From the NCBI RefSeq assembly GCF_007860015.1, contig NZ_SJPS01000003.1, forward strand, positions 124,001-188,000: a stretch of DNA of 64,000 nt, given 5' to 3'. Positions 1 to 64,000 of the stretch are shown piece after piece (within the stretch, counting starts at the first letter, position 1; each line of letters begins with the position of its first letter). The notes beneath the pieces were generated by a model. It had not been told where the DNA came from, made no database searches, and saw only the letters and a program-made list of their open reading frames with translations. Source of the stretch: Bythopirellula polymerisocia (GTDB lineage: Bacteria > Planctomycetota > Planctomycetia > Pirellulales > Lacipirellulaceae). Both the position numbers and the translations under genes were made by a program.

Positions 1-858
1 CATATTTGCATCGTCTTCTTGCTCTTCATCGTCGAGTCTTAGATCGCTATCGCCCTTATTGGAAACCAAAGACTTCTTCGACTTCTCCTCACCAGTCTCC
101 AAATCATCGGCGCTGAGCGCAAGGCTCGATTCGGCAGCCAGATCGATTTCCAATTCCTCAAGGTCTTCGAATTTTCGCTTGGCACTGGAAAGATCATCAT
201 CATCATCGAGAACTCCTGATCCAGAAATCTTTGACGAGTGGATATCGGAAGCATCACTCGAGGAAAGCTTCGTGTCTTCCTCGTCGGTCACGTCGTCTGC
301 CAACTCAAGTTCCAGATCGGCATCCTCTAGTTCCTTGCGACCGATAATCGTACTCAAGGATTCGCTAACCGATTCGCCTAACTCTTCTTCACTGAGTAAG
401 ATCGAATCTGAGGCATCACTCGAGCGATCAAGAGCTTCAAGATCAACGTCACTGGTCTCGGCAGTCACTGTGTCTTCTTGTTCCACCAATTCGAGTTCGC
501 TTCCCGCGGAGAGGGCATCGGTGTCCGCCAAACGGAGATCAACTGCCGATTCATCGGGTTCAGGCGAAGACGCCTGCTCTACTTCGTCGGCCAAGCCGAG
601 TTCGTCGTCCAGATCCAAATCTTCTAGTGGTTCTGCAGCAACGAGTTCATCGGGATCGATAAGTCCAATATCACTGGGAGGAGGAACGTCCGGGACACCT
701 TCTTCAACCATGCCCTCGATTTCGTCGCCACGGAACTTCCAACTCGATCCGTCGCGATAAGCACGCAACATCCCGCTCTCGCGGAGTTCGTTGAGTTTGT
801 CCGCTGAGATTCCCAGCTTCTCAATCGCATCGTCAAAACTATAAAACTTCTGTTCCAT
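1..858 (-). CDS. Excisionase-type helix-turn-helix protein with acidic Ser/Asp/Glu-rich tail (3' end outside window)
   Basis: The frame is open from an ATG at 858 (reading leftward) to the window edge, 286 codons without a stop, so the gene is cut at its C-terminus. A GAGGTG Shine-Dalgarno lies just upstream. Residues 1-55 (starting MEQKFYSFDDAIEKLGIS) resemble the MerR/excisionase HTH_17 fold: a helix-turn-helix followed by a wing-like segment around YRDGSSWKFRGDEI. From about residue 60 the protein becomes a long, very acidic low-complexity region rich in Asp, Glu, Ser and Leu. DNA binding is inferred from the family. The role of the tail is unknown; recruitment of a partner is possible. 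The opposite strand carries a 233-codon serine-rich ORF that is only the shadow of this biased sequence. The truncated end could add further domains such as membrane segments. Confidence 0.8.
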   Translation of the reverse strand, partial: MEQKFYSFDDAIEKLGISADKLNELRESGMLRAYRDGSSWKFRGDEIEGMVEEGVPDVPPPSDIGLIDPDELVAAEPLEDLDLDDELGLADEVEQASSPEPDESAVDLRLADTDALSAGSELELVEQEDTVTAETSDVDLEALDRSSDASDSILLSEEELGESVSESLSTIIGRKELEDADLELELADDVTDEEDTKLSSSDASDIHSSKISGSGVLDDDDDLSSAKRKFEDLEELEIDLAAESSLALSADDLETGEEKSKKSLVSNKGDSDLRLDDEEQEDDANM

Positions 859-959
859 CGACACCTCGTGGTTTCCAAGCGAACTTGGATTGCCTCAGGC
901 TCGGCGCCGTGTCCTCCGTGTGAGCGAGCGAGCTAATTAGTAATAGGTTTTTCCTAAAT

Positions 960-1304
960 TCATTTTCTCTTTATCGAGTTCTTTATATCTGCCGGTGAAG
1001 GGGCACCACTGTTGAATTCCAGCATCTGCAAATCTGCACTCAGATCACGGATGCTCTTCAGTTGGATTTCTCCCGTATCCCGGCTGATATCGTAAACTCC
1101 CATCACCCTCGCAGCGGGATCGATCACGATGACCCTCAAGGGTCGTCCGTCAACATCCTGCACATGCGTGATAAGTCCTGCGCCAGCCAACCCGGTTGGC
1201 TGCAGTGAAGCCGCATTGACAGGCTGCCAATTCCACAGCATTGCCACTACCAGCCACCCAAATCCAAGCGTCGAAAACCCTACGCCAATCCTTTGCCACA
1301 TCAT
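960..1304 (-). CDS. Small membrane-anchored or exported protein of unknown function
   Basis: This 114-residue protein starts MMWQRIGVGFSTLG and has one hydrophobic segment at about residues 8-31, ending in a signal-peptidase-like VNAAS. The remaining 80 residues are soluble and beta-rich in appearance (HVQDVDGRPLRVIVIDPAARVM...), followed by a region predicted to be helical. It ends in a Lys/Arg-rich tail. I do not recognise the family. It lies about 100 bp upstream of the HTH gene on the same strand, so the two may be co-transcribed. The hydrophobic start suggests attachment to the cytoplasmic membrane with the body outside, which is an inference. Confidence 0.65.
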   Translation of the reverse strand: MMWQRIGVGFSTLGFGWLVVAMLWNWQPVNAASLQPTGLAGAGLITHVQDVDGRPLRVIVIDPAARVMGVYDISRDTGEIQLKSIRDLSADLQMLEFNSGAPSPADIKNSIKRK

Positions 1305-1526
1305 TCAGCCTCCTGTTCTATGAACCCCTCATAGGGTTCGGTTTGGGCAGCAACTCCTACTATTCATTCTAAAAGCAGCATTCCCAGGTTCAAGGAAATT
1401 TCGCCTTATCCTATTGCGGTGCTTGATTTTACTCAAACCGAGAATTACTTAAACCGAATAATCGCTAGAACTGCAGGGCCAAACGCCCCGATTGCGTTCC
1501 CAGGGGTGTCTGGTACCTTGGGTTCC

Positions 1527-2342
1527 ATGGACCCGGAAAACACTACAAAACGCCTGGAGTTTGCCGTCGAAATTGCCCGCCTGGCTGGGCAAACCACTTT
1601 GGAGCACTTCCGCAGCCCCAATCTGGCGGTTGAGCGAAAACGGGACGGATCCCCGGTAACTCTGGCCGATCAAGGGGCAGAAAAACTTCTCCGCAGCCAA
1701 ATTTCTTCTCAATTTCCTGCGGATGCAATCCTTGGCGAGGAATTCGGCGAAACTGAAGGTACCAGTGGTTATCAATGGATCCTTGATCCCATTGATGGCA
1801 CTAAAGCGTTCATCTGTGGCGTCCCTCTCTACACGACTCTGGTGGCAGTGATGCACAACAATGAGCCTCTGGCGGGAGTGATTTACGCCCCAGCGGTTGA
1901 CGAGATGGTTTATGCCGCGAAGGGAAACGGATGCTGGCAGGTGGTTTCTGGTGGATCGCCCGAGCGATGTCGGGTTTCTCAAGTGGCATCTTTAGATGAA
2001 GCCGTCTTTCTAACCACCTCAGTACGTTCTTTCGCCGAGGATCGCACCCCAGAAGGGAGTGCTGTTTTCGATGCTTTGGCCGCCAGCTGTCGAGTCACCC
2101 GTACATGGGGTGATGCATTTGGCTATCTGCTCGTCGCCACTGGCCGGGCGGAAATCATGATCGACGCGGTAATGAATCTCTGGGATGCCGCCGCACTACA
2201 GCCCATTATCCAAGAGGCGGGCGGGAAATTCTTTGATTGGCAAGGAAAGCCCAGCGTCCACAACGGCGAGGCCATCGCCACCAATTCTGCCTTGGCAGAG
2301 GCGGTACTCAATGTGGTCAAGAAAAGGGGTAATCCGTCGTGA
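1527..2342 (+). CDS. hisN: Inositol monophosphatase-family phosphatase, HisN-type histidinol-phosphatase
   Basis: This 271-residue member of the Mg-dependent inositol monophosphatase superfamily hydrolyses a small sugar- or amino-alcohol phosphate. Visible motifs are the acidic metal ligands in the GEEFGE stretch (about residues 70-75), the hallmark DPIDGT at 87-92, and the C-terminal WDAAALQPI with its metal-binding Asp. The overall pattern (VTLADQGAEKLLR, CGVPLYTTLV) fits the histidinol-phosphatase HisN branch better than SuhB or CysQ, but no other histidine genes are nearby, so substrate is inferred. The frame stays open upstream to 1419. I chose the ATG at 1527 because the family begins close to this helix and the preceding 36 residues look non-coding. 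Confidence 0.8.
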   Translation: MDPENTTKRLEFAVEIARLAGQTTLEHFRSPNLAVERKRDGSPVTLADQGAEKLLRSQISSQFPADAILGEEFGETEGTSGYQWILDPIDGTKAFICGVPLYTTLVAVMHNNEPLAGVIYAPAVDEMVYAAKGNGCWQVVSGGSPERCRVSQVASLDEAVFLTTSVRSFAEDRTPEGSAVFDALAASCRVTRTWGDAFGYLLVATGRAEIMIDAVMNLWDAAALQPIIQEAGGKFFDWQGKPSVHNGEAIATNSALAEAVLNVVKKRGNPS

Positions 2343-2481
2343 GACTCAACCTGCTGCATCACGATCTGCCCTAACTTCTGCCTCCATCAGCGGTTGCGTA
2401 GCCTGCTGGGATCGCTATACTGAGCGGTTTATCCAAAAATCAGTTCAACCACTGTAATCAAGTACGCGAAGGACCAGAACA

Positions 2482-2757
2482 ATGGCCCGACAATGTGAAG
2501 TTTGCGGCAAGGGACCCCAAATCGGCAACTCCGTCACGATCCGCGGTAAGCGGAAGTATCTCGGCGGGGTGGGTACAAAAATCACCGGCATTACTCGCCG
2601 TCAATTCAAGCCGAATCTCCAAAAAGTGCGGATCAGCACTCCCAATGGCACACACAAGTCGATCCTGGCTTGCACCCAGTGCATCCGCTCCGGATCGATT
2701 ACCAAGATTGTGCGTCAGGCACCGTTCAAAGTTCCCGAACAACCGGTTGTCTCTTAG
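2482..2757 (+). CDS. rpmB: Large ribosomal subunit protein bL28
   Basis: This 91-residue basic protein has the bL28 signature: MARQCEVCGKGPQIGN, then KRKYLGG, then ITRRQFKPNLQKVRI. Cysteines occur as two CxxC pairs (C5/C8 near the start and ACTQC near residue 66). This matches the zinc-binding C+ form of bL28 rather than the cysteine-free paralogue used under zinc limitation. It sits at the head of a run that continues into gatCAB, about 40 bp upstream of gatC, so translation genes are grouped here. An overlapping ORF starting at 2495 is a frame-shifted shadow. Confidence 0.95.
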   Translation: MARQCEVCGKGPQIGNSVTIRGKRKYLGGVGTKITGITRRQFKPNLQKVRISTPNGTHKSILACTQCIRSGSITKIVRQAPFKVPEQPVVS

Positions 2758-2797
2758 ACCAGCGATCTAGAAGTTAGCTGGACCGGCGAGAAGTGGG

Positions 2798-3085
2798 ATG
2801 GCGATCACTCGCAGCGACGTTGAAAAAGTCTCGCTCTTAGCGCGATTGCAATTTAGCGACTCCGAGTTGGATCGGCTCACAGGAGAATTGGCTCAAATCG
2901 TGGAGTATGTCGATCATCTGAGTGAGGTTCCCACAGAGGGGATTGAGCCGATGGCCCACGCGGTCGAGGTGCACAACGTCTTTGTCTCTGACGAAGTCAT
3001 GCCTAGCTTGCCCCGCGACAAAGCGCTCGCCAATGCACCACGTCATAACGACCGAGCGTTCCTAGTACCTCCCGTGCTTGGATAG
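2798..3085 (+). CDS. gatC: Aspartyl/glutamyl-tRNA amidotransferase subunit C
   Basis: This 95-residue GatC wraps around GatA and stabilises the GatCAB complex that converts Glu-tRNA(Gln) to Gln-tRNA(Gln) and Asp-tRNA(Asn) to Asn-tRNA(Asn). The N-terminal helices DVEKVSLLARLQFSD and LAQIVEYVDHLSEV, followed by the extended GIEPMAHAVEV linker, are typical. The C-terminal tail ending FLVPPVLG matches the usual VP-(K/R/P) finish. Only eight bases separate its stop from gatA, so the genes are surely co-transcribed. Length is normal for the family. Confidence 0.95.
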   Translation: MAITRSDVEKVSLLARLQFSDSELDRLTGELAQIVEYVDHLSEVPTEGIEPMAHAVEVHNVFVSDEVMPSLPRDKALANAPRHNDRAFLVPPVLG

Positions 3086-3093
3086 TTGACGAT

Positions 3094-4644
3094 ATGTCCT
3101 CGCATTCTTCACTTATCGAGTCCTCGGCTACCGCGCAGCTTGAGCTACTCATGCGAGGTGATCTCTTTTCGGTCGAACTCACTCAGGCTTATCTCGATTC
3201 GATTGCGTCACGAGATGCGAACGTGGGGGCCTTTCTGCGTGTGGAGAAGGACAGAGCACTTGCTCAGGCAGCATCCGTCGATAAGCGGCGGCAGTCAAAT
3301 AAACCACTTGGCAAATTAGCTGGACTTCCCGTAGCTGTGAAGGATGTGCTCTGCGACCAGGACACGATCACAACCTGCGCCTCGCGAATGCTAGAAAATT
3401 TCCGCGCTCCCTATGATTCCACTGTTGTTGCCAAGCTCAAAGCAGCTGATGCCATTTTGATTGGCCGCACAAACATGGACGAGTTTGCCATGGGAGGATC
3501 GACCGAGAACTCTGCGTTTCAGATCACACGTAATCCTTGGGACTTGGAGCGAGCTCCTGGAGGATCGAGCGGTGGGGCGGCAGCCTGTGTGGCAGCAGAC
3601 ATGGCTCCGCTGTCGATCGGCACTGACACGGGAGGTTCGATTCGTCAACCAGCAGGTCTCTGTGGTGTGGTGGGACTCAAGCCAACCTATGGCCGGGTTA
3701 GTCGCTTTGGGCTGGTGGCGTTTGCCAGTAGCCTCGATCAAGTAGGCCCGCTTGCGCGTACTTCCCAAGATGCAGCACTACTACTGGAAACAATCGCAGG
3801 CCACGATTTGCGGGATGCCACTTCGCTCGACCGGCCAGTCCCTGCCTACTCCCAGTCCGTTGCCGAGCCACTTGCCGGGGTGCGAATCGGACTAGTGCGT
3901 GAACATTTTGCCGAAGGGCTCGACTCAGAAGTCGCGTCGGCCGTCCGCGACGCGGTTGCGGTCTATGAATCCCTTGGAGCAACCGTTAAGGAAATCTCAT
4001 TGCCTCATAGCAAACACGCTGTGGCAACCTACTATGTAATAGCTCCTTGTGAGGCATCCAGCAATCTGGCCCGCTACGATGGCGTTCATTATGGCCACCG
4101 CACTGACGAGGCAGAGATGCTGGAAGAGCTCGCTGCGGAACGCAAGGCATTGGAGGCCGCCAAGGATGAGGTCGGCCTCTCACGATTGGATTCCTCGTTG
4201 GTCCGCATGTACAGAAAGTCTCGCAGCGAAGGTTTCGGTGCGGAAGTGAAACGCCGCATCATGCTCGGAACTTACGCCCTGAGTGCCGGGTATTACGATG
4301 CGTATTACTTGAAGGCATTGAAAGTCCGACGCTTGATTCGTCAGGATTTTGACGAGGCATTCCGTGAAGTGGACCTGATCGCCGGCCCCGTTACCGCTCA
4401 AACTGCCTTCAAAATCGGTGAAATGGTCGACGATCCGCTCTCAATGTATCTTGTCGACCTATACACGGTCAGCGCCAATCTAGCAGGCATCCCCGGGATC
4501 AGCCTACCCTGTGGATTCGACAAATCAGGCTTGCCGATCGGTTTGCAGTTATTGGCGCCTCCTCTGGAGGAAGAACGCTTACTTCGTGGCGCCCATATGT
4601 ACGAACAAGCTACCGACTGGCATCAACGTAGACCCGAGATCTAA
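3094..4644 (+). CDS. gatA: Aspartyl/glutamyl-tRNA amidotransferase subunit A
   Basis: This 516-residue amidase-signature enzyme releases ammonia from glutamine for GatB. The catalytic Lys-cisSer-Ser triad can be placed at K83 (PVAVKD), S158 (GGSSGG, residues 156-161) and S182 (GTDTGGSIRQP). The spacing is identical to well-studied GatA proteins. The C-terminal half keeps the GLPIGLQLLAPP substrate-pocket segment. Length is slightly above the usual 480-490 owing to loops. It sits between gatC and gatB, with 31 bp to the gatB start used here. No defects are seen. Confidence 0.96.
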   Translation: MSSHSSLIESSATAQLELLMRGDLFSVELTQAYLDSIASRDANVGAFLRVEKDRALAQAASVDKRRQSNKPLGKLAGLPVAVKDVLCDQDTITTCASRMLENFRAPYDSTVVAKLKAADAILIGRTNMDEFAMGGSTENSAFQITRNPWDLERAPGGSSGGAAACVAADMAPLSIGTDTGGSIRQPAGLCGVVGLKPTYGRVSRFGLVAFASSLDQVGPLARTSQDAALLLETIAGHDLRDATSLDRPVPAYSQSVAEPLAGVRIGLVREHFAEGLDSEVASAVRDAVAVYESLGATVKEISLPHSKHAVATYYVIAPCEASSNLARYDGVHYGHRTDEAEMLEELAAERKALEAAKDEVGLSRLDSSLVRMYRKSRSEGFGAEVKRRIMLGTYALSAGYYDAYYLKALKVRRLIRQDFDEAFREVDLIAGPVTAQTAFKIGEMVDDPLSMYLVDLYTVSANLAGIPGISLPCGFDKSGLPIGLQLLAPPLEEERLLRGAHMYEQATDWHQRRPEI

Positions 4645-4675
4645 TCCATTCGCGCGATTCGCAGACCACCCAGTT

Positions 4676-6157
4676 ATGTCACAGCTCTACACCACAGTCA
4701 TCGGTCTGGAAGTTCATGTGCAGCTTGCCACCAAGAGCAAGTTGTTCTGCCGATGTAGTACGCAATTTGGGGCGGAACCGAATACTCAAACGTGCTCTGT
4801 TTGCCTTGGGCTACCGGGGTCGCTGCCAGTGATGAACCGGACAGCTTTTGATCTCAGTTTGAAAACAGCTGTGGCACTCAATTGTGTGATACCCAAATTC
4901 ACGAAATGGGATCGCAAACAATATTACTACCCTGATTTGCCCAAGGCCTACCAGATAAGCCAATACGATTTGCCGATGTCGTCGGCGGGATGGCTGGAAA
5001 TCAGTGATGAAAAAGGCTCTTTTGAACCCAAGCGTGTCCGAATTACGCGGGCTCATCTGGAAGAGGACGCCGGTAAGAGTATCCATGACGAAGCTGCCGG
5101 CAAGGCTGACAGCGAGATCGACCTTAATCGCACGGGAACTCCTCTGCTGGAGATAGTCTCTGAACCCGATCTGAGCAGTTCTGCTGAAGCCAAGGCCTAT
5201 CTGCAAGAGCTAAAGCTGCTCCTGACACATATCGGCGTCTCGGACTGCAACATGCAGGAAGGGAGTCTGCGGGTGGATGCCAATATCAATTTGCACATTG
5301 ATACGCCGGAAGGGAAAATTGCCACCCCGATCGTCGAGATTAAAAACATGAACAGCTTTCGGGCTGTTGAACGTGCGCTCGACTACGAAGCCCCGCGACA
5401 GTTCCGGGTGTGGCAAGAGACGGGTCAGAAAATCGGCGAGGCCCCCAAGCAGACCCGCGGCTGGGACGATTCAGCAGGGGTAACTCGTGGACAACGGAGC
5501 AAAGAAGAATCGAGTGATTATCGCTACTTCCCTGATCCCGATTTGGTCCCCGTGCTAGTAACCGACGATCAGGTGGCCGAAGCACGTAAGTCTCTTGGTG
5601 AGTTGCCTGCTGACCTACGGAACCGGTTCGTTCAAGAATATGGTCTCTCAGCCTACGACGCGAGTGTGATTGTCAACCAAGGTCAGGGAGTGACCAACTA
5701 TTTCGAGCAGGTTGCCCGCGAGAGTGGTGATGCCAAGAGTGCTTGTAAATGGGTAACCCAGGATATATTGAGGCTGCTCAAAGATGGGGAACAAGAAATA
5801 AATGCGATCGGGGTATCCGCCGCGAACTTGGCGGGAATGATATCGGCAGTCAACGATGGCAAACTGCCAAAGCCGCGTGCAAAAGAGGCCTTTGAGCTGA
5901 TGCTCTCCACAGGCAGCACCGCGCAGCAGGCGATACAAGAACTGGGAATCGAACAGGTCGACGAGTCGGCGCTAGTCGAGCTCTGCCGAGAGTTACTTGA
6001 CAAGAATCCTCGTGTGGTTGCCGACGTGCAGAGTGGCAAAGTCCAAGCGATTGGTGCCCTGATCGGACAAGCCAAAAAGCTCAATCCCAACGTCGATCCG
6101 GGCAGGTTTCGTGAGATATGCCTAGAGTTGGCTATGGAGTCAAGTTCCTCAGAGTAA
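4676..6157 (+). CDS. gatB: Aspartyl/glutamyl-tRNA amidotransferase subunit B
   Basis: This 493-residue protein contains the kinase-like domain that phosphorylates the mischarged aminoacyl-tRNA and accepts ammonia channelled from GatA. It starts MSQLYTTVIGLEVHVQL, the standard GatB opening. Diagnostic stretches follow: CSVCLGLPGSLPV, KWDRKQYYYPDLPK, DLNRTGTPLLEIVSEPD and the RSKEESSDYRYFPDPD loop. The helical/YqeY-like tail (about residues 340-493) binds tRNA. The frame is open upstream to 4511 inside gatA, but that extension is unrelated to GatB, so I use the ATG at 4676. With a discriminating or non-discriminating GluRS at 55215 the indirect Gln/Asn-tRNA route is complete in this window. Confidence 0.96.
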   Translation: MSQLYTTVIGLEVHVQLATKSKLFCRCSTQFGAEPNTQTCSVCLGLPGSLPVMNRTAFDLSLKTAVALNCVIPKFTKWDRKQYYYPDLPKAYQISQYDLPMSSAGWLEISDEKGSFEPKRVRITRAHLEEDAGKSIHDEAAGKADSEIDLNRTGTPLLEIVSEPDLSSSAEAKAYLQELKLLLTHIGVSDCNMQEGSLRVDANINLHIDTPEGKIATPIVEIKNMNSFRAVERALDYEAPRQFRVWQETGQKIGEAPKQTRGWDDSAGVTRGQRSKEESSDYRYFPDPDLVPVLVTDDQVAEARKSLGELPADLRNRFVQEYGLSAYDASVIVNQGQGVTNYFEQVARESGDAKSACKWVTQDILRLLKDGEQEINAIGVSAANLAGMISAVNDGKLPKPRAKEAFELMLSTGSTAQQAIQELGIEQVDESALVELCRELLDKNPRVVADVQSGKVQAIGALIGQAKKLNPNVDPGRFREICLELAMESSSSE

Positions 6158-6161
6158 ACTC

Positions 6162-6953
6162 ATGAGTAACTACCCTATCATCACTCTCACCACTGACTTT
6201 GGCGCGAGTAGCCCCTATGTGGCGGCGATGAAGGGGGTGATTCTCTCGATCAACTCTCAGGTTCAGTTGGTCGATATCACACACGCGATCCCTCCCCAGA
6301 AAATCCGTCTCGCTGCTCAGGTTCTTGCTGATACGACTTCCTTTTACCCACCAGACACCATCCATGTGGCAGTTGTGGACCCCGGTGTGGGGACCTCGAG
6401 AGCCATTGTCTACGCCGAAATTGCCGACCAGCGTTATGTTTGCCCCAATAATGGCTTGCTGGATCGGTTGGCGGATCGGCACCAGCCCACTAAGATGATT
6501 CGAGTCAGTGAACCAAAGTATTTCCGCACTCCGGTGGCTCCGACCTTTCATGGCCGCGACATCATGGCACCTGTCGCAGCCCATTTGAGCCTGGGACTTG
6601 AACCTGAAAAACTGGGTCCACGGCAGGCGGAACTTGTGAAATTGGAGTGGCGTGGAGCAAAGAGAATGGCAAATCGAATCCAGGGAGAAGTGGTGGCAGT
6701 GGATTCCTTTGGGAATCTTGTCACCAACATCACGCGCGAGATGCTTGCTGACGTTCCCACCGATGAAACGGTCGCAATCCGTTGCGACGACCACGAGACC
6801 CGCAGCATATTTCAGACCTACGGCGATCAACCGCCTATGACACTCATCGCGCTCATCGGATCGAACGACCAGCTTGAAATAGCCATCGTAGACGATAGCG
6901 CCAAGATCATGCTGGGAGTTGGTGTCGGTGCCCCTGTTGAAGTTTCCTGGTAA
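6162..6953 (+). CDS. SAM hydrolase / SAM-dependent halogenase family protein (formerly DUF62)
   Basis: This 263-residue protein belongs to the S-adenosyl-L-methionine hydroxide adenosyltransferase family, which splits SAM to adenosine and methionine using water; relatives use chloride or fluoride. Family marks are ITLTTDFG at the start, VVDPGVGTSRAIVY with the Asp and Arg of the Asp-Arg-His set, the FHGRDIMAPVAAHL stretch with the His, and the C-terminal beta-barrel segment VDSFGNLVTNI. The Asp-Arg-His set indicates the hydrolase rather than a halogenase. It begins four bases after gatB and is followed 27 bp later by bioA, another SAM-consuming enzyme. The physiological role of these hydrolases is poorly known. 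Confidence 0.88.
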   Translation: MSNYPIITLTTDFGASSPYVAAMKGVILSINSQVQLVDITHAIPPQKIRLAAQVLADTTSFYPPDTIHVAVVDPGVGTSRAIVYAEIADQRYVCPNNGLLDRLADRHQPTKMIRVSEPKYFRTPVAPTFHGRDIMAPVAAHLSLGLEPEKLGPRQAELVKLEWRGAKRMANRIQGEVVAVDSFGNLVTNITREMLADVPTDETVAIRCDDHETRSIFQTYGDQPPMTLIALIGSNDQLEIAIVDDSAKIMLGVGVGAPVEVSW

Positions 6954-6980
6954 GTCTTTCCATTCTGCCTCGATTGTCCC

Positions 6981-8324
6981 ATGCACACTCCTGAAATGCT
7001 CGCCCAGTGGGATCGCGACCACTATTGGCACGCCTTTACCCAGATGGCTGAGTATGAACCGCTCATCATCGATTCAGCGTCTGGGGTCTGGCTCTATGAT
7101 ATCCATGGTAACCGCTACCTGGATGGAATTAGCAGCATGTGGTGTAATCTCCATGGTCATTGCAATCCGGTGATCGATGAGGCCATCGGGGCGCAACTCA
7201 AGAAACTAGGCCATGCCACTTCCCTTGGCATGGCGACCACTCCGGCAATTGAACTTACCCGGCGACTCGCCGAGTTGGCTCCGGGTGACCTCAACCACGT
7301 GATGTTTGGCAGCGATGGTTCATCCGCTGTCGAAGCTGCCTTGAAAATCGCCTTCCAATACTGGAGGCAATGCGAGGAGCCACAGCCACAAAAGACCAGC
7401 TATATAGCCCTCGGCGAGGCGTACCATGGCGACACCCTAGGTAGCGCCAGTGTCGGCGGAATCGACCGCTACAATGCCATCTTCCAGCCGCTCCTGTTCA
7501 ATGTGCATCGCTTGCCAGTACCTGATTCTAGAACGCTCGAGACGGATGCTGGCCCACAGCTTTTCCTCGGTCAGCTCGAATCCTTGCTCGCCAAGCACCA
7601 TGAAGAGATTGCTGCACTGGTGATTGAGCCTTGTATTCAGGCGGCTGCGGGAATGGTGTTTCACCCGGCAGGCTATCTTCATGGGGTGCGTGAACTAACC
7701 AGCAAATACAATGTCCTCTTGATTGCCGATGAAATCGTGACGGGCTGCGGAAGAACAGGAAGAATGTTCGCCTGCGAGGGAGAGGACGTGGTGCCCGATC
7801 TGTTGTGCCTGGGCAAGAGCCTTACCGGAGGCTACCTCCCACTGTCAGCAACGATGGCGACTACCGAAGTCTACGAAGCGTTTCTCGGCTCTCACGCCAG
7901 CGGGCGGGCCTTTCGGCATGGCCATACCTTTGCAGGAAATCCCTTGGCAGCGGCCGCAGCGTTTGCATCGCTGGAGCTGCTGACCAGCGAAGATGTCCAA
8001 TCACGGTTGCAACTGCTGATCGATCAGCTCTGCGGAATTCTTCATGGGATGGATTCTTTGCCACATGTTTCAGAGGTCAGACAAAAGGGCCTGATTGCAG
8101 CTGTGGATCTCGCGCCAGGAGGCTCCAAAACGGCAATCTATCCTGTTGATCTTCGAATCGGTCAAAAAGTCTGTCGCGATGCCTTGAAGCGAAAAGTCTG
8201 GCTGCGCCCTCTAGGTGACACGCTCGTGATCATGCCACCGTTGTGCATCTCAGCAGAGGAAATGGCCTTTCTCGGCGAAGTTCTCCACGAGAGTATCGAG
8301 GTGGTGACACAGCAACAACAATAG
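6981..8324 (+). CDS. bioA: Adenosylmethionine-8-amino-7-oxononanoate aminotransferase
   Basis: This 447-residue class III PLP aminotransferase forms 7,8-diaminopelargonate in biotin synthesis, using SAM as amino donor. The sequence opens WDRDHYWHAFTQM, the characteristic BioA N-terminus. It contains SDGSSAVEAALKIA for PLP phosphate binding, the LLIADEIVTGCGRTG stretch with the PLP-ring Asp, and the Schiff-base Lys at K279 in LCLGKSLTGG. No other bio genes are visible in the window. The close placement behind a SAM hydrolase-family gene is notable because both use SAM. The stop is only about 35 bp from a convergent gene. Confidence 0.93.
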   Translation: MHTPEMLAQWDRDHYWHAFTQMAEYEPLIIDSASGVWLYDIHGNRYLDGISSMWCNLHGHCNPVIDEAIGAQLKKLGHATSLGMATTPAIELTRRLAELAPGDLNHVMFGSDGSSAVEAALKIAFQYWRQCEEPQPQKTSYIALGEAYHGDTLGSASVGGIDRYNAIFQPLLFNVHRLPVPDSRTLETDAGPQLFLGQLESLLAKHHEEIAALVIEPCIQAAAGMVFHPAGYLHGVRELTSKYNVLLIADEIVTGCGRTGRMFACEGEDVVPDLLCLGKSLTGGYLPLSATMATTEVYEAFLGSHASGRAFRHGHTFAGNPLAAAAAFASLELLTSEDVQSRLQLLIDQLCGILHGMDSLPHVSEVRQKGLIAAVDLAPGGSKTAIYPVDLRIGQKVCRDALKRKVWLRPLGDTLVIMPPLCISAEEMAFLGEVLHESIEVVTQQQQ

Positions 8325-8358
8325 CAACCGAATTCTGCTTTGGAGATGAGAGCAGCTA

Positions 8359-9768
8359 TCAGTATGTCGGCTGGGGTTTACGCGGACGGAAAGTACCAGG
8401 GCTGTACTGATTCCTCGGGGGCGCATAATCTCCCTTGGCTTCAAAGGGGAAATCCTCCGCTCGAGCAGAGTTGCCTAATGCCACTGTCCGCAATTCTACC
8501 TTCCAGCCCATCAGATTAAGAAACTCATCGAGCGAGATCGTCTCTATGCCGAGTCGGTCAGCGCTCTTGGTCATCTTGGCCCAGGCTTGTTGCTGGTCAA
8601 CTGACTCTTTCATTGTACTCTCTGGAAACGTGCCCAAGATCAAATAACGGGTATCTACAGTCATCTCACCGTCCACTTCTCCTCCCTTACCAGGAAGAGC
8701 ATCGACTTTGCCATTATTGAGCGCGATGATTCGCTTTAGTTCTTCAATGTCACTCTTGCCGTCGCCGTTAATATCGACTGTGCCTGCAATCGCAAAACCA
8801 ACCTGTCGGCCGCGATTCCAAACCTGGCTGTAGATTTTATCCCCTTCCATCAAGGGCCGGGTAGGAATATCGCTGGTAACACGAGCCTCAGCCATGTGGG
8901 GGCTGAGAATCTTTGTAACTTCAATACTCCCTTTCGAATCGGCCTTGAGGGCATCGCTCTCATCCCCGCTGTAAACCATGAAAGTCACTTGAGGTCGCAA
9001 ATGATCTTCCTCTCCAAGGTTGATCCATACTTTCTGATCTTTCTGATTCACCCACCGTACCAATCCATCAGCTGGTTGAGCAAATGGATCGGGATCAAGC
9101 TGGTTGCTCCTTAGCAATGTGATATCACGATCCAACTTGGCGAGTTGATCGGCCTGCTTCTTTCCTGCTGAGGAAAGGTCACTACGGGCCTTGTCCACTT
9201 CCTGACGCTGCTGGGCCAGTTGTTCCGAGAGCTTATTCTGCTCGGCAATTAAGTCTTGGCGTTGCTTTTCGAACTTAGTTCGTTCGCCGGCGGCATCTTC
9301 CTGCAGTTGTTTGTATTTCTGATCGTACTCGGCAAACTGTTTGTCTTTTTCTGCTTTGAGGGCCTTCAATTGCTCATCGAGGTCCTTGACATTGGATTTC
9401 GCCGTCGCTTCGCTCTGCGCTAGTTTATGATTTTCTTGCTGCAAGTTTTGCAGCAAGGGACTGTAGTACCTCACGCTTTCATCAAAGGTGCTACCGTACT
9501 TCGTCATGTCCTCTTCGAAAGACTTCTGCACGGTATCTTGGGTATCTTCCTCTTTGAACCCCATCATTTCCTTGAAGCGGTTTGCCTCGGACTGAGCGCT
9601 GCCGGCGGCTTGCCTCTGACTTTGTGCATCTTGGACGGCCGTATCCGCGCGGGCTTCTTGCTTCTTGCGTTCATTGTTAATGAGCAGCAGGCCCACGATC
9701 AAAAGAATCAATAGCAACACAAGGCCAATTACTACGCCTTGCAAAGTTTGGTTGTCTCGAGAAGCCAT
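8359..9768 (-). CDS. Inner-membrane-anchored coiled-coil protein with an EF-hand-like and BRCT-like C-terminal part
   Basis: This 469-residue protein has one transmembrane segment at residues 11-31 (LVLLLILLIVGLLLI), then a long Gln/Lys/Glu-rich coiled coil at about 33-215. A globular part follows, with a WVNQKDQKVWINLG motif near 240-252. At 332-343 lies a perfect calcium-loop-like DINGDGKSDIEE. The surrounding segment (GFAIAGTVD ... LKRIIALNNGKVD ... DTRYLILGTF) has the spacing of a BRCT fold, which I infer by eye. The tail is Pro/Tyr-rich. I do not know a named homologue; such anchored coiled coils are common in planctomycetes. It is convergent with bioA and divergent from polA. Confidence 0.8.
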   Translation of the reverse strand: MASRDNQTLQGVVIGLVLLLILLIVGLLLINNERKKQEARADTAVQDAQSQRQAAGSAQSEANRFKEMMGFKEEDTQDTVQKSFEEDMTKYGSTFDESVRYYSPLLQNLQQENHKLAQSEATAKSNVKDLDEQLKALKAEKDKQFAEYDQKYKQLQEDAAGERTKFEKQRQDLIAEQNKLSEQLAQQRQEVDKARSDLSSAGKKQADQLAKLDRDITLLRSNQLDPDPFAQPADGLVRWVNQKDQKVWINLGEEDHLRPQVTFMVYSGDESDALKADSKGSIEVTKILSPHMAEARVTSDIPTRPLMEGDKIYSQVWNRGRQVGFAIAGTVDINGDGKSDIEELKRIIALNNGKVDALPGKGGEVDGEMTVDTRYLILGTFPESTMKESVDQQQAWAKMTKSADRLGIETISLDEFLNLMGWKVELRTVALGNSARAEDFPFEAKGDYAPPRNQYSPGTFRPRKPQPTY

Positions 9769-10230
9769 AGTTTTTCTCTGTTTTCTTGATTGCTTGTGGC
9801 TGACTCACTAGTTAAGGCCGCAGGATAGTGAATACTGCTGTGAGCATTACGGTTCTGGCGACGCTACCAACTATTGTACGAAGCTAATCAACGTAAGTGC
9901 GAATTCTTCATTGCGCTTGTTTGCCCGGGACGAAGATCTTAAAAGTCAGTCAAGGAAAAGCTCACCCTAACTTTCGTGGTCACGAACAATAGGAATCGCT
10001 CTAAGTCGATGTTAATTGTGGGATTACGTCATGTCAAGAATTGGCGAATAGGAGGTTTGGGCAATAGCGATTCTGCCAAATAGTTGGCTGCCTTTCTCAC
10101 TGCCGAGACCTTGGTAGAGGAGCGCTCGTAAGCGATACTGGCCCTCATCAATTGCATCCGATAATCGGCCCAGGCAGGACATTTGGGCGATTGCGTGGTC
10201 TTAGATTCCCTCAGATTGGCTCAATAAACC
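9769..10230. other. Gene-free divergent spacer between the coiled-coil gene and polA
   Basis: These 462 bases separate two divergent genes and must hold their promoters. I see no convincing ORF, tRNA or strong terminator. Short AT-rich patches occur near 9770-9800 and 10010-10030, but no -35/-10 pair is good enough to call. Confidence 0.5.
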
Positions 10231-13071
10231 ATGCCCACTCCCTCACGACAAACAACCTTGCCTGGGATGGAGGTAGACCCAGGGAGTGAGAGTCTAGAGA
10301 TTGATACCTCGGCGAAATCCAATGATCTCACGGGGTGGAGCATATGTGCGATCGATGCTCATTCTCTTATCTTTCAGGTTTTCCATGCGATTCCTGAGAT
10401 GACCAGTCCCCACGGGGAACCGGTCTCGGCTGTGTTTGGCTTCGTACGAGACATTTTGCAGTTGCTGGAAACTCGCAAACCGGATGCGATCATCTGCGCT
10501 TTCGATTTACCCGGACCTACCTACAGGCACAAGCTCTATTCCGACTACAAAGCCGACCGTGGCGAGATGCCCGCTGATCTCATCCCACAGATTCCCAAGA
10601 TCACTGCGGTACTCGACGCGCTGGGAATCCCGGTCGTGAGTAGCCCTGGGTATGAAGCCGACGACGTGTTGGCAACTCTCTCGCGGCAATGTCACGAAAT
10701 GGGCGCAAACTGTCTCATAGTGACCGGCGACAAAGACTGCCGTCAGTTGATAACCGAGCGAGTATCATTGTTCAACATCCGCAAGGGTCAAGTTTATGAC
10801 GCTCAGTCGCTCCAGGCTGATTGGGGCATCCTTCCCAATCAGGTTGTCGATTTTCAAGCCCTTGTGGGAGATAAGGTGGACAATGTACCGGGGGTCCCGC
10901 TCATCGGCCCCAAGATCGCGCAAGAATTATTATCTAAATATGAAACGCTTGAAAACGTGCTGGACCACGCCAGTGAGGTCGCCGGTGTCAAACGCCAGCA
11001 AAATCTGATCAATCATCGCGCTGATGCCCTCATGTCGCAACAATTGGCACGTCTGGAGACACAGGTGCCAGTCGTGTTCGATTGGCATGCGGCCAGACAT
11101 CGCAAAGTCAATTACGAGCAGCTCAATGAGTTGTTTCGCCTGTACGGATTTCGCACGATGGGCGAGCGGGTAGCGGCACTCGATAGATCGGGTTCTGCAC
11201 CGCCACAGACGCAGCCGAATCCTTCAACCGCGACCTATCACCTTGTGGACTCCGAGGAAAAGTTGACTGCGCTCGTTACGGAATTGAGTCAACAACCGCT
11301 GATTTCAGTTGATACGGAAACGACCGATATTAATCCCCGTCTAGCCCAAGTCGTTGGATATGCGCTCGCATTTGAGCCAGAAGAAGGCTATTACGTCCCC
11401 GTACGCGCCCCGGTTGGGCAACCTGCGCTCGATCCCCAAAGGGTCGCTGACTTATTGCGACCAATCTTGGAGAACCCCGAGATTGCCAAGATTGGGCAGA
11501 ATCTCAAATACGATTACGTCGTGCTGAGACAGGTCGGCATTCGGCTGACTGGGATCGCTTTTGACACGATGATTGCCAGTTTTCTCCTAGACTCAGGCGA
11601 AAGAAGCCATGGCTTGGACGGACTTGCTCTTCGCTTACTTGGGCACGAAACCACCAAGATCGATTCGCTCATTGGCAAGGGGAAAAATGCAAAGCGTATG
11701 GACCAGGTCTCGGTCGAAGCGGTAGCCCCTTACGCTGCCGAGGATGCCGAGATTCCCTTGAGGCTCATGCCGATAATGGCAGAAGGATTGGCAGAAAAGC
11801 AATTGGAGGAATTGAATAACACGGTCGAGGTCCCGCTAGTTGCGATCTTGGGTGACATGGAATTTGAGGGAATCTCGCTCGATACCAAGCGGCTGGCCGA
11901 ATTAAGCGCCGAATACCGTACAAGACTGGATAAGCTGACAGTCGAAATCGAAGAGATGGCAGGACATCCCTTGAACATCGCCTCGCCCAAACAGTTGGCC
12001 GAGTTGTTGTTTCGTGAGCTGGGACTTCCCGTCATCAAGAAAACCAAGACCGGAGCCAGCACCGATGCTAGTGTGTTGGAAGAATTGGCATCGTTGCATC
12101 CCTTGCCGGCGAAAATAGTCGAGCATCGTCAATACGCTAAGCTACTCAACACATACATTGACGCCTTACCAGCCATGGTTCACCCAGAAACTGGGCGAGT
12201 CCATGCTTCGTTCAATCAGGTTGTTGCCACTACGGGACGGCTCAGTTCCAGCAATCCCAACTTGCAGAACATCCCCATTCGCACTGCGGAAGGACGAGAA
12301 ATTCGCTCCGCTTTTCAGGCAGGCCCTGCAGGGTGGAAGTTGCTGGCAGCCGACTACTCGCAAATCGAACTGCGTGTGCTGGCCCATTTTTCCGAGGACG
12401 AAACTCTTTGTACAGCCTTCGCCAACAACGAAGACATTCATACCTTGGTCGCGAGCCAGGTGGAGAATGTCTCTCTTGGCGAGGTAACTTCCGACATGCG
12501 CCGACGGGCCAAGGCTGTCAACTTCGGCATCATCTACGGCCAGAGCCCCTTTGGCTTGGCCAAGGGGCTGGGGATATCACAGGACGAAGCCGCCCAGTTT
12601 ATCGAAACCTACTTCGCTCGGTATCCGGGTGTCTTGCAATTTATGATGCAAACGCTCTCTAAGTGTCGTGAGCAAGGGTATGTTTCCACATTGCTCGGCA
12701 GGCGTCGATCTGTGCAGGGGGTGCGACCCGTCCCCGCAGGTCTTCGCGAAGAAAAAACAGGTTCCCTACGGCAACTCAACCTCGCAGAACGCACCGCTGT
12801 CAATACGGTCATCCAGGGCTCGGCTGCCGACTTGATCAAGTTGGCGATGATCGGCGTAGAGCGGGCACTCTGCGAATCGAGTCTGTCAGCCAAGATGCTG
12901 TTGCAAATACACGACGAACTCTTATTCGAGGTATCTCCTGACGAGGTCAACGAATTGGCCAGGTTGGTGGTTTCTGAGATGAGTGGTGTGCTGCCACTAA
13001 GGGTCCCGCTGCAAGTCGATGTAAAATTCGGCGACAACTGGGCGGAATGCGAATCGTGGGAAGAAGGTTAA
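10231..13071 (+). CDS. polA: DNA polymerase I with 5'-3' and 3'-5' exonuclease domains
   Basis: This 946-residue family A polymerase serves in Okazaki-fragment processing and excision repair. The 5'-3' exonuclease (about 30-310) keeps YEADDVLATL and GDKDCRQL acidic clusters and the helix-hairpin-helix region VPGVPLIGPKIA. The 3'-5' proofreading domain looks active: D361/E363 in SVDTETT, the NLKYDYVVL motif, and YAAEDAE. The polymerase domain has motif A (DYSQIELRVLAHF, D708), motif B (RRAKAVNFGIIYG, K761) and motif C (QIHDELLFEV, H894-D895-E896). An N-terminal extension of about 30 residues precedes the nuclease. Many bacterial Pol I proteins have lost proofreading residues; this one has not. 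coaE follows after 54 bp. Confidence 0.97.
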   Translation: MPTPSRQTTLPGMEVDPGSESLEIDTSAKSNDLTGWSICAIDAHSLIFQVFHAIPEMTSPHGEPVSAVFGFVRDILQLLETRKPDAIICAFDLPGPTYRHKLYSDYKADRGEMPADLIPQIPKITAVLDALGIPVVSSPGYEADDVLATLSRQCHEMGANCLIVTGDKDCRQLITERVSLFNIRKGQVYDAQSLQADWGILPNQVVDFQALVGDKVDNVPGVPLIGPKIAQELLSKYETLENVLDHASEVAGVKRQQNLINHRADALMSQQLARLETQVPVVFDWHAARHRKVNYEQLNELFRLYGFRTMGERVAALDRSGSAPPQTQPNPSTATYHLVDSEEKLTALVTELSQQPLISVDTETTDINPRLAQVVGYALAFEPEEGYYVPVRAPVGQPALDPQRVADLLRPILENPEIAKIGQNLKYDYVVLRQVGIRLTGIAFDTMIASFLLDSGERSHGLDGLALRLLGHETTKIDSLIGKGKNAKRMDQVSVEAVAPYAAEDAEIPLRLMPIMAEGLAEKQLEELNNTVEVPLVAILGDMEFEGISLDTKRLAELSAEYRTRLDKLTVEIEEMAGHPLNIASPKQLAELLFRELGLPVIKKTKTGASTDASVLEELASLHPLPAKIVEHRQYAKLLNTYIDALPAMVHPETGRVHASFNQVVATTGRLSSSNPNLQNIPIRTAEGREIRSAFQAGPAGWKLLAADYSQIELRVLAHFSEDETLCTAFANNEDIHTLVASQVENVSLGEVTSDMRRRAKAVNFGIIYGQSPFGLAKGLGISQDEAAQFIETYFARYPGVLQFMMQTLSKCREQGYVSTLLGRRRSVQGVRPVPAGLREEKTGSLRQLNLAERTAVNTVIQGSAADLIKLAMIGVERALCESSLSAKMLLQIHDELLFEVSPDEVNELARLVVSEMSGVLPLRVPLQVDVKFGDNWAECESWEEG

Positions 13072-13125
13072 AATAAGTTTGAACTTGAAAGTTCAATTGT
13101 CGGCACGTGTTTGGGATTTTATTAT

Positions 13126-13728
13126 ATGCTAGTAATTGGTCTCATCGGCGGAATCGCCAGCGGCAAGTCGGCTGTTGCCAAGGAACTTTCAGTGCTGGGA
13201 GCCACTGTGTTGGATGCCGATGCGGCGGCCCATAGGGTCATCAATCGATCTTCCGTCCGCTCGGCCTTGGTAGACCGATGGGGGGCCAGCATTCTCGACG
13301 AAGTTGGCCAAGTCGATAGGCGGGCGGTTGCCAAACGCGTCTTTTCAGCTGACTTAGGGCGCAGCGAGCTCAAATTTCTGGAAGGGCTACTACATCCATT
13401 GATCCGGCAGGAGTTTGAAACCGAAATCGCGAGTTTGTCGCAAACCCCCACTCCGGCAGTGGTTATCGATGCCCCCCTCTTACTCGAGGCAGGGTGGGGT
13501 GAACTCTGCGACGTGTTGTTGTTTGTCGACAGCCCGTTGGCCGACCGCCAATCCAGAGCCGAAAACCTGCGTAACTGGAGCCCAAACGAATTAGCCACAC
13601 GTGAGGCCGTCCAATTGCCGATAGAGGAAAAACGGCATCAAGCCACACACTTTGTATCCAATGAAGGGTCGCTTGAGAGCCTAACTGCGCAAGTACGCCA
13701 ATTCTGGCAGCAACTGCCGCAGACGTGA
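13126..13728 (+). CDS. coaE: Dephospho-CoA kinase
   Basis: This 200-residue P-loop kinase adds the 3'-phosphate to dephospho-CoA, the last step of coenzyme A synthesis. The Walker A motif GGIASGKS lies at residues 8-15. DADAAAHRVI follows, then the CoaE-specific LLEGLLHPLIR and VIDAPLLLEAG segments. The ATG at 13126 is preferred over the in-frame TTG at 13111 because CoaE proteins start a few residues before the P-loop; no clear Shine-Dalgarno precedes either. polA next door is a common coaE neighbour. Length is normal. Confidence 0.92.
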   Translation: MLVIGLIGGIASGKSAVAKELSVLGATVLDADAAAHRVINRSSVRSALVDRWGASILDEVGQVDRRAVAKRVFSADLGRSELKFLEGLLHPLIRQEFETEIASLSQTPTPAVVIDAPLLLEAGWGELCDVLLFVDSPLADRQSRAENLRNWSPNELATREAVQLPIEEKRHQATHFVSNEGSLESLTAQVRQFWQQLPQT

Positions 13729-14018
13729 AAGGAAGGCAACCATTCAAGGTCTTAACCAAGAATTAACGCCGGGCGACTTCCCCTGGCACTGTTTCTGTGT
13801 ATATTAGTAGCACTGGCAGAGAAAGTACTTTCATGTCAGCCCGCCCGACGCATTTCCCGCGTCAAGAAAATTTTCCAATTTCGCTTTCCGTAATTATGCA
13901 GTTTCTGCAATAATGGGGTATAGCCCACCAAAGGCTCCTCCTCGTTTTGCTCCCTAAGATATTCCCCGCCGGCGCAGTTCGCGCGCCACATTCCCTCACT
14001 TTTCAGGAGTTTACTATC

Positions 14019-15500
14019 ATGTCCGAAACCGGAAATTATGGCACCAGGTCTGGCCGAGGTTCATCCTACAACCGTCGTCGACGTCCTTTTGAGAGCACCA
14101 GCGACAGCCATATCGATGGCGATGCCCTAGCCCAACTTGAGCGAGAAGAACCGCTCTCGATCGCCGAAGAACTTGATAAGGCCGCTGAGCGAGTTCGTCG
14201 TGTTGGCAAGGCCATTGAGCGCACTGATTCGCCAGACCCCAATATGCACATCGCTGCCTTGCAGAAGATGTCCATGCCCGAGCTGATCGAGGTTGCTGAG
14301 ACGGAAGGGGTCGAAGAGGCGGCAGGCCTCAAAAAGCAAGATTTGATTTTCCGCATCCTCAAGCAGCGAGTCAAACTCGACGGCATGATGTTCGGTGAGG
14401 GGACTTTAGAAATTCTCCCGGACGGATTCGGATTTCTCCGGAGCCCCGACTACCACTATCTTTCTTGCCCGGACGACATCTACGTCTCGCCCAGCCAGAT
14501 ACGCCGCTTCGGCTTGCACACGGGTGCCACGGTAGCGGGCACGATTCGTCCTCCCAAAGAAAACGAGCGGTATTTCGCTCTCTTGCGGATCGAGGCGATT
14601 AACGGTGCCGACCCCAATCTACTGTCCCGCAAAGTGTACTTTGACAACCTTACGCCAGAACATCCCGACGCTCGGATTTCCATGGAAACGACTCCCGACG
14701 AGATCGCGATGCGAGTGGTCGATATGATCGTCCCGATCGGCTTCGGCCAACGCGGTCTCATTGTCAGTCCCCCTCGCGCGGGCAAGACGATTTTGATGCA
14801 GAAAATGGCCAAGAGTGTGTTGGTCAATTATCCCGGAGCCTATGTCGTGATGCTGCTCATCGATGAGCGGCCTGAAGAAGTCACCGATATGGAGCGTGAG
14901 GTCAAAGGTCCCAACTGTGAAGTGATTAGTTCAACGTTTGACGAACCGGCGGCACGCCACATTCAGGTTGCCGAGATGGTCATCGAAAAAGCTAAACGGA
15001 TGGTGGAATACGGCCGCGACGTGGTCGTTTTTCTCGATTCGATTACCCGCTTGGCTCGAGCCTGGAATTCGGAGTGCCCCAGTTCCGGAAAAATTCTCTC
15101 CGGCGGCATCGACGCCAATGCCATGCAACGTCCTAAGAGATTCTTTGGTTCCGCCCGAAAAGTGCAAGAAGGTGGTTCGCTGACAATCATCGCCACCGCA
15201 TTGGTCGATACGGGCAGCCGCATGGACGAGGTCATCTTTGAAGAATTCAAGGGGACCGGCAACCAAGAAATCTTGCTCGATCGCCAATTGGTCGACAAAC
15301 GGATCTGGCCAGCCATCGACATCAACCGCAGCGGAACCCGCCGTGAAGAAATGTTGATGGATCCCGAAGAACATCGTCGAGTGTGCATGTTGCGGCGAGT
15401 TCTGAACGAGATGAGCCCAACCGACGCGATGGACCTGCTCACCACACGACTGCGGAAGACCAAGACAAATGCTGAGTTCTTGATGAGCATCAAGGAGTAA
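14019..15500 (+). CDS. rho: Transcription termination factor Rho
   Basis: This 493-residue hexameric RNA helicase ends transcription at Rho-dependent sites. The ATG at 14019 is set by an AGGAG Shine-Dalgarno about ten bases upstream; the longer frame from 13947 has no such support. Residues 1-80 are an Arg/Gly/Ser-rich then acidic extension beyond the E. coli length. A Rho_N helical domain follows ([18 protein letters not shown]). The cold-shock-like RNA-binding domain contains [12 protein letters not shown]. In the ATPase core, Walker A is RAGKT (K256), and [16 protein letters not shown] and the [13 protein letters not shown]-loop region are intact. It is followed at 24 bp by ribH. The nearby nusB also acts in termination control. 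Confidence 0.97.
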
Positions 15501-15524
15501 GCGACATACCGCGCGTTTTCATCC

Positions 15525-15986
15525 ATGGAACGACCTCCGCTAGACGGATCCGAACGATTTGCGATTGTTGTGGCCGAGTGGAATCGCTCGATCACGGCGA
15601 AACTGCTTCAGGGTGCGCTCAGCACACTGGTAGGCGCTGGTGTTTCAGAGTCTCAAATCGATGTCGTCTGGGTCCCAGGAGCATGGGAAATCCCAGTGGT
15701 GGCCCAACGATTTGCCCAATCCGAGAGCTGTTCTGCAGTGATTTGCCTGGGTGCAGTCATTCGAGGAGAGACGTCGCACGATCAGCATATCAATCGAGCC
15801 GTGAGCCTGTCTCTACAACAGATCTCCCTGGCCAATGATCTGCCGATGCTCTTTGGATTGCTCACTTGCGAAACAATGGAACAGGCGATTCACCGCTCCG
15901 GGGGCAACGTGGGCAACAAAGGCATCGAATGTGCCGAGGCCGCGCTGGCAATGGTCGCATTGCTCAAGAACTGCCCTCCGGCATAG
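15525..15986 (+). CDS. ribH: 6,7-dimethyl-8-ribityllumazine synthase
   Basis: This 153-residue subunit of the lumazine synthase shell condenses 5-amino-6-ribitylamino-uracil with dihydroxybutanone phosphate in riboflavin synthesis. The order of motifs is standard: FAIVVAEWN at the N-terminus, [29 protein letters not shown] with the catalytic His region, [13 protein letters not shown], and [11 protein letters not shown]. Its stop at 15986 is followed by nusB 86 bp later. The ribH-nusB order is widespread in bacteria and supports both calls. Confidence 0.95.
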
Positions 15987-16072
15987 AATGCGATACCCAC
16001 CGACTAATCGGAAGAGCGGAGCTGCCTCCGATTTCGAATTCAGAAACCCCACATTTTTGTACCGTTATTCCC

Positions 16073-16483
16073 ATGGCAAGCCGCAGTCGAGGACGTGAAG
16101 TTGCGCTGCAAGCGCTTTTTCAGGAAGATCTCAATCCGAGAGATTCCCGCGACCAGGTTATGCCTCTGCTCGAAAATCGCCTGAAGGAGCCTGAGCTGCG
16201 CGAATTTGCCATCTCGCTAGTCTTGGGTGTCTTGCGAAATCGGGAAGAATTGGATGCCCTGATTGCCACCAAGGCTGACAACTGGAGCGTGTCGCGAATG
16301 GCGGCCACCGATCGCAACGTTATTCGTATGGGCGCCTACGAAATCCGCTACACCGATACTCCTCCCCGCGTCGCTATCGACGAAGCGGTCGAACTCGCCA
16401 AGCGATTTGGCTCTGCGAACTCTTCGCAGTTCGTGAATGGAATCCTAGATAAATTGATCGAAAGGAAAGGAAAGAAGGAATGA
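16073..16483 (+). CDS. nusB: Transcription antitermination protein NusB
   Basis: This 136-residue all-helical RNA-binding protein pairs with NusE (S10) on boxA RNA to promote rRNA antitermination. The N-terminus SRGREVALQALFQEDLN is diagnostic. The middle RMAATDRNVIRMGAYEIRYTD and the C-terminal VAIDEAVELAKRFGS and FVNGILDKL are typical. A longer frame begins at 15866 inside ribH, but those residues are unrelated to NusB, so the ATG at 16073 is used. A palindromic element starts right at its stop codon (see repeats). Confidence 0.95.
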   Translation: MASRSRGREVALQALFQEDLNPRDSRDQVMPLLENRLKEPELREFAISLVLGVLRNREELDALIATKADNWSVSRMAATDRNVIRMGAYEIRYTDTPPRVAIDEAVELAKRFGSANSSQFVNGILDKLIERKGKKE

Positions 16484-16577
16484 CCAATGACGAAATACCC
16501 AAGCTCGAATGACAATTTTTCGAATGTCGAATGAATGTGGTTAACTTCGACATTCGGTTTTCGTTATTCCGTCATTC
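16484..16577. repeat. Intergenic palindromic element between nusB and ftsY
   Basis: Directly after the nusB stop lies AATGACGAA (16486-16494). A perfect 11-bp inverted repeat follows, CGAATGTCGAA (16521-16531) with TTCGACATTCG (16546-16556), separated by 14 bases. Further out, GAATGAC (16507-16513) and CGTCATTC (16570-16577) are complementary. The AATGACGAA word recurs in the atpD-atpC gap at 35362. The nested complementarity suggests a cruciform or an RNA hairpin. It could act as a terminator, mRNA stabiliser or mobile palindromic unit; the sequence cannot decide. Confidence 0.7.
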
Positions 16578-16597
16578 TTACTTCTGTAATTCAAATT

Positions 16598-17533
16598 ATG
16601 GGTTTTTTCGACAAGTTTCGTAGCGGACTGAAGAAAACCGCTAATATTCTGAAAACCGACGTCCGCGACCTTTTTAAGAGCGAAGGTCGACTCATCGACG
16701 ATGCTTTCCTCGACGAAATGCGTGCCATTCTGTTTAAGACGGATATGGGCTACGACGGAGTTGAGAAAATCGTGGAGGAAGTCGCTACGAAAATGCGCGG
16801 TCGGGTAGTGACGCTCGAAGAAGTCGTTGCCACATGGAAAACCAAGTTGACAGAGTTGATGTCGCAGGACGACTCGCCGATTCGGTTCGCTAAGTCGGGC
16901 CCAACAATCATTATGGTTTGTGGCGTGAACGGAGCAGGAAAGACCACCTCAATTGCCAAATTAGCTCACCTTCTCAAATCGCAAGGCAAGTCGATCGTGC
17001 TTGGGGCAGGAGACACCTTCCGGGCCGCAGCAGTCGAACAGCTCACAATTTGGTCCAAACGCCTTGGAGTCAATCTCGTCACTGGTGAGCAGGGAGCCCA
17101 TCCCGCCTCGGTGGCTTATCGTGCCGTGGAAGAATGTATCGCAACTGGGGCCGAAGTTTGCATCGTTGATACGGCTGGCCGACTGCAAACTCAGAAAAAC
17201 TTGATGGCTGAATTGACCAAGATTCAACAGTCTATCCGAAAATTGATCCCCGAAGCACCGCACGAGGTGCTGCTTGTGCTCGACGCCACTACGGGCCAAA
17301 ACGGCATCAGCCAGGCCAGCAATTTCACTGAGGCAGTGGATTGCACGGGAATTATCCTTGCCAAGCTTGATGGCACGGCCAAGGGTGGCGTTGTTGTCGC
17401 CATTAAGCAGCAGGTTGGACTCCCGGTCAAATATGTCGGAGTTGGCGAGCAGCCGGAAGACTGGGCGCTCTTCAATCCGGTCGAATTCGTCAACGCCTTG
17501 TTTGCTGAAATCGATGGCACGAGTCCGGACTAG
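16598..17533 (+). CDS. ftsY: Signal recognition particle receptor FtsY
   Basis: This 311-residue SRP GTPase docks ribosome-SRP complexes at the membrane. It consists of the NG domain only; the long acidic A domain of E. coli FtsY is absent, so membrane contact must rely on the N-terminal amphipathic helix (MGFFDKFRSGLKKT). G1 is GVNGAGKTT (residues 109-117). GAGDTFRAAAVEQL, VDTAGRLQTQKNLM and LAKLDGTAKGG with the GVGEQPEDW tail complete the family set. The ATG at 16598 fits other short FtsY proteins. The longer frame from 16535 reads through the palindromic spacer and is rejected. Confidence 0.95.
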   Translation: MGFFDKFRSGLKKTANILKTDVRDLFKSEGRLIDDAFLDEMRAILFKTDMGYDGVEKIVEEVATKMRGRVVTLEEVVATWKTKLTELMSQDDSPIRFAKSGPTIIMVCGVNGAGKTTSIAKLAHLLKSQGKSIVLGAGDTFRAAAVEQLTIWSKRLGVNLVTGEQGAHPASVAYRAVEECIATGAEVCIVDTAGRLQTQKNLMAELTKIQQSIRKLIPEAPHEVLLVLDATTGQNGISQASNFTEAVDCTGIILAKLDGTAKGGVVVAIKQQVGLPVKYVGVGEQPEDWALFNPVEFVNALFAEIDGTSPD

Positions 17534-17971
17534 CATTTTAGCGCCGAACGGTTCGATCCGCGTTCTACCACTCTTTGGCTCGAATCGTGGTGACTAAGAC
17601 CAATGAGGACAGTTTTGTGCCAACTATGACCTGCCCAATAGCGCATCAAAGAGTGATTATCTTTCTGGCAAGTCATGCTTCGCGAAATGCAATTCAGATT
17701 CTCTGCGGACTTTAATACTTTTCGTAACTTGTTTGAAATAAGCAGGTTACCGCCCTTGTTCTATTCCATCAACGAAGTGCTGGCACGCTGATTGCTCATG
17801 GCTCTCGCGACGTTGGAAATCTTTGCTGCAATGTCGTTATGCAGTGAAAGGAGTTCTTCACGTCTGGGGCTATTGTTTACGCCTCCGGGACCCAAAAGGT
17901 GGAATTCTAGATAACTGTGTGGTCCTGCAGTGATACTAATCCTTCTGACAATGTAAAAAAGGGCGAGTTTT
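17534..17971 (+). other. ftsY-amtB spacer: sigma-54 promoter and a long amtB leader
   Basis: This 438-base stretch has no supported gene. It contains the GAACG/CGTTC hairpin near 17549-17568 just after ftsY, the RpoN promoter at 17781-17796, and a leader of about 165 bases that includes an AAAGGAG near 17847 with no useful ORF after it. I looked for a glutamine-type riboswitch and did not see its conserved core. Confidence 0.6.
17781..17796 (+). promoter_or_regulatory. Sigma-54 (RpoN) promoter for amtB
   Basis: The sequence reads TGGCACG, four bases, TTGCT. The -24 GG (17782-17783) and -12 GC (17794-17795) are separated by exactly ten bases, as sigma-54 requires, and every conserved position matches the consensus TGGCACG-N4-TTGCW. 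Transcription should start near 17808, leaving about 165 bases of leader before amtB. Nitrogen-controlled ammonium transporters are classic RpoN/NtrC targets. I could not identify paired NtrC sites upstream with confidence. Confidence 0.8.
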
Positions 17972-19384
17972 ATGTGTTCTCTCGTGATGAATCGCGGCTG
18001 GCGTTCTATGCTGGTCGCGCTGATGTTGTCGCTCGGCGCGACAGCCATCTTCAACCAACCTATGTGGGCTCAGGAAGAAGAGGCCACCGTGACCGAAGAA
18101 ACGGTTGCTGTGGCTGTGGAAGAATCTCCCGATTTGGGCTTTGGCTATGCACTGGACAACGCGATGTTGTTCCTCTCTGCGGTTCTAGTGTTTTTCATGC
18201 AGGCCGGTTTTGCCATGGTTGAGGCAGGCTTTAATTCTTCAAAAAATGCCGTGAACATCTTGTTCAAGAACTCGATGGATATTTGCATCGGCGTACTCTT
18301 GTTCTACGCCATTGGATTCGGCCTCATGTATCCCGGTAGCTACGGAGTAGACGTTGAAGCCCACAAGTACTTTGCTTTTGGTGGCTTTGGCCTCGATGGA
18401 TATGAAGCTGCAGCTGATCGTACCTTCAGTCCTGAAGTGGACTGGTTCTTTCAAGCAGTGTTTGCTGCCACAGCTGCCACAATTGTTTCTGGGGCTGTCG
18501 CTGGTCGCATGAAAGTAGGAGCCTATTTGATATACAGTGCTGTTCTCACAGCATTCATCTATCCCGTTAGTGGTTTCTGGAAATGGGGCGGCGGATGGCT
18601 AGGCCAAATGGGTTTTGCTGATTTCGCGGGCTCTGCCGTTGTCCATGCTGTAGGTGGTTTTGCTGGACTGGCAGGTGCCATAATTCTTGGTCCCCGACTT
18701 GGCCGGTTTGTAAATGGCAAATCGATCCCAATGCCTGGCCATAGCATGCCAATTGCCGCTTTAGGTGTCTTCATTCTGTGGTTCGGCTGGTATGGATTCA
18801 ACCCTGGTAGCCAGTTAGCGTTTCATTCCACAGGTGATATTGATGCCGTTATGCATATTGCTATGACCACCACATTGGCGGCTGGTGCTGGCGGTATCGT
18901 CGCGACACTGTTGAGCTGGTTCATGTTTGGTAAGCCTGATCTCTCGATGGGTCTGAACGGTATTCTTGGAGGTTTGGTTGGTATTACCGCCTGTTGCGAT
19001 TGCATGTCGAACAACATGGCCATCGTGGTTGGTACGGTTGCAGCAGGCTTAGTTATTGCCGGAATTTTGCTGCTCGACAAACTTCAGATCGACGATCCTG
19101 TTGGGGCCTTCCCTGTTCACGGAATGTGCGGGGTGTGGGGTTGCCTGGCTATCGGCATCCTGCCGAACACCCTTACCGCTGGACCTGAACCATCAACTTC
19201 ATTCTCGACTCAGTTTATCGGAACGTTCTCGATTGCGGGTTGGTCATTCGTCACAATGATCGTATTATTCTCGCTCCTCAAAGCCATGGGGATATTGCGG
19301 GTCAGCGAATCGGAAGAGCAAAAGGGTCTGGACGTGAGCGAGCATGGCATGCAAGCCTACTCCGGGACGCCCAGTTACTCATGA
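17972..19384 (+). CDS. amtB: Ammonium transporter (Amt/Rh family) with cleavable signal peptide
   Basis: This 470-residue channel carries ammonium across the cytoplasmic membrane. Residues 1-33 look like a signal peptide (LVALMLSLGATAIF, then MWAQ), followed by an acidic linker and eleven membrane helices. Conserved family elements are DNAMLFLSAVLVFFMQAGFAMVEAG, GFWKWGGGWL, the first pore His in SAVVHAVGGFAGLAGA, WFGWYGFNPGS, GLVGITACCDC and the second pore His in VHGMCGVWGCLA. The ITACCDC stretch is richer in Cys than the usual ITAGCA. A P-II gene follows at 19855, the standard amtB-glnK pairing, with a repeat-rich 470-base gap between them. Expression is likely RpoN-dependent. Confidence 0.95.
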   Translation: MCSLVMNRGWRSMLVALMLSLGATAIFNQPMWAQEEEATVTEETVAVAVEESPDLGFGYALDNAMLFLSAVLVFFMQAGFAMVEAGFNSSKNAVNILFKNSMDICIGVLLFYAIGFGLMYPGSYGVDVEAHKYFAFGGFGLDGYEAAADRTFSPEVDWFFQAVFAATAATIVSGAVAGRMKVGAYLIYSAVLTAFIYPVSGFWKWGGGWLGQMGFADFAGSAVVHAVGGFAGLAGAIILGPRLGRFVNGKSIPMPGHSMPIAALGVFILWFGWYGFNPGSQLAFHSTGDIDAVMHIAMTTTLAAGAGGIVATLLSWFMFGKPDLSMGLNGILGGLVGITACCDCMSNNMAIVVGTVAAGLVIAGILLLDKLQIDDPVGAFPVHGMCGVWGCLAIGILPNTLTAGPEPSTSFSTQFIGTFSIAGWSFVTMIVLFSLLKAMGILRVSESEEQKGLDVSEHGMQAYSGTPSYS

Positions 19385-19504
19385 AGTTGACGAAGTAGTT
19401 TTTGTTTAAATTGAATCGCCGCTTGTGGATCGCTGGTCCCTCTCATGTGCTCCACAATCGGCTGATTAATACTTTTATGATACTACCCCTTTACCGGGGT
19501 CCAA

Positions 19505-19573
19505 TGGTGATGTCCCAACTGGCTTGGTTGCACTTGCCGCCTACGGTGCAACCAAGCCGGGACGCCATCACCA
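19505..19573. repeat. Large inverted repeat 1 between amtB and glnK
   Basis: Left arm 19505-19533 (TGGTGATGTCCCAACTGGCT...) pairs with right arm 19546-19573 (...GCCGGGACGCCATCACCA) over about 26 positions with few mismatches. The 12-base loop contains GCCGCCTA. It shares its arm core (CCCAA, TGGCTTGG) and loop word CCGCCTA with the element at 19698-19755, so the two are members of one family. No transposase is near. Confidence 0.8.
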
Positions 19574-19697
19574 AAATCGAGTTACAAGTGCGGCACAAAT
19601 CAAGCGGATTGCTCTGCTTTATAGTGGTTTCGAACTCTGACGATACCAATCAGCCTACCGAGTGAAAGTTGGGCTGTCTGAGCCCATCAAACCAGAA

Positions 19698-19755
19698 GGA
19701 TGCCCCAATGGCTTGGGTGGGTTTTCCGCCTATTCCCGCCCAAGCCGGGGTGTCC
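19698..19755. repeat. Large inverted repeat 2 between amtB and glnK
   Basis: Left arm 19698-19721 (GGATGCCCCAATGGCTTGGG...) pairs with right arm 19735-19755 (CCCGCCCAAGCCGGGGTGTC...). The 13-base loop again holds CCGCCTA. It resembles the neighbouring element at 19505-19573 in arms and loop but differs enough to have diverged or been inserted independently. It could fold as a strong RNA hairpin in an amtB-glnK read-through transcript. Confidence 0.8.
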
Positions 19756-19762
19756 CTGTGTT

Positions 19763-19850
19763 GAATGCGGATTGCGGAATGCGGAATGCGGAATTAGGAT
19801 GGGCGATAGCGTTCAAATCAATTCCGCAATCCCCATTCCCAATTCCGCAT
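19763..19850. repeat. GCGGAAT-word repeat with inverted copy, touching the glnK start
   Basis: Tandem variants of TGCGGAAT occupy about 19763-19796. Their complement, in ATTCCGCAATCC and AATTCCGCAT form, fills 19820-19850. The right arm ends four bases before the glnK ATG, so the glnK start has no purine-rich Shine-Dalgarno and would sit at the foot of a hairpin in RNA. Confidence 0.75.
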
Positions 19851-19854
19851 TTTT

Positions 19855-20202
19855 ATGAAGCTAATCATTGCCATCGTCCAGCCCAGCAAACTGGAAGACG
19901 TCAAAGCAGCCCTTTCGAAAGTCGAAGTTGTCCGACTCACAATTATGGACGTACAAGGCTTTGGCCGGCAAAAGGGGCAGACCGAGGTTTACAGAGGTCG
20001 AGAGATCACCGTCAACCTCTTGCGGAAAGTTCAATTGCAGATCGCAGTGAACGACAATTTTGTCGAGCCTACCATCAATGCGATCATTGAGGGGGGGCGC
20101 ACGGGAGAGGCTGGTCAGATCGGCGACGGAAAAATCTTCGTCCTCCCCCTAGAAGACTGCATCCGCATCCGCACTGGAGAACGCGGCCCCGAAGCGATTT
20201 AG
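19855..20202 (+). CDS. glnK: P-II nitrogen regulatory protein (GlnB/GlnK family)
   Basis: This 115-residue trimeric signal protein binds ATP/ADP and 2-oxoglutarate and, in the GlnK role, plugs AmtB. The T-loop is GRQKGQTEVYRGREITVNLL: Tyr46 is kept, but position 51, the tyrosine uridylylated by GlnD in E. coli, is Ile. The C-terminal signature region from GQIGDGKIFVLPLEDC to IRIRTGERG is intact, as is the B-loop. It lies downstream of amtB, so glnK is more likely than glnB. Lack of Tyr51 argues against uridylylation and for control by effectors alone or another modification. No Shine-Dalgarno is visible. Confidence 0.93.
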   Translation: MKLIIAIVQPSKLEDVKAALSKVEVVRLTIMDVQGFGRQKGQTEVYRGREITVNLLRKVQLQIAVNDNFVEPTINAIIEGGRTGEAGQIGDGKIFVLPLEDCIRIRTGERGPEAI

Positions 20203-20400
20203 CTGCTCTGCAGGTTATTTCTGCGATTCTTGAGCCGCTCACTCTTTTCTCCTCGGCTCGACAGGTTTGTCATAGATTCAAATCGGAGTGGTGGAATTAC
20301 TCCCCACGTTAGACTATCATGCTCCGAGCAACTGTTCCCAGAGTCGCGTGCTTATCGTCTCAAATCTCATTTTTTAGGCGTGTTTTTTTAGGATTATTTC

Positions 20401-22323
20401 ATGGGTGGAATCGATATCCTGGTGTTCGTGCTGTTTGTTGCATCCGTAATAGGCATCGGACTTTGGAAGAGTAAAGACGAGGAAACTAGCGGTGAAAAAG
20501 GGGCCCAGGAATATTTCCTCGCCGGTCGAGGACTAACTTGGTGGCTCGTTGGCTTCTCGCTTATCGCCGCAAACATCTCCACCGAGCAATTCGTCGGCAT
20601 GAGCGGCGAAGCCGCTGATTGGCTTGGCATGGCAATTGCCAGCTACGAATGGATGGCAGCCATCACTTTGGTTGTGGTTGCGTTTGTCTTCCTGCCCAAG
20701 TTTCTCAAGAGCGGCATCTACACGATTCCAGAGTTTCTGGAATATCGTTACAACACCTTTGCGCGCGCTGTCATGGCCATCACCACGATGGTTATCCTCG
20801 TGGGCGTGCCGACGGCCTCGGTCATCTTCTCAGGTGCCAAGGTAATCAGCGTATTCTTCCAAGGACAATCCTTAATGGGTTTCGATTTGGGAAGCATCTC
20901 TGTCGGGTGTTGGATCATTGGCGTTCTAGCAGCAGCCTATGTCTTTGCAGGAGGCCTCAAAGCGTGTGCTTGGGCTGACCTGATTCAAGGTGCCGCCCTA
21001 ATTGTCGGTGGCGGCATCATTGCCTACTTGTCCTTAAAAGCGATTGGTTCCGCCGATCCACAGGAGCTTCTCACCACGGCACGCAACAAGGAGGTTTCGG
21101 TCGATAGCCTGGAGAACGCAGGACCATTGCAGCGATTTATTGATCTGAATAAGGGCGAACTACCCGACGGTAAACTTCACATGGTGCGACCGCTTGATGA
21201 CAAGAAAATCCCCTGGTCGGCCCTCATAATAGGACTCTGGATTCCTAACTTTTTCTATTGGGGTCTGAACCAATACATTACCCAGCGAACGCTTGGCTCC
21301 AAATCTTTGGCAGAAGGCCAAAAGGGAATTATCTTTGCTGCTTTCTTGAAATTAGTCATTCCATTCGTCGTCGTGATTCCAGGAATCTTGGCCTTCAACC
21401 TGTATAGTGGCGACTTGAAGTCACTGGCCGAGAAAAAAAATGCACACCTGCTGACAGAATTCGAGGCTGGTTCAGAAAAACTCATCGACTTTTCCGATCG
21501 ATTCGCAGAAACGAATCCTGAACTGGCCGCGAAGATCGTAAATCACAATGCAACTCTGTTGGAAGAAACTCCGTTAGAATCTGACAAACAGGAGGTCATT
21601 TCGATCTGGGGGAGAAACGCCGAACTAATTGAAATGTCAGAAACCAGTAAAATCCCTGTTGCAGGCAAGTTGGTTGGCTATGACTACGACGCTGCGTTTC
21701 CAACGCTGCTCAAGAATCTGCTCGTTCCGGGTAGCGGCGTATTGGGATTTGTCCTCGCCGCAATCTTCGGTGCGGTTGTTAGCTCCTTGGCGTCGATGCT
21801 CAATTCGGCATCCACGATTTTTACGATGGACATCTACTACAAGCTTCGTAAGGGCGCTTCCCAGAGTGAGCTTGTCTCAATTGGTCGCGCTTGTACGATC
21901 GCGTTTGTGTTAATCGCTCTCTTGATTGCACCCAACCTTGGCAGCCCAAAATTTGGCAACATTTTCAACTACATCCAAGAATTTCAAGGGTTCATCTCGC
22001 CCGGTGTGTTGGCGATCTTCATCTTCGGTTTGCTTGTGCATCGCGCTCCGCGATCAGTGGGAACGGTTGGGCTAATTCTCAATCCCATTCTCTACGGTGC
22101 ACTAAAGCTGGTCGCCCCACAGATTGCGTTTTTAGATCGTATGGCGATTTGTTTTGGTATACTTTTGGTTGTCTTGGCAATCATGACCAAACTCAATCCG
22201 CTGCCGGAACCGGTCGAACTACCCGTGAACGAATCGATGAATCTGGAAGAATCGGGCGTGGCAAAGTTTTGGGGGGTTGTGGTCGTCGTGTTAACAATTG
22301 CTTTGTATGTAGTGTTCTTCTAA
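20401..22323 (+). CDS. Sodium:solute symporter (SSS/SGLT family)
   Basis: This 640-residue transporter has about 14 membrane helices and moves a sugar or similar solute with sodium. SSS family marks are EYFLAGRGLTWWLVGFSLIAANISTEQFVG near the start, YTIPEFLEYRYN, GGLKACAWADLIQG and the WGLNQYITQRTLGSKSLAEGQKG stretch of SGLT-like members. A large hydrophilic insert of roughly 100 residues (about 335-440) sits between helices, rich in Glu and Leu. The substrate cannot be read from sequence. The short spacer from glnK carries a T-rich segment just before the start. The stop overlaps the convergent larE stop by four bases. Confidence 0.9.
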   Translation: MGGIDILVFVLFVASVIGIGLWKSKDEETSGEKGAQEYFLAGRGLTWWLVGFSLIAANISTEQFVGMSGEAADWLGMAIASYEWMAAITLVVVAFVFLPKFLKSGIYTIPEFLEYRYNTFARAVMAITTMVILVGVPTASVIFSGAKVISVFFQGQSLMGFDLGSISVGCWIIGVLAAAYVFAGGLKACAWADLIQGAALIVGGGIIAYLSLKAIGSADPQELLTTARNKEVSVDSLENAGPLQRFIDLNKGELPDGKLHMVRPLDDKKIPWSALIIGLWIPNFFYWGLNQYITQRTLGSKSLAEGQKGIIFAAFLKLVIPFVVVIPGILAFNLYSGDLKSLAEKKNAHLLTEFEAGSEKLIDFSDRFAETNPELAAKIVNHNATLLEETPLESDKQEVISIWGRNAELIEMSETSKIPVAGKLVGYDYDAAFPTLLKNLLVPGSGVLGFVLAAIFGAVVSSLASMLNSASTIFTMDIYYKLRKGASQSELVSIGRACTIAFVLIALLIAPNLGSPKFGNIFNYIQEFQGFISPGVLAIFIFGLLVHRAPRSVGTVGLILNPILYGALKLVAPQIAFLDRMAICFGILLVVLAIMTKLNPLPEPVELPVNESMNLEESGVAKFWGVVVVVLTIALYVVFF

Positions 22324-23180
22324 TCTTTTGAGCAAGACAGTGTGAGCTGGTCCACTGAGACCAACTGAGTAAAACTCCCCGAACGAAAGCCCTCCAGGTC
22401 GACGGTCACATAGCGAAAACCTATTTCCCGCAGGCGGTTTGCTATCGCGGTGCGCTGGTGAGGTTCTGCCAATCTTGCTACCTCATTAGCGTCCACCTCC
22501 AAGCGGGCCAGTTCATCCTGATGGCAACGCACTCGCACCGAGCTAAATCCAAGTTCCCGGAGAAACGCCTCAGCGGCGTCGATCCGCGCTAGCCGTTCCG
22601 GCGTGATATCCAGTCCGTAAACTACTCGACTAGAGAGACACGGCGAGGCTGGCTTGTCCCACACTTCCAGCCCCCATGCCTGGGCCAGTTCTCGGACCTT
22701 TTGCTTGTTAACTCCGCAAGCAACCAGCGGGCTCACAACACCATGCTCTTCGGCAGCCTGCAATCCCGGGCGGAAGTCGCCCAGATCATCGATATTCGTA
22801 CCGTTAGCAATTGCGGCAAAGCCACGCTGAACTGCCAATCGGCGGATTTGGCTATACAACTCATTCTTGCAATGCCAACATCGCGTCGGCTCGTTCTTCA
22901 GATAACCAACATCGGCCAGCTCGTCCGTATGGAGTGTCTCATGACGAATGCCAATTGAGGCCGCGATCCGCTGAGCAGTATCGAGTTCCCCCGCCGCCAA
23001 ACTTGCACTGACACCGGTCACAGCCAAAGCACGCTCGCCTAATGCTAGTTGGGCTGCTTTGGCAACCACCGCACTATCGACCCCTCCTGAATAGGCGACA
23101 ACACAACCGGAAAGCTCGCCCAAATACTCGAGCAATCCTTGCTGCGCATCAGCAACAGATATGGGAAAGCTTTGACTCAC
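22320..23180 (-). CDS. larE: ATP-dependent sulfur transferase LarE
   Basis: This 286-residue PP-loop enzyme adenylates and thiolates pyridinium dicarboxylate to build the nickel-pincer cofactor of lactate racemase and related LarA enzymes. The PP-loop SGGVDS is at 31-36. RCWHCK (C101, C104) and PCLSSR (C181) give three conserved cysteines; C181 matches the sacrificial or cluster-binding cysteine known in LarE. No larA, larB or larC is in the window, so the rest of the pathway must lie elsewhere. Its ATG overlaps the stop of the upstream 94-residue gene as ATGA, indicating translational coupling. Confidence 0.9.
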   Translation of the reverse strand: MSQSFPISVADAQQGLLEYLGELSGCVVAYSGGVDSAVVAKAAQLALGERALAVTGVSASLAAGELDTAQRIAASIGIRHETLHTDELADVGYLKNEPTRCWHCKNELYSQIRRLAVQRGFAAIANGTNIDDLGDFRPGLQAAEEHGVVSPLVACGVNKQKVRELAQAWGLEVWDKPASPCLSSRVVYGLDITPERLARIDAAEAFLRELGFSSVRVRCHQDELARLEVDANEVARLAEPHQRTAIANRLREIGFRYVTVDLEGFRSGSFTQLVSVDQLTLSCSKD

Positions 23181-23461
23181 TTCTTATGGTGCTCCAGCAT
23201 TTGCGGTTCAATCGGCTGACTCGTACGGGACTCCGCAACTGACCTTAAATAGCAAGGAGCGATGTTCCATTGCTCTCCTGAATCCGTGATGACCGTGACT
23301 GTCTTGCGGTTATATTTGGTCAGTACACCAGCCTTCAATCCGCCACCACCAGAGTCAAACTCCACTCGCTCGCCAATACTGAACTCCAACATATCGGCAT
23401 GGGCGCGCATCTGACGCAAAAACTTTAGCCGAGCCACTATACGGTGATTGAGGTCCACCAA
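23177..23461 (-). CDS. Small protein with SH3/KOW-like beta segment, coupled to larE
   Basis: This 94-residue protein starts MVDLNHRIVARLKFLRQM, a short helix. A strand-rich middle follows (FSIGERVEFD ... KAGVLTKYNRKTVTVITDSG), whose pattern of a charged turn followed by GV-L-K-N-KTVTV resembles small SH3-like or KOW barrels. The basic helical tail ends in HHKK. It overlaps larE by four bases, so the pair is one translational unit. I do not recognise a named family. An RNA- or protein-binding role is only a guess from the fold pattern. Confidence 0.65.
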   Translation of the reverse strand: MVDLNHRIVARLKFLRQMRAHADMLEFSIGERVEFDSGGGGLKAGVLTKYNRKTVTVITDSGEQWNIAPCYLRSVAESRTSQPIEPQMLEHHKK

Positions 23462-23684
23462 CTGTGATTCGTTGAGCCAATGATATCAATAGATTCATCT
23501 CTAGGCATATTCAATATCCTCCATGCCTGTATTATGCGGCGATTTCGTTATTTTTGCCAGTGCGACGGCGGCTGGCAAATCCGCTGCCGTGCCTTGCCGA
23601 ATACGGTGGTGATGCCACCAGCGTCTGAATTGTTGCCAATGGTTGAGCCTGAGTTAGTTGAATAAGGCTGGCCCCACTGAGCTA

Positions 23685-24386
23685 CTATTCAGCCTCGGCA
23701 ACTGCCTTCTGTGCCATGCGAACCACGACAACCAACAGCACTAAGCAGACAACGAGTCCCGCACCAACTAATACCAAGTGCATCGTCGAGTGTCCGCCCG
23801 GTTGGCCTGCCGCCTTGATCATGTGTTTCGCGGCGTACCCCGTGTAGACCTGGACAAACAATCCTGGTATCAGACCAAATAATGCAGCTAGAAAAACAGG
23901 AAAACGGGTTGTGGTGGTTCCGATGACGTAGCTGACCATTACGGGATTGAGCGGCAAGAGTCGCAAGAGAAATTGCAACCGGAAACCTCTGTGATTCGCT
24001 GCTCGCTGGATGGTTGAGAGCTTTGGTCGCCGCTCAATTGCTTGTTGCACCCGGTGCTTGAAGAAATGGTGCGAAAGCCCGAAGGCGATGCACTGTACGA
24101 TGACCGCTCCCAAGAGAACAACAGCCGTTCCGAGCCACGGGCCAAATAATGCCCCTGCAACAGCTCCTAGCACAGAGTCTGGAAAGAAGACACTCGTCAA
24201 TACAATGAGTAGACCCAGATACGCCACCGGCCCCCAGACGCCCAACCCTGCGATCCAATGCTCAACGTCGAGAATGTGACCGTGGAGTTGCCCGCTGTAA
24301 TGAACGCCCAGCGCAATGACCAACACCACAAGCAGGATGCCGGCAAAGAGTTTTCCCCATTCCACGCTATTCTTGCTCATGCTCAC
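23685..24386 (-). CDS. VTT-domain membrane protein (TVP38/TMEM64, DedA-like)
   Basis: This 233-residue protein has about six hydrophobic helices. Family marks are the VWGPVAYLGLLIVLTSVFFPDSVL segment, GALFGPWLGTAVVLLGAV, and the re-entrant-loop sequence LLRLLPLNPVMVSYVIGTTT with its conserved Arg and Pro-Leu-Asn-Pro. Relatives work in lipid scrambling or membrane homeostasis. The start overlaps the stop of the upstream acyl-CoA synthetase as ATGA, so both are made from one message. The pairing suggests a link to fatty acid or lipid handling, which is inference. Confidence 0.85.
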   Translation of the reverse strand: MSMSKNSVEWGKLFAGILLVVLVIALGVHYSGQLHGHILDVEHWIAGLGVWGPVAYLGLLIVLTSVFFPDSVLGAVAGALFGPWLGTAVVLLGAVIVQCIAFGLSHHFFKHRVQQAIERRPKLSTIQRAANHRGFRLQFLLRLLPLNPVMVSYVIGTTTTRFPVFLAALFGLIPGLFVQVYTGYAAKHMIKAAGQPGGHSTMHLVLVGAGLVVCLVLLVVVVRMAQKAVAEAE

Positions 24387-25957
24387 TGGCTTGCTAGTAC
24401 ATGACCCGACTCCGCGAGGCGTTTGAGTGCCACCCGGTCGGTCTTGCCAGTTGCGTTGAGCGGCATTTCGTCGAGGACAACAATTTCCTCGGGTGCCTTG
24501 TATCCCACACGCTCTCGAGAAAACTTGATCAATTCGGCAATGGTGGGACGATCTGCCCCAGGCACCAGAGTGATATACGCGCGGACGTTTTCGCCATGTA
24601 CCACATCGTGTATTCCTACGACTCCAGCCTCAGCCACAGCTGGGTGCTCAACGAGCGATTCTTCCACTTCCTGAGGACAGATGTTCGAGCCGTCATGCAC
24701 AATGATCTGCTTCTTGCGACCGGCAAACCAGAGATAGCCGTCTTCATCCGCGCGGACAATGTCCCCCGTATCGAGCCAGCCGTCGACAATGGTTTCGGCA
24801 GTAGCTTCCGGTCTTTTCCAATATCCGATCGTGTTGATTGGCGACTTAATCCACAACTTCCCTTCGCTGCCGACGGGCACTTCTCGGCCTTGGACATCTC
24901 GAACGGAAGCTTGATAGCCCGGCGCGAGCTTGCCGATTGAGCCGACTTTATTCTTTCCGGAAGGAGGATTGATAGTTGCCAAACCTATTTCCGACATTCC
25001 ATAAAGTTCATCGATTTCAATGCCTACCAACTCGACAAACTCTCGTTCCAATTCTGCCGATACTTTGTCCCCCCCTGCGAAACAGGCTCTTAGAGCACGA
25101 AAATGGTGACGAGTTGCCCCATGGTCACGAACCACGTTGAACAAGGCAGCCGGCAACATGCACAGCATCGTGGGTTTCGTTCGGTCGAGGAGTGGAAGTA
25201 CTTCATCTCCATCAAAGGTACGCGCGATTTCGACTCGGATGCCTGCTGCCAATCCTGCCAAAGCCATTAGCGAAGCAGCAATATGCGATATTGATGAACC
25301 GGGCAGGAATACATCGTCTGGAGTGATTTCGAAACTGACAATTGCGCTGGCCAACATCCAGCCAAAAGTCTCATGAGTGTGCGTGACACCTTTCGGTTTG
25401 CCAGTGCTTCCGGACGTAAAAAAGATAAATATAGGCGTATCCAGCGAGGGCTCGGGCAGGGCAAGAGACTTCGGTTCAAGTTGCAATAGTTCGTCGAAAC
25501 TTGGACTACGCATGCCAGTTGCCCCGTACGTGATTCGCCCAAGTGGCAGTTTGGCAACCAACTTGCTCTTGTCGAGGTCGGCATCGCGTTCGACGTGTGC
25601 GAGAAGAATTGCCGCTTCGCTGACCTCCAATGCGTGGTCGATTTCAGGGGCCTGATAACGATAGTTGAGCGGAGTGGCAACAAGTCCAGCTTTAATACAG
25701 GCCAGATAGAAAATAATGAGCGAGGTGCGGTTCGGCATAAGCGACGCCGCTCGGTCTCCCGGTCTCAGACCCAAACCGAGAAGATTTGCCGCCAAGCGTG
25801 AACTCACCAGGTCGAGTTCGTACCAGGTCCAACTGAAGTCAGCTGACACCAGCGCCAGTTCGTTTGAGTTCAACTGCAGTCCACGCTGTAAGAGCTGCGT
25901 CAAAACTACTGGTTTCTCAAGCAGTGGCCCCGTGAGTGGCATCGGAGTTTCTTCCAT
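24383..25957 (-). CDS. Acyl-CoA synthetase / AMP-dependent ligase
   Basis: This 524-residue ANL-superfamily enzyme activates a carboxylic acid through an acyl-adenylate to a CoA thioester. The P-loop FFTSGSTGKPKGVTHTH covers about 179-195. The YGMSE motif, DGWLDTGDIVRAD and the hinge GRKKQIIVHDGSNICPQEVE follow. The catalytic Lys of the C-terminal domain is K505 in NATGKTDR. The chain length of the substrate cannot be told; similarity in layout suggests medium- or long-chain fatty acyl. The downstream VTT gene is translationally coupled. Alternative members such as peptide-synthetase adenylation domains are less likely because the protein stands alone. Confidence 0.88.
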   Translation of the reverse strand: MEETPMPLTGPLLEKPVVLTQLLQRGLQLNSNELALVSADFSWTWYELDLVSSRLAANLLGLGLRPGDRAASLMPNRTSLIIFYLACIKAGLVATPLNYRYQAPEIDHALEVSEAAILLAHVERDADLDKSKLVAKLPLGRITYGATGMRSPSFDELLQLEPKSLALPEPSLDTPIFIFFTSGSTGKPKGVTHTHETFGWMLASAIVSFEITPDDVFLPGSSISHIAASLMALAGLAAGIRVEIARTFDGDEVLPLLDRTKPTMLCMLPAALFNVVRDHGATRHHFRALRACFAGGDKVSAELEREFVELVGIEIDELYGMSEIGLATINPPSGKNKVGSIGKLAPGYQASVRDVQGREVPVGSEGKLWIKSPINTIGYWKRPEATAETIVDGWLDTGDIVRADEDGYLWFAGRKKQIIVHDGSNICPQEVEESLVEHPAVAEAGVVGIHDVVHGENVRAYITLVPGADRPTIAELIKFSRERVGYKAPEEIVVLDEMPLNATGKTDRVALKRLAESGHVLASQ

Positions 25958-26134
25958 GATTGGAGAGGGTTAAGAGTCTTGCCCTAAAATGCTGCTGGAG
26001 GCATTGTAACCGTTGTGCGATCACCTGCCAAACACTCTAAGCACCATCTGCCATGGAGAAAACGGGAGGCGCGATTTCCTCTGTCGAGCTCCACCTGACG
26101 GGCAGGTTGTGGCTAATGCGATGAGGGTGTGCGA

Positions 26135-27223
26135 CTAACTTGGCTTGCTGATGTCCCGGAAGAGGGGTTCCATCACCTTAGTATTGCGATCCAGGGCAAG
26201 AATGACGGTTCGCTGCTCCACGCCGTCACATGCGCTGGCGACGATGGGTATGACCTGCCGTTGCTCGGCAAGCTTCAGCTTGGCGGAGAATGTGCCATCG
26301 GGGCGTACGTTGATCGGCACACCCTTGAGGGTAACGTGCGCGGAACGGGAGGTGACTCCGTAAATCGTCACGTCTGCATCGACCGCTAGTTCCAAAGCAG
26401 AGACCGAATCGAGCGCCGCGCCGTGCCCGAAGCGTGTGTTCATAGGCGATCCCATCGGGCGGTGCAGGCGTGTTTCAAGGAGTTCCTGCAATTCGCGACT
26501 GGTCCCTTGCTGAGAATATCCTCCACTCATAGCGAAAATGCGATCTGCATTTTCTGCCACGTCCGACCAATTTTCATCGACTGTCTCATTTGCATCGGCA
26601 GAAGGGGTCTGGACGGAATTGCTGCGGGCAAGGGCGTAAAAGGTTCCATCCTCGGCCAGGTAGCCGATCTCCATGCGAAATTGGCTGGGGGGCTCGGCCA
26701 CGTCAACGTACCAGTTTGATACCCCGCCGTGGATCGTGATGTCCCGAACTAGCACTGACGAACCTGCCTCCATAATGCGAAACACACGCAAGGTAGGCTG
26801 ACAATGGTGCCATCGCTGTCCCAAGGCAGCCTGGGCGCGATCAATGCTGCGTTGCGATAAACTCCAATTCGCGTGTAGCCAGTAGGGATCGCGGACCATC
26901 ACTATTAGTTGATCTCGGTCCGAATCCGAGTTCTCGGTGCCAGAATCCTTAAGAGCCAAGTTTTTCAGCAAAGCCAGCTTCTGCTGCGCGGCTTGAATAT
27001 CCTGCCTGACTTGGGGAGGAGTTTCGGAAATTCGAGTAGTTGAACTGCCTGAGTGACCGTTTCCATTCTGCTGCTGCCTAGTGGAAGTCTTCTTTTGGGC
27101 AACATGAATGAGGGCCTTGATGAGATCAGCCTTTCGCATGGAATGCCAGCCTGGCACCCCTTGCTGGCGGGCTATTTGGGCGAGATCTTTCGCGGTGTGC
27201 GAGCGGAGTGATGCGGCGGTCAT
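26135..27223 (-). CDS. Rho_N / DUF4912 domain protein
   Basis: This 362-residue cytoplasmic protein opens with a Rho N-terminal/SAP-like helical motif (SLRSHTAKDLAQIARQQG ... MRKADLIKALI, residues 5-42), then a Gln/Ser-rich linker. DUF4912 is recognised by DPYWLHANWSLS near residue 112-123 and the beta-sandwich that follows (LRVFRIMEAG ... NWYVDV ... IGYLAEDGTFYALARSN). The C-terminal quarter has repeats of beta-strand character with HVTLKGVPINVRPDGTFSAKL. DUF4912 often sits beside glycogen-related glycosyl hydrolases, but none are near here. Nucleic-acid or glycan binding cannot be settled. Confidence 0.8.
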   Translation of the reverse strand: MTAASLRSHTAKDLAQIARQQGVPGWHSMRKADLIKALIHVAQKKTSTRQQQNGNGHSGSSTTRISETPPQVRQDIQAAQQKLALLKNLALKDSGTENSDSDRDQLIVMVRDPYWLHANWSLSQRSIDRAQAALGQRWHHCQPTLRVFRIMEAGSSVLVRDITIHGGVSNWYVDVAEPPSQFRMEIGYLAEDGTFYALARSNSVQTPSADANETVDENWSDVAENADRIFAMSGGYSQQGTSRELQELLETRLHRPMGSPMNTRFGHGAALDSVSALELAVDADVTIYGVTSRSAHVTLKGVPINVRPDGTFSAKLKLAEQRQVIPIVASACDGVEQRTVILALDRNTKVMEPLFRDISKPS

Positions 27224-27839
27224 AGGCTCAAGAAGCCCTCAGGGCAAAGATTTGAGTTCGCTCGGCCATTCCCACAGAATGAATACCAAACAAGTCGGGT
27301 GCAACGTCCGTGTGGGGTTCTGCCGATCGGAACTCGACCTTCGAACACCCCGTTATGATATTGGAGCCTCGGTCGCAGCCCATGCGGATCTATGGCAACT
27401 GGCATTCCCTGACCAGGTACCTAAAAAGAAAAATGGGGCCGTCTATTATTCAAGGCACCATAAATCCTCTCATCTTCATCCTAATTACAAATTCGGAAAA
27501 ACGCAAATATTTGGCATCTCCTGCTGGCTGTAAGTTATTGCCCCTGCATAGGTTACGAGGGGTTTCTTCTCGAGACTGCCGACTGGCTTTGAGCGGTCCA
27601 CACTTGCCGATATGAACCCCCATTCTTCGTGATGAGATGCCACCTCTATCTCTTTGTGAGGAAAAAGGTTGTGACGAATTACCAGACTTTGTGAAAAATT
27701 GCACGAATTCCCCTTCGCGCTCTACTTGCTCCCTATTAGATTAGGCCAGACGAGAAATAATACGCGGTTCTACTATCGTAGAATTGCGTTCTCAGCGGCG
27801 TCTCACCACGGGAATCAGCTTCAGCAAGATGAGATCGTA
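27224..27839. other. Divergent spacer before the ATP synthase operon
   Basis: These 616 bases carry no supported gene. A perfect six-base inverted repeat TTCTAC-TATC-GTAGAA (27768-27783) lies about 57 bases before the atpZ-like start and would form a small tetraloop hairpin in the operon leader. TAATAC at about 27759 is a weak -10 candidate without a good -35. The frame that extends the atpZ-like ORF up to 27699 crosses this hairpin and is not used. Confidence 0.5.
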
Positions 27840-28199
27840 ATGTCCTGGGAGCCGTCAAATGGGGCAGATATTGATGACCCAGTTGGCGACAGGCCAGATG
27901 ACCAAGCGAACGACGATAATCGCTCGGCTTCGGCAAAGGCTGCCGAATGGGCGTCGCGAATAATGACCATCTCCCTTGAGATGGTGCTTCCAGGCCTGGC
28001 GGGTTATTGGCTTGATAACAAGCTGGGAAGCAAGGGTTTATTTATGATACTTGGTTTTGCCGCAGGAAGTCTGATTGCCTTCAAGCAGTTGCTGGCAATT
28101 GCCAAGATAGGGCAGGGCAAGAAACGTGTTGGCCGAAGTCGGCTGAGGGAAAGTCCTGCCAGTACAACTGCCAAGTTATCCGAGAAGGACAAACTGTGA
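27840..28199 (+). CDS. atpZ: AtpZ/AtpI-family membrane protein of the ATP synthase operon
   Basis: This 119-residue protein has a disordered acidic N-terminus (about 45 residues of Asp/Asn/Ser), then two predicted membrane helices around MTISLEMVLPGLAGYWLDNKLG and GLFMILGFAAGSLIAFKQLL, with the short loop typical of AtpZ. Known AtpZ/AtpI proteins help rotor-ring assembly or form an ion uptake channel. The GTG of the next gene overlaps its stop, marking a tightly coupled operon start. The frame is open from 27699, but the family match begins after 27840. Confidence 0.8.
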   Translation: MSWEPSNGADIDDPVGDRPDDQANDDNRSASAKAAEWASRIMTISLEMVLPGLAGYWLDNKLGSKGLFMILGFAAGSLIAFKQLLAIAKIGQGKKRVGRSRLRESPASTTAKLSEKDKL

Positions 28200-28630
28200 C
28201 TTCATTATCGTCAGGCTGGTCCACAAGCGGCGCACCAAGCAGCTTGCTGTCCTGCGCGTTGTTCTTGCTCGTGGTCATGGCGATCTTCGTTGGCTGCTCG
28301 CTTCCAATTGCCTTTTGGATTGGCAATACGGCTTGGCTCTCACTTCTGACGGCAGCCTCAATTTGCTTCGCGGCAGGTTTGGCTGCTCTTGTGATTTCAT
28401 ATCAATTCAGCTTAGCCGGTCAAAACTTGGCCGGGATGCTGCTGGCCATGGGTTGCCGCTTGGTACCGCCGCTGATGGTCTGTCTGTGGCTGGCCCTCAA
28501 TAAAAATCAGGCGAATCATAACTCGTTTGTGGGTTTCTTGATCGCAAGTTATTTGGTGTCGCTGGCTGCGGAGACATTTCTCTCGGTCCAAATGATCGAT
28601 TCCCTTCCCTCCAAGCCCGCCTCGCACTGA
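28196..28630 (+). CDS. AtpI-like four-helix membrane protein of the ATP synthase operon
   Basis: This 144-residue protein uses a GTG start that overlaps the atpZ-like stop (GTGA). Four hydrophobic helices can be seen: LLSCALFLLVVMAIFVGC, AWLSLLTAASICFAAGLAALVI, LAGMLLAMGCRLVPPLMVCLWLAL and FVGFLIASYLVSLAAETFL. The position between atpZ and atpB and the helix layout, with a conserved Arg in the third helix (GCRLVPPL), fit the AtpI/ATP synthase subunit I group. Sequence divergence in this group is large, so the family name is inferred from context. Confidence 0.7.
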   Translation: MTSLSSGWSTSGAPSSLLSCALFLLVVMAIFVGCSLPIAFWIGNTAWLSLLTAASICFAAGLAALVISYQFSLAGQNLAGMLLAMGCRLVPPLMVCLWLALNKNQANHNSFVGFLIASYLVSLAAETFLSVQMIDSLPSKPASH

Positions 28631-28646
28631 CCCCGCATTTCCAGCT

Positions 28647-29555
28647 ATGGCCAATCCACTCGACCCCAAAGAACTCTTTAAGCACGTCGAAGATTCGACG
28701 AGCTTTCACTTGCCCCAGGCGTTGACTCCGCCCGGCTCGCATGGCCACGTCGAGTTGCCCCAGCCTTTTCTGCTGGATAAGCCGCTGATCGAGATGCACA
28801 CTGGCAATGAGCTGATCGATAAAACAATTCAACCGCTCGAATTCAAGCTGACCAGGTTCATGGTGCTTGAGGTGATCATTGCCGCGATCATCGTGTTGCT
28901 ATTCGTCTTCCTGGCGGGACGGCTTAAAGGGGGATCGCAGGCCAAGGGCCGGCTCTGGAACCTGCTCGAAGTATTCTTGCTCTATATCCGCGATCACATC
29001 GCCCGGCCTTGTATCGGTTATCACGATGCCGACAAGTTTGTGCCTTTTCTGTGGACTATGTTCCTGTTTGTGCTGGGTTGCAACCTGATGGGTATGATTC
29101 CCTGGATGGGTTCACCAACCGGGGCACTCGCCGTCACCGCGGCCTTGGCACTAACGACGTTTATAGTGGTTATCGGTTCGGGAATGAAAAAGCTTGGTGT
29201 CGTGGGATTCTGGAAGGCTCAAGTGCCCCACATGGATTTGCCGAAGCCGATTGCCATAATGCTGATCCCGCTCATTTTCGTGATTGAAATCCTTGGCTTG
29301 TTCATCAAACATTGCGTGTTGGCCGTGCGTCTCTTGGCCAATATGATGGCAGGTCACGTGGTGCTGGCCGTGTTGTTGGCGTTCATTGGAGCTAGCGCAG
29401 TGGCAGGTCAAGCCATTTGGGGAAGTGTCACCGCAGCCAGTGTGCTGGGTGCCACCGCACTCAGTTTACTTGAATTGTTCGTGGCCTTTTTGCAGGCCTA
29501 TATTTTTACCTTCTTGTCGGCCCTATTCATTGGAGCAGCAGTACATCCGCACTGA
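28647..29555 (+). CDS. atpB: F0F1 ATP synthase subunit a
   Basis: This 302-residue stator subunit forms the proton half-channels. The long N-terminal region (about 70 residues) precedes five or six helices. The essential Arg is in the AVRLLANMMAGH motif, with FVAFLQAYIFTFLSALFIG as the last helix. The PLIFVIEILGLFIKHCVLAVRL segment is typical. It is bracketed by the AtpI-like gene (16 bp upstream) and atpE. Its length is above the E. coli 271 because of the N-terminus. Confidence 0.95.
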   Translation: MANPLDPKELFKHVEDSTSFHLPQALTPPGSHGHVELPQPFLLDKPLIEMHTGNELIDKTIQPLEFKLTRFMVLEVIIAAIIVLLFVFLAGRLKGGSQAKGRLWNLLEVFLLYIRDHIARPCIGYHDADKFVPFLWTMFLFVLGCNLMGMIPWMGSPTGALAVTAALALTTFIVVIGSGMKKLGVVGFWKAQVPHMDLPKPIAIMLIPLIFVIEILGLFIKHCVLAVRLLANMMAGHVVLAVLLAFIGASAVAGQAIWGSVTAASVLGATALSLLELFVAFLQAYIFTFLSALFIGAAVHPH

Positions 29556-29629
29556 TAAACCCTTTGAGTAGGTTCGATTTTGTATAGTTTTTTTCAGGTC
29601 TCGTTTTGTTGTAGGAGATTTTTAAAGTG

Positions 29630-29941
29630 ATGAAATTGGTCAAATTGCTATCGTTTTGTTGGGCTGCGTTGGCCGTTGCTGGTCCAGCTATGGCACAGGG
29701 AGCTGGAGATGCTGCCGCTGCTGGTGGCGGGATTAGCCTTAACTTGGGAGCTGCCTTTGGTGCAGGTCTGGTGATTATTGGTGCCGCCTTGGGTATCGGC
29801 AGAATTGGTGGCCAAGCGGTCGAAGGCATGTCTCGGCAACCGGAGGCTGCTGGTAACATCCAGACGGCCATGATTATTTCCGCAGCGTTGATCGAAGGTG
29901 CTACGTTCTTTGCCTTGATCGTATGTATGCTCTTTAACTAG
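29630..29941 (+). CDS. atpE: F0F1 ATP synthase subunit c with signal peptide
   Basis: This 103-residue protein starts at an ATG preceded by GTAGGAG about 12 bases upstream; a GTG lies immediately before it in frame. Residues 1-23 look like a signal peptide ending AMA. The mature part is the two-helix hairpin of the rotor ring: GAAFGAGLVIIGAALGIGRIGG, the polar loop GMSRQPEAAGN, then IQTAMIISAALIEGATFFALIV with the ion-binding Glu. The residues around that Glu (EGAT, not ESTG) fit proton rather than sodium coupling. Most bacterial c subunits lack a signal peptide. Confidence 0.95.
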   Translation: MKLVKLLSFCWAALAVAGPAMAQGAGDAAAAGGGISLNLGAAFGAGLVIIGAALGIGRIGGQAVEGMSRQPEAAGNIQTAMIISAALIEGATFFALIVCMLFN

Positions 29942-30005
29942 TTGCATATTGCAAAAAGGTATTTTTCTTAAAACCTGCAAATGCTATTGCGATAGGGTGC
30001 TGCGC

Positions 30006-30656
30006 ATGAGCTTTCGACAATTTAGTTCTTGTTTGCTATTGGTCTTTGCGCTGAGTGGCTGGCTTGTCGGTTCTCCGACCGCCGAAGCCGCCAGTGAGAG
30101 TCACGGCTCCGCTGCTGCGGAGCATGGTGAGGGTCACGAAGGGGGAGACCCCAATCCCTTGAGTGTCGATCCCGATCTGGCGATCTGGACCGTTGTTGTG
30201 TTCGTGGTGTTGTTCTTGGTTCTGAGCAAGTTTGCCTGGCCAGCGATTTCGGCAGCCCTCGTGGAGCGTGAAAAACGTATCGAAGGCAACATTGCCGAGG
30301 CGGCCGTCAAGCATGAGCAAGCCAAAAAGCTGCTGCTGGAGCACGAAGCAAAATTGGCTAGTGCTGCCGACGAAGTGCGTGCCCTGCTGGAGGAAGCCCG
30401 ACGTGACGCCGAGCACACCAAGAATCAGATCGTCGCGGAGGCCAAGCAGGCAGCAGATCAGGAACGCGATCGAGCCCTTCGTGATGTGGAGCGTGCAACG
30501 GATGCCGCCAAGAAGACCCTGGCTGAGACAAGTGCCAACCTGGCCGTTGAATTGGCGGGACAAGTGGTACGAGTCAACATATCGCCGGAGCAACAATCGC
30601 AATTGGTCCGCGACGCGTTGGGTAGGTTATCGTCCATGAGCCCCAGTAAGAACTGA
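30006..30656 (+). CDS. atpF: F0F1 ATP synthase subunit b with signal peptide
   Basis: This 216-residue peripheral stalk subunit starts with a signal-like segment (SCLLLVFALSGWLVG, then AEAA). A His/Glu/Gly-rich acidic linker comes next, then one membrane helix (AIWTVVVFVVLFLVLSKFAW). The rest is a long amphipathic helix rich in Ala, Glu and Lys that dimerises and reaches the F1 head, ending near the delta-binding region. The AFPPAL-like helix end KFAWPAISAALVEREKRI is typical of b subunits. The frame extends upstream to 29949, but the signal peptide supports the ATG at 30006. Confidence 0.93.
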   Translation: MSFRQFSSCLLLVFALSGWLVGSPTAEAASESHGSAAAEHGEGHEGGDPNPLSVDPDLAIWTVVVFVVLFLVLSKFAWPAISAALVEREKRIEGNIAEAAVKHEQAKKLLLEHEAKLASAADEVRALLEEARRDAEHTKNQIVAEAKQAADQERDRALRDVERATDAAKKTLAETSANLAVELAGQVVRVNISPEQQSQLVRDALGRLSSMSPSKN

Positions 30657-30661
30657 TTTCC

Positions 30662-31288
30662 ATGGCAGAGAGTTTTTTCAGTCCCGAAAGCACAAACGAG
30701 ACGGTCCTCGACGTAGGCGCCGAGATGCTCTCGCGTGTGTATGCCAAAGCCGCCCTGAACGCCGCTGGGGATCACGATGCCCAGCAAGGTTTGATGGACG
30801 AGCTCCAGGCAGTGGTGTCCGAAGTACTGGTAAAGCACTCTGATCTAGAAAAAGTCTTTGATTCGGCTCTTGTTTCGCAAGAGCACAAGCAAGGGATCCT
30901 CGAACGGGTTTTCGGAAAAAGCCTCTCGCAGTCAGCGCTGAGCTTCCTCTATGTGCTGACGAAGCACAACCGATTAGGAATGCTTCGTCAGGTAGTTCGT
31001 TCCGCCGGCGAACTTTGGAAAGAACGTTGCAATCAAGTGACTGTTCACTTGGAATTGGCCCAAGAAGTCGACCAGACGCTTGAGCAGGAAATCATTGCCA
31101 CTTTAGCACAGGTATTTGACACCCACCCGATCGTCCAGGTGAAGATCAACGCCGACTTGATAGCTGGTTTTGTGGCTCGCGTTGGGGATCGAGTTTTTGA
31201 TGCTTCAACTCGCACAAGCCTGGAGCGAACCCGGCAGTTGATGATTGCTAGTGCCGTCGAATCGATCCAGCGACACCAGCGCATATAA
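30662..31288 (+). CDS. atpH: F0F1 ATP synthase subunit delta
   Basis: This 208-residue protein connects the b dimer with the alpha subunits at the top of F1. The N-terminal helical bundle begins after about 20 residues (AEMLSRVYAKAALNAAGDH), and the C-terminal OSCP signature region VQVKINADLIAGFVARVGDRVFDAS is clear. It is somewhat longer than E. coli delta (177) because of the N-terminal extension. Only five bases separate it from atpF. Nothing is missing. Confidence 0.94.
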   Translation: MAESFFSPESTNETVLDVGAEMLSRVYAKAALNAAGDHDAQQGLMDELQAVVSEVLVKHSDLEKVFDSALVSQEHKQGILERVFGKSLSQSALSFLYVLTKHNRLGMLRQVVRSAGELWKERCNQVTVHLELAQEVDQTLEQEIIATLAQVFDTHPIVQVKINADLIAGFVARVGDRVFDASTRTSLERTRQLMIASAVESIQRHQRI

Positions 31289-31341
31289 CAAATTATCAAA
31301 TTAATAAGAAACCAAACATTTAGATTCCCGGGAGAGCTTCT

Positions 31342-32883
31342 ATGAAGTTCAACAGCGACGAAATCGCTTCTGTCATCCAAAAAGAAATCGAGAACTATTC
31401 ATCTCAGATTGATGTCCGCGACGTGGGTCGTGTGCTGGAAGTGGGCGACGGCATTGCCCAGGTCTACGGCCTCTCCGATGTGATGGCAGGAGAAATGGTG
31501 CAATTCGAGAGTGGCGTGACTGGCCAGGCGTTCAACCTCGAAGAAAACTCAGTCGGTGTGATCATCCTGGGTGATTACCTGCATATCAACGAGGGTGAAG
31601 AAGTTCGCAGCACAGGCAAGCTCTTGAGCGTGCCCGTAGGTGACGAACTCCTGGGCCGCGTGGTCGATCCCCTTGGCAACCCTCTCGACGGGAAGGGCCC
31701 GATCGTCACCAACGAGCGCCGCGAAGTGGAAGTCATTGCCACCGGTGTTTCCCAGCGTCAACCTGTGTGCGAACCGCTGCAAACTGGCATCAAGGCCGTC
31801 GACGCTATGACCCCCATTGGCCGTGGCCAACGCGAACTGATCATTGGCGACCGCAAGACAGGCAAGACAGCCATCGCCATCGACGCCATTATCAACCAAC
31901 GCGATTCCGGCGTGAAATGCTTTTATGTGGCCATCGGTCAGAAGGAGTCCACCGTCGCCGGTGTGATCGAGAAGCTCCGTGATTCTGGTGCCATGGATTA
32001 CACCACGATTATCGTTTCCGGCGCGAGTACACCTGCCCCGCTCCAATATGTCGCCCCGTACTCGGGGACGGCCATGGCCGAATATTACATGTACAAAGGG
32101 GGCCATGCCTTGGTCGTCTATGACGATCTAAGCAAGCAAGCCGTCGCCTACCGAGAACTGTCGCTCCTTATGCGTCGTCCTCCAGGCCGCGAAGCTTTCC
32201 CGGGTGACGTGTTCTACTGTCACAGCCGATTGTTGGAACGGTCGTCCAAACTTTCCGATGAACTCGGAGGCGGCTCGATCACGTCGCTGCCGATCATCGA
32301 GACTCTCGAAGGAGAAGTATCCGCTTACATCCCCACGAACGTGATTTCGATTACTGACGGGCAGATCTATCTGCAACCGGATTTATTCTTCTCGGGGGTG
32401 AAGCCTGCGATGAATGCGGGTATATCAGTGTCACGTGTGGGTGGTGCGGCTCAGATTAAAGCGATGAAGAAGGTAGCCGGTGGTTTGCGTCTCGACTTGG
32501 CAGCCTTCCGCGAGCTTGAGGCCTTTGCCCAGTTGGGAACCGAGCTCGACCCCGCTACCCAAGCCCGCCTGGATCGTGGTTATCGCATGGTCGAACTCCT
32601 CAAGCAGGGGCAGTACAAACCGCTCAATGTCGTGGACCAAGTGCTCGTGATCTTTGCGGGCACACGTGGATTTCTAGACAAAGTCGCCGTCGAACGTGTG
32701 CAAGAGTGGGAACAGAAATTCCTCACTTTCATGTCCGACCAGAAATCTGAAATTCGCGACGAACTTGCCAGCAAGAAAGACCTGGACGACGACCTGACCG
32801 AAAAGATCAAGTCCGCCATTGAAGAATTCAGCACCCAGTTCCAAGGCACAGGCGAAAAGAAACAAGAAGCCGTTTTGGCGTAG
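31342..32883 (+). CDS. atpA: F0F1 ATP synthase subunit alpha
   Basis: This 513-residue regulatory nucleotide-binding subunit has Walker A GDRKTGKT at residues 169-176, exactly as in E. coli (GDRQTGKT). It starts [19 protein letters not shown], the usual delta-contact helix. [35 protein letters not shown] and the arginine finger region [16 protein letters not shown] are intact. GGGAGAG-type purines precede the ATG (GGGAGAGC at 31330-31337). An unusual A/C-rich tandem repeat follows its stop before atpG. Confidence 0.97.
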
Positions 32884-32924
32884 AACCAGACCAGTAACTA
32901 ACGCATCCGGCTCGCCTTACTAAC

Positions 32925-32967
32925 AACTAGCCACCAACCACCAACCACTAGCCACTAGCCACTATCA
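32925..32967 (+). repeat. Tandem ACTAGCCAC words between atpA and atpG
   Basis: The atpA-atpG gap ends with ACTAGCCACC, two CCAACCA units, then two adjoining ACTAGCC copies and ACTATCA directly before the atpG ATG. The whole 84-base gap is poor in G and would be unstructured in RNA. There is no Shine-Dalgarno in front of atpG. The words look like expanded slippage products or part of a dispersed intergenic repeat. Confidence 0.7.
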
Positions 32968-33852
32968 ATGGCCAATCCCAGAGAACTCGATCAACGCCGC
33001 AAGTCAGTCCGCAATATCCGCAAGATAACGAGGACCATGGAACTGATCGCCACGGCACGATTCAAGAAAGCTATGGATCGAGCGGCGGCGGCCACTGCGT
33101 ACACTGATCGCATCACTCAGTTGGTCTCTGATCTTGCCAAGACAGGCTTGCAAGTAAGTCATCCGCTGTTGGAACAACGCGAGAAGACTGATCGAGCAGT
33201 GTTGCTTGTGCTTACGGCCAATCGTGGTCTCTGTGGTGGCTTCAATGGCAATCTGATTCGTGCCGCTCTGGATCGTTGGAAGCAGTTGAAGGAGGAAGTT
33301 CCAGAGTGTCGTTTAGAGATTTCCGGCAAGCGAGGCATCGGTGGCTTCAAGTTTCGCGGCCATGTCGCGGATCAGACTTACACCCACTTTGAAGATAGGC
33401 CGTCTTTCACTGAAGTGGAGTTGATTGCCAACCGTTATCTGGATGAGTACACGGTTGGGGCGATTGATCGACTCGACGTCGTATACATGAAATATGAAAG
33501 TGTTTCTCGGCAAAATGTGTCCGTCGAGACTCTATTGCCGCTCGGATCGCTGGGTGACTCGGCACCTGAAGCGGAGTTAGCAGCTACGAGTGGTCCTCAG
33601 TACGACTTTCTCCCTTCGCCGGAGAGCATTTTGGAGGAAGTTGTACCAACCAGCTTCAAAGTGAAGCTGTTCAAATGTTTTCTCGATTCGGCGGTGAGCG
33701 AGCAAATTGCCCGCATGGTAGCCATGAAGGGTGCTACCGAGAACGCCGGAGATTTGATTAAGACCCTGAGCATGCAATACAACCGTGCCCGCCAAGGTCG
33801 GATTACTTCGGAATTGATGGACCTGATCGGCGGCGTCGAAGCCCTCAAATAG
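32968..33852 (+). CDS. atpG: F0F1 ATP synthase subunit gamma
   Basis: This 294-residue central-shaft subunit starts MANPRELDQRRKSVRNIRKITRTMELIATARFKKA, the canonical N-terminal coiled-coil helix. The C-terminal helix contains EQIARMVAMKGATENAGDLIKTLSMQYNRARQGRITSEL, matching the family signature. The central Rossmann-like domain has LLVLTANRGLCGGFNGNLIR. Its ATG is preceded by the CTAGCCA tandem rather than a ribosome-binding site, so translation may depend on coupling from atpA or an unstructured leader. Confidence 0.96.
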   Translation: MANPRELDQRRKSVRNIRKITRTMELIATARFKKAMDRAAAATAYTDRITQLVSDLAKTGLQVSHPLLEQREKTDRAVLLVLTANRGLCGGFNGNLIRAALDRWKQLKEEVPECRLEISGKRGIGGFKFRGHVADQTYTHFEDRPSFTEVELIANRYLDEYTVGAIDRLDVVYMKYESVSRQNVSVETLLPLGSLGDSAPEAELAATSGPQYDFLPSPESILEEVVPTSFKVKLFKCFLDSAVSEQIARMVAMKGATENAGDLIKTLSMQYNRARQGRITSELMDLIGGVEALK

Positions 33853-33889
33853 TTTTCACAGTTAGCATTTTTATCGAGCCGCGACTTAA

Positions 33890-35359
<1,470 letters not shown>

Positions 35360-35412
35360 TGAATGACGAAACCGACCATGAGACATTACTTGGTCTTAGT
35401 TCATTCGTCATT
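35360..35412. repeat. Intergenic palindromic element between atpD and atpC
   Basis: Right after the atpD stop, AATGACGAA (35362-35370) pairs perfectly with TTCGTCATT (35404-35412). Nested inside are GACCA (35374-35378) and TGGTC (35391-35395). The outer word is identical to the one after nusB at 16486, and both start within a few bases of a stop codon on the same strand. Confidence 0.7.
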
Positions 35413-35434
35413 GGTTATTTAACAAGGTTCTAGC

Positions 35435-35851
35435 ATGTCCGAAGCATCCCCCACCTCCCAACTCCGCTGCATCGTGGTCACGCCTGAAGAGACGGTGCTG
35501 GATGCAACCGCCGATTTCATAGCGATTCCGTTATTCGACGGGGAGTTGGGTGTCGGCAGAGGCCATAGCCCGATGATTGGCCGACTGGGCTATGGGGAGC
35601 TGAGATTAAGAACGGGCAGTGAATCCGACCGATACTACGTAGATGGCGGGTTTGTACAGGTGGTAGACAACGTGGTCTCGGTGCTCACCAACCGGTCGCT
35701 AAAGGCTAGTGCCGTCGATACCGTCTCCGCTTCAGAGCAACTCGCTGAGGCACTCACGCGGAAAGTAGGCGGAGAAGAGGCACTTGCCATCCGCGATCGA
35801 CAGATCTCCCAATCTCGTGCCCAATTGCGAGTCGGACTGAATTCTAAATAA
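35435..35851 (+). CDS. atpC: F0F1 ATP synthase subunit epsilon
   Basis: This 138-residue shaft subunit has the N-terminal beta sandwich (LRCIVVTPEETVLDATADFIAIPLFDGELGVGRGHSPMIGRLGYGELRL) and a shorter helical tail. The GHSPMIGRLG segment corresponds to the conserved GHxPxxxxLxxG loop. The C-terminal helices are present but Arg/Gln-rich, so an inhibitory extended conformation is possible. It closes the operon. The next gene is convergent with only about 13 bases between stops, and no intrinsic terminator is visible. Confidence 0.93.
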   Translation: MSEASPTSQLRCIVVTPEETVLDATADFIAIPLFDGELGVGRGHSPMIGRLGYGELRLRTGSESDRYYVDGGFVQVVDNVVSVLTNRSLKASAVDTVSASEQLAEALTRKVGGEEALAIRDRQISQSRAQLRVGLNSK

Positions 35852-35864
35852 GTTTCGGACCAGT

Positions 35865-36560
35865 CTAGGATCCGTGATGGCGACGACGCACCGCTTTCCG
35901 TCGAGCGCTGCGTCCCCCGCTGGCAAGATAGCCGTACTGTATGGCAAACCACTCAGCGTACCTTTCGCGATCGGTGTAGTTAGAGTTCCGATTGTCGAGT
36001 AGGTGGCCTAGTTCGTGTATAAGGATATTGTTCAGGTAGTAATCCTGAATAGCCTTTTCGCTCCAACTCAGCCGCCATGTAAAGTCATCAGGACGATCCC
36101 AGCGACCACCGTACATCTTTGCTTCATTCACCACTTCGGGGCGAGGTGGGGAAAAAAACAACTCTTCACGGGATTCTTCCAGCGGATAGAGATAAAGAGT
36201 GGCACCCCATTGCATGCCGTAGCAGGGGAAACTCTGCTTCTTGCGAGTCATTCGGCTGAATTGAACGAATTCCAGAGCGCGGAGAAACGACGGAGGAAGC
36301 TCCGCCAACCTGTTTCGCACTTGATCGGGAGTCAAGATATGCTGGTAGCCTGGCCCTGGGTCTTGTACGATAATTCTGTACTGTTCGCTGCCCTCAGTTG
36401 GTTCATGCCAATCCTCAGGTGGCGAAAACGCATCTTTTGTGTCGCGACTGCCTAGTTTCAGCCGACGCCCGCGCTGTGATAGCCGAACCACAGAGGGTAC
36501 AATCGATTTCTTTGCTTGGTAGCCGTTATTTCGGAGAGGAAATTGACGTCGAGTATTCAT
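35865..36560 (-). CDS. Putative zinc metallopeptidase-like protein with HExxH motif
   Basis: This 231-residue protein has IHELGHLLDNR near residue 191, a zincin-type HExxH with a following acidic turn, then EWFAIQYGYLA, which could supply a third ligand region. The N-terminal half is basic (NTRRQFPLRNNGYQAKKS), followed by a mixed alpha/beta part with DWHEPTEGSEQYRIIVQDPGPG. The tail is very Arg/His-rich. There is no signal peptide from this start; a longer frame begins at 36629. I do not recognise the family. Peptidase activity is inferred only from the motif. Confidence 0.7.
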   Translation of the reverse strand: MNTRRQFPLRNNGYQAKKSIVPSVVRLSQRGRRLKLGSRDTKDAFSPPEDWHEPTEGSEQYRIIVQDPGPGYQHILTPDQVRNRLAELPPSFLRALEFVQFSRMTRKKQSFPCYGMQWGATLYLYPLEESREELFFSPPRPEVVNEAKMYGGRWDRPDDFTWRLSWSEKAIQDYYLNNILIHELGHLLDNRNSNYTDRERYAEWFAIQYGYLASGGRSARRKAVRRRHHGS

Positions 36561-36869
36561 CGTCGCATCCGATACCAATAAGGGGAGGATTTGGCAGCTG
36601 ACCTTCAAGTCGAGAGTCGAAGCGTACAAGAAATAATGAGAACTGCTTGGGGGATGACAGCTCTCAATGGCCCCAGATAAGTGTTTAAGGACCCACTGGA
36701 AGCTTATTCCATCCTACTCACCCGGCCACTTCGCTTCCACGAAATTGCTGTAAAGTGTTATTCTGATTAGACTTAGCAATTGGACAACACCCCCTCTTTT
36801 AGGGGGTTTCCCAGGGCTTGACAGTGGGCCCTCACGAAGACCAGAAGGGATGGATGGAGGAGTTGTGCA
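36561..36869. other. Divergent spacer with a GC hairpin upstream of the glutaredoxin-like gene
   Basis: No gene is supported here. CCCCCT (36790-36795) and AGGGGG (36801-36806) form a six-base stem with loop CTTTT followed by TTTC, resembling a short terminator or attenuator on the plus strand. AGGGC...GCCCT (near 36813-36832) could form a second, overlapping stem region. TTGCTG-17-TAGACT at about 36746-36774 is a weak promoter candidate. Confidence 0.4.
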
Positions 36870-36950
36870 ATGGAAATTCGCACATTCGCGACCTTGTCAT
36901 TAAGCGCTCCAACTAGAGCCCAGAAACATATGCCGCGAGAATGGACGTAA
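36870..36950 (+). CDS. Possible 26-residue leader peptide overlapping the glutaredoxin-like gene
   Basis: An ATG at 36870 follows GGAGGAG with seven bases of spacing, one of the best ribosome-binding sites in the window. The frame (MEIRTFATLSLSAPTRAQKH...) stops at TAA 36948-36950, ten bases inside the next gene, whose own ATG at 36941 has only a weak GCGAGA upstream. Such an overlap would allow translational coupling or regulation. The peptide has no recognisable motif, so this call rests on the ribosome-binding site and position only. Confidence 0.3.
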   Translation: MEIRTFATLSLSAPTRAQKHMPREWT

Positions 36951-37177
36951 TTCTTTACACGCGAACAGGTTGCCACTTGTGCGATGATGCACTCAATGTG
37001 TTACATCAACATGGATTGGAGCCAACTCTTGTAGACATTGATTCCAACGAGGGCCTTCGCAACAAATTCGACACATGCGTTCCTGTCGTTGAAATTAATG
37101 GAAAGATTCGGTTCCGATCCAAGGTAGATCCCGTATTGCTTCGTCGCCTCCTAACTGAAGGCAAGTCCGATGCGTAA
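36941..37177 (+). CDS. Glutaredoxin-like thioredoxin-fold protein (DUF836 type)
   Basis: This 78-residue small thioredoxin-fold protein starts DVILYTRTGCHLCDDALNVL with a CHLC active-site motif at about C11/C14. The cis-Pro loop is CVPVVEINGKIRF. The length and layout match the glutaredoxin-like DUF836 group, which carries out dithiol-disulfide exchange in the cytoplasm. It is followed 66 bp later by a ThiO-like oxidase on the same strand. The start codon lies inside the end of a possible leader ORF. Confidence 0.85.
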   Translation: MDVILYTRTGCHLCDDALNVLHQHGLEPTLVDIDSNEGLRNKFDTCVPVVEINGKIRFRSKVDPVLLRRLLTEGKSDA

Positions 37178-37243
37178 GACTCCAGTAATGTCTGAATTCC
37201 CAAGCATTCTAATTCGCAGTGAATCCCGAAACACCTGTTAAGA

Positions 37244-38395
37244 ATGCAGAAAACTTCCGAAAAATTCGATGTTCTAATTGTTGGTGGCGGGATCATCGGT
37301 CTATCACTGGCCTGGGAACTCACGCAGCAAGGCGTCCGAGTATGCCTTACCGATAGGCGAGATTTCGGTCGTGAGGCCTCTTGGGCCGCTGCGGGGATGC
37401 TTCCTCCAGGACCTCCAGAAGCAATCTGGCCACGCTTCTCATCCCTCGACCAACTTGCAGGGTTAAGTGAGCGTCTACATGGCGAATGGCACGATAAATT
37501 ACGTGAATTCACCGGCATCGATACCGGCTATAGGAAGACAGGTGCCCTGTATCTGCCCGCAGATGTAAATGGCCCCGAAGAGCAACTCGTCGAAAAATGC
37601 AAGCTCTGGGATGAATGGGGTATAGAATACCACCGAATTGACCAAAAAGCACTCTCAGACGTCGAACCTCTATTGTCTACCACGCATGGGGGAGTTCTTT
37701 TGCCTGCCGAGGCACAACTCCGTGCACCGCGGCACCTCAAAGCACTCGAAGCAGCCTGCCTGAAATCTGGGGTACACCTAGAACCTAACTGCCAGGTGCT
37801 GGGGTTTGAAAAGTCGGGAAACCGCCTCCAGGCAGCCCTTTCTGACAGCAAACTGATTACTGCAGACCAATTCTGCTTGACCGCAGGTTGCTGGACAGGG
37901 CAAATCGCCGAAAGTCTAGATCTGGAAATCCCCCTACGGCCCGTTCGCGGACAAGTCTTACTACTCGAAGGTCCTTCTGGGTTGCTCAAAGGGATCATTA
38001 ATGTCGGGCAATCCTATTTGATGCCTCGAACCGATGGCAGTATTCTCGTGGGAGCAACACAAGAAGAAGTCGGTTTCAATCAACAAACGACTGCTGAAGC
38101 GAAACGAGATTTGCTTAAATTCGCTCACGATCTATTCCCAGCCCTACGTGATTTTCAACTGAAACACCACTGGGCTGGCCTGCGGCCGGCTACCCCTGAT
38201 GGGCAGCCTTTCCTGGGAAAACTGCCCCAGCTAGAAAACGCCTGGATCGCCGCCGGCCACTTCCGAGCCGGCATCCAGCTTTCGACGGGGACCGCTGTGG
38301 TGATGCGATCACTGATGTTGGGTCAGACGCCTGAAGTGAATGTAGACGACTTGGACAACTGTCGAGGGCAGGGGGAGAGTTCGCGTGCCAGATAA
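37244..38395 (+). CDS. thiO: FAD-dependent glycine/D-amino acid oxidase (ThiO-like)
   Basis: This 383-residue DAO-superfamily flavoenzyme has the dinucleotide fold GGGIIGLSLAWELTQQG at residues 14-30, followed by the DRRDFGREASWAAAGML stretch typical of ThiO and related glycine oxidases. The C-terminal FAD-contact segment HHWAGLRPATPDGQPFLG and GHFRAGIQLSTGTA are family hallmarks. ThiO makes the imine of glycine for the thiazole of thiamine, but no thiamine genes are nearby, so another amino acid oxidase is possible. It ends eight bases before a convergent gene. Confidence 0.85.
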   Translation: MQKTSEKFDVLIVGGGIIGLSLAWELTQQGVRVCLTDRRDFGREASWAAAGMLPPGPPEAIWPRFSSLDQLAGLSERLHGEWHDKLREFTGIDTGYRKTGALYLPADVNGPEEQLVEKCKLWDEWGIEYHRIDQKALSDVEPLLSTTHGGVLLPAEAQLRAPRHLKALEAACLKSGVHLEPNCQVLGFEKSGNRLQAALSDSKLITADQFCLTAGCWTGQIAESLDLEIPLRPVRGQVLLLEGPSGLLKGIINVGQSYLMPRTDGSILVGATQEEVGFNQQTTAEAKRDLLKFAHDLFPALRDFQLKHHWAGLRPATPDGQPFLGKLPQLENAWIAAGHFRAGIQLSTGTAVVMRSLMLGQTPEVNVDDLDNCRGQGESSRAR

Positions 38396-38403
38396 CTTGG
38401 CGA

Positions 38404-40323
38404 TCACAGAATCCCCTCAGCGTCCCCATTCCAGCGAACAAAGCCTTCGATCGCCTCGTACTCGGCCAGTCCCAGGGCGTCATAAAATTCGGAAGTCGCG
38501 CGGTTGCGGTCTTCCGCCCGTTGCCAGAATTCGCGCGGGTCGGAACCTGGGAACAGGGCTTTATCCTTTTGCGATTGGTGCTTAAAGATTGCAATCCGCT
38601 TGCGCATTAATTCACGAGGACTCAAGGGTACGGCCATCTCAATTTGGTGCGGGCTCCATTCCTGCCATGCCCCGCGATAGAGCCAAACGACGCACTTATG
38701 GTACCAATCTTGTTCTTTCACTCGATTGCACGCCTGGAAAACCGCGCTCAAGCAGGTGCGGTGTGTCCCGTGCGGGTCGGAGAGGTCCCCCGCCGCGTAG
38801 ATCTGGTGAGGCTTGATCTTTTCGAGCAGGTCAACTGTGATGGCTATGTCTTCTTCGCTGAGTGGTTTCTTGCGGACCCGACCGGTCTCATAAAAGGGCA
38901 TGTCCAGAAAGTGCAACTTTTCTGACGGTACACCTGAGTAACGAGTAGCGGCTCGTGCCTCGCCGCGGCGAATCATTCCTTTGATCGACTGCACCTCGGG
39001 ACTGTCGACCTGTCCAGCAGTTTTGTGCTTCAGAAACTGCTCGACGTGAGATTCCAAGCTGTCCACGCGCTCGTGATCGATGTTGAAATGTCGGTTAAAC
39101 TCTGCGGCAAACTCAGCAAAGCGAATTGCGTCATCGTCGAACACGGCTATGTTACCGGAGGTTTGATAAGCGACGTGGACTTCGTGTCCCTGATCTGCCA
39201 ATCGGATCAGAGTTCCTCCCATCGAAATAACATCGTCGTCTGGATGAGGCGAAAAAATCAAAACCCGCTTGGGGAACACGTCATCATAGGTTTGCCGACG
39301 GTCGCCGGGTTGTTTGGCGTGCTCGGGCTTTCCAGCAGGCCAGCCGGTGATCGTCGATTGTAAGTGCCGAAATACTCGCAAGTTGATTTCATAGGCCGAC
39401 CCCACCGTTGCAAGCAACTCCTGTAAGCTCTCCTCGTTGTAGTCTTCTTCCGTGAGCTTGAGGATCGGCTTATCGAGTTGAGTTGCCAGCCAGATAACGG
39501 CCTTCCGAATCGTCGCATCATCCCACTCGACGTCACCCAAGACCCAAGGACAGCGAAGTCGGGCTAAATTCTCTGCTGCGGCTTCATCTAGCACGAAACG
39601 GGTATTCGGGTGTTCCTGCAAATAGGTCGCCGGGATGTTCGGTGTGATGGGTCCCTCAACCGACTGGGCAACAACCTGGGCTTTCCCTTCACCAAAAGCA
39701 AGCAGATAGATTTGTGCGGCCCCGGCAATGGTCCCGACTCCCATAGTAATCGCTCGCCGGGGGACATACTCTTCGCCAAAAAAATCGCTCGCAGCATCCC
39801 CACGAGTAACCCGATCAAGCGTGATCATGCGCGTGCGACTATTGCGGCCCGAACCTGGCTCGTTGAAACCTATATGACCCGTGCGGCCAATGCCCAAGAG
39901 TTGGATATCGATCCCACCCACCTCGGCGATCTGCTCTTCATACCGCTGACAAAATTCGGGAACATCCTCTTCCGCAAGGGTTCCATCGGGAATATGGATA
40001 TTGCCTCGCTCGATGTCGATATGATCGAAAAGATGTTCATTCATGAACCGCACATAACTCTGCAGTTCATTGGGCTGCATTGGAAAGTACTCGTCAAGAT
40101 TGAACGTGATGACGTTTTTGAATGAGAGTCCTTCCTCGCGGTGAAGTCGCACAAGTTCGTTGTACACACTCACTGGCGTGCTGCCGGTGGCCAGGCCCAA
40201 TACACACATCTTGGCTTCGTCGCTTCGCTGGCGAATGAACGCAGCTATCTCGGAAGCTACATAGTGGCTAGCTTCACGGGCCAAACGAAAAACTTGACAG
40301 GGAATCTTTTCACTTGGGGACAT
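38404..40323 (-). CDS. Glucosamine-6-phosphate deaminase-like / LmbE deacetylase-like fusion protein
   Basis: This 639-residue two-domain protein resembles the Bacteroides BT_0258-type fusion. Residues 1-300 are a NagB fold with LGLATGSTP, the base NLDEYF (D77) and GIGRTGHIGFNEPG. There H150 and E155 match E. coli H143 and E148, but the D141 position is Thr148. Residues 350-639 are a PIG-L/LmbE deacetylase domain: FSPHPDDDVISMGG (360-364 for the metal-binding HPDDD), and DPHGTHRTC with the zinc His. Likely work is on amino sugars or N-acetylated glycoconjugates; the altered triad leaves the deaminase activity open. A GTG start at 40395 is also possible. Confidence 0.85.
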   Translation of the reverse strand: MSPSEKIPCQVFRLAREASHYVASEIAAFIRQRSDEAKMCVLGLATGSTPVSVYNELVRLHREEGLSFKNVITFNLDEYFPMQPNELQSYVRFMNEHLFDHIDIERGNIHIPDGTLAEEDVPEFCQRYEEQIAEVGGIDIQLLGIGRTGHIGFNEPGSGRNSRTRMITLDRVTRGDAASDFFGEEYVPRRAITMGVGTIAGAAQIYLLAFGEGKAQVVAQSVEGPITPNIPATYLQEHPNTRFVLDEAAAENLARLRCPWVLGDVEWDDATIRKAVIWLATQLDKPILKLTEEDYNEESLQELLATVGSAYEINLRVFRHLQSTITGWPAGKPEHAKQPGDRRQTYDDVFPKRVLIFSPHPDDDVISMGGTLIRLADQGHEVHVAYQTSGNIAVFDDDAIRFAEFAAEFNRHFNIDHERVDSLESHVEQFLKHKTAGQVDSPEVQSIKGMIRRGEARAATRYSGVPSEKLHFLDMPFYETGRVRKKPLSEEDIAITVDLLEKIKPHQIYAAGDLSDPHGTHRTCLSAVFQACNRVKEQDWYHKCVVWLYRGAWQEWSPHQIEMAVPLSPRELMRKRIAIFKHQSQKDKALFPGSDPREFWQRAEDRNRATSEFYDALGLAEYEAIEGFVRWNGDAEGIL

Positions 40324-40434
40324 GCAGTCGGGACTCTCGATTTCAGGTGCTTCGTGAATTATTAAGTGTCGCTTTATTATGAATTGAGCCGACACCTCTT
40401 GGCAACGTGTAATTAGTCGCGATTCTGCGAAAAA

Positions 40435-41478
40435 CTATAACTTTATTACGCGGCGTTTCCGTAGACTTTCCGCCTGTTTATTGCACAGCACAATCGCGTC
40501 CAGAGCCAGTTGGGCATCGAGTATTTTAGAGGTTTCTCCAGAACTAATACTTCGAACGACTTCGCGGAGTTCGGCTTCAAATGCGTGTTGGGGGTCTTCG
40601 CCTGCCAAGGCGATATAGTCCACTTTCCCGTTGTGCCGCAATAACGTTGGTGGGCAGAGATACTCCGCCTTATCGCCAGTCACGGCAAACTCGAACAGCA
40701 TGGTTGCCTTTTCGAGATGTATCTCGAACCCATGTAAAAACTGTCGGCCCTGCTGGGGTATGGTTCCAGAAGTCGCTTGCACCACAGGGCCCTGAGTCCC
40801 ATAGTCAAAATGCGAATGCCAATACTCGGCGAGATCGTTCTTCGTCCGACCGGTGGTCGAAACGGCCTCAGGCATGCCAAAGAGCAACCGAATAAAGTGA
40901 GCGTCATGCACATGCAGATCCAACATGGGCCCCCCCACCTGATCAGCCTGCCAAAAATTAGCGAGCCAACTGGGGTCAGCAATCACCCGTTTGAAATTTC
41001 CTCCGAGCAGTTTGCCATAGCGACCACTACGAGCCGCTTTCAGGGCCCAACTGTACTCTGGGAAAAACGGCAGAACATGACCGACCAGGAGCGTCCGACC
41101 CGCTTTCTCGGCAGCCGCGGACATTCGTCGGCAGGCAGCCGGAGTGAGTGCCATCGGTTTTTCGCAGAACACATGCTTGCCAGCACGGAGGGACTTCACG
41201 GCCACCTCTTCGTGCAGCGAGGGAGGAAGCGTGATGTCGACGGCATCAATTTGCTCATTGGCGAGCATCTCATCGACGTCGCTGTAGGTAGCCACGCCCG
41301 AGAGATCCATCAACGTGCCGGCCGGGCCAAAGTTCCCCTGGATGCCACGCCAGTCTCCCGTTAATCGCAGTGGATTTTTTTCGCAAATTGCGACAACTTT
41401 TGCACCGCGGATTTTCTGATAACTCAGGTAATGGATCATCCCCATGAATCCAATGCCCGCAATTCCAACTTTCAGCAT
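40435..41478 (-). CDS. Gfo/Idh/MocA-family oxidoreductase
   Basis: This 347-residue NAD(P)-dependent sugar or inositol dehydrogenase-like enzyme has the Rossmann motif GIAGIGFMGMIH at residues 4-15. The conserved EKPMAL (CEKPMALTPAAC) holds the Lys near nicotinamide. The catalytic region DLHVHDAHFIRLLFG with the conserved Asp/His is intact. An in-frame ATG at 41496 would add six residues. It is followed on the same strand by the NagB-LmbE fusion and preceded by a sugar isomerase, making a small carbohydrate set. The substrate is unknown. Confidence 0.88.
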   Translation of the reverse strand: MLKVGIAGIGFMGMIHYLSYQKIRGAKVVAICEKNPLRLTGDWRGIQGNFGPAGTLMDLSGVATYSDVDEMLANEQIDAVDITLPPSLHEEVAVKSLRAGKHVFCEKPMALTPAACRRMSAAAEKAGRTLLVGHVLPFFPEYSWALKAARSGRYGKLLGGNFKRVIADPSWLANFWQADQVGGPMLDLHVHDAHFIRLLFGMPEAVSTTGRTKNDLAEYWHSHFDYGTQGPVVQATSGTIPQQGRQFLHGFEIHLEKATMLFEFAVTGDKAEYLCPPTLLRHNGKVDYIALAGEDPQHAFEAELREVVRSISSGETSKILDAQLALDAIVLCNKQAESLRKRRVIKL

Positions 41479-41524
41479 GATGTTGATAGTGCCCATCTTT
41501 CCCGCGCAAGTGGGAATCTAGTGA

Positions 41525-42391
41525 TTAACTTGAAAAGTTCAGGGATTGCATGGTTCGGCGCAGCAGCTCCACCCCACTACCAATTTCCTCAAGCTGGCGG
41601 GCCGGATTTTGAGGTATTTCTCGCTCGATGGTAAGCGGTCCTGTGTACCGAATCATTTCGAGTATGCGCATGAATTGGGTGAAGTCCACGTCTCCTTCAC
41701 CCAAAGCGACTTCCGTGCCCCAGGTCTCACCGGGACGATCCGACCACTTAGCGTCTTTGCAATGCACGCTCCTCACAAACCGCCCGATCCGTTCCAGTGC
41801 AGGAAGAGGTTCCCCGCAGCCATAGAGAATCATGTTGGCCGGGTCGAAGTTGACAAACAAGTTTTCTCGCCCGACGGTCTCTAGAAAACCCTCCAGCACG
41901 TCGGCCGGCTCTTGGCCGGTTTCAAGATGAATTGCCTGATCTTGCTTATCGCAGTAGTCGCACACCTCGCGCATCATTTGCACTACTTGCTGATAGGTCT
42001 CTTCCTTGGGATCGTGGGGCACAAAACCAAGGTGAAGCCCCACAGCTTTTACTCCTAGTTGAGAGGCGAAGTCGGCAATTTCTAACAACTCCTTAACTCG
42101 TTCTTCCCGAGTCTCGGCGGGGACAAGCCCCACGGTCCGCTCGACTGTGGGAATATCTGCATAACTTTCGCCAGCGAACCCGGCAAACACGCAAGTCACC
42201 CTGATGCCAAGCCGCTGCAAACGCTCGGTCACTTCGGCAACCTCTTCCGGTGACCGCCGCTCGGCCTTGGGTGCATGAAGCTGAATCGTCGTGAGCTGAA
42301 GATCGGCTAGAACATCAAAGTTGACTCCTAATCCGGCATCAATACTCGTGAAAACGCCAAGAGGCCAGTGGTCAGCAACTGAGAGATTCAT
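41525..42391 (-). CDS. Sugar phosphate isomerase/epimerase (TIM-barrel, AP endonuclease 2-like)
   Basis: This 288-residue protein belongs to the xylose isomerase-like TIM-barrel family. It starts MNLSVADHWPLGVFTSID. Metal-site strands can be seen: HLETGQEPADVL (Glu), VNFDPANMILYG (Asp), VRSVHCKDAKW (His) and LTIEREI (Glu). The frame continues upstream to 42469, but the extension is Arg/Cys-rich and unrelated, so the ATG at 42391 is used. Its end is 46 bp from the oxidoreductase start, so they are likely one operon for sugar or inositol turnover. Confidence 0.88.
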   Translation of the reverse strand: MNLSVADHWPLGVFTSIDAGLGVNFDVLADLQLTTIQLHAPKAERRSPEEVAEVTERLQRLGIRVTCVFAGFAGESYADIPTVERTVGLVPAETREERVKELLEIADFASQLGVKAVGLHLGFVPHDPKEETYQQVVQMMREVCDYCDKQDQAIHLETGQEPADVLEGFLETVGRENLFVNFDPANMILYGCGEPLPALERIGRFVRSVHCKDAKWSDRPGETWGTEVALGEGDVDFTQFMRILEMIRYTGPLTIEREIPQNPARQLEEIGSGVELLRRTMQSLNFSS

Positions 42392-42592
42392 GTTTTTTGT
42401 TCCCGGCGCAAAACAAATAGAACGGCAATTTCCCGTCGTCCTGGCAAAACCGCGAGGTCGATAAGCCACCAGACGTATACGTTATAAGCCGAATAGATAT
42501 CGGTCTAGCCCCTCTGTGACACTAATTGGCCGGGGACAAGATGAAGTAGCACCAGTTCCAGGCTGAGACGAGATGTTATCCGAAATGGGATA

Positions 42593-44440
42593 CTACTGCA
42601 CCGGCCCGAAATCCACTACTTCATACTTCACGCGAAGATTGAGCATCTCCTGGGCAGAGAGTAATCCAAACTTCACCAGTGCTTCAGGGTCTGGGTTGTT
42701 GGGATTGTAGTGCGAATTGTCAAAATGCGTTACCGTGTAGAGCGCATCACCTGCCTTGAGCCGCACTGGATTGACAAATTCGTAAGTCCGCTGCCAATTG
42801 AAGTCATAGGTCGGAATCTTCATGATTAATTCCCGGTGCTCTTCAGGAGTGCCGGGGTTTTCCGCCTTATAGATTGAGAAGTCTTTACCACGATAATGCA
42901 TATGTGGTGCGAGGGCATAGATCAAAACGTCCGTGGGAAACTGATAGTAGTTGGCCTTCTCATAGTGCATGTCGTGGGGCCGCAGGCGAATATCTTTACG
43001 GTTGAATACCTTGGTCTCTAATACATGTTCCGGCTTCTGCTTGGCCCAACGGATCCCCATCCGCGACACGTCCGGTTTCTCTTCTTTGCCCGTTGGGGTG
43101 TAGTGCATCTCGAAGAAAATATCTTGTCCCGCAGGCAACTTCAGCGCAAAGTCATCCGCATAGGTGCGAGCATTGAACGGGTCACCAGCAATGTAATCAC
43201 CCACTTTCTTCACTTTGTCGCCTGTCAGGCCATATAGCTCAAACATCGCTTGAGTGGCGACAAGTTGCTTTTCATTGTGTGGTCCGACGATGGCACCGAT
43301 GTGGTGCACTACCGCCCGGTTACCCGGCTTGAGTTCGATCGCTTGGATATAGCGATCTTCGGAGAAGTTGGCCGTCACCCGATAAAACTGATATTCATCA
43401 AGTCGAAACAGGGGAACCACATATGGCTCAGGCATCTCGAACACAAAGTCTGGCTCACCAATGGCCCAATCCTGAGCAGAAGGCCATTCTTGTTGTGGAG
43501 GAGAATCCGCAAGGTCCCCAGCCGGGCACCCGTTTTCTACCCAAGCTCGGAACGTGTCAATTTGTCCGGCACTAAGACTCTCATCGTGCTTGAAACCTCC
43601 TGTTTCTCCACCAGCGTCCGTTCTGCCATGCCACGGGGGCATTAAGCCATTTTCCATGCGGCTTAGCATCACCTCGCTCATAGAGGCCACAGTTTCATAG
43701 TCATCGAATGTGCTAAAAAGTTCGGCTCCAGCTTCCCCTTCGCGATGGCAGCTAATACAATGGTTTTGTAGGAGGCGAGCAATTTCTCGGTGATAGGTCA
43801 CCGATTGATATTTGCTAAGATCTCGCGGGGCGTGCTTGGCAATGGCGCAGCCTGACGCGGCGGTTTCACTGAGCGAAGGTTTTTCGTCCTGGAGGAATGC
43901 CACTAATGCGTCAGCGAGATATTCTTGCTTCGCGTCCGCTGTTCCTCCTCCGAACCACATGCCATTAATTTGTCCGCGATAAACGACTTTTGCGGGATCG
44001 TACCCACTGCGAGTATCGAGCACGGTCACCTGAGGGGTGGTCTTCAGCTCGAGTTGCTCGTGCCAGGGATTCTCTGCATCGTCTTTGAAGACAGGAAACA
44101 CAAGACCCGTGTCTAAGGCATAGCCGGCGATGGACTGCAAATCGTCGCTACCATTAGGAAACAAAGCAATAAACTGAATTCCTGCATCATCATAGTTCTT
44201 CTGCAATTCATTCAGCATGGGAACCAACCGACGTACTAATGGGCACTTCGTCGAAAAAGCAACGACGACCAACGCCTTGTTTTGCTTCGACTCATAGTTG
44301 TATGCCAATTGCTGTGGCAAGTGGGTGTCTCCCCAGCGTCCCGTCAAGACGGGGGAGGCGGCAGTTAGGTTGCCAGAAGTTACTAGCGACATAACCGCTA
44401 TAAGCGGGAACAAGAGCCTATTTTTTCTGGAAGGTTTCAT
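42593..44440 (-). CDS. Exported redoxin / cytochrome c / copper monooxygenase-like multidomain protein
   Basis: This 615-residue protein starts with a signal peptide (FPLIAVMSLVTSG, then TAAS). Residues 30-185 are a thioredoxin-like redoxin domain with VVAFSTKCPLVRRLVP, holding a single peroxidatic-type Cys. A heme-c motif CISCH at about 229-233 follows, with MPPWHGR downstream offering a Met ligand. The C-terminal half has His/Met clusters (VVHHIGAIVG, FFEMHYTPTG, APHMHYRGKD, VTHFDNSHYNPNNPDP) in the order of copper type II ascorbate-dependent monooxygenases. It is probably periplasmic, passing electrons from heme to copper. The substrate is unknown, but such fusions recur in planctomycetes. 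Confidence 0.8.
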   Translation of the reverse strand: MKPSRKNRLLFPLIAVMSLVTSGNLTAASPVLTGRWGDTHLPQQLAYNYESKQNKALVVVAFSTKCPLVRRLVPMLNELQKNYDDAGIQFIALFPNGSDDLQSIAGYALDTGLVFPVFKDDAENPWHEQLELKTTPQVTVLDTRSGYDPAKVVYRGQINGMWFGGGTADAKQEYLADALVAFLQDEKPSLSETAASGCAIAKHAPRDLSKYQSVTYHREIARLLQNHCISCHREGEAGAELFSTFDDYETVASMSEVMLSRMENGLMPPWHGRTDAGGETGGFKHDESLSAGQIDTFRAWVENGCPAGDLADSPPQQEWPSAQDWAIGEPDFVFEMPEPYVVPLFRLDEYQFYRVTANFSEDRYIQAIELKPGNRAVVHHIGAIVGPHNEKQLVATQAMFELYGLTGDKVKKVGDYIAGDPFNARTYADDFALKLPAGQDIFFEMHYTPTGKEEKPDVSRMGIRWAKQKPEHVLETKVFNRKDIRLRPHDMHYEKANYYQFPTDVLIYALAPHMHYRGKDFSIYKAENPGTPEEHRELIMKIPTYDFNWQRTYEFVNPVRLKAGDALYTVTHFDNSHYNPNNPDPEALVKFGLLSAQEMLNLRVKYEVVDFGPVQ

Positions 44441-44588
44441 GGCAACTTCGCATCAAGAGGTCGATTCTATGATCATTCAACGGCTTGCATGCCCAAAAAG
44501 CAACTTATGCTTTCACAGGAAATCGCCGTAACACATACAATGTTAGTTCAAAAAAACACTCCATTGCCCGACAACCTGGACACTTCCC

Positions 44589-46637
44589 ATGATTTACAAC
44601 TCAGTATGCTGGTGTCAACTCTGCGCCATACTTGCCGGCATGGCGTTGCAAACTGACGCTGCCTCACTGGAACCTGTGCGTCCAAATGTTGATCCATCGG
44701 CCATTTTGGCCGATGCCGAATCACGTTTCGTGCAGCCCCCTGAATCCTGGTTCCAAGAAACTCAAGATGTCTTGCGCGCTGAACTCGATCGCGTGGGGAA
44801 TGCCCTGGACAGCCAAGGCCAAGAATACGCCCAGCCTTGGAAAGACCACTTTCACTGGGAAAAACTGGAAAAAAATCTCGGGCCGCTAGAGACCATCGAA
44901 GTCTCTGACATCGAACTGTCGCGAAGATGGATGTACTCCAATCGCAAAGGAACAGAGTATCCATTCTTTGCTGACCTTCGGTCGGCTACTGATGCCTATC
45001 TCGACGCGGCTTACACTTTATCGCATCCTGACCTGCGCGGCGAATTCATCAAGAAAGCTGCGCTGGCTCGTCAACAGGCGCAGGCCGTTTTGACTGACCC
45101 CAGTGATTCCAACGCTGCTGCGCTAGGACGTACACTCGGTTGGTTGGAGAAAACACGCCAATTGGAGACAGAGACTGCCATCCTGCGTTCGTCAATGTCC
45201 CACCCCAACCTACAGTTAGTAGTGGCCAAGCCGCTGATCCTCGATGTCATGTCCACACAAGACACCTCAGTCGAGCATAGCCTGGCCGTGAGTGATTCCA
45301 GTCAGACGCCAACCAAACGACGCTTTCAAAGATCCCGCACAGTGTATGTGCAGGGAATGGCACATACTCAGGGAGCGATATCCCTGGAACTTGTCCCCAA
45401 TCCTCTGCTTGCTGAACTCAATATTGTATATCAAGGTGAAGTCAACTCTCTTTGCCACGCAACCGCGGGGCCGATTTCATTTAACATTCACACTGCAGGC
45501 CCTGTCTCTGCTTTTACCCCTGTCACTTTTGGACCCGAGGGAATCGAAGTCCGCGATACGGCTGTCGAACCCCAAGTTCGAACAAGTGTTGGACAAGTCT
45601 CAGCAGAGAGAAACTTTGTGCGACGTATTGGCGAGCGGCGAGTCAATGAAACTGAGTCACGGGCTATGATGGACAGGCGATCACGTGAGAAGACGGTAAA
45701 CCTCCTGAAAGAAGAAATGGACGAACGCGTCGGCTCGGCTATCGACGATATCCGCTTGGAAATATCCCACATGCGATCTGCCATGGGTCAATTCAGCGAA
45801 GTGTTTGCCCCTGTCGTCCGCGAGGGGGCGGCCCCTTATTTCTCCGGCACACAATCATCCGACCACAACGTAACTGTTAACATTCACGAAGGTCGTCGAG
45901 AACAATTTGGTGCCGCCTTACCGTGTCCGGAACACTTTCCAGATGCCGACGTGGTGGGTCAGATACATGTTTCGTTCGTCAACAACCTGCTCGAAACGAT
46001 AATGGCTGGGAAGATGTTTACGGATGAATACTTCATGAAGTACGCCAAGGTACTGCAACCGACGCTTCCCCTAGACTTAATGGTCCATGCCCGCACTCAA
46101 CGGTGGGCAATCATTGCAGATAAGCCTCGCCCTTTGGAACTTGAAATCCCTAATTCCAATCACTTCAGCTTTAAAATGAGAATTGCTGCCTTTGAAGTGG
46201 ATGGCGAGCGTTTCACGGCTTCAACCGTGGCCACGGTCCGCTATCAATTGAAACAGAACGAATTCGGCGACTACTATCTCGAGAGAGAAGGGGACGTTCA
46301 ACTCGATTCGCAGCTTGATTCTCACAACCGCGATCTTTTGCAACGGAAACTCGGTGCATTCTTTGCACCAGTTCTCGATGGAGGAGGGGTCATCATTCCC
46401 GAGGGGGGACAAACCGGGGTACTTAGTTCGCTGGAATTGCTCGGTGTCCAGGCATCCGAAAACTGGCTGGCCATCGGATATAAGGTGCCTCAAGAGATTG
46501 TCAACTCCCTGATGAGCTCTGGTAATGATAATAACTCAATGCCACCTGCCACCACTGAATCCCCAGCCTCTGAGTACAAGCTGCCACCCCCGTATGCAGT
46601 GGATGATACCCTCAATACCTACCCAGGCATTCGGTAA
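44589..46637 (+). CDS. Large exported protein of unknown function
   Basis: This 682-residue protein begins with a short hydrophobic signal-like segment (CWCQLCAILAGMALQTDAAS). The N-terminal third is helical and Ala/Glu/Arg-rich (residues 30-200). The rest alternates strands and helices, for example TVYVQGMAHTQGAISLELVPNPLLAEL, a repeated beta pattern with VTFGPEGIEVRDTAVEPQVRT, and LDSQLDSHNRDLLQRKLGAFF. It ends in a Pro/Ser-rich tail. I recognise no enzyme motif. It is divergent from the copper/heme protein and lies 146 bp before a small membrane gene. A structural or surface role is a guess. Confidence 0.75.
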   Translation: MIYNSVCWCQLCAILAGMALQTDAASLEPVRPNVDPSAILADAESRFVQPPESWFQETQDVLRAELDRVGNALDSQGQEYAQPWKDHFHWEKLEKNLGPLETIEVSDIELSRRWMYSNRKGTEYPFFADLRSATDAYLDAAYTLSHPDLRGEFIKKAALARQQAQAVLTDPSDSNAAALGRTLGWLEKTRQLETETAILRSSMSHPNLQLVVAKPLILDVMSTQDTSVEHSLAVSDSSQTPTKRRFQRSRTVYVQGMAHTQGAISLELVPNPLLAELNIVYQGEVNSLCHATAGPISFNIHTAGPVSAFTPVTFGPEGIEVRDTAVEPQVRTSVGQVSAERNFVRRIGERRVNETESRAMMDRRSREKTVNLLKEEMDERVGSAIDDIRLEISHMRSAMGQFSEVFAPVVREGAAPYFSGTQSSDHNVTVNIHEGRREQFGAALPCPEHFPDADVVGQIHVSFVNNLLETIMAGKMFTDEYFMKYAKVLQPTLPLDLMVHARTQRWAIIADKPRPLELEIPNSNHFSFKMRIAAFEVDGERFTASTVATVRYQLKQNEFGDYYLEREGDVQLDSQLDSHNRDLLQRKLGAFFAPVLDGGGVIIPEGGQTGVLSSLELLGVQASENWLAIGYKVPQEIVNSLMSSGNDNNSMPPATTESPASEYKLPPPYAVDDTLNTYPGIR

Positions 46638-46783
46638 ATAGGGATCATTCTGGTTGCACGGTTCCTAACGACGCTATCGTTTGCCATTGGTTCGCGGAAC
46701 GCTCTCCTGGCAAGACCTTGTATGGATTCCAACCTATGGTTGAGAAGAGATATGTCCCCACCCACGCAATCGAGGTCTTCGCA

Positions 46784-46948
46784 ATGAATACATTTTATCA
46801 AGTTCAAAATTGGTTCATTCAGATGCTCAACGAAACTTGGGCCTGGTTTTCGACTTTGAGCAATGTCGAGTGGATGGTAGTACTCGGGATTTGTTCCGCG
46901 TTCGGCTTTCTTTGTATGCGAGGCATCGCCAACCGGGGAACTTTGTAA
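46784..46948 (+). CDS. Small single-pass membrane protein
   Basis: This 54-residue protein starts at an ATG with GAGGT seven bases upstream. It reads MNTFYQVQNWFIQMLNETWAW, followed by one hydrophobic helix (WMVVLGICSAFGFLCMRGI). An upstream in-frame start at 46718 lacks a ribosome-binding site. The next gene, a GGDEF-like protein, starts about 90 bp downstream on the same strand. Function is unknown; a partner for the membrane-bound GGDEF protein is possible. Confidence 0.5.
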   Translation: MNTFYQVQNWFIQMLNETWAWFSTLSNVEWMVVLGICSAFGFLCMRGIANRGTL

Positions 46949-47038
46949 GAGCAGAATCCCAAATTGATATGACAGCTTGAGTTAGGCCTAAGCTCCCCAA
47001 AGAATTCCACTGGCAGTTATTTCCCATAGGACCTTAGA

Positions 47039-48007
47039 TTGATACCTTTCCCACCACTCGGCAGCTTTGAAGTCATTCTCGCCGATACCGTTGCACTAGG
47101 TGCCGTTGCGCTGATCGGCTATCTTTTTGGCAGCCGCACCCGCAATCAATCAGGCAAGCCAACTGATGCCCAATTGGCGGGTGAACTCTCCCGCGCAATG
47201 CGCATCGCCCGGGAGTTGCAGAATATTGCCGGCCGAATTAGGGAAGAAGTTTCCGAACATCAAGCGACGATTAATCACTTTCAAAGTCGATTGAACTACT
47301 TGGATAAAACCGACCATAACGAAAGTTGGCAGGCTCTGAGTGACGAGGCCGATCTGTTGCTCAACCCAACGATGAAATTGGCGAGTAATTTGTCCTTGGC
47401 TTATGACGAATTGCGAAAACATTCAAATCAATTGACCCTCTTTGCCGGTTCGCGAACTGATCGAGAGACTGGCTTGCGCAATCGACGAGCAATGGAAGAA
47501 CAACTTGACATCCTGCTGGCTATTTATTTGCAGAATTCACGTCGCTTTGCCGCAGCAATCTTTAGCATTCAAAGCGAACACGGCGAAGTGGGGAAAAAGA
47601 GCTTGAGTGAATTCGCCAGTCTGCTGGAACACACCGCACGAGACACCGACATCGTGGCTCGATATAGTAGCGACGAGTTCGTGGTCTTGATGCCACACAC
47701 TAGTCTGGCAGGAGCAATTGTGTTCAGCCAGAGGTTATTGAAATCCGTGTCTTCCAGCAGTTCACTGATCCTCTACGGCGGAATTGTAGAAGTTCGAACC
47801 GAAGATACTGCAGAGAAGATACTCTCGCGCGCTGACTCGGCGCTGTACAGTGCTAGGAGCGACGGCAAGAGTTGTCTCTACCAGCATACGGGAAAGTCGA
47901 TCCGTCCGCACGAACTGACTCCCTCTTCGAAACTTACTGAGCCTGATGAATCCCATCCTCTCGACCAATCTACGGCTCAGCATCAAACAGCTCTCGCTGC
48001 ACTCTAA
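47039..48007 (+). CDS. Membrane-anchored GGDEF-domain protein with degenerate active site
   Basis: This 322-residue protein uses a TTG start preceded by AGGA eight bases upstream. One hydrophobic segment at about 12-30 anchors it, then helices (ELSRAMRIARELQNIAGRIREEV) lead to the GGDEF domain that begins TDRETGLRNRRAMEEQL. The signature GGDEF is replaced by SSDEF in ARYSSDEFVVLMP, so cyclase activity is doubtful. The inhibitory-site RxxD (RDTD) is kept at the right distance of five residues, so it could bind c-di-GMP. The C-terminal tail is disordered and Ser/Pro-rich. Confidence 0.85.
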   Translation: MIPFPPLGSFEVILADTVALGAVALIGYLFGSRTRNQSGKPTDAQLAGELSRAMRIARELQNIAGRIREEVSEHQATINHFQSRLNYLDKTDHNESWQALSDEADLLLNPTMKLASNLSLAYDELRKHSNQLTLFAGSRTDRETGLRNRRAMEEQLDILLAIYLQNSRRFAAAIFSIQSEHGEVGKKSLSEFASLLEHTARDTDIVARYSSDEFVVLMPHTSLAGAIVFSQRLLKSVSSSSSLILYGGIVEVRTEDTAEKILSRADSALYSARSDGKSCLYQHTGKSIRPHELTPSSKLTEPDESHPLDQSTAQHQTALAAL

Positions 48008-48316
48008 TCTGCGATTTCTACTGGCAGACTGTGACGTGCGTTCAGGCAAAGTCCGGCCCCTTCCCCAGGGGTGAGATTTGGCTGAAAAATGCAAATTCTT
48101 CTGACAAGTTGACGCTGCCATGAGTTTTCAATTAGACTTACTGACGGTCTGTCTGAAGTGGGTATTTCTAGGCTGACCATGAGAATCGGAGTTCAAGATA
48201 CCCGTGCCAACTAAGTTCACCATTGGGAACTAGAATGGCAAGGGTGGTGGATTCGTTTGGAACGGATTACTTGGTTCTGACTTCTATCATTTACAACCGT
48301 CAGAAAGGAGATTGTC
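48008..48316 (+). other. Spacer upstream of the 107-residue protein gene
   Basis: These 309 bases lack a gene. TTGACG near 48109 with a TTAGAC 17 bases on is a plausible but weak promoter. CCCCTTCCCCAGGGG near 48058-48072 could form a small hairpin after the GGDEF gene. Confidence 0.4.
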
Positions 48317-48640
48317 ATGCCACTCTTTGAGGTCGAAACGGATAGTCACATCATCATCACTTGGGCGCAAGACAACGACGATGCTTCGGCTGTCGTCACG
48401 GATGCATATCCCAATGATTCGGTCATCCGGATGACCAAACGACCACGCGATACATGGGTGATCTCTAAGAGCGCTTTGGGGCTCGCCGGTTCACTTGATG
48501 TCTGCCATACCGCCCGAGATTGTCTTTCCAAGGCTGAGGGAGATAAAGTACATGCCATTCGCCTCTATATGCACGAAACGGGCGTTGACCTTGAACAGGC
48601 TCGCAAAGTAATCGAGTCCAACATGGTCATGGGCTGGTAG
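48317..48640 (+). CDS. Small cytoplasmic protein of unknown function
   Basis: This 107-residue protein has a strong AAAGGAG ribosome-binding site seven bases before its ATG. It starts MPLFEVETDSHIIITWAQDNDDA, a beta-rich segment. It continues with MTKRPRDTWVISKSALG and a C-terminal helix DLEQARKVIESNMVMGW. There is no signal peptide or membrane segment. I cannot name the family, but the ribosome-binding site and amino acid make-up leave little doubt it is coding. It stands between the GGDEF gene and a convergent lipoprotein-like gene. Confidence 0.75.
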   Translation: MPLFEVETDSHIIITWAQDNDDASAVVTDAYPNDSVIRMTKRPRDTWVISKSALGLAGSLDVCHTARDCLSKAEGDKVHAIRLYMHETGVDLEQARKVIESNMVMGW

Positions 48641-48675
48641 CCTATCTTGTTGGCTGATTGGGACTACCCGCGGAT

Positions 48676-49545
48676 CTACCGGTACTGATTTGTGCCGGTG
48701 CCGGGATATGCCACATTGGGCACTTTTGCTTGACTACTCGCTGGCTCGGCAGGTCGTGTGGCGACTTCATACTTTGCGTTCGATGTTGCTGTTGAAGGAT
48801 AAGTTGCAGTTCCACCTGGTCGATAGGGGTCTGCCGCTGCAATGGCCGATGCAGTTTGTACCTGCTGGACTTCTTTTTGCTCGCTATTAGAGGATGGCGT
48901 TGGCCTTGACGTACTCGCCTGAGAGTATCGATCACCTAATCCGCTTGGACTTGATACCGCTGGAGTGGTGGCGCCTGTGCTAACAGGCGAACTGAAATTC
49001 GGATAACTGGTGCCACTCGCTGGGGCTGATGCAGAGGAAGGCTGAGTGGTGTTTGTGGCAACATTGCCATACCGATCTGCAGCAGAATTAACCGTATTCA
49101 GTGTTGCGTTGGTTGCGAGGGATTGGGCATCCGACGACTTCTTGGCGGCGGGCACTGCGTTCGGATTATACGGCATGGCGTTCGTCGATGCGGTCGTCGT
49201 TGCAGCAGCGCTGGTTCTTGGCACATAACTTTGTGCGCCGGTACTTGGATAAGCACCCACGGGCGTACTGGCCATTGCAGATTCCGTGACGTTAGAATTT
49301 ACAGTAGAAGTATTCGCAGCAAATGCCGGTGCCGTCGAAATCTGAACCGGATTGGCAGTATTTATCGCCTCTGTCTGCTTGGCAATTTCGGATGGTAGCT
49401 GAGGAGCCGCATGGGCTATGGCCGTGGATTCGACCTTATCCCCCTTGGAAGAACTCCACCAAGCCATCTTAGGAGCTGATTTGCAGCCCAGCGCTCCACA
49501 TCCAACAACCAACGCTAAGCTGGCAGTAAGTAGTCTTACTTGCAT
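48676..49545 (-). CDS. Ser/Thr/Ala/Pro-rich exported protein, possible lipoprotein
   Basis: This 289-residue protein starts MQVRLLTASLALVVGCGALGCKSA; the Cys at position 21 after GALG could be a lipobox, though the position -3 residue is Ala rather than Leu, so lipidation is uncertain. The remainder is low-complexity, dominated by Ala, Ser, Thr, Asn and Pro, with recurrent YPSTG/YPGTG-like and PSSxS words. It has no enzyme motif. Composition suggests an exported, extended, perhaps glycosylated surface protein. It is convergent with the 107-residue gene. Confidence 0.65.
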   Translation of the reverse strand: MQVRLLTASLALVVGCGALGCKSAPKMAWWSSSKGDKVESTAIAHAAPQLPSEIAKQTEAINTANPVQISTAPAFAANTSTVNSNVTESAMASTPVGAYPSTGAQSYVPRTSAAATTTASTNAMPYNPNAVPAAKKSSDAQSLATNATLNTVNSAADRYGNVATNTTQPSSASAPASGTSYPNFSSPVSTGATTPAVSSPSGLGDRYSQASTSRPTPSSNSEQKEVQQVQTASAIAAADPYRPGGTATYPSTATSNAKYEVATRPAEPASSQAKVPNVAYPGTGTNQYR

Positions 49546-49998
49546 GGCATCCGTGCCCTAGTCTTTGGTTTAGTTTGCTCCCTGGCTTTCTGCTCAGGGA
49601 TTCATATATGTCACGTAAATGGTCAATCTATTCCGCACTATACATTTATTTGGCATGAACGGATTAACCCTTACTTATTCACTTTTCGGCAAGCTTGAGT
49701 AAATCTGCTCACTAAAAATTCTGTTCTGGGGGAGTTTAAACATAATTCGTGGGCAAGCCCGAATGGCTGGTATTGTTTCGCAGACCGGATTTCTATACTC
49801 CGAGCCTACACTTTGATAAGCCGCTAGCGAGCGGGGATTATAGATACCCGTCCTGGAGGGTCAATGTCAGTTCCGAGGCAAAAGATGCGCAGAAAAATAG
49901 CACCTGAGCCGCGTCCCCACCACCAGTCAATGATTGACAAGCGATGCAAGCACGCTCAAGTGCTATCAATACTTCACGCTAGCTAGTAAGGCAGTGAC
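49546..49998. other. Spacer between the lipoprotein-like gene and sodB
   Basis: This 453-base AT-richer stretch holds no supported ORF. CCGCTAGCGAGCGG at about 49821-49834 is a small imperfect palindrome. The region must contain the promoter of the lipoprotein-like gene on the minus strand; I cannot point to one. Confidence 0.45.
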
Positions 49999-50610
49999 TC
50001 AGCCTTTGGCTTTAGCATATCGTTCGCCAACGGCTTCCCAATTGATCACATTAAAGAAAGCAGAAATATAGTCGGGGCGTCGATTTTGATAGTTTAGATA
50101 GTAGGCGTGCTCCCACACATCCAAACCCAATATCGGTGTGTTTCCACTCATATACGGGTTGTCTTGGTTTGGGGTGCTCTCTACGACCAGCTTGCCGGCC
50201 GGGTTTACGCTCAGCCAAGCCCAGCCACTGCCAAATCGAGTCGCCGCAGCCTTGCTGAAAGCTTCTTTAAACGCAGCGAAACCCCCTAGCTCGCTTCCGA
50301 TTGAGTCAGCTAAAGGACCTGACGGTTCGCCACCACCCTTGGGATTCATTACCGTCCAAAACAGGGAGTGATTGGCATGACCACCGCCGTTATTTCGCAC
50401 AGCCGTACGGATATTCTCCGGGACCGTATCAATCTTGCGGCAGAGATCTTCGATCGACATCTCAGCGACACCTGCCCCTTCCAAGGCAGCATTCACATTG
50501 GTCACATAGGCATTGTGATGCTTGTCGTGATGGATCTCCATCGTTTTTGCATCGATGTGGGGCTCAAGAGCATTTTTTGGATACGGTAAATCGGGAAGTG
50601 TGTAAGCCAT
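49999..50610 (-). CDS. sodB: Superoxide dismutase, Fe/Mn family
   Basis: This 203-residue enzyme disproportionates superoxide. Metal ligands can be placed at H27 ([14 protein letters not shown]), the His of [11 protein letters not shown], and the Asp and His in [30 protein letters not shown] and the full-length N-terminus are typical. Mn versus Fe cannot be settled by eye, though the sequence leans to Mn or cambialistic. A very strong TAGGAGG ribosome-binding site precedes the ATG. The gene is monocistronic as far as seen; no signal peptide, so cytoplasmic. Confidence 0.95.
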
Positions 50611-50860
50611 TTTGGTTTCCTCCTAATATGTTTGCGTTACGTTGAATGCAGAATATGCGAAATGACGAGGCAGATATCCTCGAATCGCTCATCCAGCAGC
50701 ATACAGGAGGAAAGTCTGCTGGGCAATCGGTCACCAGGCGAGCCAGATGCGCCAGCTTCCAGTGTAGATAAATTTACTAAAACCGGAATCTTCCATGAAA
50801 TCCTAGGTGGCAATTATGTCGCCCCTTGCGCAACTTTGTCACGCCCAACTTCCAATTTCT

Positions 50861-51181
50861 TCAGCTCTTTACCGAATTGAGCAATCCTTGCAGATGATGG
50901 CATTGGGCTTCGAGGGCGGCCAGTTGCATTGTGAGTTTTCCAACCAATTCGACCGGATCGTCTCCTGCGTATGTGCCGCTATTGATCCGATGAGGAGGTT
51001 GATGCGATGGTTCCAATTCGACGTCTTCAAAGGCGGCGTCAACGGCATCGACTGTCAGACTTTCAGACACGATACCTGTTGACGAAGAATTGCGGAGTCG
51101 GCTCGACCAGCTTTGCTTCCCGGTTTCATTACGACGCCGGATAGATATCCACTCAACCGGTTGCCGGATTTCGTCACGCAT
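50861..51181 (-). CDS. Small protein of unknown function downstream of the HD-PAS-GGDEF gene
   Basis: This 106-residue protein is preceded by AGAGGC eight bases before the ATG and sits 56 bp after the HD-PAS-GGDEF gene on the same strand, so co-transcription is likely. It is Arg/Ser/Asp-rich at first (MRDEIRQPVEWISIRRRNE) and ends in an amphipathic helix (PVELVGKLTMQLAALEAQCHHLQGLL) that could form a coiled coil. There is no recognised domain. The call rests on the ribosome-binding site and position. Confidence 0.5.
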   Translation of the reverse strand: MRDEIRQPVEWISIRRRNETGKQSWSSRLRNSSSTGIVSESLTVDAVDAAFEDVELEPSHQPPHRINSGTYAGDDPVELVGKLTMQLAALEAQCHHLQGLLNSVKS

Positions 51182-51237
51182 CAGATTGCCTCTTTTTCCA
51201 ATGGATAATAGTAATTGCTAACTGCGATCGAGTTACT

Positions 51238-53526
51238 TCATAACACCAAGAGTTGAGACTCTGCGAGCAGCTCGCATTCTTCTTTGGCCATTAGATACGC
51301 CTTCACACTCTGCAGAATCAATGCAGCTCGATCGGCAACATCACTCCCCCGCCGCTTGCTGGTTCTGCGCGGGCACACTTTTACTTCGATGTTTGTCGAG
51401 GTGTATTCACCCGCAGCAAATCCCAGATTGTTCATTCTCTGTTCACGCCGCTCGCTAAACTCCATCTCGATGCGGAAATCGATATTCCGATCACCCTTGC
51501 GCCGGTCGAAGGAGACCTTAGAACTGGCGATTTCTAGTTCGACCTTGTTATCTTTGGTCGAGACAATCTTGGCTTGATGGTCAGAAACGAAGCCGCGCAG
51601 CTTAGCAATAGCGATGTCGATAGGCACCGCGGTTGACAGAGACGTTTCAATAACAGGTTTCCCAGAGAATCTACCTAGCCACCACCATTTCTTCTTTGAC
51701 TTTTGTTGTTCCATGCCGTTCCCCAGTTGTACGACTTGATTTCGACCTTGCTCCTTCGCCATTAACAGAGCCCGATCTGCTCGACGCAACATCGTTTCCG
51801 AATTGTCGCCAGCTTGCAACTCTGTCACGCCAAAACTGGCGGTAATCCTTCGATCTCCTAAGTGTGAGTGGGGAGTTTCTTCTAGCTTCTTACGTATTTC
51901 CTCGGCACGGCGTGACGCATGCGCGTTGTTGCAATCCGCGCACAGTACGGCGAACTCTTCACCACCATAGCGGGCGACTAGGTCTCCTGTCCGACACATG
52001 GATGTAAGCAAACCCGCAACCGAGATGATTGCCTCGTCTCCTGCCTGATGGCCGTAGGTATCATTGATCGACTTAAAATGATCGATGTCAATCATGATCA
52101 GGCTGCAAGGATGTTGGGCCTGCTCATGCGCTTCAATGAATAGGGCCTGCATTCGATCAAATTCTGCGCGATTAGCCACTTTGGTCAGCGGATCTCGAGT
52201 CACCTCAGCATGCAAAGCTTCGCATTTCTCTTCCAGAGACGCTTCAGACTGGGCATCATGCAGCAAGATTGTGGCGCCCAAGATAGCACCATCTCGACTA
52301 ACAACAGGAATGGCATGCAAGTCAATCGGAACCAACTTTCCTTGTCGACCCAAGATCATCAAACGCTGGCGAATCTGGGAGCTCGTTCGCAAGACCCTGG
52401 CAACTGGACATGAGCCATCGTGAATACGACGCTTGCCATGGCCACACATTTCCAGCAAACTCGGTGCAAAGGTTCGTCCGGTGGCGGCACCTCGGCTGAT
52501 GCCGGTTAGTTGCTCGGCACCTTTGTTCCACAATGTGATCTTGGCCTGAACATCGACAAACACCACACCATCGCGTATCGCCTCGATAAGTTTTTGCTCG
52601 AACAATGGTCTCGCAAGTATGTCTGAGGCTGCCATGCGGCTGGCTGATCCGGGAGTGTCCGACTCGTGAGCCGGTTGCCATGGCAGTTCGTCATGAGAAT
52701 TCCTCAATTCATTGAGCCATCGGGCAGCCACACGCTCGGTCAATACATCGTGGTGTTCTGAAAGTACCTCCTGGAATTGCTTGACTAGTTGAGGATCAAA
52801 TTGTGATCCGGAGTATTCAAATAACTCTTGAAGAGCACGATCACGACTCCATGCGGAGCGATACACCTGATCGGTCGTCATCGAATCAAATGCGTCGACA
52901 ATTGCAATCATGCGAGCTACCAGGGGGATCCCTTCGCCACGAATCGGCTGATCTTTCTCACCTCCGTCAAAGCGAGTTGTCGAGTGAAAAATCGCTTCTA
53001 ACACCCGCTCCGATCCACAGCACTCGGCCACAATATCGCTTCCTTGGCGACATTGCTCTCTCACCAGTGCTTCCTCCTCGGAACTGAGGCGACTGGGTTT
53101 GCTCAAGATCGAGTCGGGCACGCCAATTTTTCCAATGTCGTGTAGTAGGGCTGCTACTTCGATCGTGTCGCGTGTCTCTTCATCCAATCCCGCGTACAGA
53201 GACCAGGAACTACACCCCAAGGCGACCCTCAAAGAATGTTCGGCAGTCTGGGGATGCTTTTGGCGCAAGGCGGTGAACAAGCCGCTGGCCATCCCCAGCC
53301 TTACCTGAACTAGTTTATTTTCATGACGCACCGTGGGATGGGATTTTGCCTCCTCACGGCGCTGACCTAAGCCATTACCGCCAGCTACATCTTCCAGCGC
53401 GCGCAGAAGTGAGCTGATTTCAGCAACGCGAGATTCCGTCGACACGAGTCGCGTTGACTTTTCTTGCGATTGCGCGATGTTTGACTGTTCTTGAGGTTCG
53501 GTATCAATTGCTGTCGTATCAGACAT
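51238..53526 (-). CDS. HD-domain / PAS / GGDEF signalling protein
   Basis: This 762-residue cytoplasmic protein may make or sense cyclic di-GMP. Residues about 70-280 are an HD domain with ALLHDIGKIGVP. The region where HD-GYP enzymes have HHERxDGxGYP reads FHSTTRFDGGEKDQPIRG, so the GYP part is lost. A PAS domain follows (AIRDGVVFVDVQAKITLWNKGAEQLTG, about 305-420). The GGDEF domain starts DPLTKVANRAEFDRMQ and keeps RYGGEEFAVLC with an upstream RTGD inhibitory site, so it looks like an active, product-inhibited diguanylate cyclase. The last 140 residues are an unrecognised basic domain. A GTG at 53535 is an alternative start. Confidence 0.88.
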   Translation of the reverse strand: MSDTTAIDTEPQEQSNIAQSQEKSTRLVSTESRVAEISSLLRALEDVAGGNGLGQRREEAKSHPTVRHENKLVQVRLGMASGLFTALRQKHPQTAEHSLRVALGCSSWSLYAGLDEETRDTIEVAALLHDIGKIGVPDSILSKPSRLSSEEEALVREQCRQGSDIVAECCGSERVLEAIFHSTTRFDGGEKDQPIRGEGIPLVARMIAIVDAFDSMTTDQVYRSAWSRDRALQELFEYSGSQFDPQLVKQFQEVLSEHHDVLTERVAARWLNELRNSHDELPWQPAHESDTPGSASRMAASDILARPLFEQKLIEAIRDGVVFVDVQAKITLWNKGAEQLTGISRGAATGRTFAPSLLEMCGHGKRRIHDGSCPVARVLRTSSQIRQRLMILGRQGKLVPIDLHAIPVVSRDGAILGATILLHDAQSEASLEEKCEALHAEVTRDPLTKVANRAEFDRMQALFIEAHEQAQHPCSLIMIDIDHFKSINDTYGHQAGDEAIISVAGLLTSMCRTGDLVARYGGEEFAVLCADCNNAHASRRAEEIRKKLEETPHSHLGDRRITASFGVTELQAGDNSETMLRRADRALLMAKEQGRNQVVQLGNGMEQQKSKKKWWWLGRFSGKPVIETSLSTAVPIDIAIAKLRGFVSDHQAKIVSTKDNKVELEIASSKVSFDRRKGDRNIDFRIEMEFSERREQRMNNLGFAAGEYTSTNIEVKVCPRRTSKRRGSDVADRAALILQSVKAYLMAKEECELLAESQLLVL

Positions 53527-54042
53527 AGGATGCACGCATGTGGCGGTTTCGGCGGAAAACCGGCTGCCAACCTACGAGGTGACACCCTTCCGATTTCCTT
53601 TTCAAAACTAGGTTATTTTCAGCCACTCCGCTTAGCGAAACAGAGGGATTTATGGAATGGGGGAGTGGGAGGATCCAATATCTCATTCTTTTGTTCACTC
53701 ATTCCTCGCATCCTGTAAGACCCCTGTTTGCCTTCGACTTCTCAATAATTACTTGACCACCTCCTCCCAAGCTAGAGGCATCGTCAATCACACAATTTGC
53801 CCAACCGTTACAATGCGGTTCCAGGAGGGTTCGTAGCGGCTGGTGGGGTCAAAATGCCGATTCCGATTGTACAGAAGCTATTCGCTTGTCGGCTGGCAAT
53901 GCGCTGTCCACTGGCCATCGCTAGCAATCGTTATCAGGCGGGCAGCTATTATCGCAGCAACGAGAAGAGGCAATTTCGATACCGTCAATCAGAGAGTTTG
54001 AACCTCCTTCCGGTACTGATTCCAACCTAGTAAAGCGGCTCT
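53527..54042. other. Divergent spacer between the HD-PAS-GGDEF gene and a membrane protein gene
   Basis: These 516 bases hold promoters in both directions. A 77-codon frame at 53797-54030 has no ribosome-binding site or recognisable similarity and is not called. TACAAT at about 53809 is a fair -10 sequence for the plus strand, without a convincing -35. Confidence 0.4.
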
Positions 54043-55077
54043 ATGGCTCGAAATAATGCACGCTTAGGACGACTACGACGCGTCCTCAACGAAGATCAAT
54101 CCACAGTAGGTGTGGCTTACGACTCCCAGGCGTCTGACCGTGTCCCTGGCGATACACCCCGCTATGGCGCGGGTGCCAATATCGAAAATCACCCACAGAT
54201 TACCGACTACATCCCCCGCCGGATGCGGATGCTGGGGCTAATGTTGTCAGCTGGCGCGGTTTTGGGTGTTCTGGCAGAAGTGGTTGCCCACCATGCGAAT
54301 TTCCTCTCGGGATTCTTTGCTTCGGGAACTGACATTGATCTCGCAGAGGTTTTTTCGACAAGGTTGATCGCCTGGACCTCTGCGTCGGTATTGCTTGTCG
54401 CCTCTGCCTATGCCCATATAATCTATCTGCTAAAACGCCATCGCATCGACGATCTGAAAGGTCGTTATCGAGTATGGCGAACTGCGAGCTTATTCGCTGT
54501 GCTGCTCAGCGCAAATTGTTTTGGTGCGTTTCACAACCTTTTCGCAAGTTTACTCAGCAATAGTACTGGCTGGCAGTTTCTGCAAAATGACACGGGCTGG
54601 TGGCTGCTTCCATCATTGCTAGTTGGTGGATATGTTCTCCCAAAACTGATAATTGACGCCGCCGAATGTCGGGCAGCATTGACAGCTTTCCTACTAGCAT
54701 TTGCGTGTTTCACTGTTGCTGCCTTGGGTACCATCGGCTGGTCACCAACCACGAACTCACTCTGGCTGGGAACGATTACTCGTACGCTGCCATTAGCGGG
54801 CTACTTACTCTCGCTGATGGGCTGCCTGCTTACAGCCCGGTTCGTTGTCCTCGATGTCCAAGGGCTTATCGAGCACGATGCCCCAGAAATGAGCAACGTC
54901 AGAAAGGCTTTTAATTCGAATCACACCACAGCAGAAGAACCCAAAGTCTCTGTCGAAGAGGAGGAATCCGAATCCGCTTGGATCGATGGCAGCCATCCTG
55001 AGGACGACTACGATCGGCCACTCTCCAAAGCCGAACGCAAACGGCTCCGCAAGCAGCAGCGTCATCGAGCCGCCTGA
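54043..55077 (+). CDS. Six-helix membrane protein of unknown function
   Basis: This 344-residue protein has a basic, polar N-terminus of about 60 residues. About six membrane helices follow: MLGLMLSAGAVLGVLAEVVA, LIAWTSASVLLVASAYAHII, ASLFAVLLSANCFGAFHNLF, WWLLPSLLVGGYVLPKLII, LTAFLLAFACFTVAALGTI and LPLAGYLLSLMGCLLTARFV. The tail is acidic and then Lys/Arg-rich (KAERKRLRKQQRHR). There is no transporter signature. It lies upstream of gltX, separated by 137 bp. I do not recognise the family. Confidence 0.75.
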   Translation: MARNNARLGRLRRVLNEDQSTVGVAYDSQASDRVPGDTPRYGAGANIENHPQITDYIPRRMRMLGLMLSAGAVLGVLAEVVAHHANFLSGFFASGTDIDLAEVFSTRLIAWTSASVLLVASAYAHIIYLLKRHRIDDLKGRYRVWRTASLFAVLLSANCFGAFHNLFASLLSNSTGWQFLQNDTGWWLLPSLLVGGYVLPKLIIDAAECRAALTAFLLAFACFTVAALGTIGWSPTTNSLWLGTITRTLPLAGYLLSLMGCLLTARFVVLDVQGLIEHDAPEMSNVRKAFNSNHTTAEEPKVSVEEEESESAWIDGSHPEDDYDRPLSKAERKRLRKQQRHRAA

Positions 55078-55214
55078 TTCTTGTCGAGAATCCTAGAAAT
55101 ATCTTGCATCCCCTTTCGTCGACTCCTCTCTTCAGGGATAGTGGTCTCTGATAGTGTTATTGTTCCGTACGCGGAAATAACTCGCCACTCAATCCCCCAT
55201 CCTACGCAGGTTCC

Positions 55215-56780
55215 ATGACGGTTCGCACACGCTTTGCCCCCAGCCCCACGGGCTATCTCCACATCGGCGGGGTCCGCACAGCCCTGTTCAACTGGCTCTT
55301 CGCCCGCGCGCATGGAGGACAGTTCCTGCTGCGTGTCGATGACACCGACCAGGAGCGTAACGTCGACGCAGCTCTCAGACCGATCCTAGACGGCTTCCGC
55401 TGGCTCGGACTTGATTGGGACGAGGGCCCCGAAATCGGCGGATCCCACGGTCCGTATTATCAATCCCAGCGAAATGATAAATACCAGGCAGCCGTCTCAG
55501 CGCTCCTGGCATCGGGTGCTGCCTACCGCGATTTCGCCACGACTGAAGAAATCCAAGCCGAACGCGAAGCTGCTCAAACAGCAGGGGGGCAATTTACCTA
55601 CAGTCGCCGGTGGTTGGCGGAGACAAAGCAAGATGCGGCCAAATTCATTGCCGAAGGTCGCCAATCGGTTGTCCGCCTGAAAATGCCTCGTACAGGCGAG
55701 TTAGTCCACAACGATTTGATTCGGGAAGAGGTTCGATTCCCTTGGAGTAATGAGCAAGACCATGTCATCCAACGAGCCGATAGCACCTGCCTCTATCACC
55801 TCGCCTCGGTGGTTGACGATCACGAAATGCAAATCTCTCACGTCATCCGCGCCGAGGAACACCTCTCTAATACACCTCGGCAGATCTTCATCGCCCGGTC
55901 GCTTGGCTACCCACTCCCTGAGTATGCCCACCTTCCGTACGTCGCCGAACCAGGCAGTAAGAACAAACTCAGCAAACGCAAACTCGACAAATACCTCAAG
56001 AATAAAGACTTTGCCCAACTCAAGGCCCACGGCGAGCGGATCGCAGAGCGGATGCGCCTCGCTGTAGACGCCGACGTATTCAACCCTGTGATTGTCGATT
56101 TCTATCAGGCTATCGGCTTTCTCCCCGAAGCGATTCTAAACTATCTCTTGCTGCTGGGGTGGTCGCTCGATGACAAGACCGAAGAGTTTTCGCGCGAAGA
56201 AATGATCGAGCACTTTTCGCTCGAACGGGTCAACAAGGCTCCAGCCAGCTTTGACCCACAAAAGCTGGTCGCCTTCCAAGACCGTGCTATGCAGAAATTG
56301 CCAATCAAGCAAAAGGTAGCCAAGGTTCTTCCTTTTCTTCAAGCAGCCGGATACATCGAAAACCCACCCCCTTGTGACACGGGCCCATACCTTAGCCAGA
56401 TTTGTGAAGCCGCCGGCGACCGCATCAAGATTGCAGGAGACATTCTCGATTACGATGATTTTTTTGTCGCTGACGACCAGCTAATTTACGAAGAGAAAAC
56501 ACTCGATAAGCGCCTCCGCAGCAGGGAACAGGCCCCTCAAATATTGGCCGAATTCCGTGATCGGCTCGCCATCGTCGAACACTTCGAAGCGGCTACCCTC
56601 GAAGAAACTCTCAAAGCGTTCGTCGCCGAGAAAGAAATCAAGATCGGTGACATTGTCCACGCCGTCCGCGTGGCAATCACTGGCAAAGCAGTAGGATTCG
56701 GCCTGTTTGAGACATTGGCTATCCTCGGTCGCGAGCGCAGTCTAGCCCGTATCGACCGTGCGTTGCAACTGGTCAAGTAG
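55215..56780 (+). CDS. gltX: Glutamyl-tRNA synthetase
   Basis: This 521-residue class I synthetase charges tRNA(Glu), and, given GatCAB in the same window, probably tRNA(Gln) as well. The first catalytic motif is [21 protein letters not shown] (HIGH type). The KMSKS loop appears as KNKLSKRK. Internal features are [18 protein letters not shown] and the [24 protein letters not shown] strand. The C-terminal anticodon domain is complete. Length is slightly greater than E. coli (471), with an insert after the KMSKS loop. Its last eight bases overlap the convergent dehydrogenase gene. Confidence 0.95.
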
Positions 56781-57780
56781 AGCGCAACCGTGAAATTACC
56801 GCTTCGGTATACTCTCCCGTTGAGGCCTTGCCTCCCAAATCGCCCGTAAGTGACTTTCCCTCGGCTAATACGCCCCGCACAGCATTCTCCACGTCGTCGG
56901 CTGCCTCTTTCTCGCCTAGAAAGCGGAGCATCAATACCCCGCTCAACACCAGCGCCGTTGGATTGGCCAACCCTTTCCCAGCGATGTCGGGAGCCGTGCC
57001 ATGGACTGCCTCAAACACGGCGATCTTCTCGCCCACATTGGCACTGGGCGTCACTCCCAGCCCGCCAACCAGACCGCTGGTCAAATCGGAAAGGATATCC
57101 CCGAACAAGTTCTCCATCACCAGCACGTCGAACGCATGGGGATCGCTCACCAACTTCATCGCTGCAGCATCAACGATACAATCATCGAACTCGATGTCAC
57201 TGAACTCTGCGGCAACCTCCTGGCACGTCTTTAAGAACAGACCATCACTTAGCTTCAAGATGTTTGCCTTGTGGACGCAAGTCACCTTACTTCGGTCCTG
57301 ACGGCGCGCAGTTTGAAACGCAAACCGTGCGATTCGCTCCGAGGCAACCTGTGTGATCACTCGCAAGCTTTCGACAACTCCAGGCACTACGGTGTGCTCC
57401 AGCCCGCTGTAGAGCCCTTCTGTATTTTCGCGGATTACGATTAAATCGACATCCTCAAACCGTGTCTTCACACCTGGTAGCGATCTCGCAGGTCGGTAGT
57501 TGGCAAACAGATTCAGCTTTTGCCGCAGCGCGACGTTCACGCTGCGAAAGCCGGCTCCCTTGGCGGTCGCCGTCGGACCTTTGAGTGTCGCATCAGCAGA
57601 CCGCACTGCGGCAAGTGTCGCCTCCGGCAGAGGATCGCCATGCGCCTCAAACGCCGACTGGCCAGCTTCAGCTTCTTGCCAATCGAATACTACGCCACTT
57701 GCATCAAGAATCGAACGCGCTGCATTGCAGACCTCAGGACCAATTCCATCCCCAGCAATCGAAACTACAGAATATGCCAT
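56773..57780 (-). CDS. NAD-dependent isocitrate dehydrogenase (isocitrate/isopropylmalate dehydrogenase family)
   Basis: This 335-residue beta-decarboxylating dehydrogenase has [24 protein letters not shown], which fits isocitrate dehydrogenases rather than LeuB (usually GLLGLRKALGLFANLRP). [24 protein letters not shown] and the cofactor loop [17 protein letters not shown] follow; the Asp-Ile after AP points to NAD rather than NADP. It would serve the TCA cycle. A 137-residue protein gene lies 24 bp upstream and an HDOD gene beyond it. The stop overlaps the end of gltX. Confidence 0.88.
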
Positions 57781-57804
57781 ACCTAACTTTCCATTTCAAA
57801 ATTA

Positions 57805-58218
57805 TTAGCGCGCATCAAATGGGACAGTAAGCGCCGAAGCCCCACCTCTCGTCACAGCAATTGCCAGAAACCCATCCGTTGGGGCAGACACGGCAAACAC
57901 AGGTGCCAAATACTCAAACACCGCCGGAACTTCAGTACTGCAATTTAGAAAGGGAAACGCACAAGCATAGACAGTCGTTTCCACGGACTTGCCCAGAGAT
58001 TGCTGAGCTGCGATCGCTTCATCTACGGTATCGTCACCGACCCAACTTCGGGCTATCTCCCCACCGACCGCATCCTCGCAGTCAAGCAGAAACACCACGG
58101 GATCGTGCATCTTCCCGCTTAAGGCATCGTCGAAAGCTCGAAACGCCAGCTCTAAGTTGCTTTCCAACAGCAATTGCTGGGCCTCCAGTGCGGCCTCCAC
58201 ATCTACTCCGTCATTCAC
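57805..58218 (-). CDS. Protein of unknown function upstream of isocitrate dehydrogenase
   Basis: This 137-residue soluble protein starts MNDGVDVEAALEAQQLLLESNLELAFRAFDDAL, a helical N-terminus. The middle contains PVVFLLDCEDAVGGEIARSWVG, followed by TTVYACAFPFLNCSTEVPAVF and a beta-rich end with APTDGFLAIAVTRGGASALTVPF. There is no signal peptide or metal motif. It lies 24 bp upstream of the dehydrogenase and 98 bp after the HDOD gene, all on the minus strand. I do not recognise it; a conserved operon partner is plausible. Confidence 0.6.
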   Translation of the reverse strand: MNDGVDVEAALEAQQLLLESNLELAFRAFDDALSGKMHDPVVFLLDCEDAVGGEIARSWVGDDTVDEAIAAQQSLGKSVETTVYACAFPFLNCSTEVPAVFEYLAPVFAVSAPTDGFLAIAVTRGGASALTVPFDAR

Positions 58219-58316
58219 CGTACATTCCTCGCGTCAATCAGCCGATGGTTGCTCATCCACAGAAATGAGCGTATCGCTCTGGCAGCAATTCGGCAAGCGA
58301 CCGAGAATTAAGAAGC

Positions 58317-59318
58317 CTAACGCTGCCCGTTTCCCGTGGCCAGCAACCCTTCTAGGCTGTCCAGATCGACCGCCGTTTCCAGCACGGCCGCTTCGTAGAT
58401 CGCCTGGGCTTCGCGCTGTATCGCATAGATGTCGATTTCACCATCGATCCGCACCTGAAACACCTCCACGCTTTCCTTCACTGCATCCTTGCACTCGGTG
58501 GCAAGCGTGATCAGATCGTCCACATCCAGGTCGAATCGAGTCTTGAGCATGGGCAACAGGATTCGCATGTGCGGGCAGTCTGTCGTCCAAAATACTTCCG
58601 CCAACACGCTCGCCGCCTTAAGAATCTGACTCATCTTGCCCGCTGTCGCTGGGCAGCGATGATGCTCTGAGACCGCTTCAATCAGTTCCTCTGGCAATTG
58701 CCATTTTGCAAGCAATCGGACCCCAACATCCACGTGGGTGAAACCGAATTCCTCCCGCTCACGATTCATTTGTTCAACCAGATGATCGCAATCCGTACAT
58801 GTCTCCAAATACCTGGATGTTTCCAGTTGCGCCAGTGCCATCATTCCCAGGTCCGCCAGCAGCCCGGCAGCGAACACCGAATCGGCATGCACCTCCCGTT
58901 CATCACAACGCTCGGCCAGCTTGCGAGCCGCCACGGCCATACTCAAAGATCTCCTCCAATAGTTTTCGTGAAACGCTTTTGGACATCCATTTGCCAGCGC
59001 CTTAACCAAGCCAAAACTCAGCACCGACAAACGCAGCGAACGCCGCCCTAGATAGGCCATCGCTTCTTGCACCGCAGTGATCTTTCGCGAGAGACCATAA
59101 TACGAAGAATTCACCAGCCGGAGAACCGCTGCCGTTAATGCTGGGTCGTTCTCCAGGCAGCGTTTCACATCGGCAAACTCAAAATCTGGGTCCCTAGTGA
59201 TGTCCATCACTTGCAGCGCTACCGCCGGAGACGAATGTAACTTATTTAGTCGCCCCAGCAATTGATCGATTGCAGCAGTCCCATCATCAGTCAACACAGT
59301 TTCAGTCAAGAGAGTCAT
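58317..59318 (-). CDS. HDOD-domain signalling protein
   Basis: This 333-residue protein has an HDOD fold (HD-related output domain) that usually lacks phosphodiesterase residues and acts as a regulatory scaffold. Family patterns are LNKLHSSPAVALQVMDITRDPDFEFADVKRCLENDPALTAAVLRLVNSSYYGLSRKI and LRLSVLSFGLVKAL, then VFAAGLLADLGMMAL (HD replaced by ADLG) and LLAKWQLPEELIEAVSEHHR. The ATG at 59318 is used; a TTG at 59345 would extend it by nine residues. It probably responds to a stress or second-messenger input, which is inferred from the family. Confidence 0.88.
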   Translation of the reverse strand: MTLLTETVLTDDGTAAIDQLLGRLNKLHSSPAVALQVMDITRDPDFEFADVKRCLENDPALTAAVLRLVNSSYYGLSRKITAVQEAMAYLGRRSLRLSVLSFGLVKALANGCPKAFHENYWRRSLSMAVAARKLAERCDEREVHADSVFAAGLLADLGMMALAQLETSRYLETCTDCDHLVEQMNREREEFGFTHVDVGVRLLAKWQLPEELIEAVSEHHRCPATAGKMSQILKAASVLAEVFWTTDCPHMRILLPMLKTRFDLDVDDLITLATECKDAVKESVEVFQVRIDGEIDIYAIQREAQAIYEAAVLETAVDLDSLEGLLATGNGQR

Positions 59319-59446
59319 GAGGATGTGTCCCAAGTCGGTGAGCAATACAAGAACAGGCAGCTAATGCAAACCTAGCTCACACACAGACTACCTTGGTCCG
59401 GTTGTAATAGTTGACCCAAAAAAACCGAGACCGCTGATCGCGATGC

Positions 59447-59950
59447 TTAGCTTTCGTCTCCTGACGGCCCATACATACCGGGTACTGGAATGTTGTTGAG
59501 CCGCAGATACACACAGAGAATCGCCCGATGATGGACCGTGTGATTGATTACAAAACTGCGGATCACCCCCGAACGGGGCATCGTCATCAAGGGCTCTCCA
59601 GCTTGCAAGAGGGACCACATTTCTCCCATTGCCGCGTCCTCGACAGCGGATATGGCCAACTTTGCATCGGCCACATTTTTATCAAAGAGCTCCAAGATCT
59701 CTTTTTGAGTCTTATGTTGGGGTGTTTGATATGCTTCGCCATCAACTGGCGCGATGTCCCAATCGGCCTGAGTCAAAGTTCCCTCCACCCAACCGGGAAT
59801 CTCGGCCAGATGATTGGCATTCCAGCCGATGGTCCGTGACTTTGGATGGGCCTGCCAATCGAGCTTATCCTCTGGTACTCGTTCCAACACCTTGCGAGTA
59901 TTTGCCATTTCTTGTTCGAATTCGGGCAGAATCTGTTCAGCATAACTCAT
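59447..59950 (-). CDS. DinB-family metal-dependent protein
   Basis: This 167-residue four-helix protein of the DinB/YfiT superfamily has the three His ligands in the expected places: NANHLAEIPGW and the paired His of INHTVHHRAILCVYLR. AAGGA lies eight bases before the ATG. Relatives include thiol transferases such as bacillithiol S-transferase and DNA-damage-inducible proteins. The substrate here is unknown. It stands alone on the minus strand. Confidence 0.85.
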   Translation of the reverse strand: MSYAEQILPEFEQEMANTRKVLERVPEDKLDWQAHPKSRTIGWNANHLAEIPGWVEGTLTQADWDIAPVDGEAYQTPQHKTQKEILELFDKNVADAKLAISAVEDAAMGEMWSLLQAGEPLMTMPRSGVIRSFVINHTVHHRAILCVYLRLNNIPVPGMYGPSGDES

Positions 59951-60173
59951 GACAAGTTCCTTTCGTTCATAAGAAAGTCCAATGGAAAAATAATGGACTA
60001 ATGTATAGTACTACCACCTGCCTCGCAACCCGCGTCACAAAGAATTCACAATCCAGCGGCTTCGGCTTAAAAGACAATGTGTCAAAAGCTTTCCCGCCCT
60101 CGGTGAAAGAAATCATCGGGTGCTGTCTTAGCTGGGTGCGATGATCTGCATGCGGCTTAGCGGAATACTCCTG

Positions 60174-60881
60174 TCACTTACATTTCCGGCTTACTTGTGA
60201 AATATTTCGCTCAAGCCAACCTATCAGCATAAGCTGCTCGGGCGATGGCTTGCTGATGGCAAGCATTTCTTTTTTGAGCGTGATGAGATCTTCCGCTGTA
60301 TCGACATCAGTGAGGCTTGCGATCTCTTTGAGTTGTCCTGAGGAGCGGAGACTTTGTGCCAAGCTTTCGGCGGCAGTTGCCGTGCTGTACGGAATCTTAG
60401 TCCAAGTTTGTTTTGCTAAATGAGAATTGGATCCAACTAGGTAGAAACCCCCGTCATAGCAGCGGCCCAGTACATGAGAGTAGATACCGCGGCTATTGAG
60501 CAGCACTTGAAGTGTGCTTTCCAAGAGTGCAGGTGTGATTTGAGGAGAGTCAGCTCCAATGCCGATCACGGCGGCATGTTGCGATTGTAACTCGTTGAAT
60601 ACCTTGTGCAGGCGATCACCCAAGCCACCACTTCCTTGGGGGATTCTTGAGAATTCTTGCCAGCGCGGATCATAGAGGCCGGCTTCCTCCGCCACTGCCC
60701 AGTAGGGAGTAGTACCCGTCGAATCTGCCACGGTGGCGACTGCAGCTGAAATCGCTGCGACCGAGAGTCGATAGAACTCTGCACTGGAATCTCTCCCGAT
60801 GCCTACGGACAACCTTGTCTTGATCGGTGAAAGACCTGGCGTCTTCACAAAGATTGCGATAGATGCATTCTGACAAGTCAT
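60174..60881 (-). CDS. TIGR04282-family (arsenosugar-type) glycosyltransferase
   Basis: This 235-residue protein matches the DUF2064/rSAM-associated transferase 1 group. It starts MTCQNASIAIFVKTPGLSPIKTRL, typical of cofC-like nucleotidyl/glycosyl transferases. GSGGLGDRLHKVF, GADSPQITPALL and GRCYDGGFYLVG are its diagnostic stretches. I chose the internal ATG at 60881 because it overlaps the upstream stop as ATGA. A start at 60896 would overlap by 19 bases. The neighbouring TIGR04283-type transferase and divergent ArsS indicate arsenosugar or a related selenodomain-associated pathway. Confidence 0.85.
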   Translation of the reverse strand: MTCQNASIAIFVKTPGLSPIKTRLSVGIGRDSSAEFYRLSVAAISAAVATVADSTGTTPYWAVAEEAGLYDPRWQEFSRIPQGSGGLGDRLHKVFNELQSQHAAVIGIGADSPQITPALLESTLQVLLNSRGIYSHVLGRCYDGGFYLVGSNSHLAKQTWTKIPYSTATAAESLAQSLRSSGQLKEIASLTDVDTAEDLITLKKEMLAISKPSPEQLMLIGWLERNISQVSRKCK

Positions 60882-61636
60882 CGAAATCGACTCCACAGTA
60901 GCGCAACTAACTCAGGAAATGCTTGTTTCCACGTCCGCCAGGTATGAATCGCAGTCGTTTGCAGCCAACCCTGGGAGCGATATTTACGAGCGCTGGTCAA
61001 GAGGGTTGCTGCTACTGCTCGCAAGGGAATTCGTAGTCGATGGGCTTTCCAGACCAGCAGATGATCTTCGCCGTACGGGGCATTTTCAGGAAAACCGCAG
61101 AGACGGTCGAATATCGCACGGCTCATGCAGAAACCTTGGTCGCCGAAGGGAAGTTTCAACCAGTGCGATCTTAGCCAGACTCCCCAGGCATTCAACTTTG
61201 TAGCAGGTGGCCCATCGGTTTGAAATTTCAAATCAAAGTAGTGGACTGCGCCCGGTTCCTCATGGAGTGCCCTGCCGAGTGCCTCAAGGACATCACTAGA
61301 TAGTTGGCTATCAGCATGCAAAAACCAGAGGTATTCCCGTTGGGCGAGTTGGGCACCAGCATTCATTTGCTGAGCACGTCCGCGATCTGCAGATATCCAT
61401 TGAGTTTTGCACGGAATGTTGAGCTGGTAAATGAAATTCGCGAACTCTTTCGGTTCGACTTCTGAAGCAACAAGCAGTACTTCTGTATCGTCGGGGAATC
61501 GAGTAAAACTCTCCAAGAGTTTCTTCCATGCGCAATCACCCGGTCCCACAGGGACCACGACTGAAAGGCGAGCGAGTGTGACAAATTGTCCTTGCTCATA
61601 AATTAGTTTACTTGGTGGCGTGAGAAGATCTGACAT
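60878..61636 (-). CDS. TIGR04283-family (arsenosugar-type) glycosyltransferase
   Basis: This 252-residue GT-A-fold family 2 glycosyltransferase contains LARLSVVVPVG with the first strand at about residue 24. It is a divergent member whose N-terminus carries an extra 20 residues. Family marks are SADRGRAQQMNAGAQLAQREYLWFLHADSQL (the D-x-D-like HAD) and the region PFGDQGFCMSRAIFDRLCGFPENAPYGEDHLL. It is translationally coupled to the TIGR04282 gene. Together they are predicted to build the sugar part of arsenosugars, but direct substrate evidence is absent. Confidence 0.85.
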   Translation of the reverse strand: MSDLLTPPSKLIYEQGQFVTLARLSVVVPVGPGDCAWKKLLESFTRFPDDTEVLLVASEVEPKEFANFIYQLNIPCKTQWISADRGRAQQMNAGAQLAQREYLWFLHADSQLSSDVLEALGRALHEEPGAVHYFDLKFQTDGPPATKLNAWGVWLRSHWLKLPFGDQGFCMSRAIFDRLCGFPENAPYGEDHLLVWKAHRLRIPLRAVAATLLTSARKYRSQGWLQTTAIHTWRTWKQAFPELVALLWSRFR

Positions 61637-62176
61637 TGGAAAGGATGAAACTCCCTGGATACTAGGCGTTAGACTATTTCGTAAATATTGCGGGAACTGT
61701 CGTCCATTTCACGGAGATTGGCAGCTTTCTGAAGTAAAATGAAAGCTAAACTATTTTTACTTGCCTTGCTCTGCGCCTATTGGCAAGTCTCTCATCTACC
61801 CTTTCAATTGCCGTGCCGTCAGTGACCTGCAGTAGAACCCCCAGCAACAAAGTATCTGGAGAAGAGGCTTCCGTCCATGAGCACTATGCGAATGTGGCAA
61901 TGCATAAAGTAGTGACCCCTTGTCATTCGTTAGACAATTCGGCAGACTTCTTGCCAGTAAGATCTGAAGAAATTCTTGAGCAGGTAGACAGTTTTGGCAA
62001 CTCCAAACTCTACATGCATGAACGTAGAGCCATGGTCGATTTCTTGAGGCAAAAAATTGGCGCGGCATCGCTTTCATGGAGACAGGGAGCCTTGTCCTAT
62101 TAGACTTGTTCGTTGTCTGCTGTCATTTGCGTGATCGATTCATTGAAGGAGCGTCATTATCACTCAACTTACCCTA
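61637..62176. other. Divergent spacer between the glycosyltransferases and arsS
   Basis: This 540-base region separates the minus-strand transferases from arsS. Apart from the doubtful frame above it contains AAGGAG at 62146-62151, which is the best ribosome-binding site for arsS. No clear operator resembling an ArsR site was found. Confidence 0.45.
61780..62103 (+). CDS. Possible small protein between the transferases and arsS (doubtful)
   Basis: A 107-codon frame with a TTG start lies here. The later part (SEEILEQVDSFGNSKLYMHERRAMVDFLRQKIG) looks protein-like, but the start is weak. A different-frame ATG at 61739 gives MKAKLFLLALLCAYWQVSH, a good signal peptide that hits a stop after 28 codons. 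The two halves could be one exported protein broken by a frameshift, or chance. I list it with low confidence. Confidence 0.25.
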   Translation: MASLSSTLSIAVPSVTCSRTPSNKVSGEEASVHEHYANVAMHKVVTPCHSLDNSADFLPVRSEEILEQVDSFGNSKLYMHERRAMVDFLRQKIGAASLSWRQGALSY

Positions 62177-63208
62177 TTGCGGCAGCATAGTCCGTTGGCT
62201 GATGCTTCTCAGCAGGTTACGATTCTTGAATCGAGCGAGAATCCGGCGTTGCCGAGGTTTGATGCCACTATGAATGCCCATGGTCTTGATCCTCTCGAAT
62301 CCGACGGCATTGATGTGCTGCAAGTCAACGTCGGCAAGCTCTGCAACCAAACGTGTCGCCATTGCCATGTTGATGCAGGTCCCGATCGCCGGGAAAGTAT
62401 GTCCAGGGAAACAGCCGAGGCGATAATCCGCGTGCTGAGCGAGAGCACGATCGGCATACTCGACATCACAGGTGGGGCGCCAGAGATGAACCCGAATTTC
62501 CGTTGGCTGGTCGAGCAGGCCCGGCAACTGGGACGGCACGTCATCGATCGCTGTAATCTCACAATCCTGGTCACGAAGGGGTATGAAACCTTGCCTGGGT
62601 TTTTGGCGGAACACCAGGTGGAAGTCGTCGCCTCCCTTCCTTGTTACTCGGAGGAGAATTGCGACAGCCAGCGTGGCGATGGAGTTTTCCAGAAATCGAT
62701 CCAAGCCCTACGCCAGCTCAACGAACTGGGGTACGGTCAACCCAATGGTACCCTTTCACTTGCATTGGTGTATAACCCCGTCGGGCCATCGCTGCCGCCT
62801 TCACAAGCGCAGCTAGAAGCCGACTATCGCCGTGAATTACGCGAGCAATACGATCTGCAATTTTCCAAACTATACACAATCACGAACCTGCCAATTAGTC
62901 GGTTTCTCGACGATCTCTTGCAGACAGGCCAATACGCATCCTACATGCAGACACTAGTCGAATCTTTTAATCCTCAGGCTGCTGCGGGCGTGATGTGCCG
63001 TTCCATGCTTTCGGTGGATTGGCAGGGGAGACTCTACGACTGCGATTTCAACCAGATGCTGGAATTGCCGCTCACTTCTGAAACAGCGAAAACGATTTTC
63101 GATCTCGACCTCGCTGTACTTGCCAAGCGACGCATAGTCACGGGCAGACACTGCTTTGGTTGCACGGCAGGTGCTGGTTCAGGGTGTCAGGGAAGCTTCG
63201 TTTCTTAG
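62177..63208 (+). CDS. arsS: Arsenosugar biosynthesis radical SAM protein ArsS
   Basis: This radical SAM enzyme binds its [4Fe-4S] cluster through CNQTCRHCHVDAGP, the CxxxCxxC motif with the ArsS-specific tail. ArsS converts dimethylarsinate and SAM to the 5'-deoxyadenosyl arsenical of arsenosugars. ITGGAPEMN, NLTILVTKGYETLPGFLA and the C-terminal cysteine-rich HCFGCTAGAGSGCQG (DUF3641) agree. From the TTG at 62177 it is 343 residues. Homology to the expected TLL-R-SPLAD opening seems to begin seven codons earlier, at ATT 62156 or ATC 62159, after an AAGGAG at 62146-62151, but no ATG/GTG/TTG is available there. The true start is therefore uncertain. Confidence 0.88.
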   Translation: MRQHSPLADASQQVTILESSENPALPRFDATMNAHGLDPLESDGIDVLQVNVGKLCNQTCRHCHVDAGPDRRESMSRETAEAIIRVLSESTIGILDITGGAPEMNPNFRWLVEQARQLGRHVIDRCNLTILVTKGYETLPGFLAEHQVEVVASLPCYSEENCDSQRGDGVFQKSIQALRQLNELGYGQPNGTLSLALVYNPVGPSLPPSQAQLEADYRRELREQYDLQFSKLYTITNLPISRFLDDLLQTGQYASYMQTLVESFNPQAAAGVMCRSMLSVDWQGRLYDCDFNQMLELPLTSETAKTIFDLDLAVLAKRRIVTGRHCFGCTAGAGSGCQGSFVS

Positions 63209-63628
63209 AGTTGGAAGTGAAAGTGTGAATTTCAGCTTGTTACTTATCGGCTTGATGAGTGGGGATGCATTCGACTCGACTAGTCGCAGAGGTTCATGGT
63301 CGATCAAACCAAGATGAATATGCAGTCGATTGGAGAAATGACCGGGAGCTTTTCTCTGCAGGGTTGAAAAGTGCCATGGTTTTTTGGGATGGCACGCATG
63401 CGGAGAAGACGTTTCTCTAGAGCCCCCCCTATGGGGAATAGATTCTCATTAGAGGTCGCGGTAGTGCGGCCGAGGTAGCAGATTCCCATTTGCTCCTTGA
63501 GCGGCACCCTCGGCCTAGAAAAGGTTACATGAATTAGGCGAAGCGTCTAAAGACCTCCAGAGCTTGGAATACCACTCCTCGAAGTACAGAGCGGGGGTAG
63601 TAAAACAAGAACTCAGCAGGCAAGGGTC
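63209..63628. other. Spacer after arsS with two hairpins, no gene
   Basis: No gene is supported. GTGCCAT (63371-63377) and ATGGCAC (63389-63395) pair perfectly around an 11-base T/G-rich loop. GGCCGAGG (63468-63475) and CCTCGGCC (63508-63515) pair perfectly around 32 bases that hold an inner AGCA...TGCT. Either could be the end of the arsS transcript or part of a further RNA. Confidence 0.5.
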
Positions 63629-63668
63629 CAAAAAAGAAACCCGGCCACCACTCAAGGGTGACCGGGTT
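63629..63668 (-). terminator. Intrinsic terminator of the candidate RNA
   Basis: On the minus strand AACCCGGTCACC (63657-63668) pairs with GGTGGCCGGGTT (63638-63649) over 12 positions with a single mismatch and a seven-base loop. It is followed by TTTCTTTTTT. This is the clearest Rho-independent terminator in the window. Confidence 0.75.
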
Positions 63669-63914
63669 CATAGTTTTTGCTTAGAGAACAGGCCGAATTT
63701 CTATAGGAAACAAGGCGGGCACTCACAAGCAGGTGGTGGCTGCCTCCGTTAGACAACCCGCCGGCGGTCAACGGTTTGCACCACCCCACTGGCCTATATA
63801 ATAGTCGTTCAAAAAACCACCTCCTTTCTCACAAGTTTGCGGCGGCCGAATGTCGCTGCCAGAGGACACCCGGCGGCCAGATAGGGCCCGTCGTGCTGCG
63901 GTCGCACGACCCAT
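63629..63914 (-). ncRNA. Candidate structured RNA with a 14-codon ORF
   Basis: A minus-strand transcript of about 286 bases is bounded by promoter-like boxes and an intrinsic terminator. Near its 5' end are a GTCGTGC/GCACGAC hairpin and a long stem in 63839-63880, whose core CCGGGTGTC pairs with GACATTCGG. AAGGAGGT (63819-63826) then precedes a TTG-start ORF at 63768-63812 encoding NDYYIGQWGGANR after the initiator. A further fold joins GGTGGTGC and GCCACCACC around CCGTT...AACGG. I do not recognise RNase P, tmRNA, SRP RNA, 6S or a known riboswitch core. Confidence 0.45.
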
Positions 63915-63920
63915 AGCTGC

Positions 63921-63947
63921 ATTATAATCACGATTCCCGCCCGTCAA
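63921..63947 (-). promoter_or_regulatory. Sigma-70-like promoter of the candidate RNA
   Basis: On the minus strand TATAAT (63921-63926) follows TTGACG (63942-63947). The boxes are near consensus, but the spacer is 15 bases, two shorter than ideal. The predicted start is near 63914. It points away from the window edge into the structured RNA. Confidence 0.55.
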
Positions 63948-64000
63948 GCAATATCAGTTGGCAAGATCGTTTTCCGAAGTCGGCACTTTGCTGCCTCGCA

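Follow-up and report, generated by a model that had tools for sequence, protein, structure and literature searches.

What is encoded by a stretch of about 285 nucleotides that carries hairpins, a very strong Shine-Dalgarno (SD) sequence, a reading frame of only 14 codons and a terminator, with no protein gene behind it? The stretch lies on the minus strand, from about 63914 to 63630, of the window, by which we mean the whole 64,000 nucleotides analysed (C3:124001-188000 in the 6.14-Mb genome of Bythopirellula polymerisocia). The original prediction had read in it two 5' hairpins, an SD, a 14-codon ORF, a second fold and a terminator, and indeed all of these were found in that order on the minus strand (Table 1), the second fold at 63785-63722. 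The fold of the predicted transcript is more stable than those of 200 out of 200 dinucleotide shuffles (z -3.6). The observation that no protein gene follows was also borne out, as there is no same-strand gene downstream of the element at the window locus and the next gene past the terminator, arsS (62177-63208), lies on the plus strand, convergent with the RNA gene. The product of this arsenosugar biosynthesis gene matches the ArsS radical SAM protein family TIGR04167 with 461.9 bits (62177-63205, plus strand), and the arsenosugar region (60177-63205) further contains, on the minus strand, glycosyltransferases resembling TIGR04283 and TIGR04282, both barely below cut-off.

Table 1 Features of the predicted RNA gene, in window coordinates.
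Feature	Position	Strand	Sequence or description	Basis
Candidate -35 region	63942..63951	-	TTGCTTGACG	TTGACG at 63947-63942; TTGC at 63951-63948 recurs in relatives
-10 box	63921..63926	-	TATAAT	Read in the sequence; conserved in own-family alignment
Predicted transcript	63630..63914	-	About 285 nt	-10 box and terminator
Hairpin H1	63890..63910	-	GUCGUGC / GCACGAC, ACCGC in the loop, where most relatives have ACGC	28-sequence alignment
Hairpin H2	63846..63873	-	Loop CUGGCAG	Fold and alignment
Shine-Dalgarno	63816..63829	-	AGAAAGGAGGUGGU	14 contiguous pairs possible with own 16S tail
Mini-ORF	63768..63812	-	TTG...TGA, MNDYYIGQWGGANR and stop; 14 codons plus stop	Mini-ORF in 65 of 65 copies
P1, 5' strand	63774..63785	-	GGUGGUGC..., in the 3' half of the ORF	Pairs with 3' strand in MFE fold
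P2, hairpin over the stop codon	63752..63769	-	GRCG loop (ACCGCC GGCG GGUUGU)	Pair count test
H3, alternative to P2	63738..63759	-	GGGUUGUCU with AGGCAGCC	Covariation
C-rich 3' strand, partner of P1 or SD	63731..63743	-	GCAGCCACCACCU	Covariation and MFE fold
H4	63679..63730	-	GCUUGUGAG with CUCUAAGC	Covariation
Intrinsic terminator	63630..63669	-	Stem 63669-63637 and T tract	Terminator scan; stem covaries in own-family alignment

Conservation is decisive for whether the element is real. It was matched by blastn in 35 of 59 relatives, and a covariance model of its core, a search that the original prediction had proposed, detected it in 111 of the 296 genomes of the order, so we regard it as real; 110 of these 111 genomes carry a single copy. 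Phylum-wide, a second and broader covariance model gave matches in 49 of 392 genomes, and the weak matches outside the class, where read, share the element's architecture. Moreover, a DNA pattern scanned phylum-wide matched 38 genomes, compared with one for the reversed control pattern. The mini-ORF was present in 22 of the 27 listed pattern matches, the remaining five having no stop, as expected inside longer genes. The pattern matches L279-L283 were rejected as copies of the element, since they lack a stop codon and look like the interiors of protein genes.

The predicted promoter fared unevenly. TATAAT is conserved in relatives, but the -35 box is uncertain because its candidates lie 15 or 19 nt from the -10 box, and the TTGACG/TATAAT pair was left unlisted by the promoter scanner because its 15-nt spacing falls outside the scanner's range of 16-18 nt. 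At the 3' end, the single sequence yielded one terminator in 2.5 kb against 2.7 expected, a count that is not above chance. The flanking gene families are common mostly to genomes of the organism's own family, and other families have different neighbours. Because the neighbours vary from family to family, the element is not a gene leader, and the proposal of a leader-type regulator found no support in an RNA with its own terminator and no gene behind it. Taken together, comparative analysis supports a stand-alone RNA gene with its own predicted -10 box, a conserved mini-ORF and a terminator. Regarding the flanks themselves, a protein of about 150 aa followed by an isocitrate/isopropylmalate-dehydrogenase-like gene (names assigned by eye) lies downstream on the same strand in several own-family genomes (L102-L121), and in one planctomycete genome ARAGORN called a tRNA-Pyl, possibly falsely, directly behind the element (L022, 1778-1871, minus strand).

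The mini-ORF was found in all 65 copies that had been picked by the model regardless of coding. Counted from the first G of GGAGGT, its start always follows at a distance of 10-14 nt, and its stop lies ahead of the GRCG hairpin loop. Under a strict definition, which allows a distance of 11 or 12 nt between the G of GGAGGT and the start, the ORF was present in 171 of 180 real copies and in 2.6% of shuffles, the copies being a set preselected for having the ORF (183 distinct copies minus three actinobacterial ones). The 183 distinct ORF-bearing copies start with GTG (116), TTG (56) or ATG (11), stop with TGA (73), TAG (64) or TAA (46), and have lengths of 10-18 codons. The exact peptide, NDYYIGQWGGANR here, varies among copies, and what is kept is the start, the frame, the length, the stop and a loose consensus M..C..QRGG.. 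ahead of the stop. As the synonymous share of changed codons (30%) is only slightly above that of random single-base changes (22%) and the frame is kept throughout, the peptide is weakly constrained and the frame strongly. That the mini-ORF is translated is probably of greater importance than what it encodes. At the level of comparative sequence analysis, these data show a single-copy, independent, structured unit under selection for the start, frame and stop of its mini-ORF.

The fold around the mini-ORF is conserved too. Covariation in homologues, named as a check by the original prediction, was present in H1, H3, H4, P1, P2 and a contact between the H2 loop and the ORF. Among 28 aligned copies, 100% of the cells of H1 pair and five of its six counted pairs change on both sides, H3 has both sides changed in 5 of 8 pairs, and H4 has 90.2% of cells paired with both sides changed in 3 of 8 pairs. 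The CUGGC of the H2 loop is complementary to GCCAG in the ORF, with 98.6% of cells paired and compensation by UUGGC/GCCAA in the same 28 copies; when the partner strands were shifted by 1-3 columns, pairing was lost. P1 and P2 were tested on 102 divergent copies, by permutation and pair tests that ignore kinship on a set thinned for similarity alone. The ORF 3' half fits the downstream region of its own copy better than those of other copies (z -6.6, with 0 of 10,000 permutations as good), while the ORF 5' half, as a negative control, gave a z of -0.2. P1 is kept despite full turnover of its sequence, reading GGGUUGCG/CGCAACCC in one copy (L263) and GGCCGCUGAC/GUCAGCGGCC in another (L268). For P2, 606 of 714 possible pairs were formed, and the best of 5,000 permutations reached 571. 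The C-rich strand GCAGCCACCACCU may choose between P1 and the SD as partners.

The SD core AAAGGAGGTGGT (63827-63816, minus strand) belongs to a segment of unusual strength. The organism's own 16S rRNA ends in ...GGCTGGATCACCTCCTTTCT / ...GGATCACCTCCTTTCT, with which AGAAAGGAGGUGGU can form 14 contiguous pairs, 13 of them Watson-Crick and one G-U, and many relatives carry either AAAGGAGGUGAUC or the complete AAAGGAGGUGAUCC. When up to one mismatch is allowed, AAAGGAGGTG occurs once in the window, namely in the element, against 4.4 expected occurrences, a hint that the rest of the window avoids very strong SDs. On energetic grounds an anti-SD further downstream could plausibly sequester the SD (-15.1 kcal/mol versus -13.5 kcal/mol for shuffles). 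As a covarying helix, SD/anti-SD gave no clear covariation (own versus foreign partner z -1.5), and for this reason it is something we infer, despite its appeal by eye in several families.

Is this RNA already known under another name? No Rfam family reaches its curated cut-off at the element, in line with the original prediction, whose comparison by eye had fitted it to no common RNA family, and tmRNA (RF00023), SRP, 6S, RNase P and the other Rfam RNAs were rejected as identities on the same grounds, the ordinary tmRNA of this genome being located elsewhere (C1:725593-725951). A scan of five element loci with ARAGORN likewise gave no tmRNA. The literature on planctomycete structured RNAs yielded nothing relevant, so the claim that the RNA is not yet described stands for planctomycetes within the literature and Rfam searched, yet it is qualified by a weak tie to an annotated family, Ms_IGR-5 (RF02471), an uncharacterised actinobacterial sRNA. 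RF02471 aligned end-to-end with the window element (model 1-184 of 184) at 15.3 bits (E 0.24), far short of its gathering score of 45 bits. This cut-off was reached by none of 392 planctomycete genomes, the best score being 42.7 bits (G427/L303). L303, whose mini-ORF reads MICNLVICEVMAS and stop, and L305 are intermediates among the planctomycetes. Conversely, a planctomycete-tuned pattern scanned over one genome per species in 84,980 species matched actinobacterial loci, six of which are Ms_IGR-5 by Rfam (54-106 bits), and the reverse planctomycete model R3 matched a Nocardioides locus (L167) with an E of 4e-5, the SD part being counted in the score.

The resemblance lies in the layout. Both are stand-alone sRNA genes with AAGGAGGUGRUCC and a 3' terminator, and the window SD with its mini-ORF is laid out like RF02471, in which AAGGAGGUGRU precedes an ORF of about 12 codons, as it also does in the six Rfam-confirmed actinobacterial loci. 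The 12-codon mini-ORF reads MIDLWTCEVAAR and stop in the Rfam consensus, MSTTRTREVAAR and stop in Streptacidiphilus (L205) and MISYRTCEVARR and stop in Brachybacterium (L127). GAGGUGG inside the window ORF is complementary to the C-rich downstream segment (GGGGUGGU with ACCACC), and in Ms_IGR-5 GAGGUGGY also lies inside the ORF, where a 9-bp helix could join the ORF 3' half to downstream GCAGUCACC. The Ms_IGR-5 structure in Rfam leaves GGUGgCugC of the mini-ORF and GcAGuCACC downstream unpaired, with 9 bp possible between them (RF02471 consensus; L205, L226). Such pairing can form in some Ms_IGR-5 loci, but since the duplex energy of P1, computed for actinobacterial loci one at a time, was no better than that of shuffles, P1 is no more than a possibility in Ms_IGR-5. 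The shared GAGGUGG is read in another frame in Ms_IGR-5 (REVA versus RGG), which argues that the RNA rather than the peptide has been kept. In contrast, H1 and H2 before the SD, which the Rfam model lacks, and the GRCG hairpin P2 are found in the planctomycete form alone, and its sequence similarity stays under the curated cut-off. Given the shared layout and the intermediates on one hand and the scores below cut-off on the other, we grouped the planctomycete RNA with the Ms_IGR-5 kind, outside RF02471 itself. Homologs of Ms_IGR-5 are transcribed in S. lividans (PMC8079986) and S. avermitilis (PMC8780764) and, in M. abscessus and M. smegmatis, are covered by reads protected by ribosomes, although many ncRNAs were ribosome-protected in that study and the protected reads need not mean translation (PMC4974804). 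Our search for Ms_IGR-5 peptides returned noise alone.

Other RNAs share some traits with the element. CC2171 (RF01867), a Caulobacter sRNA, shares GAAAGGAGGUGAUCCAGUG and a terminal hairpin, and its model gave weak matches to 8 of the element's 13 distant planctomycete copies (L259, L261, L263-L265, L267, L268 and L271; best E 6e-5). However, the best score was 37.2 bits against a gathering score of 75 bits, the similarity was confined to the two ends, and no early stop was seen in the consensus frame of CC2171. We claim no homology to CC2171, as the match depends on the 16S complement and the terminator, two features that could have arisen independently. Dual-function sRNAs such as VcdRP (PMC8672173) and SgrS likewise combine a small ORF with a presumed regulatory RNA part, but the VcdRP ORF has 29 codons (PMC8672173) against 10-18 in the planctomycete RNA, whose ORF itself belongs to the conserved fold. 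tmRNA is also a stable RNA with a short reading frame, whereas the planctomycete RNA has no tRNA-like part and has its own SD and a start-to-stop ORF. In addition, a Candidatus Sumerlaeota MAG (L141, around 3262-3345, minus strand) reads AGAAAGGAGGTGATCC followed by MTDGIHSEVAET and stop, and from this similarity the layout may extend to a further phylum. Tentatively, and at well below an even chance, the planctomycete RNA, Ms_IGR-5 and perhaps CC2171 could all belong to a single ancient class of stand-alone bacterial RNAs, of which each would form a branch. Such RNAs would dock ribosomes by means of an ORF of 10-16 codons and a nearly complete complement of the 16S tail, and would act as cellular sensors of free or initiating ribosomes.

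How might such an RNA work? To the explanation that we prefer we assign an even chance: the RNA would be either the branch of Ms_IGR-5 in planctomycetes or its close counterpart in structure, standing alone and having its fold switched by ribosomes that translate the mini-ORF. A free 30S subunit would dock at the SD segment, translation of the 10-16 codons would open P1 and the contact between the H2 loop and the ORF, and the ribosome at the stop codon would cover P2 and favour H3. The C-rich segment would swap partner between the ORF and the SD, or become exposed. Such a ribosome-operated switch, including its transcription, its translation and an output in trans, is proposed from sequence evidence. 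For the output in trans and the targets of the planctomycete RNA we offer a guess: the output would be coupled to ribosome availability, most simply by the exposed C-rich segment pairing with G-rich mRNA start sites.

Such pairing is also what a classical trans-acting sRNA would do, with the mini-ORF loading ribosomes that protect or time the RNA, or encoding a second activity in a dual-function RNA. The stand-alone, terminator-ended, structured gene and the complementarity of its C-rich segment to G-rich start sites agree with this account, which we nevertheless consider unlikely, since the ORF is present in every copy, its 3' half lies within the conserved fold and no conserved single-stranded seed was found beyond short loops. 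Rather improbable is an RNA that titrates or stores 30S subunits, binding free ones through its near-perfect complement of the 16S tail and allowing their release by way of the mini-ORF: the 14-nt complementarity exceeds ordinary SDs, strong SDs are otherwise missing from the window and the gene is single-copy and phylum-wide, but a titrator would need neither a frame kept through indels, with three types of stop codon, nor the covariation of P1.

If the gene encoded a micro-peptide with a function of its own (M..C..QRGG.. and stop), its mRNA merely being well structured, this would explain the slight excess of synonymous changes and the loose consensus, which has Cys and R/Q-G-G in different orders; the weak constraint on residues and the different peptides in other classes and in Actinobacteria make it quite improbable. 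The mini-ORF, the alternative helices P2/H3 and the terminator do resemble the parts of a leader-peptide attenuator that would control the gene behind it, but with nothing downstream on the strand here and with neighbours varying between families, we judge this very unlikely. Pure chance is refuted because the helices covary, and a chance arrangement or a diverged housekeeping RNA (tmRNA, 6S, SRP or RNase P) is hardly credible for a conserved element without an Rfam match at cut-off in a genome that has its tmRNA elsewhere.

A single-copy RNA gene kept over a large part of the phylum is a candidate housekeeping RNA. The element links planctomycetes to an actinobacterial sRNA that is annotated yet unexplained, and the planctomycete copies add what Ms_IGR-5 had lacked, namely a reading frame that is conserved and forms part of a covarying fold. 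If docking and translation of the mini-ORF drive the fold, as the preferred ribosome-operated switch supposes, this RNA would be a direct read-out of translation capacity, and the use of ribosome-docking RNAs by bacteria now becomes testable.
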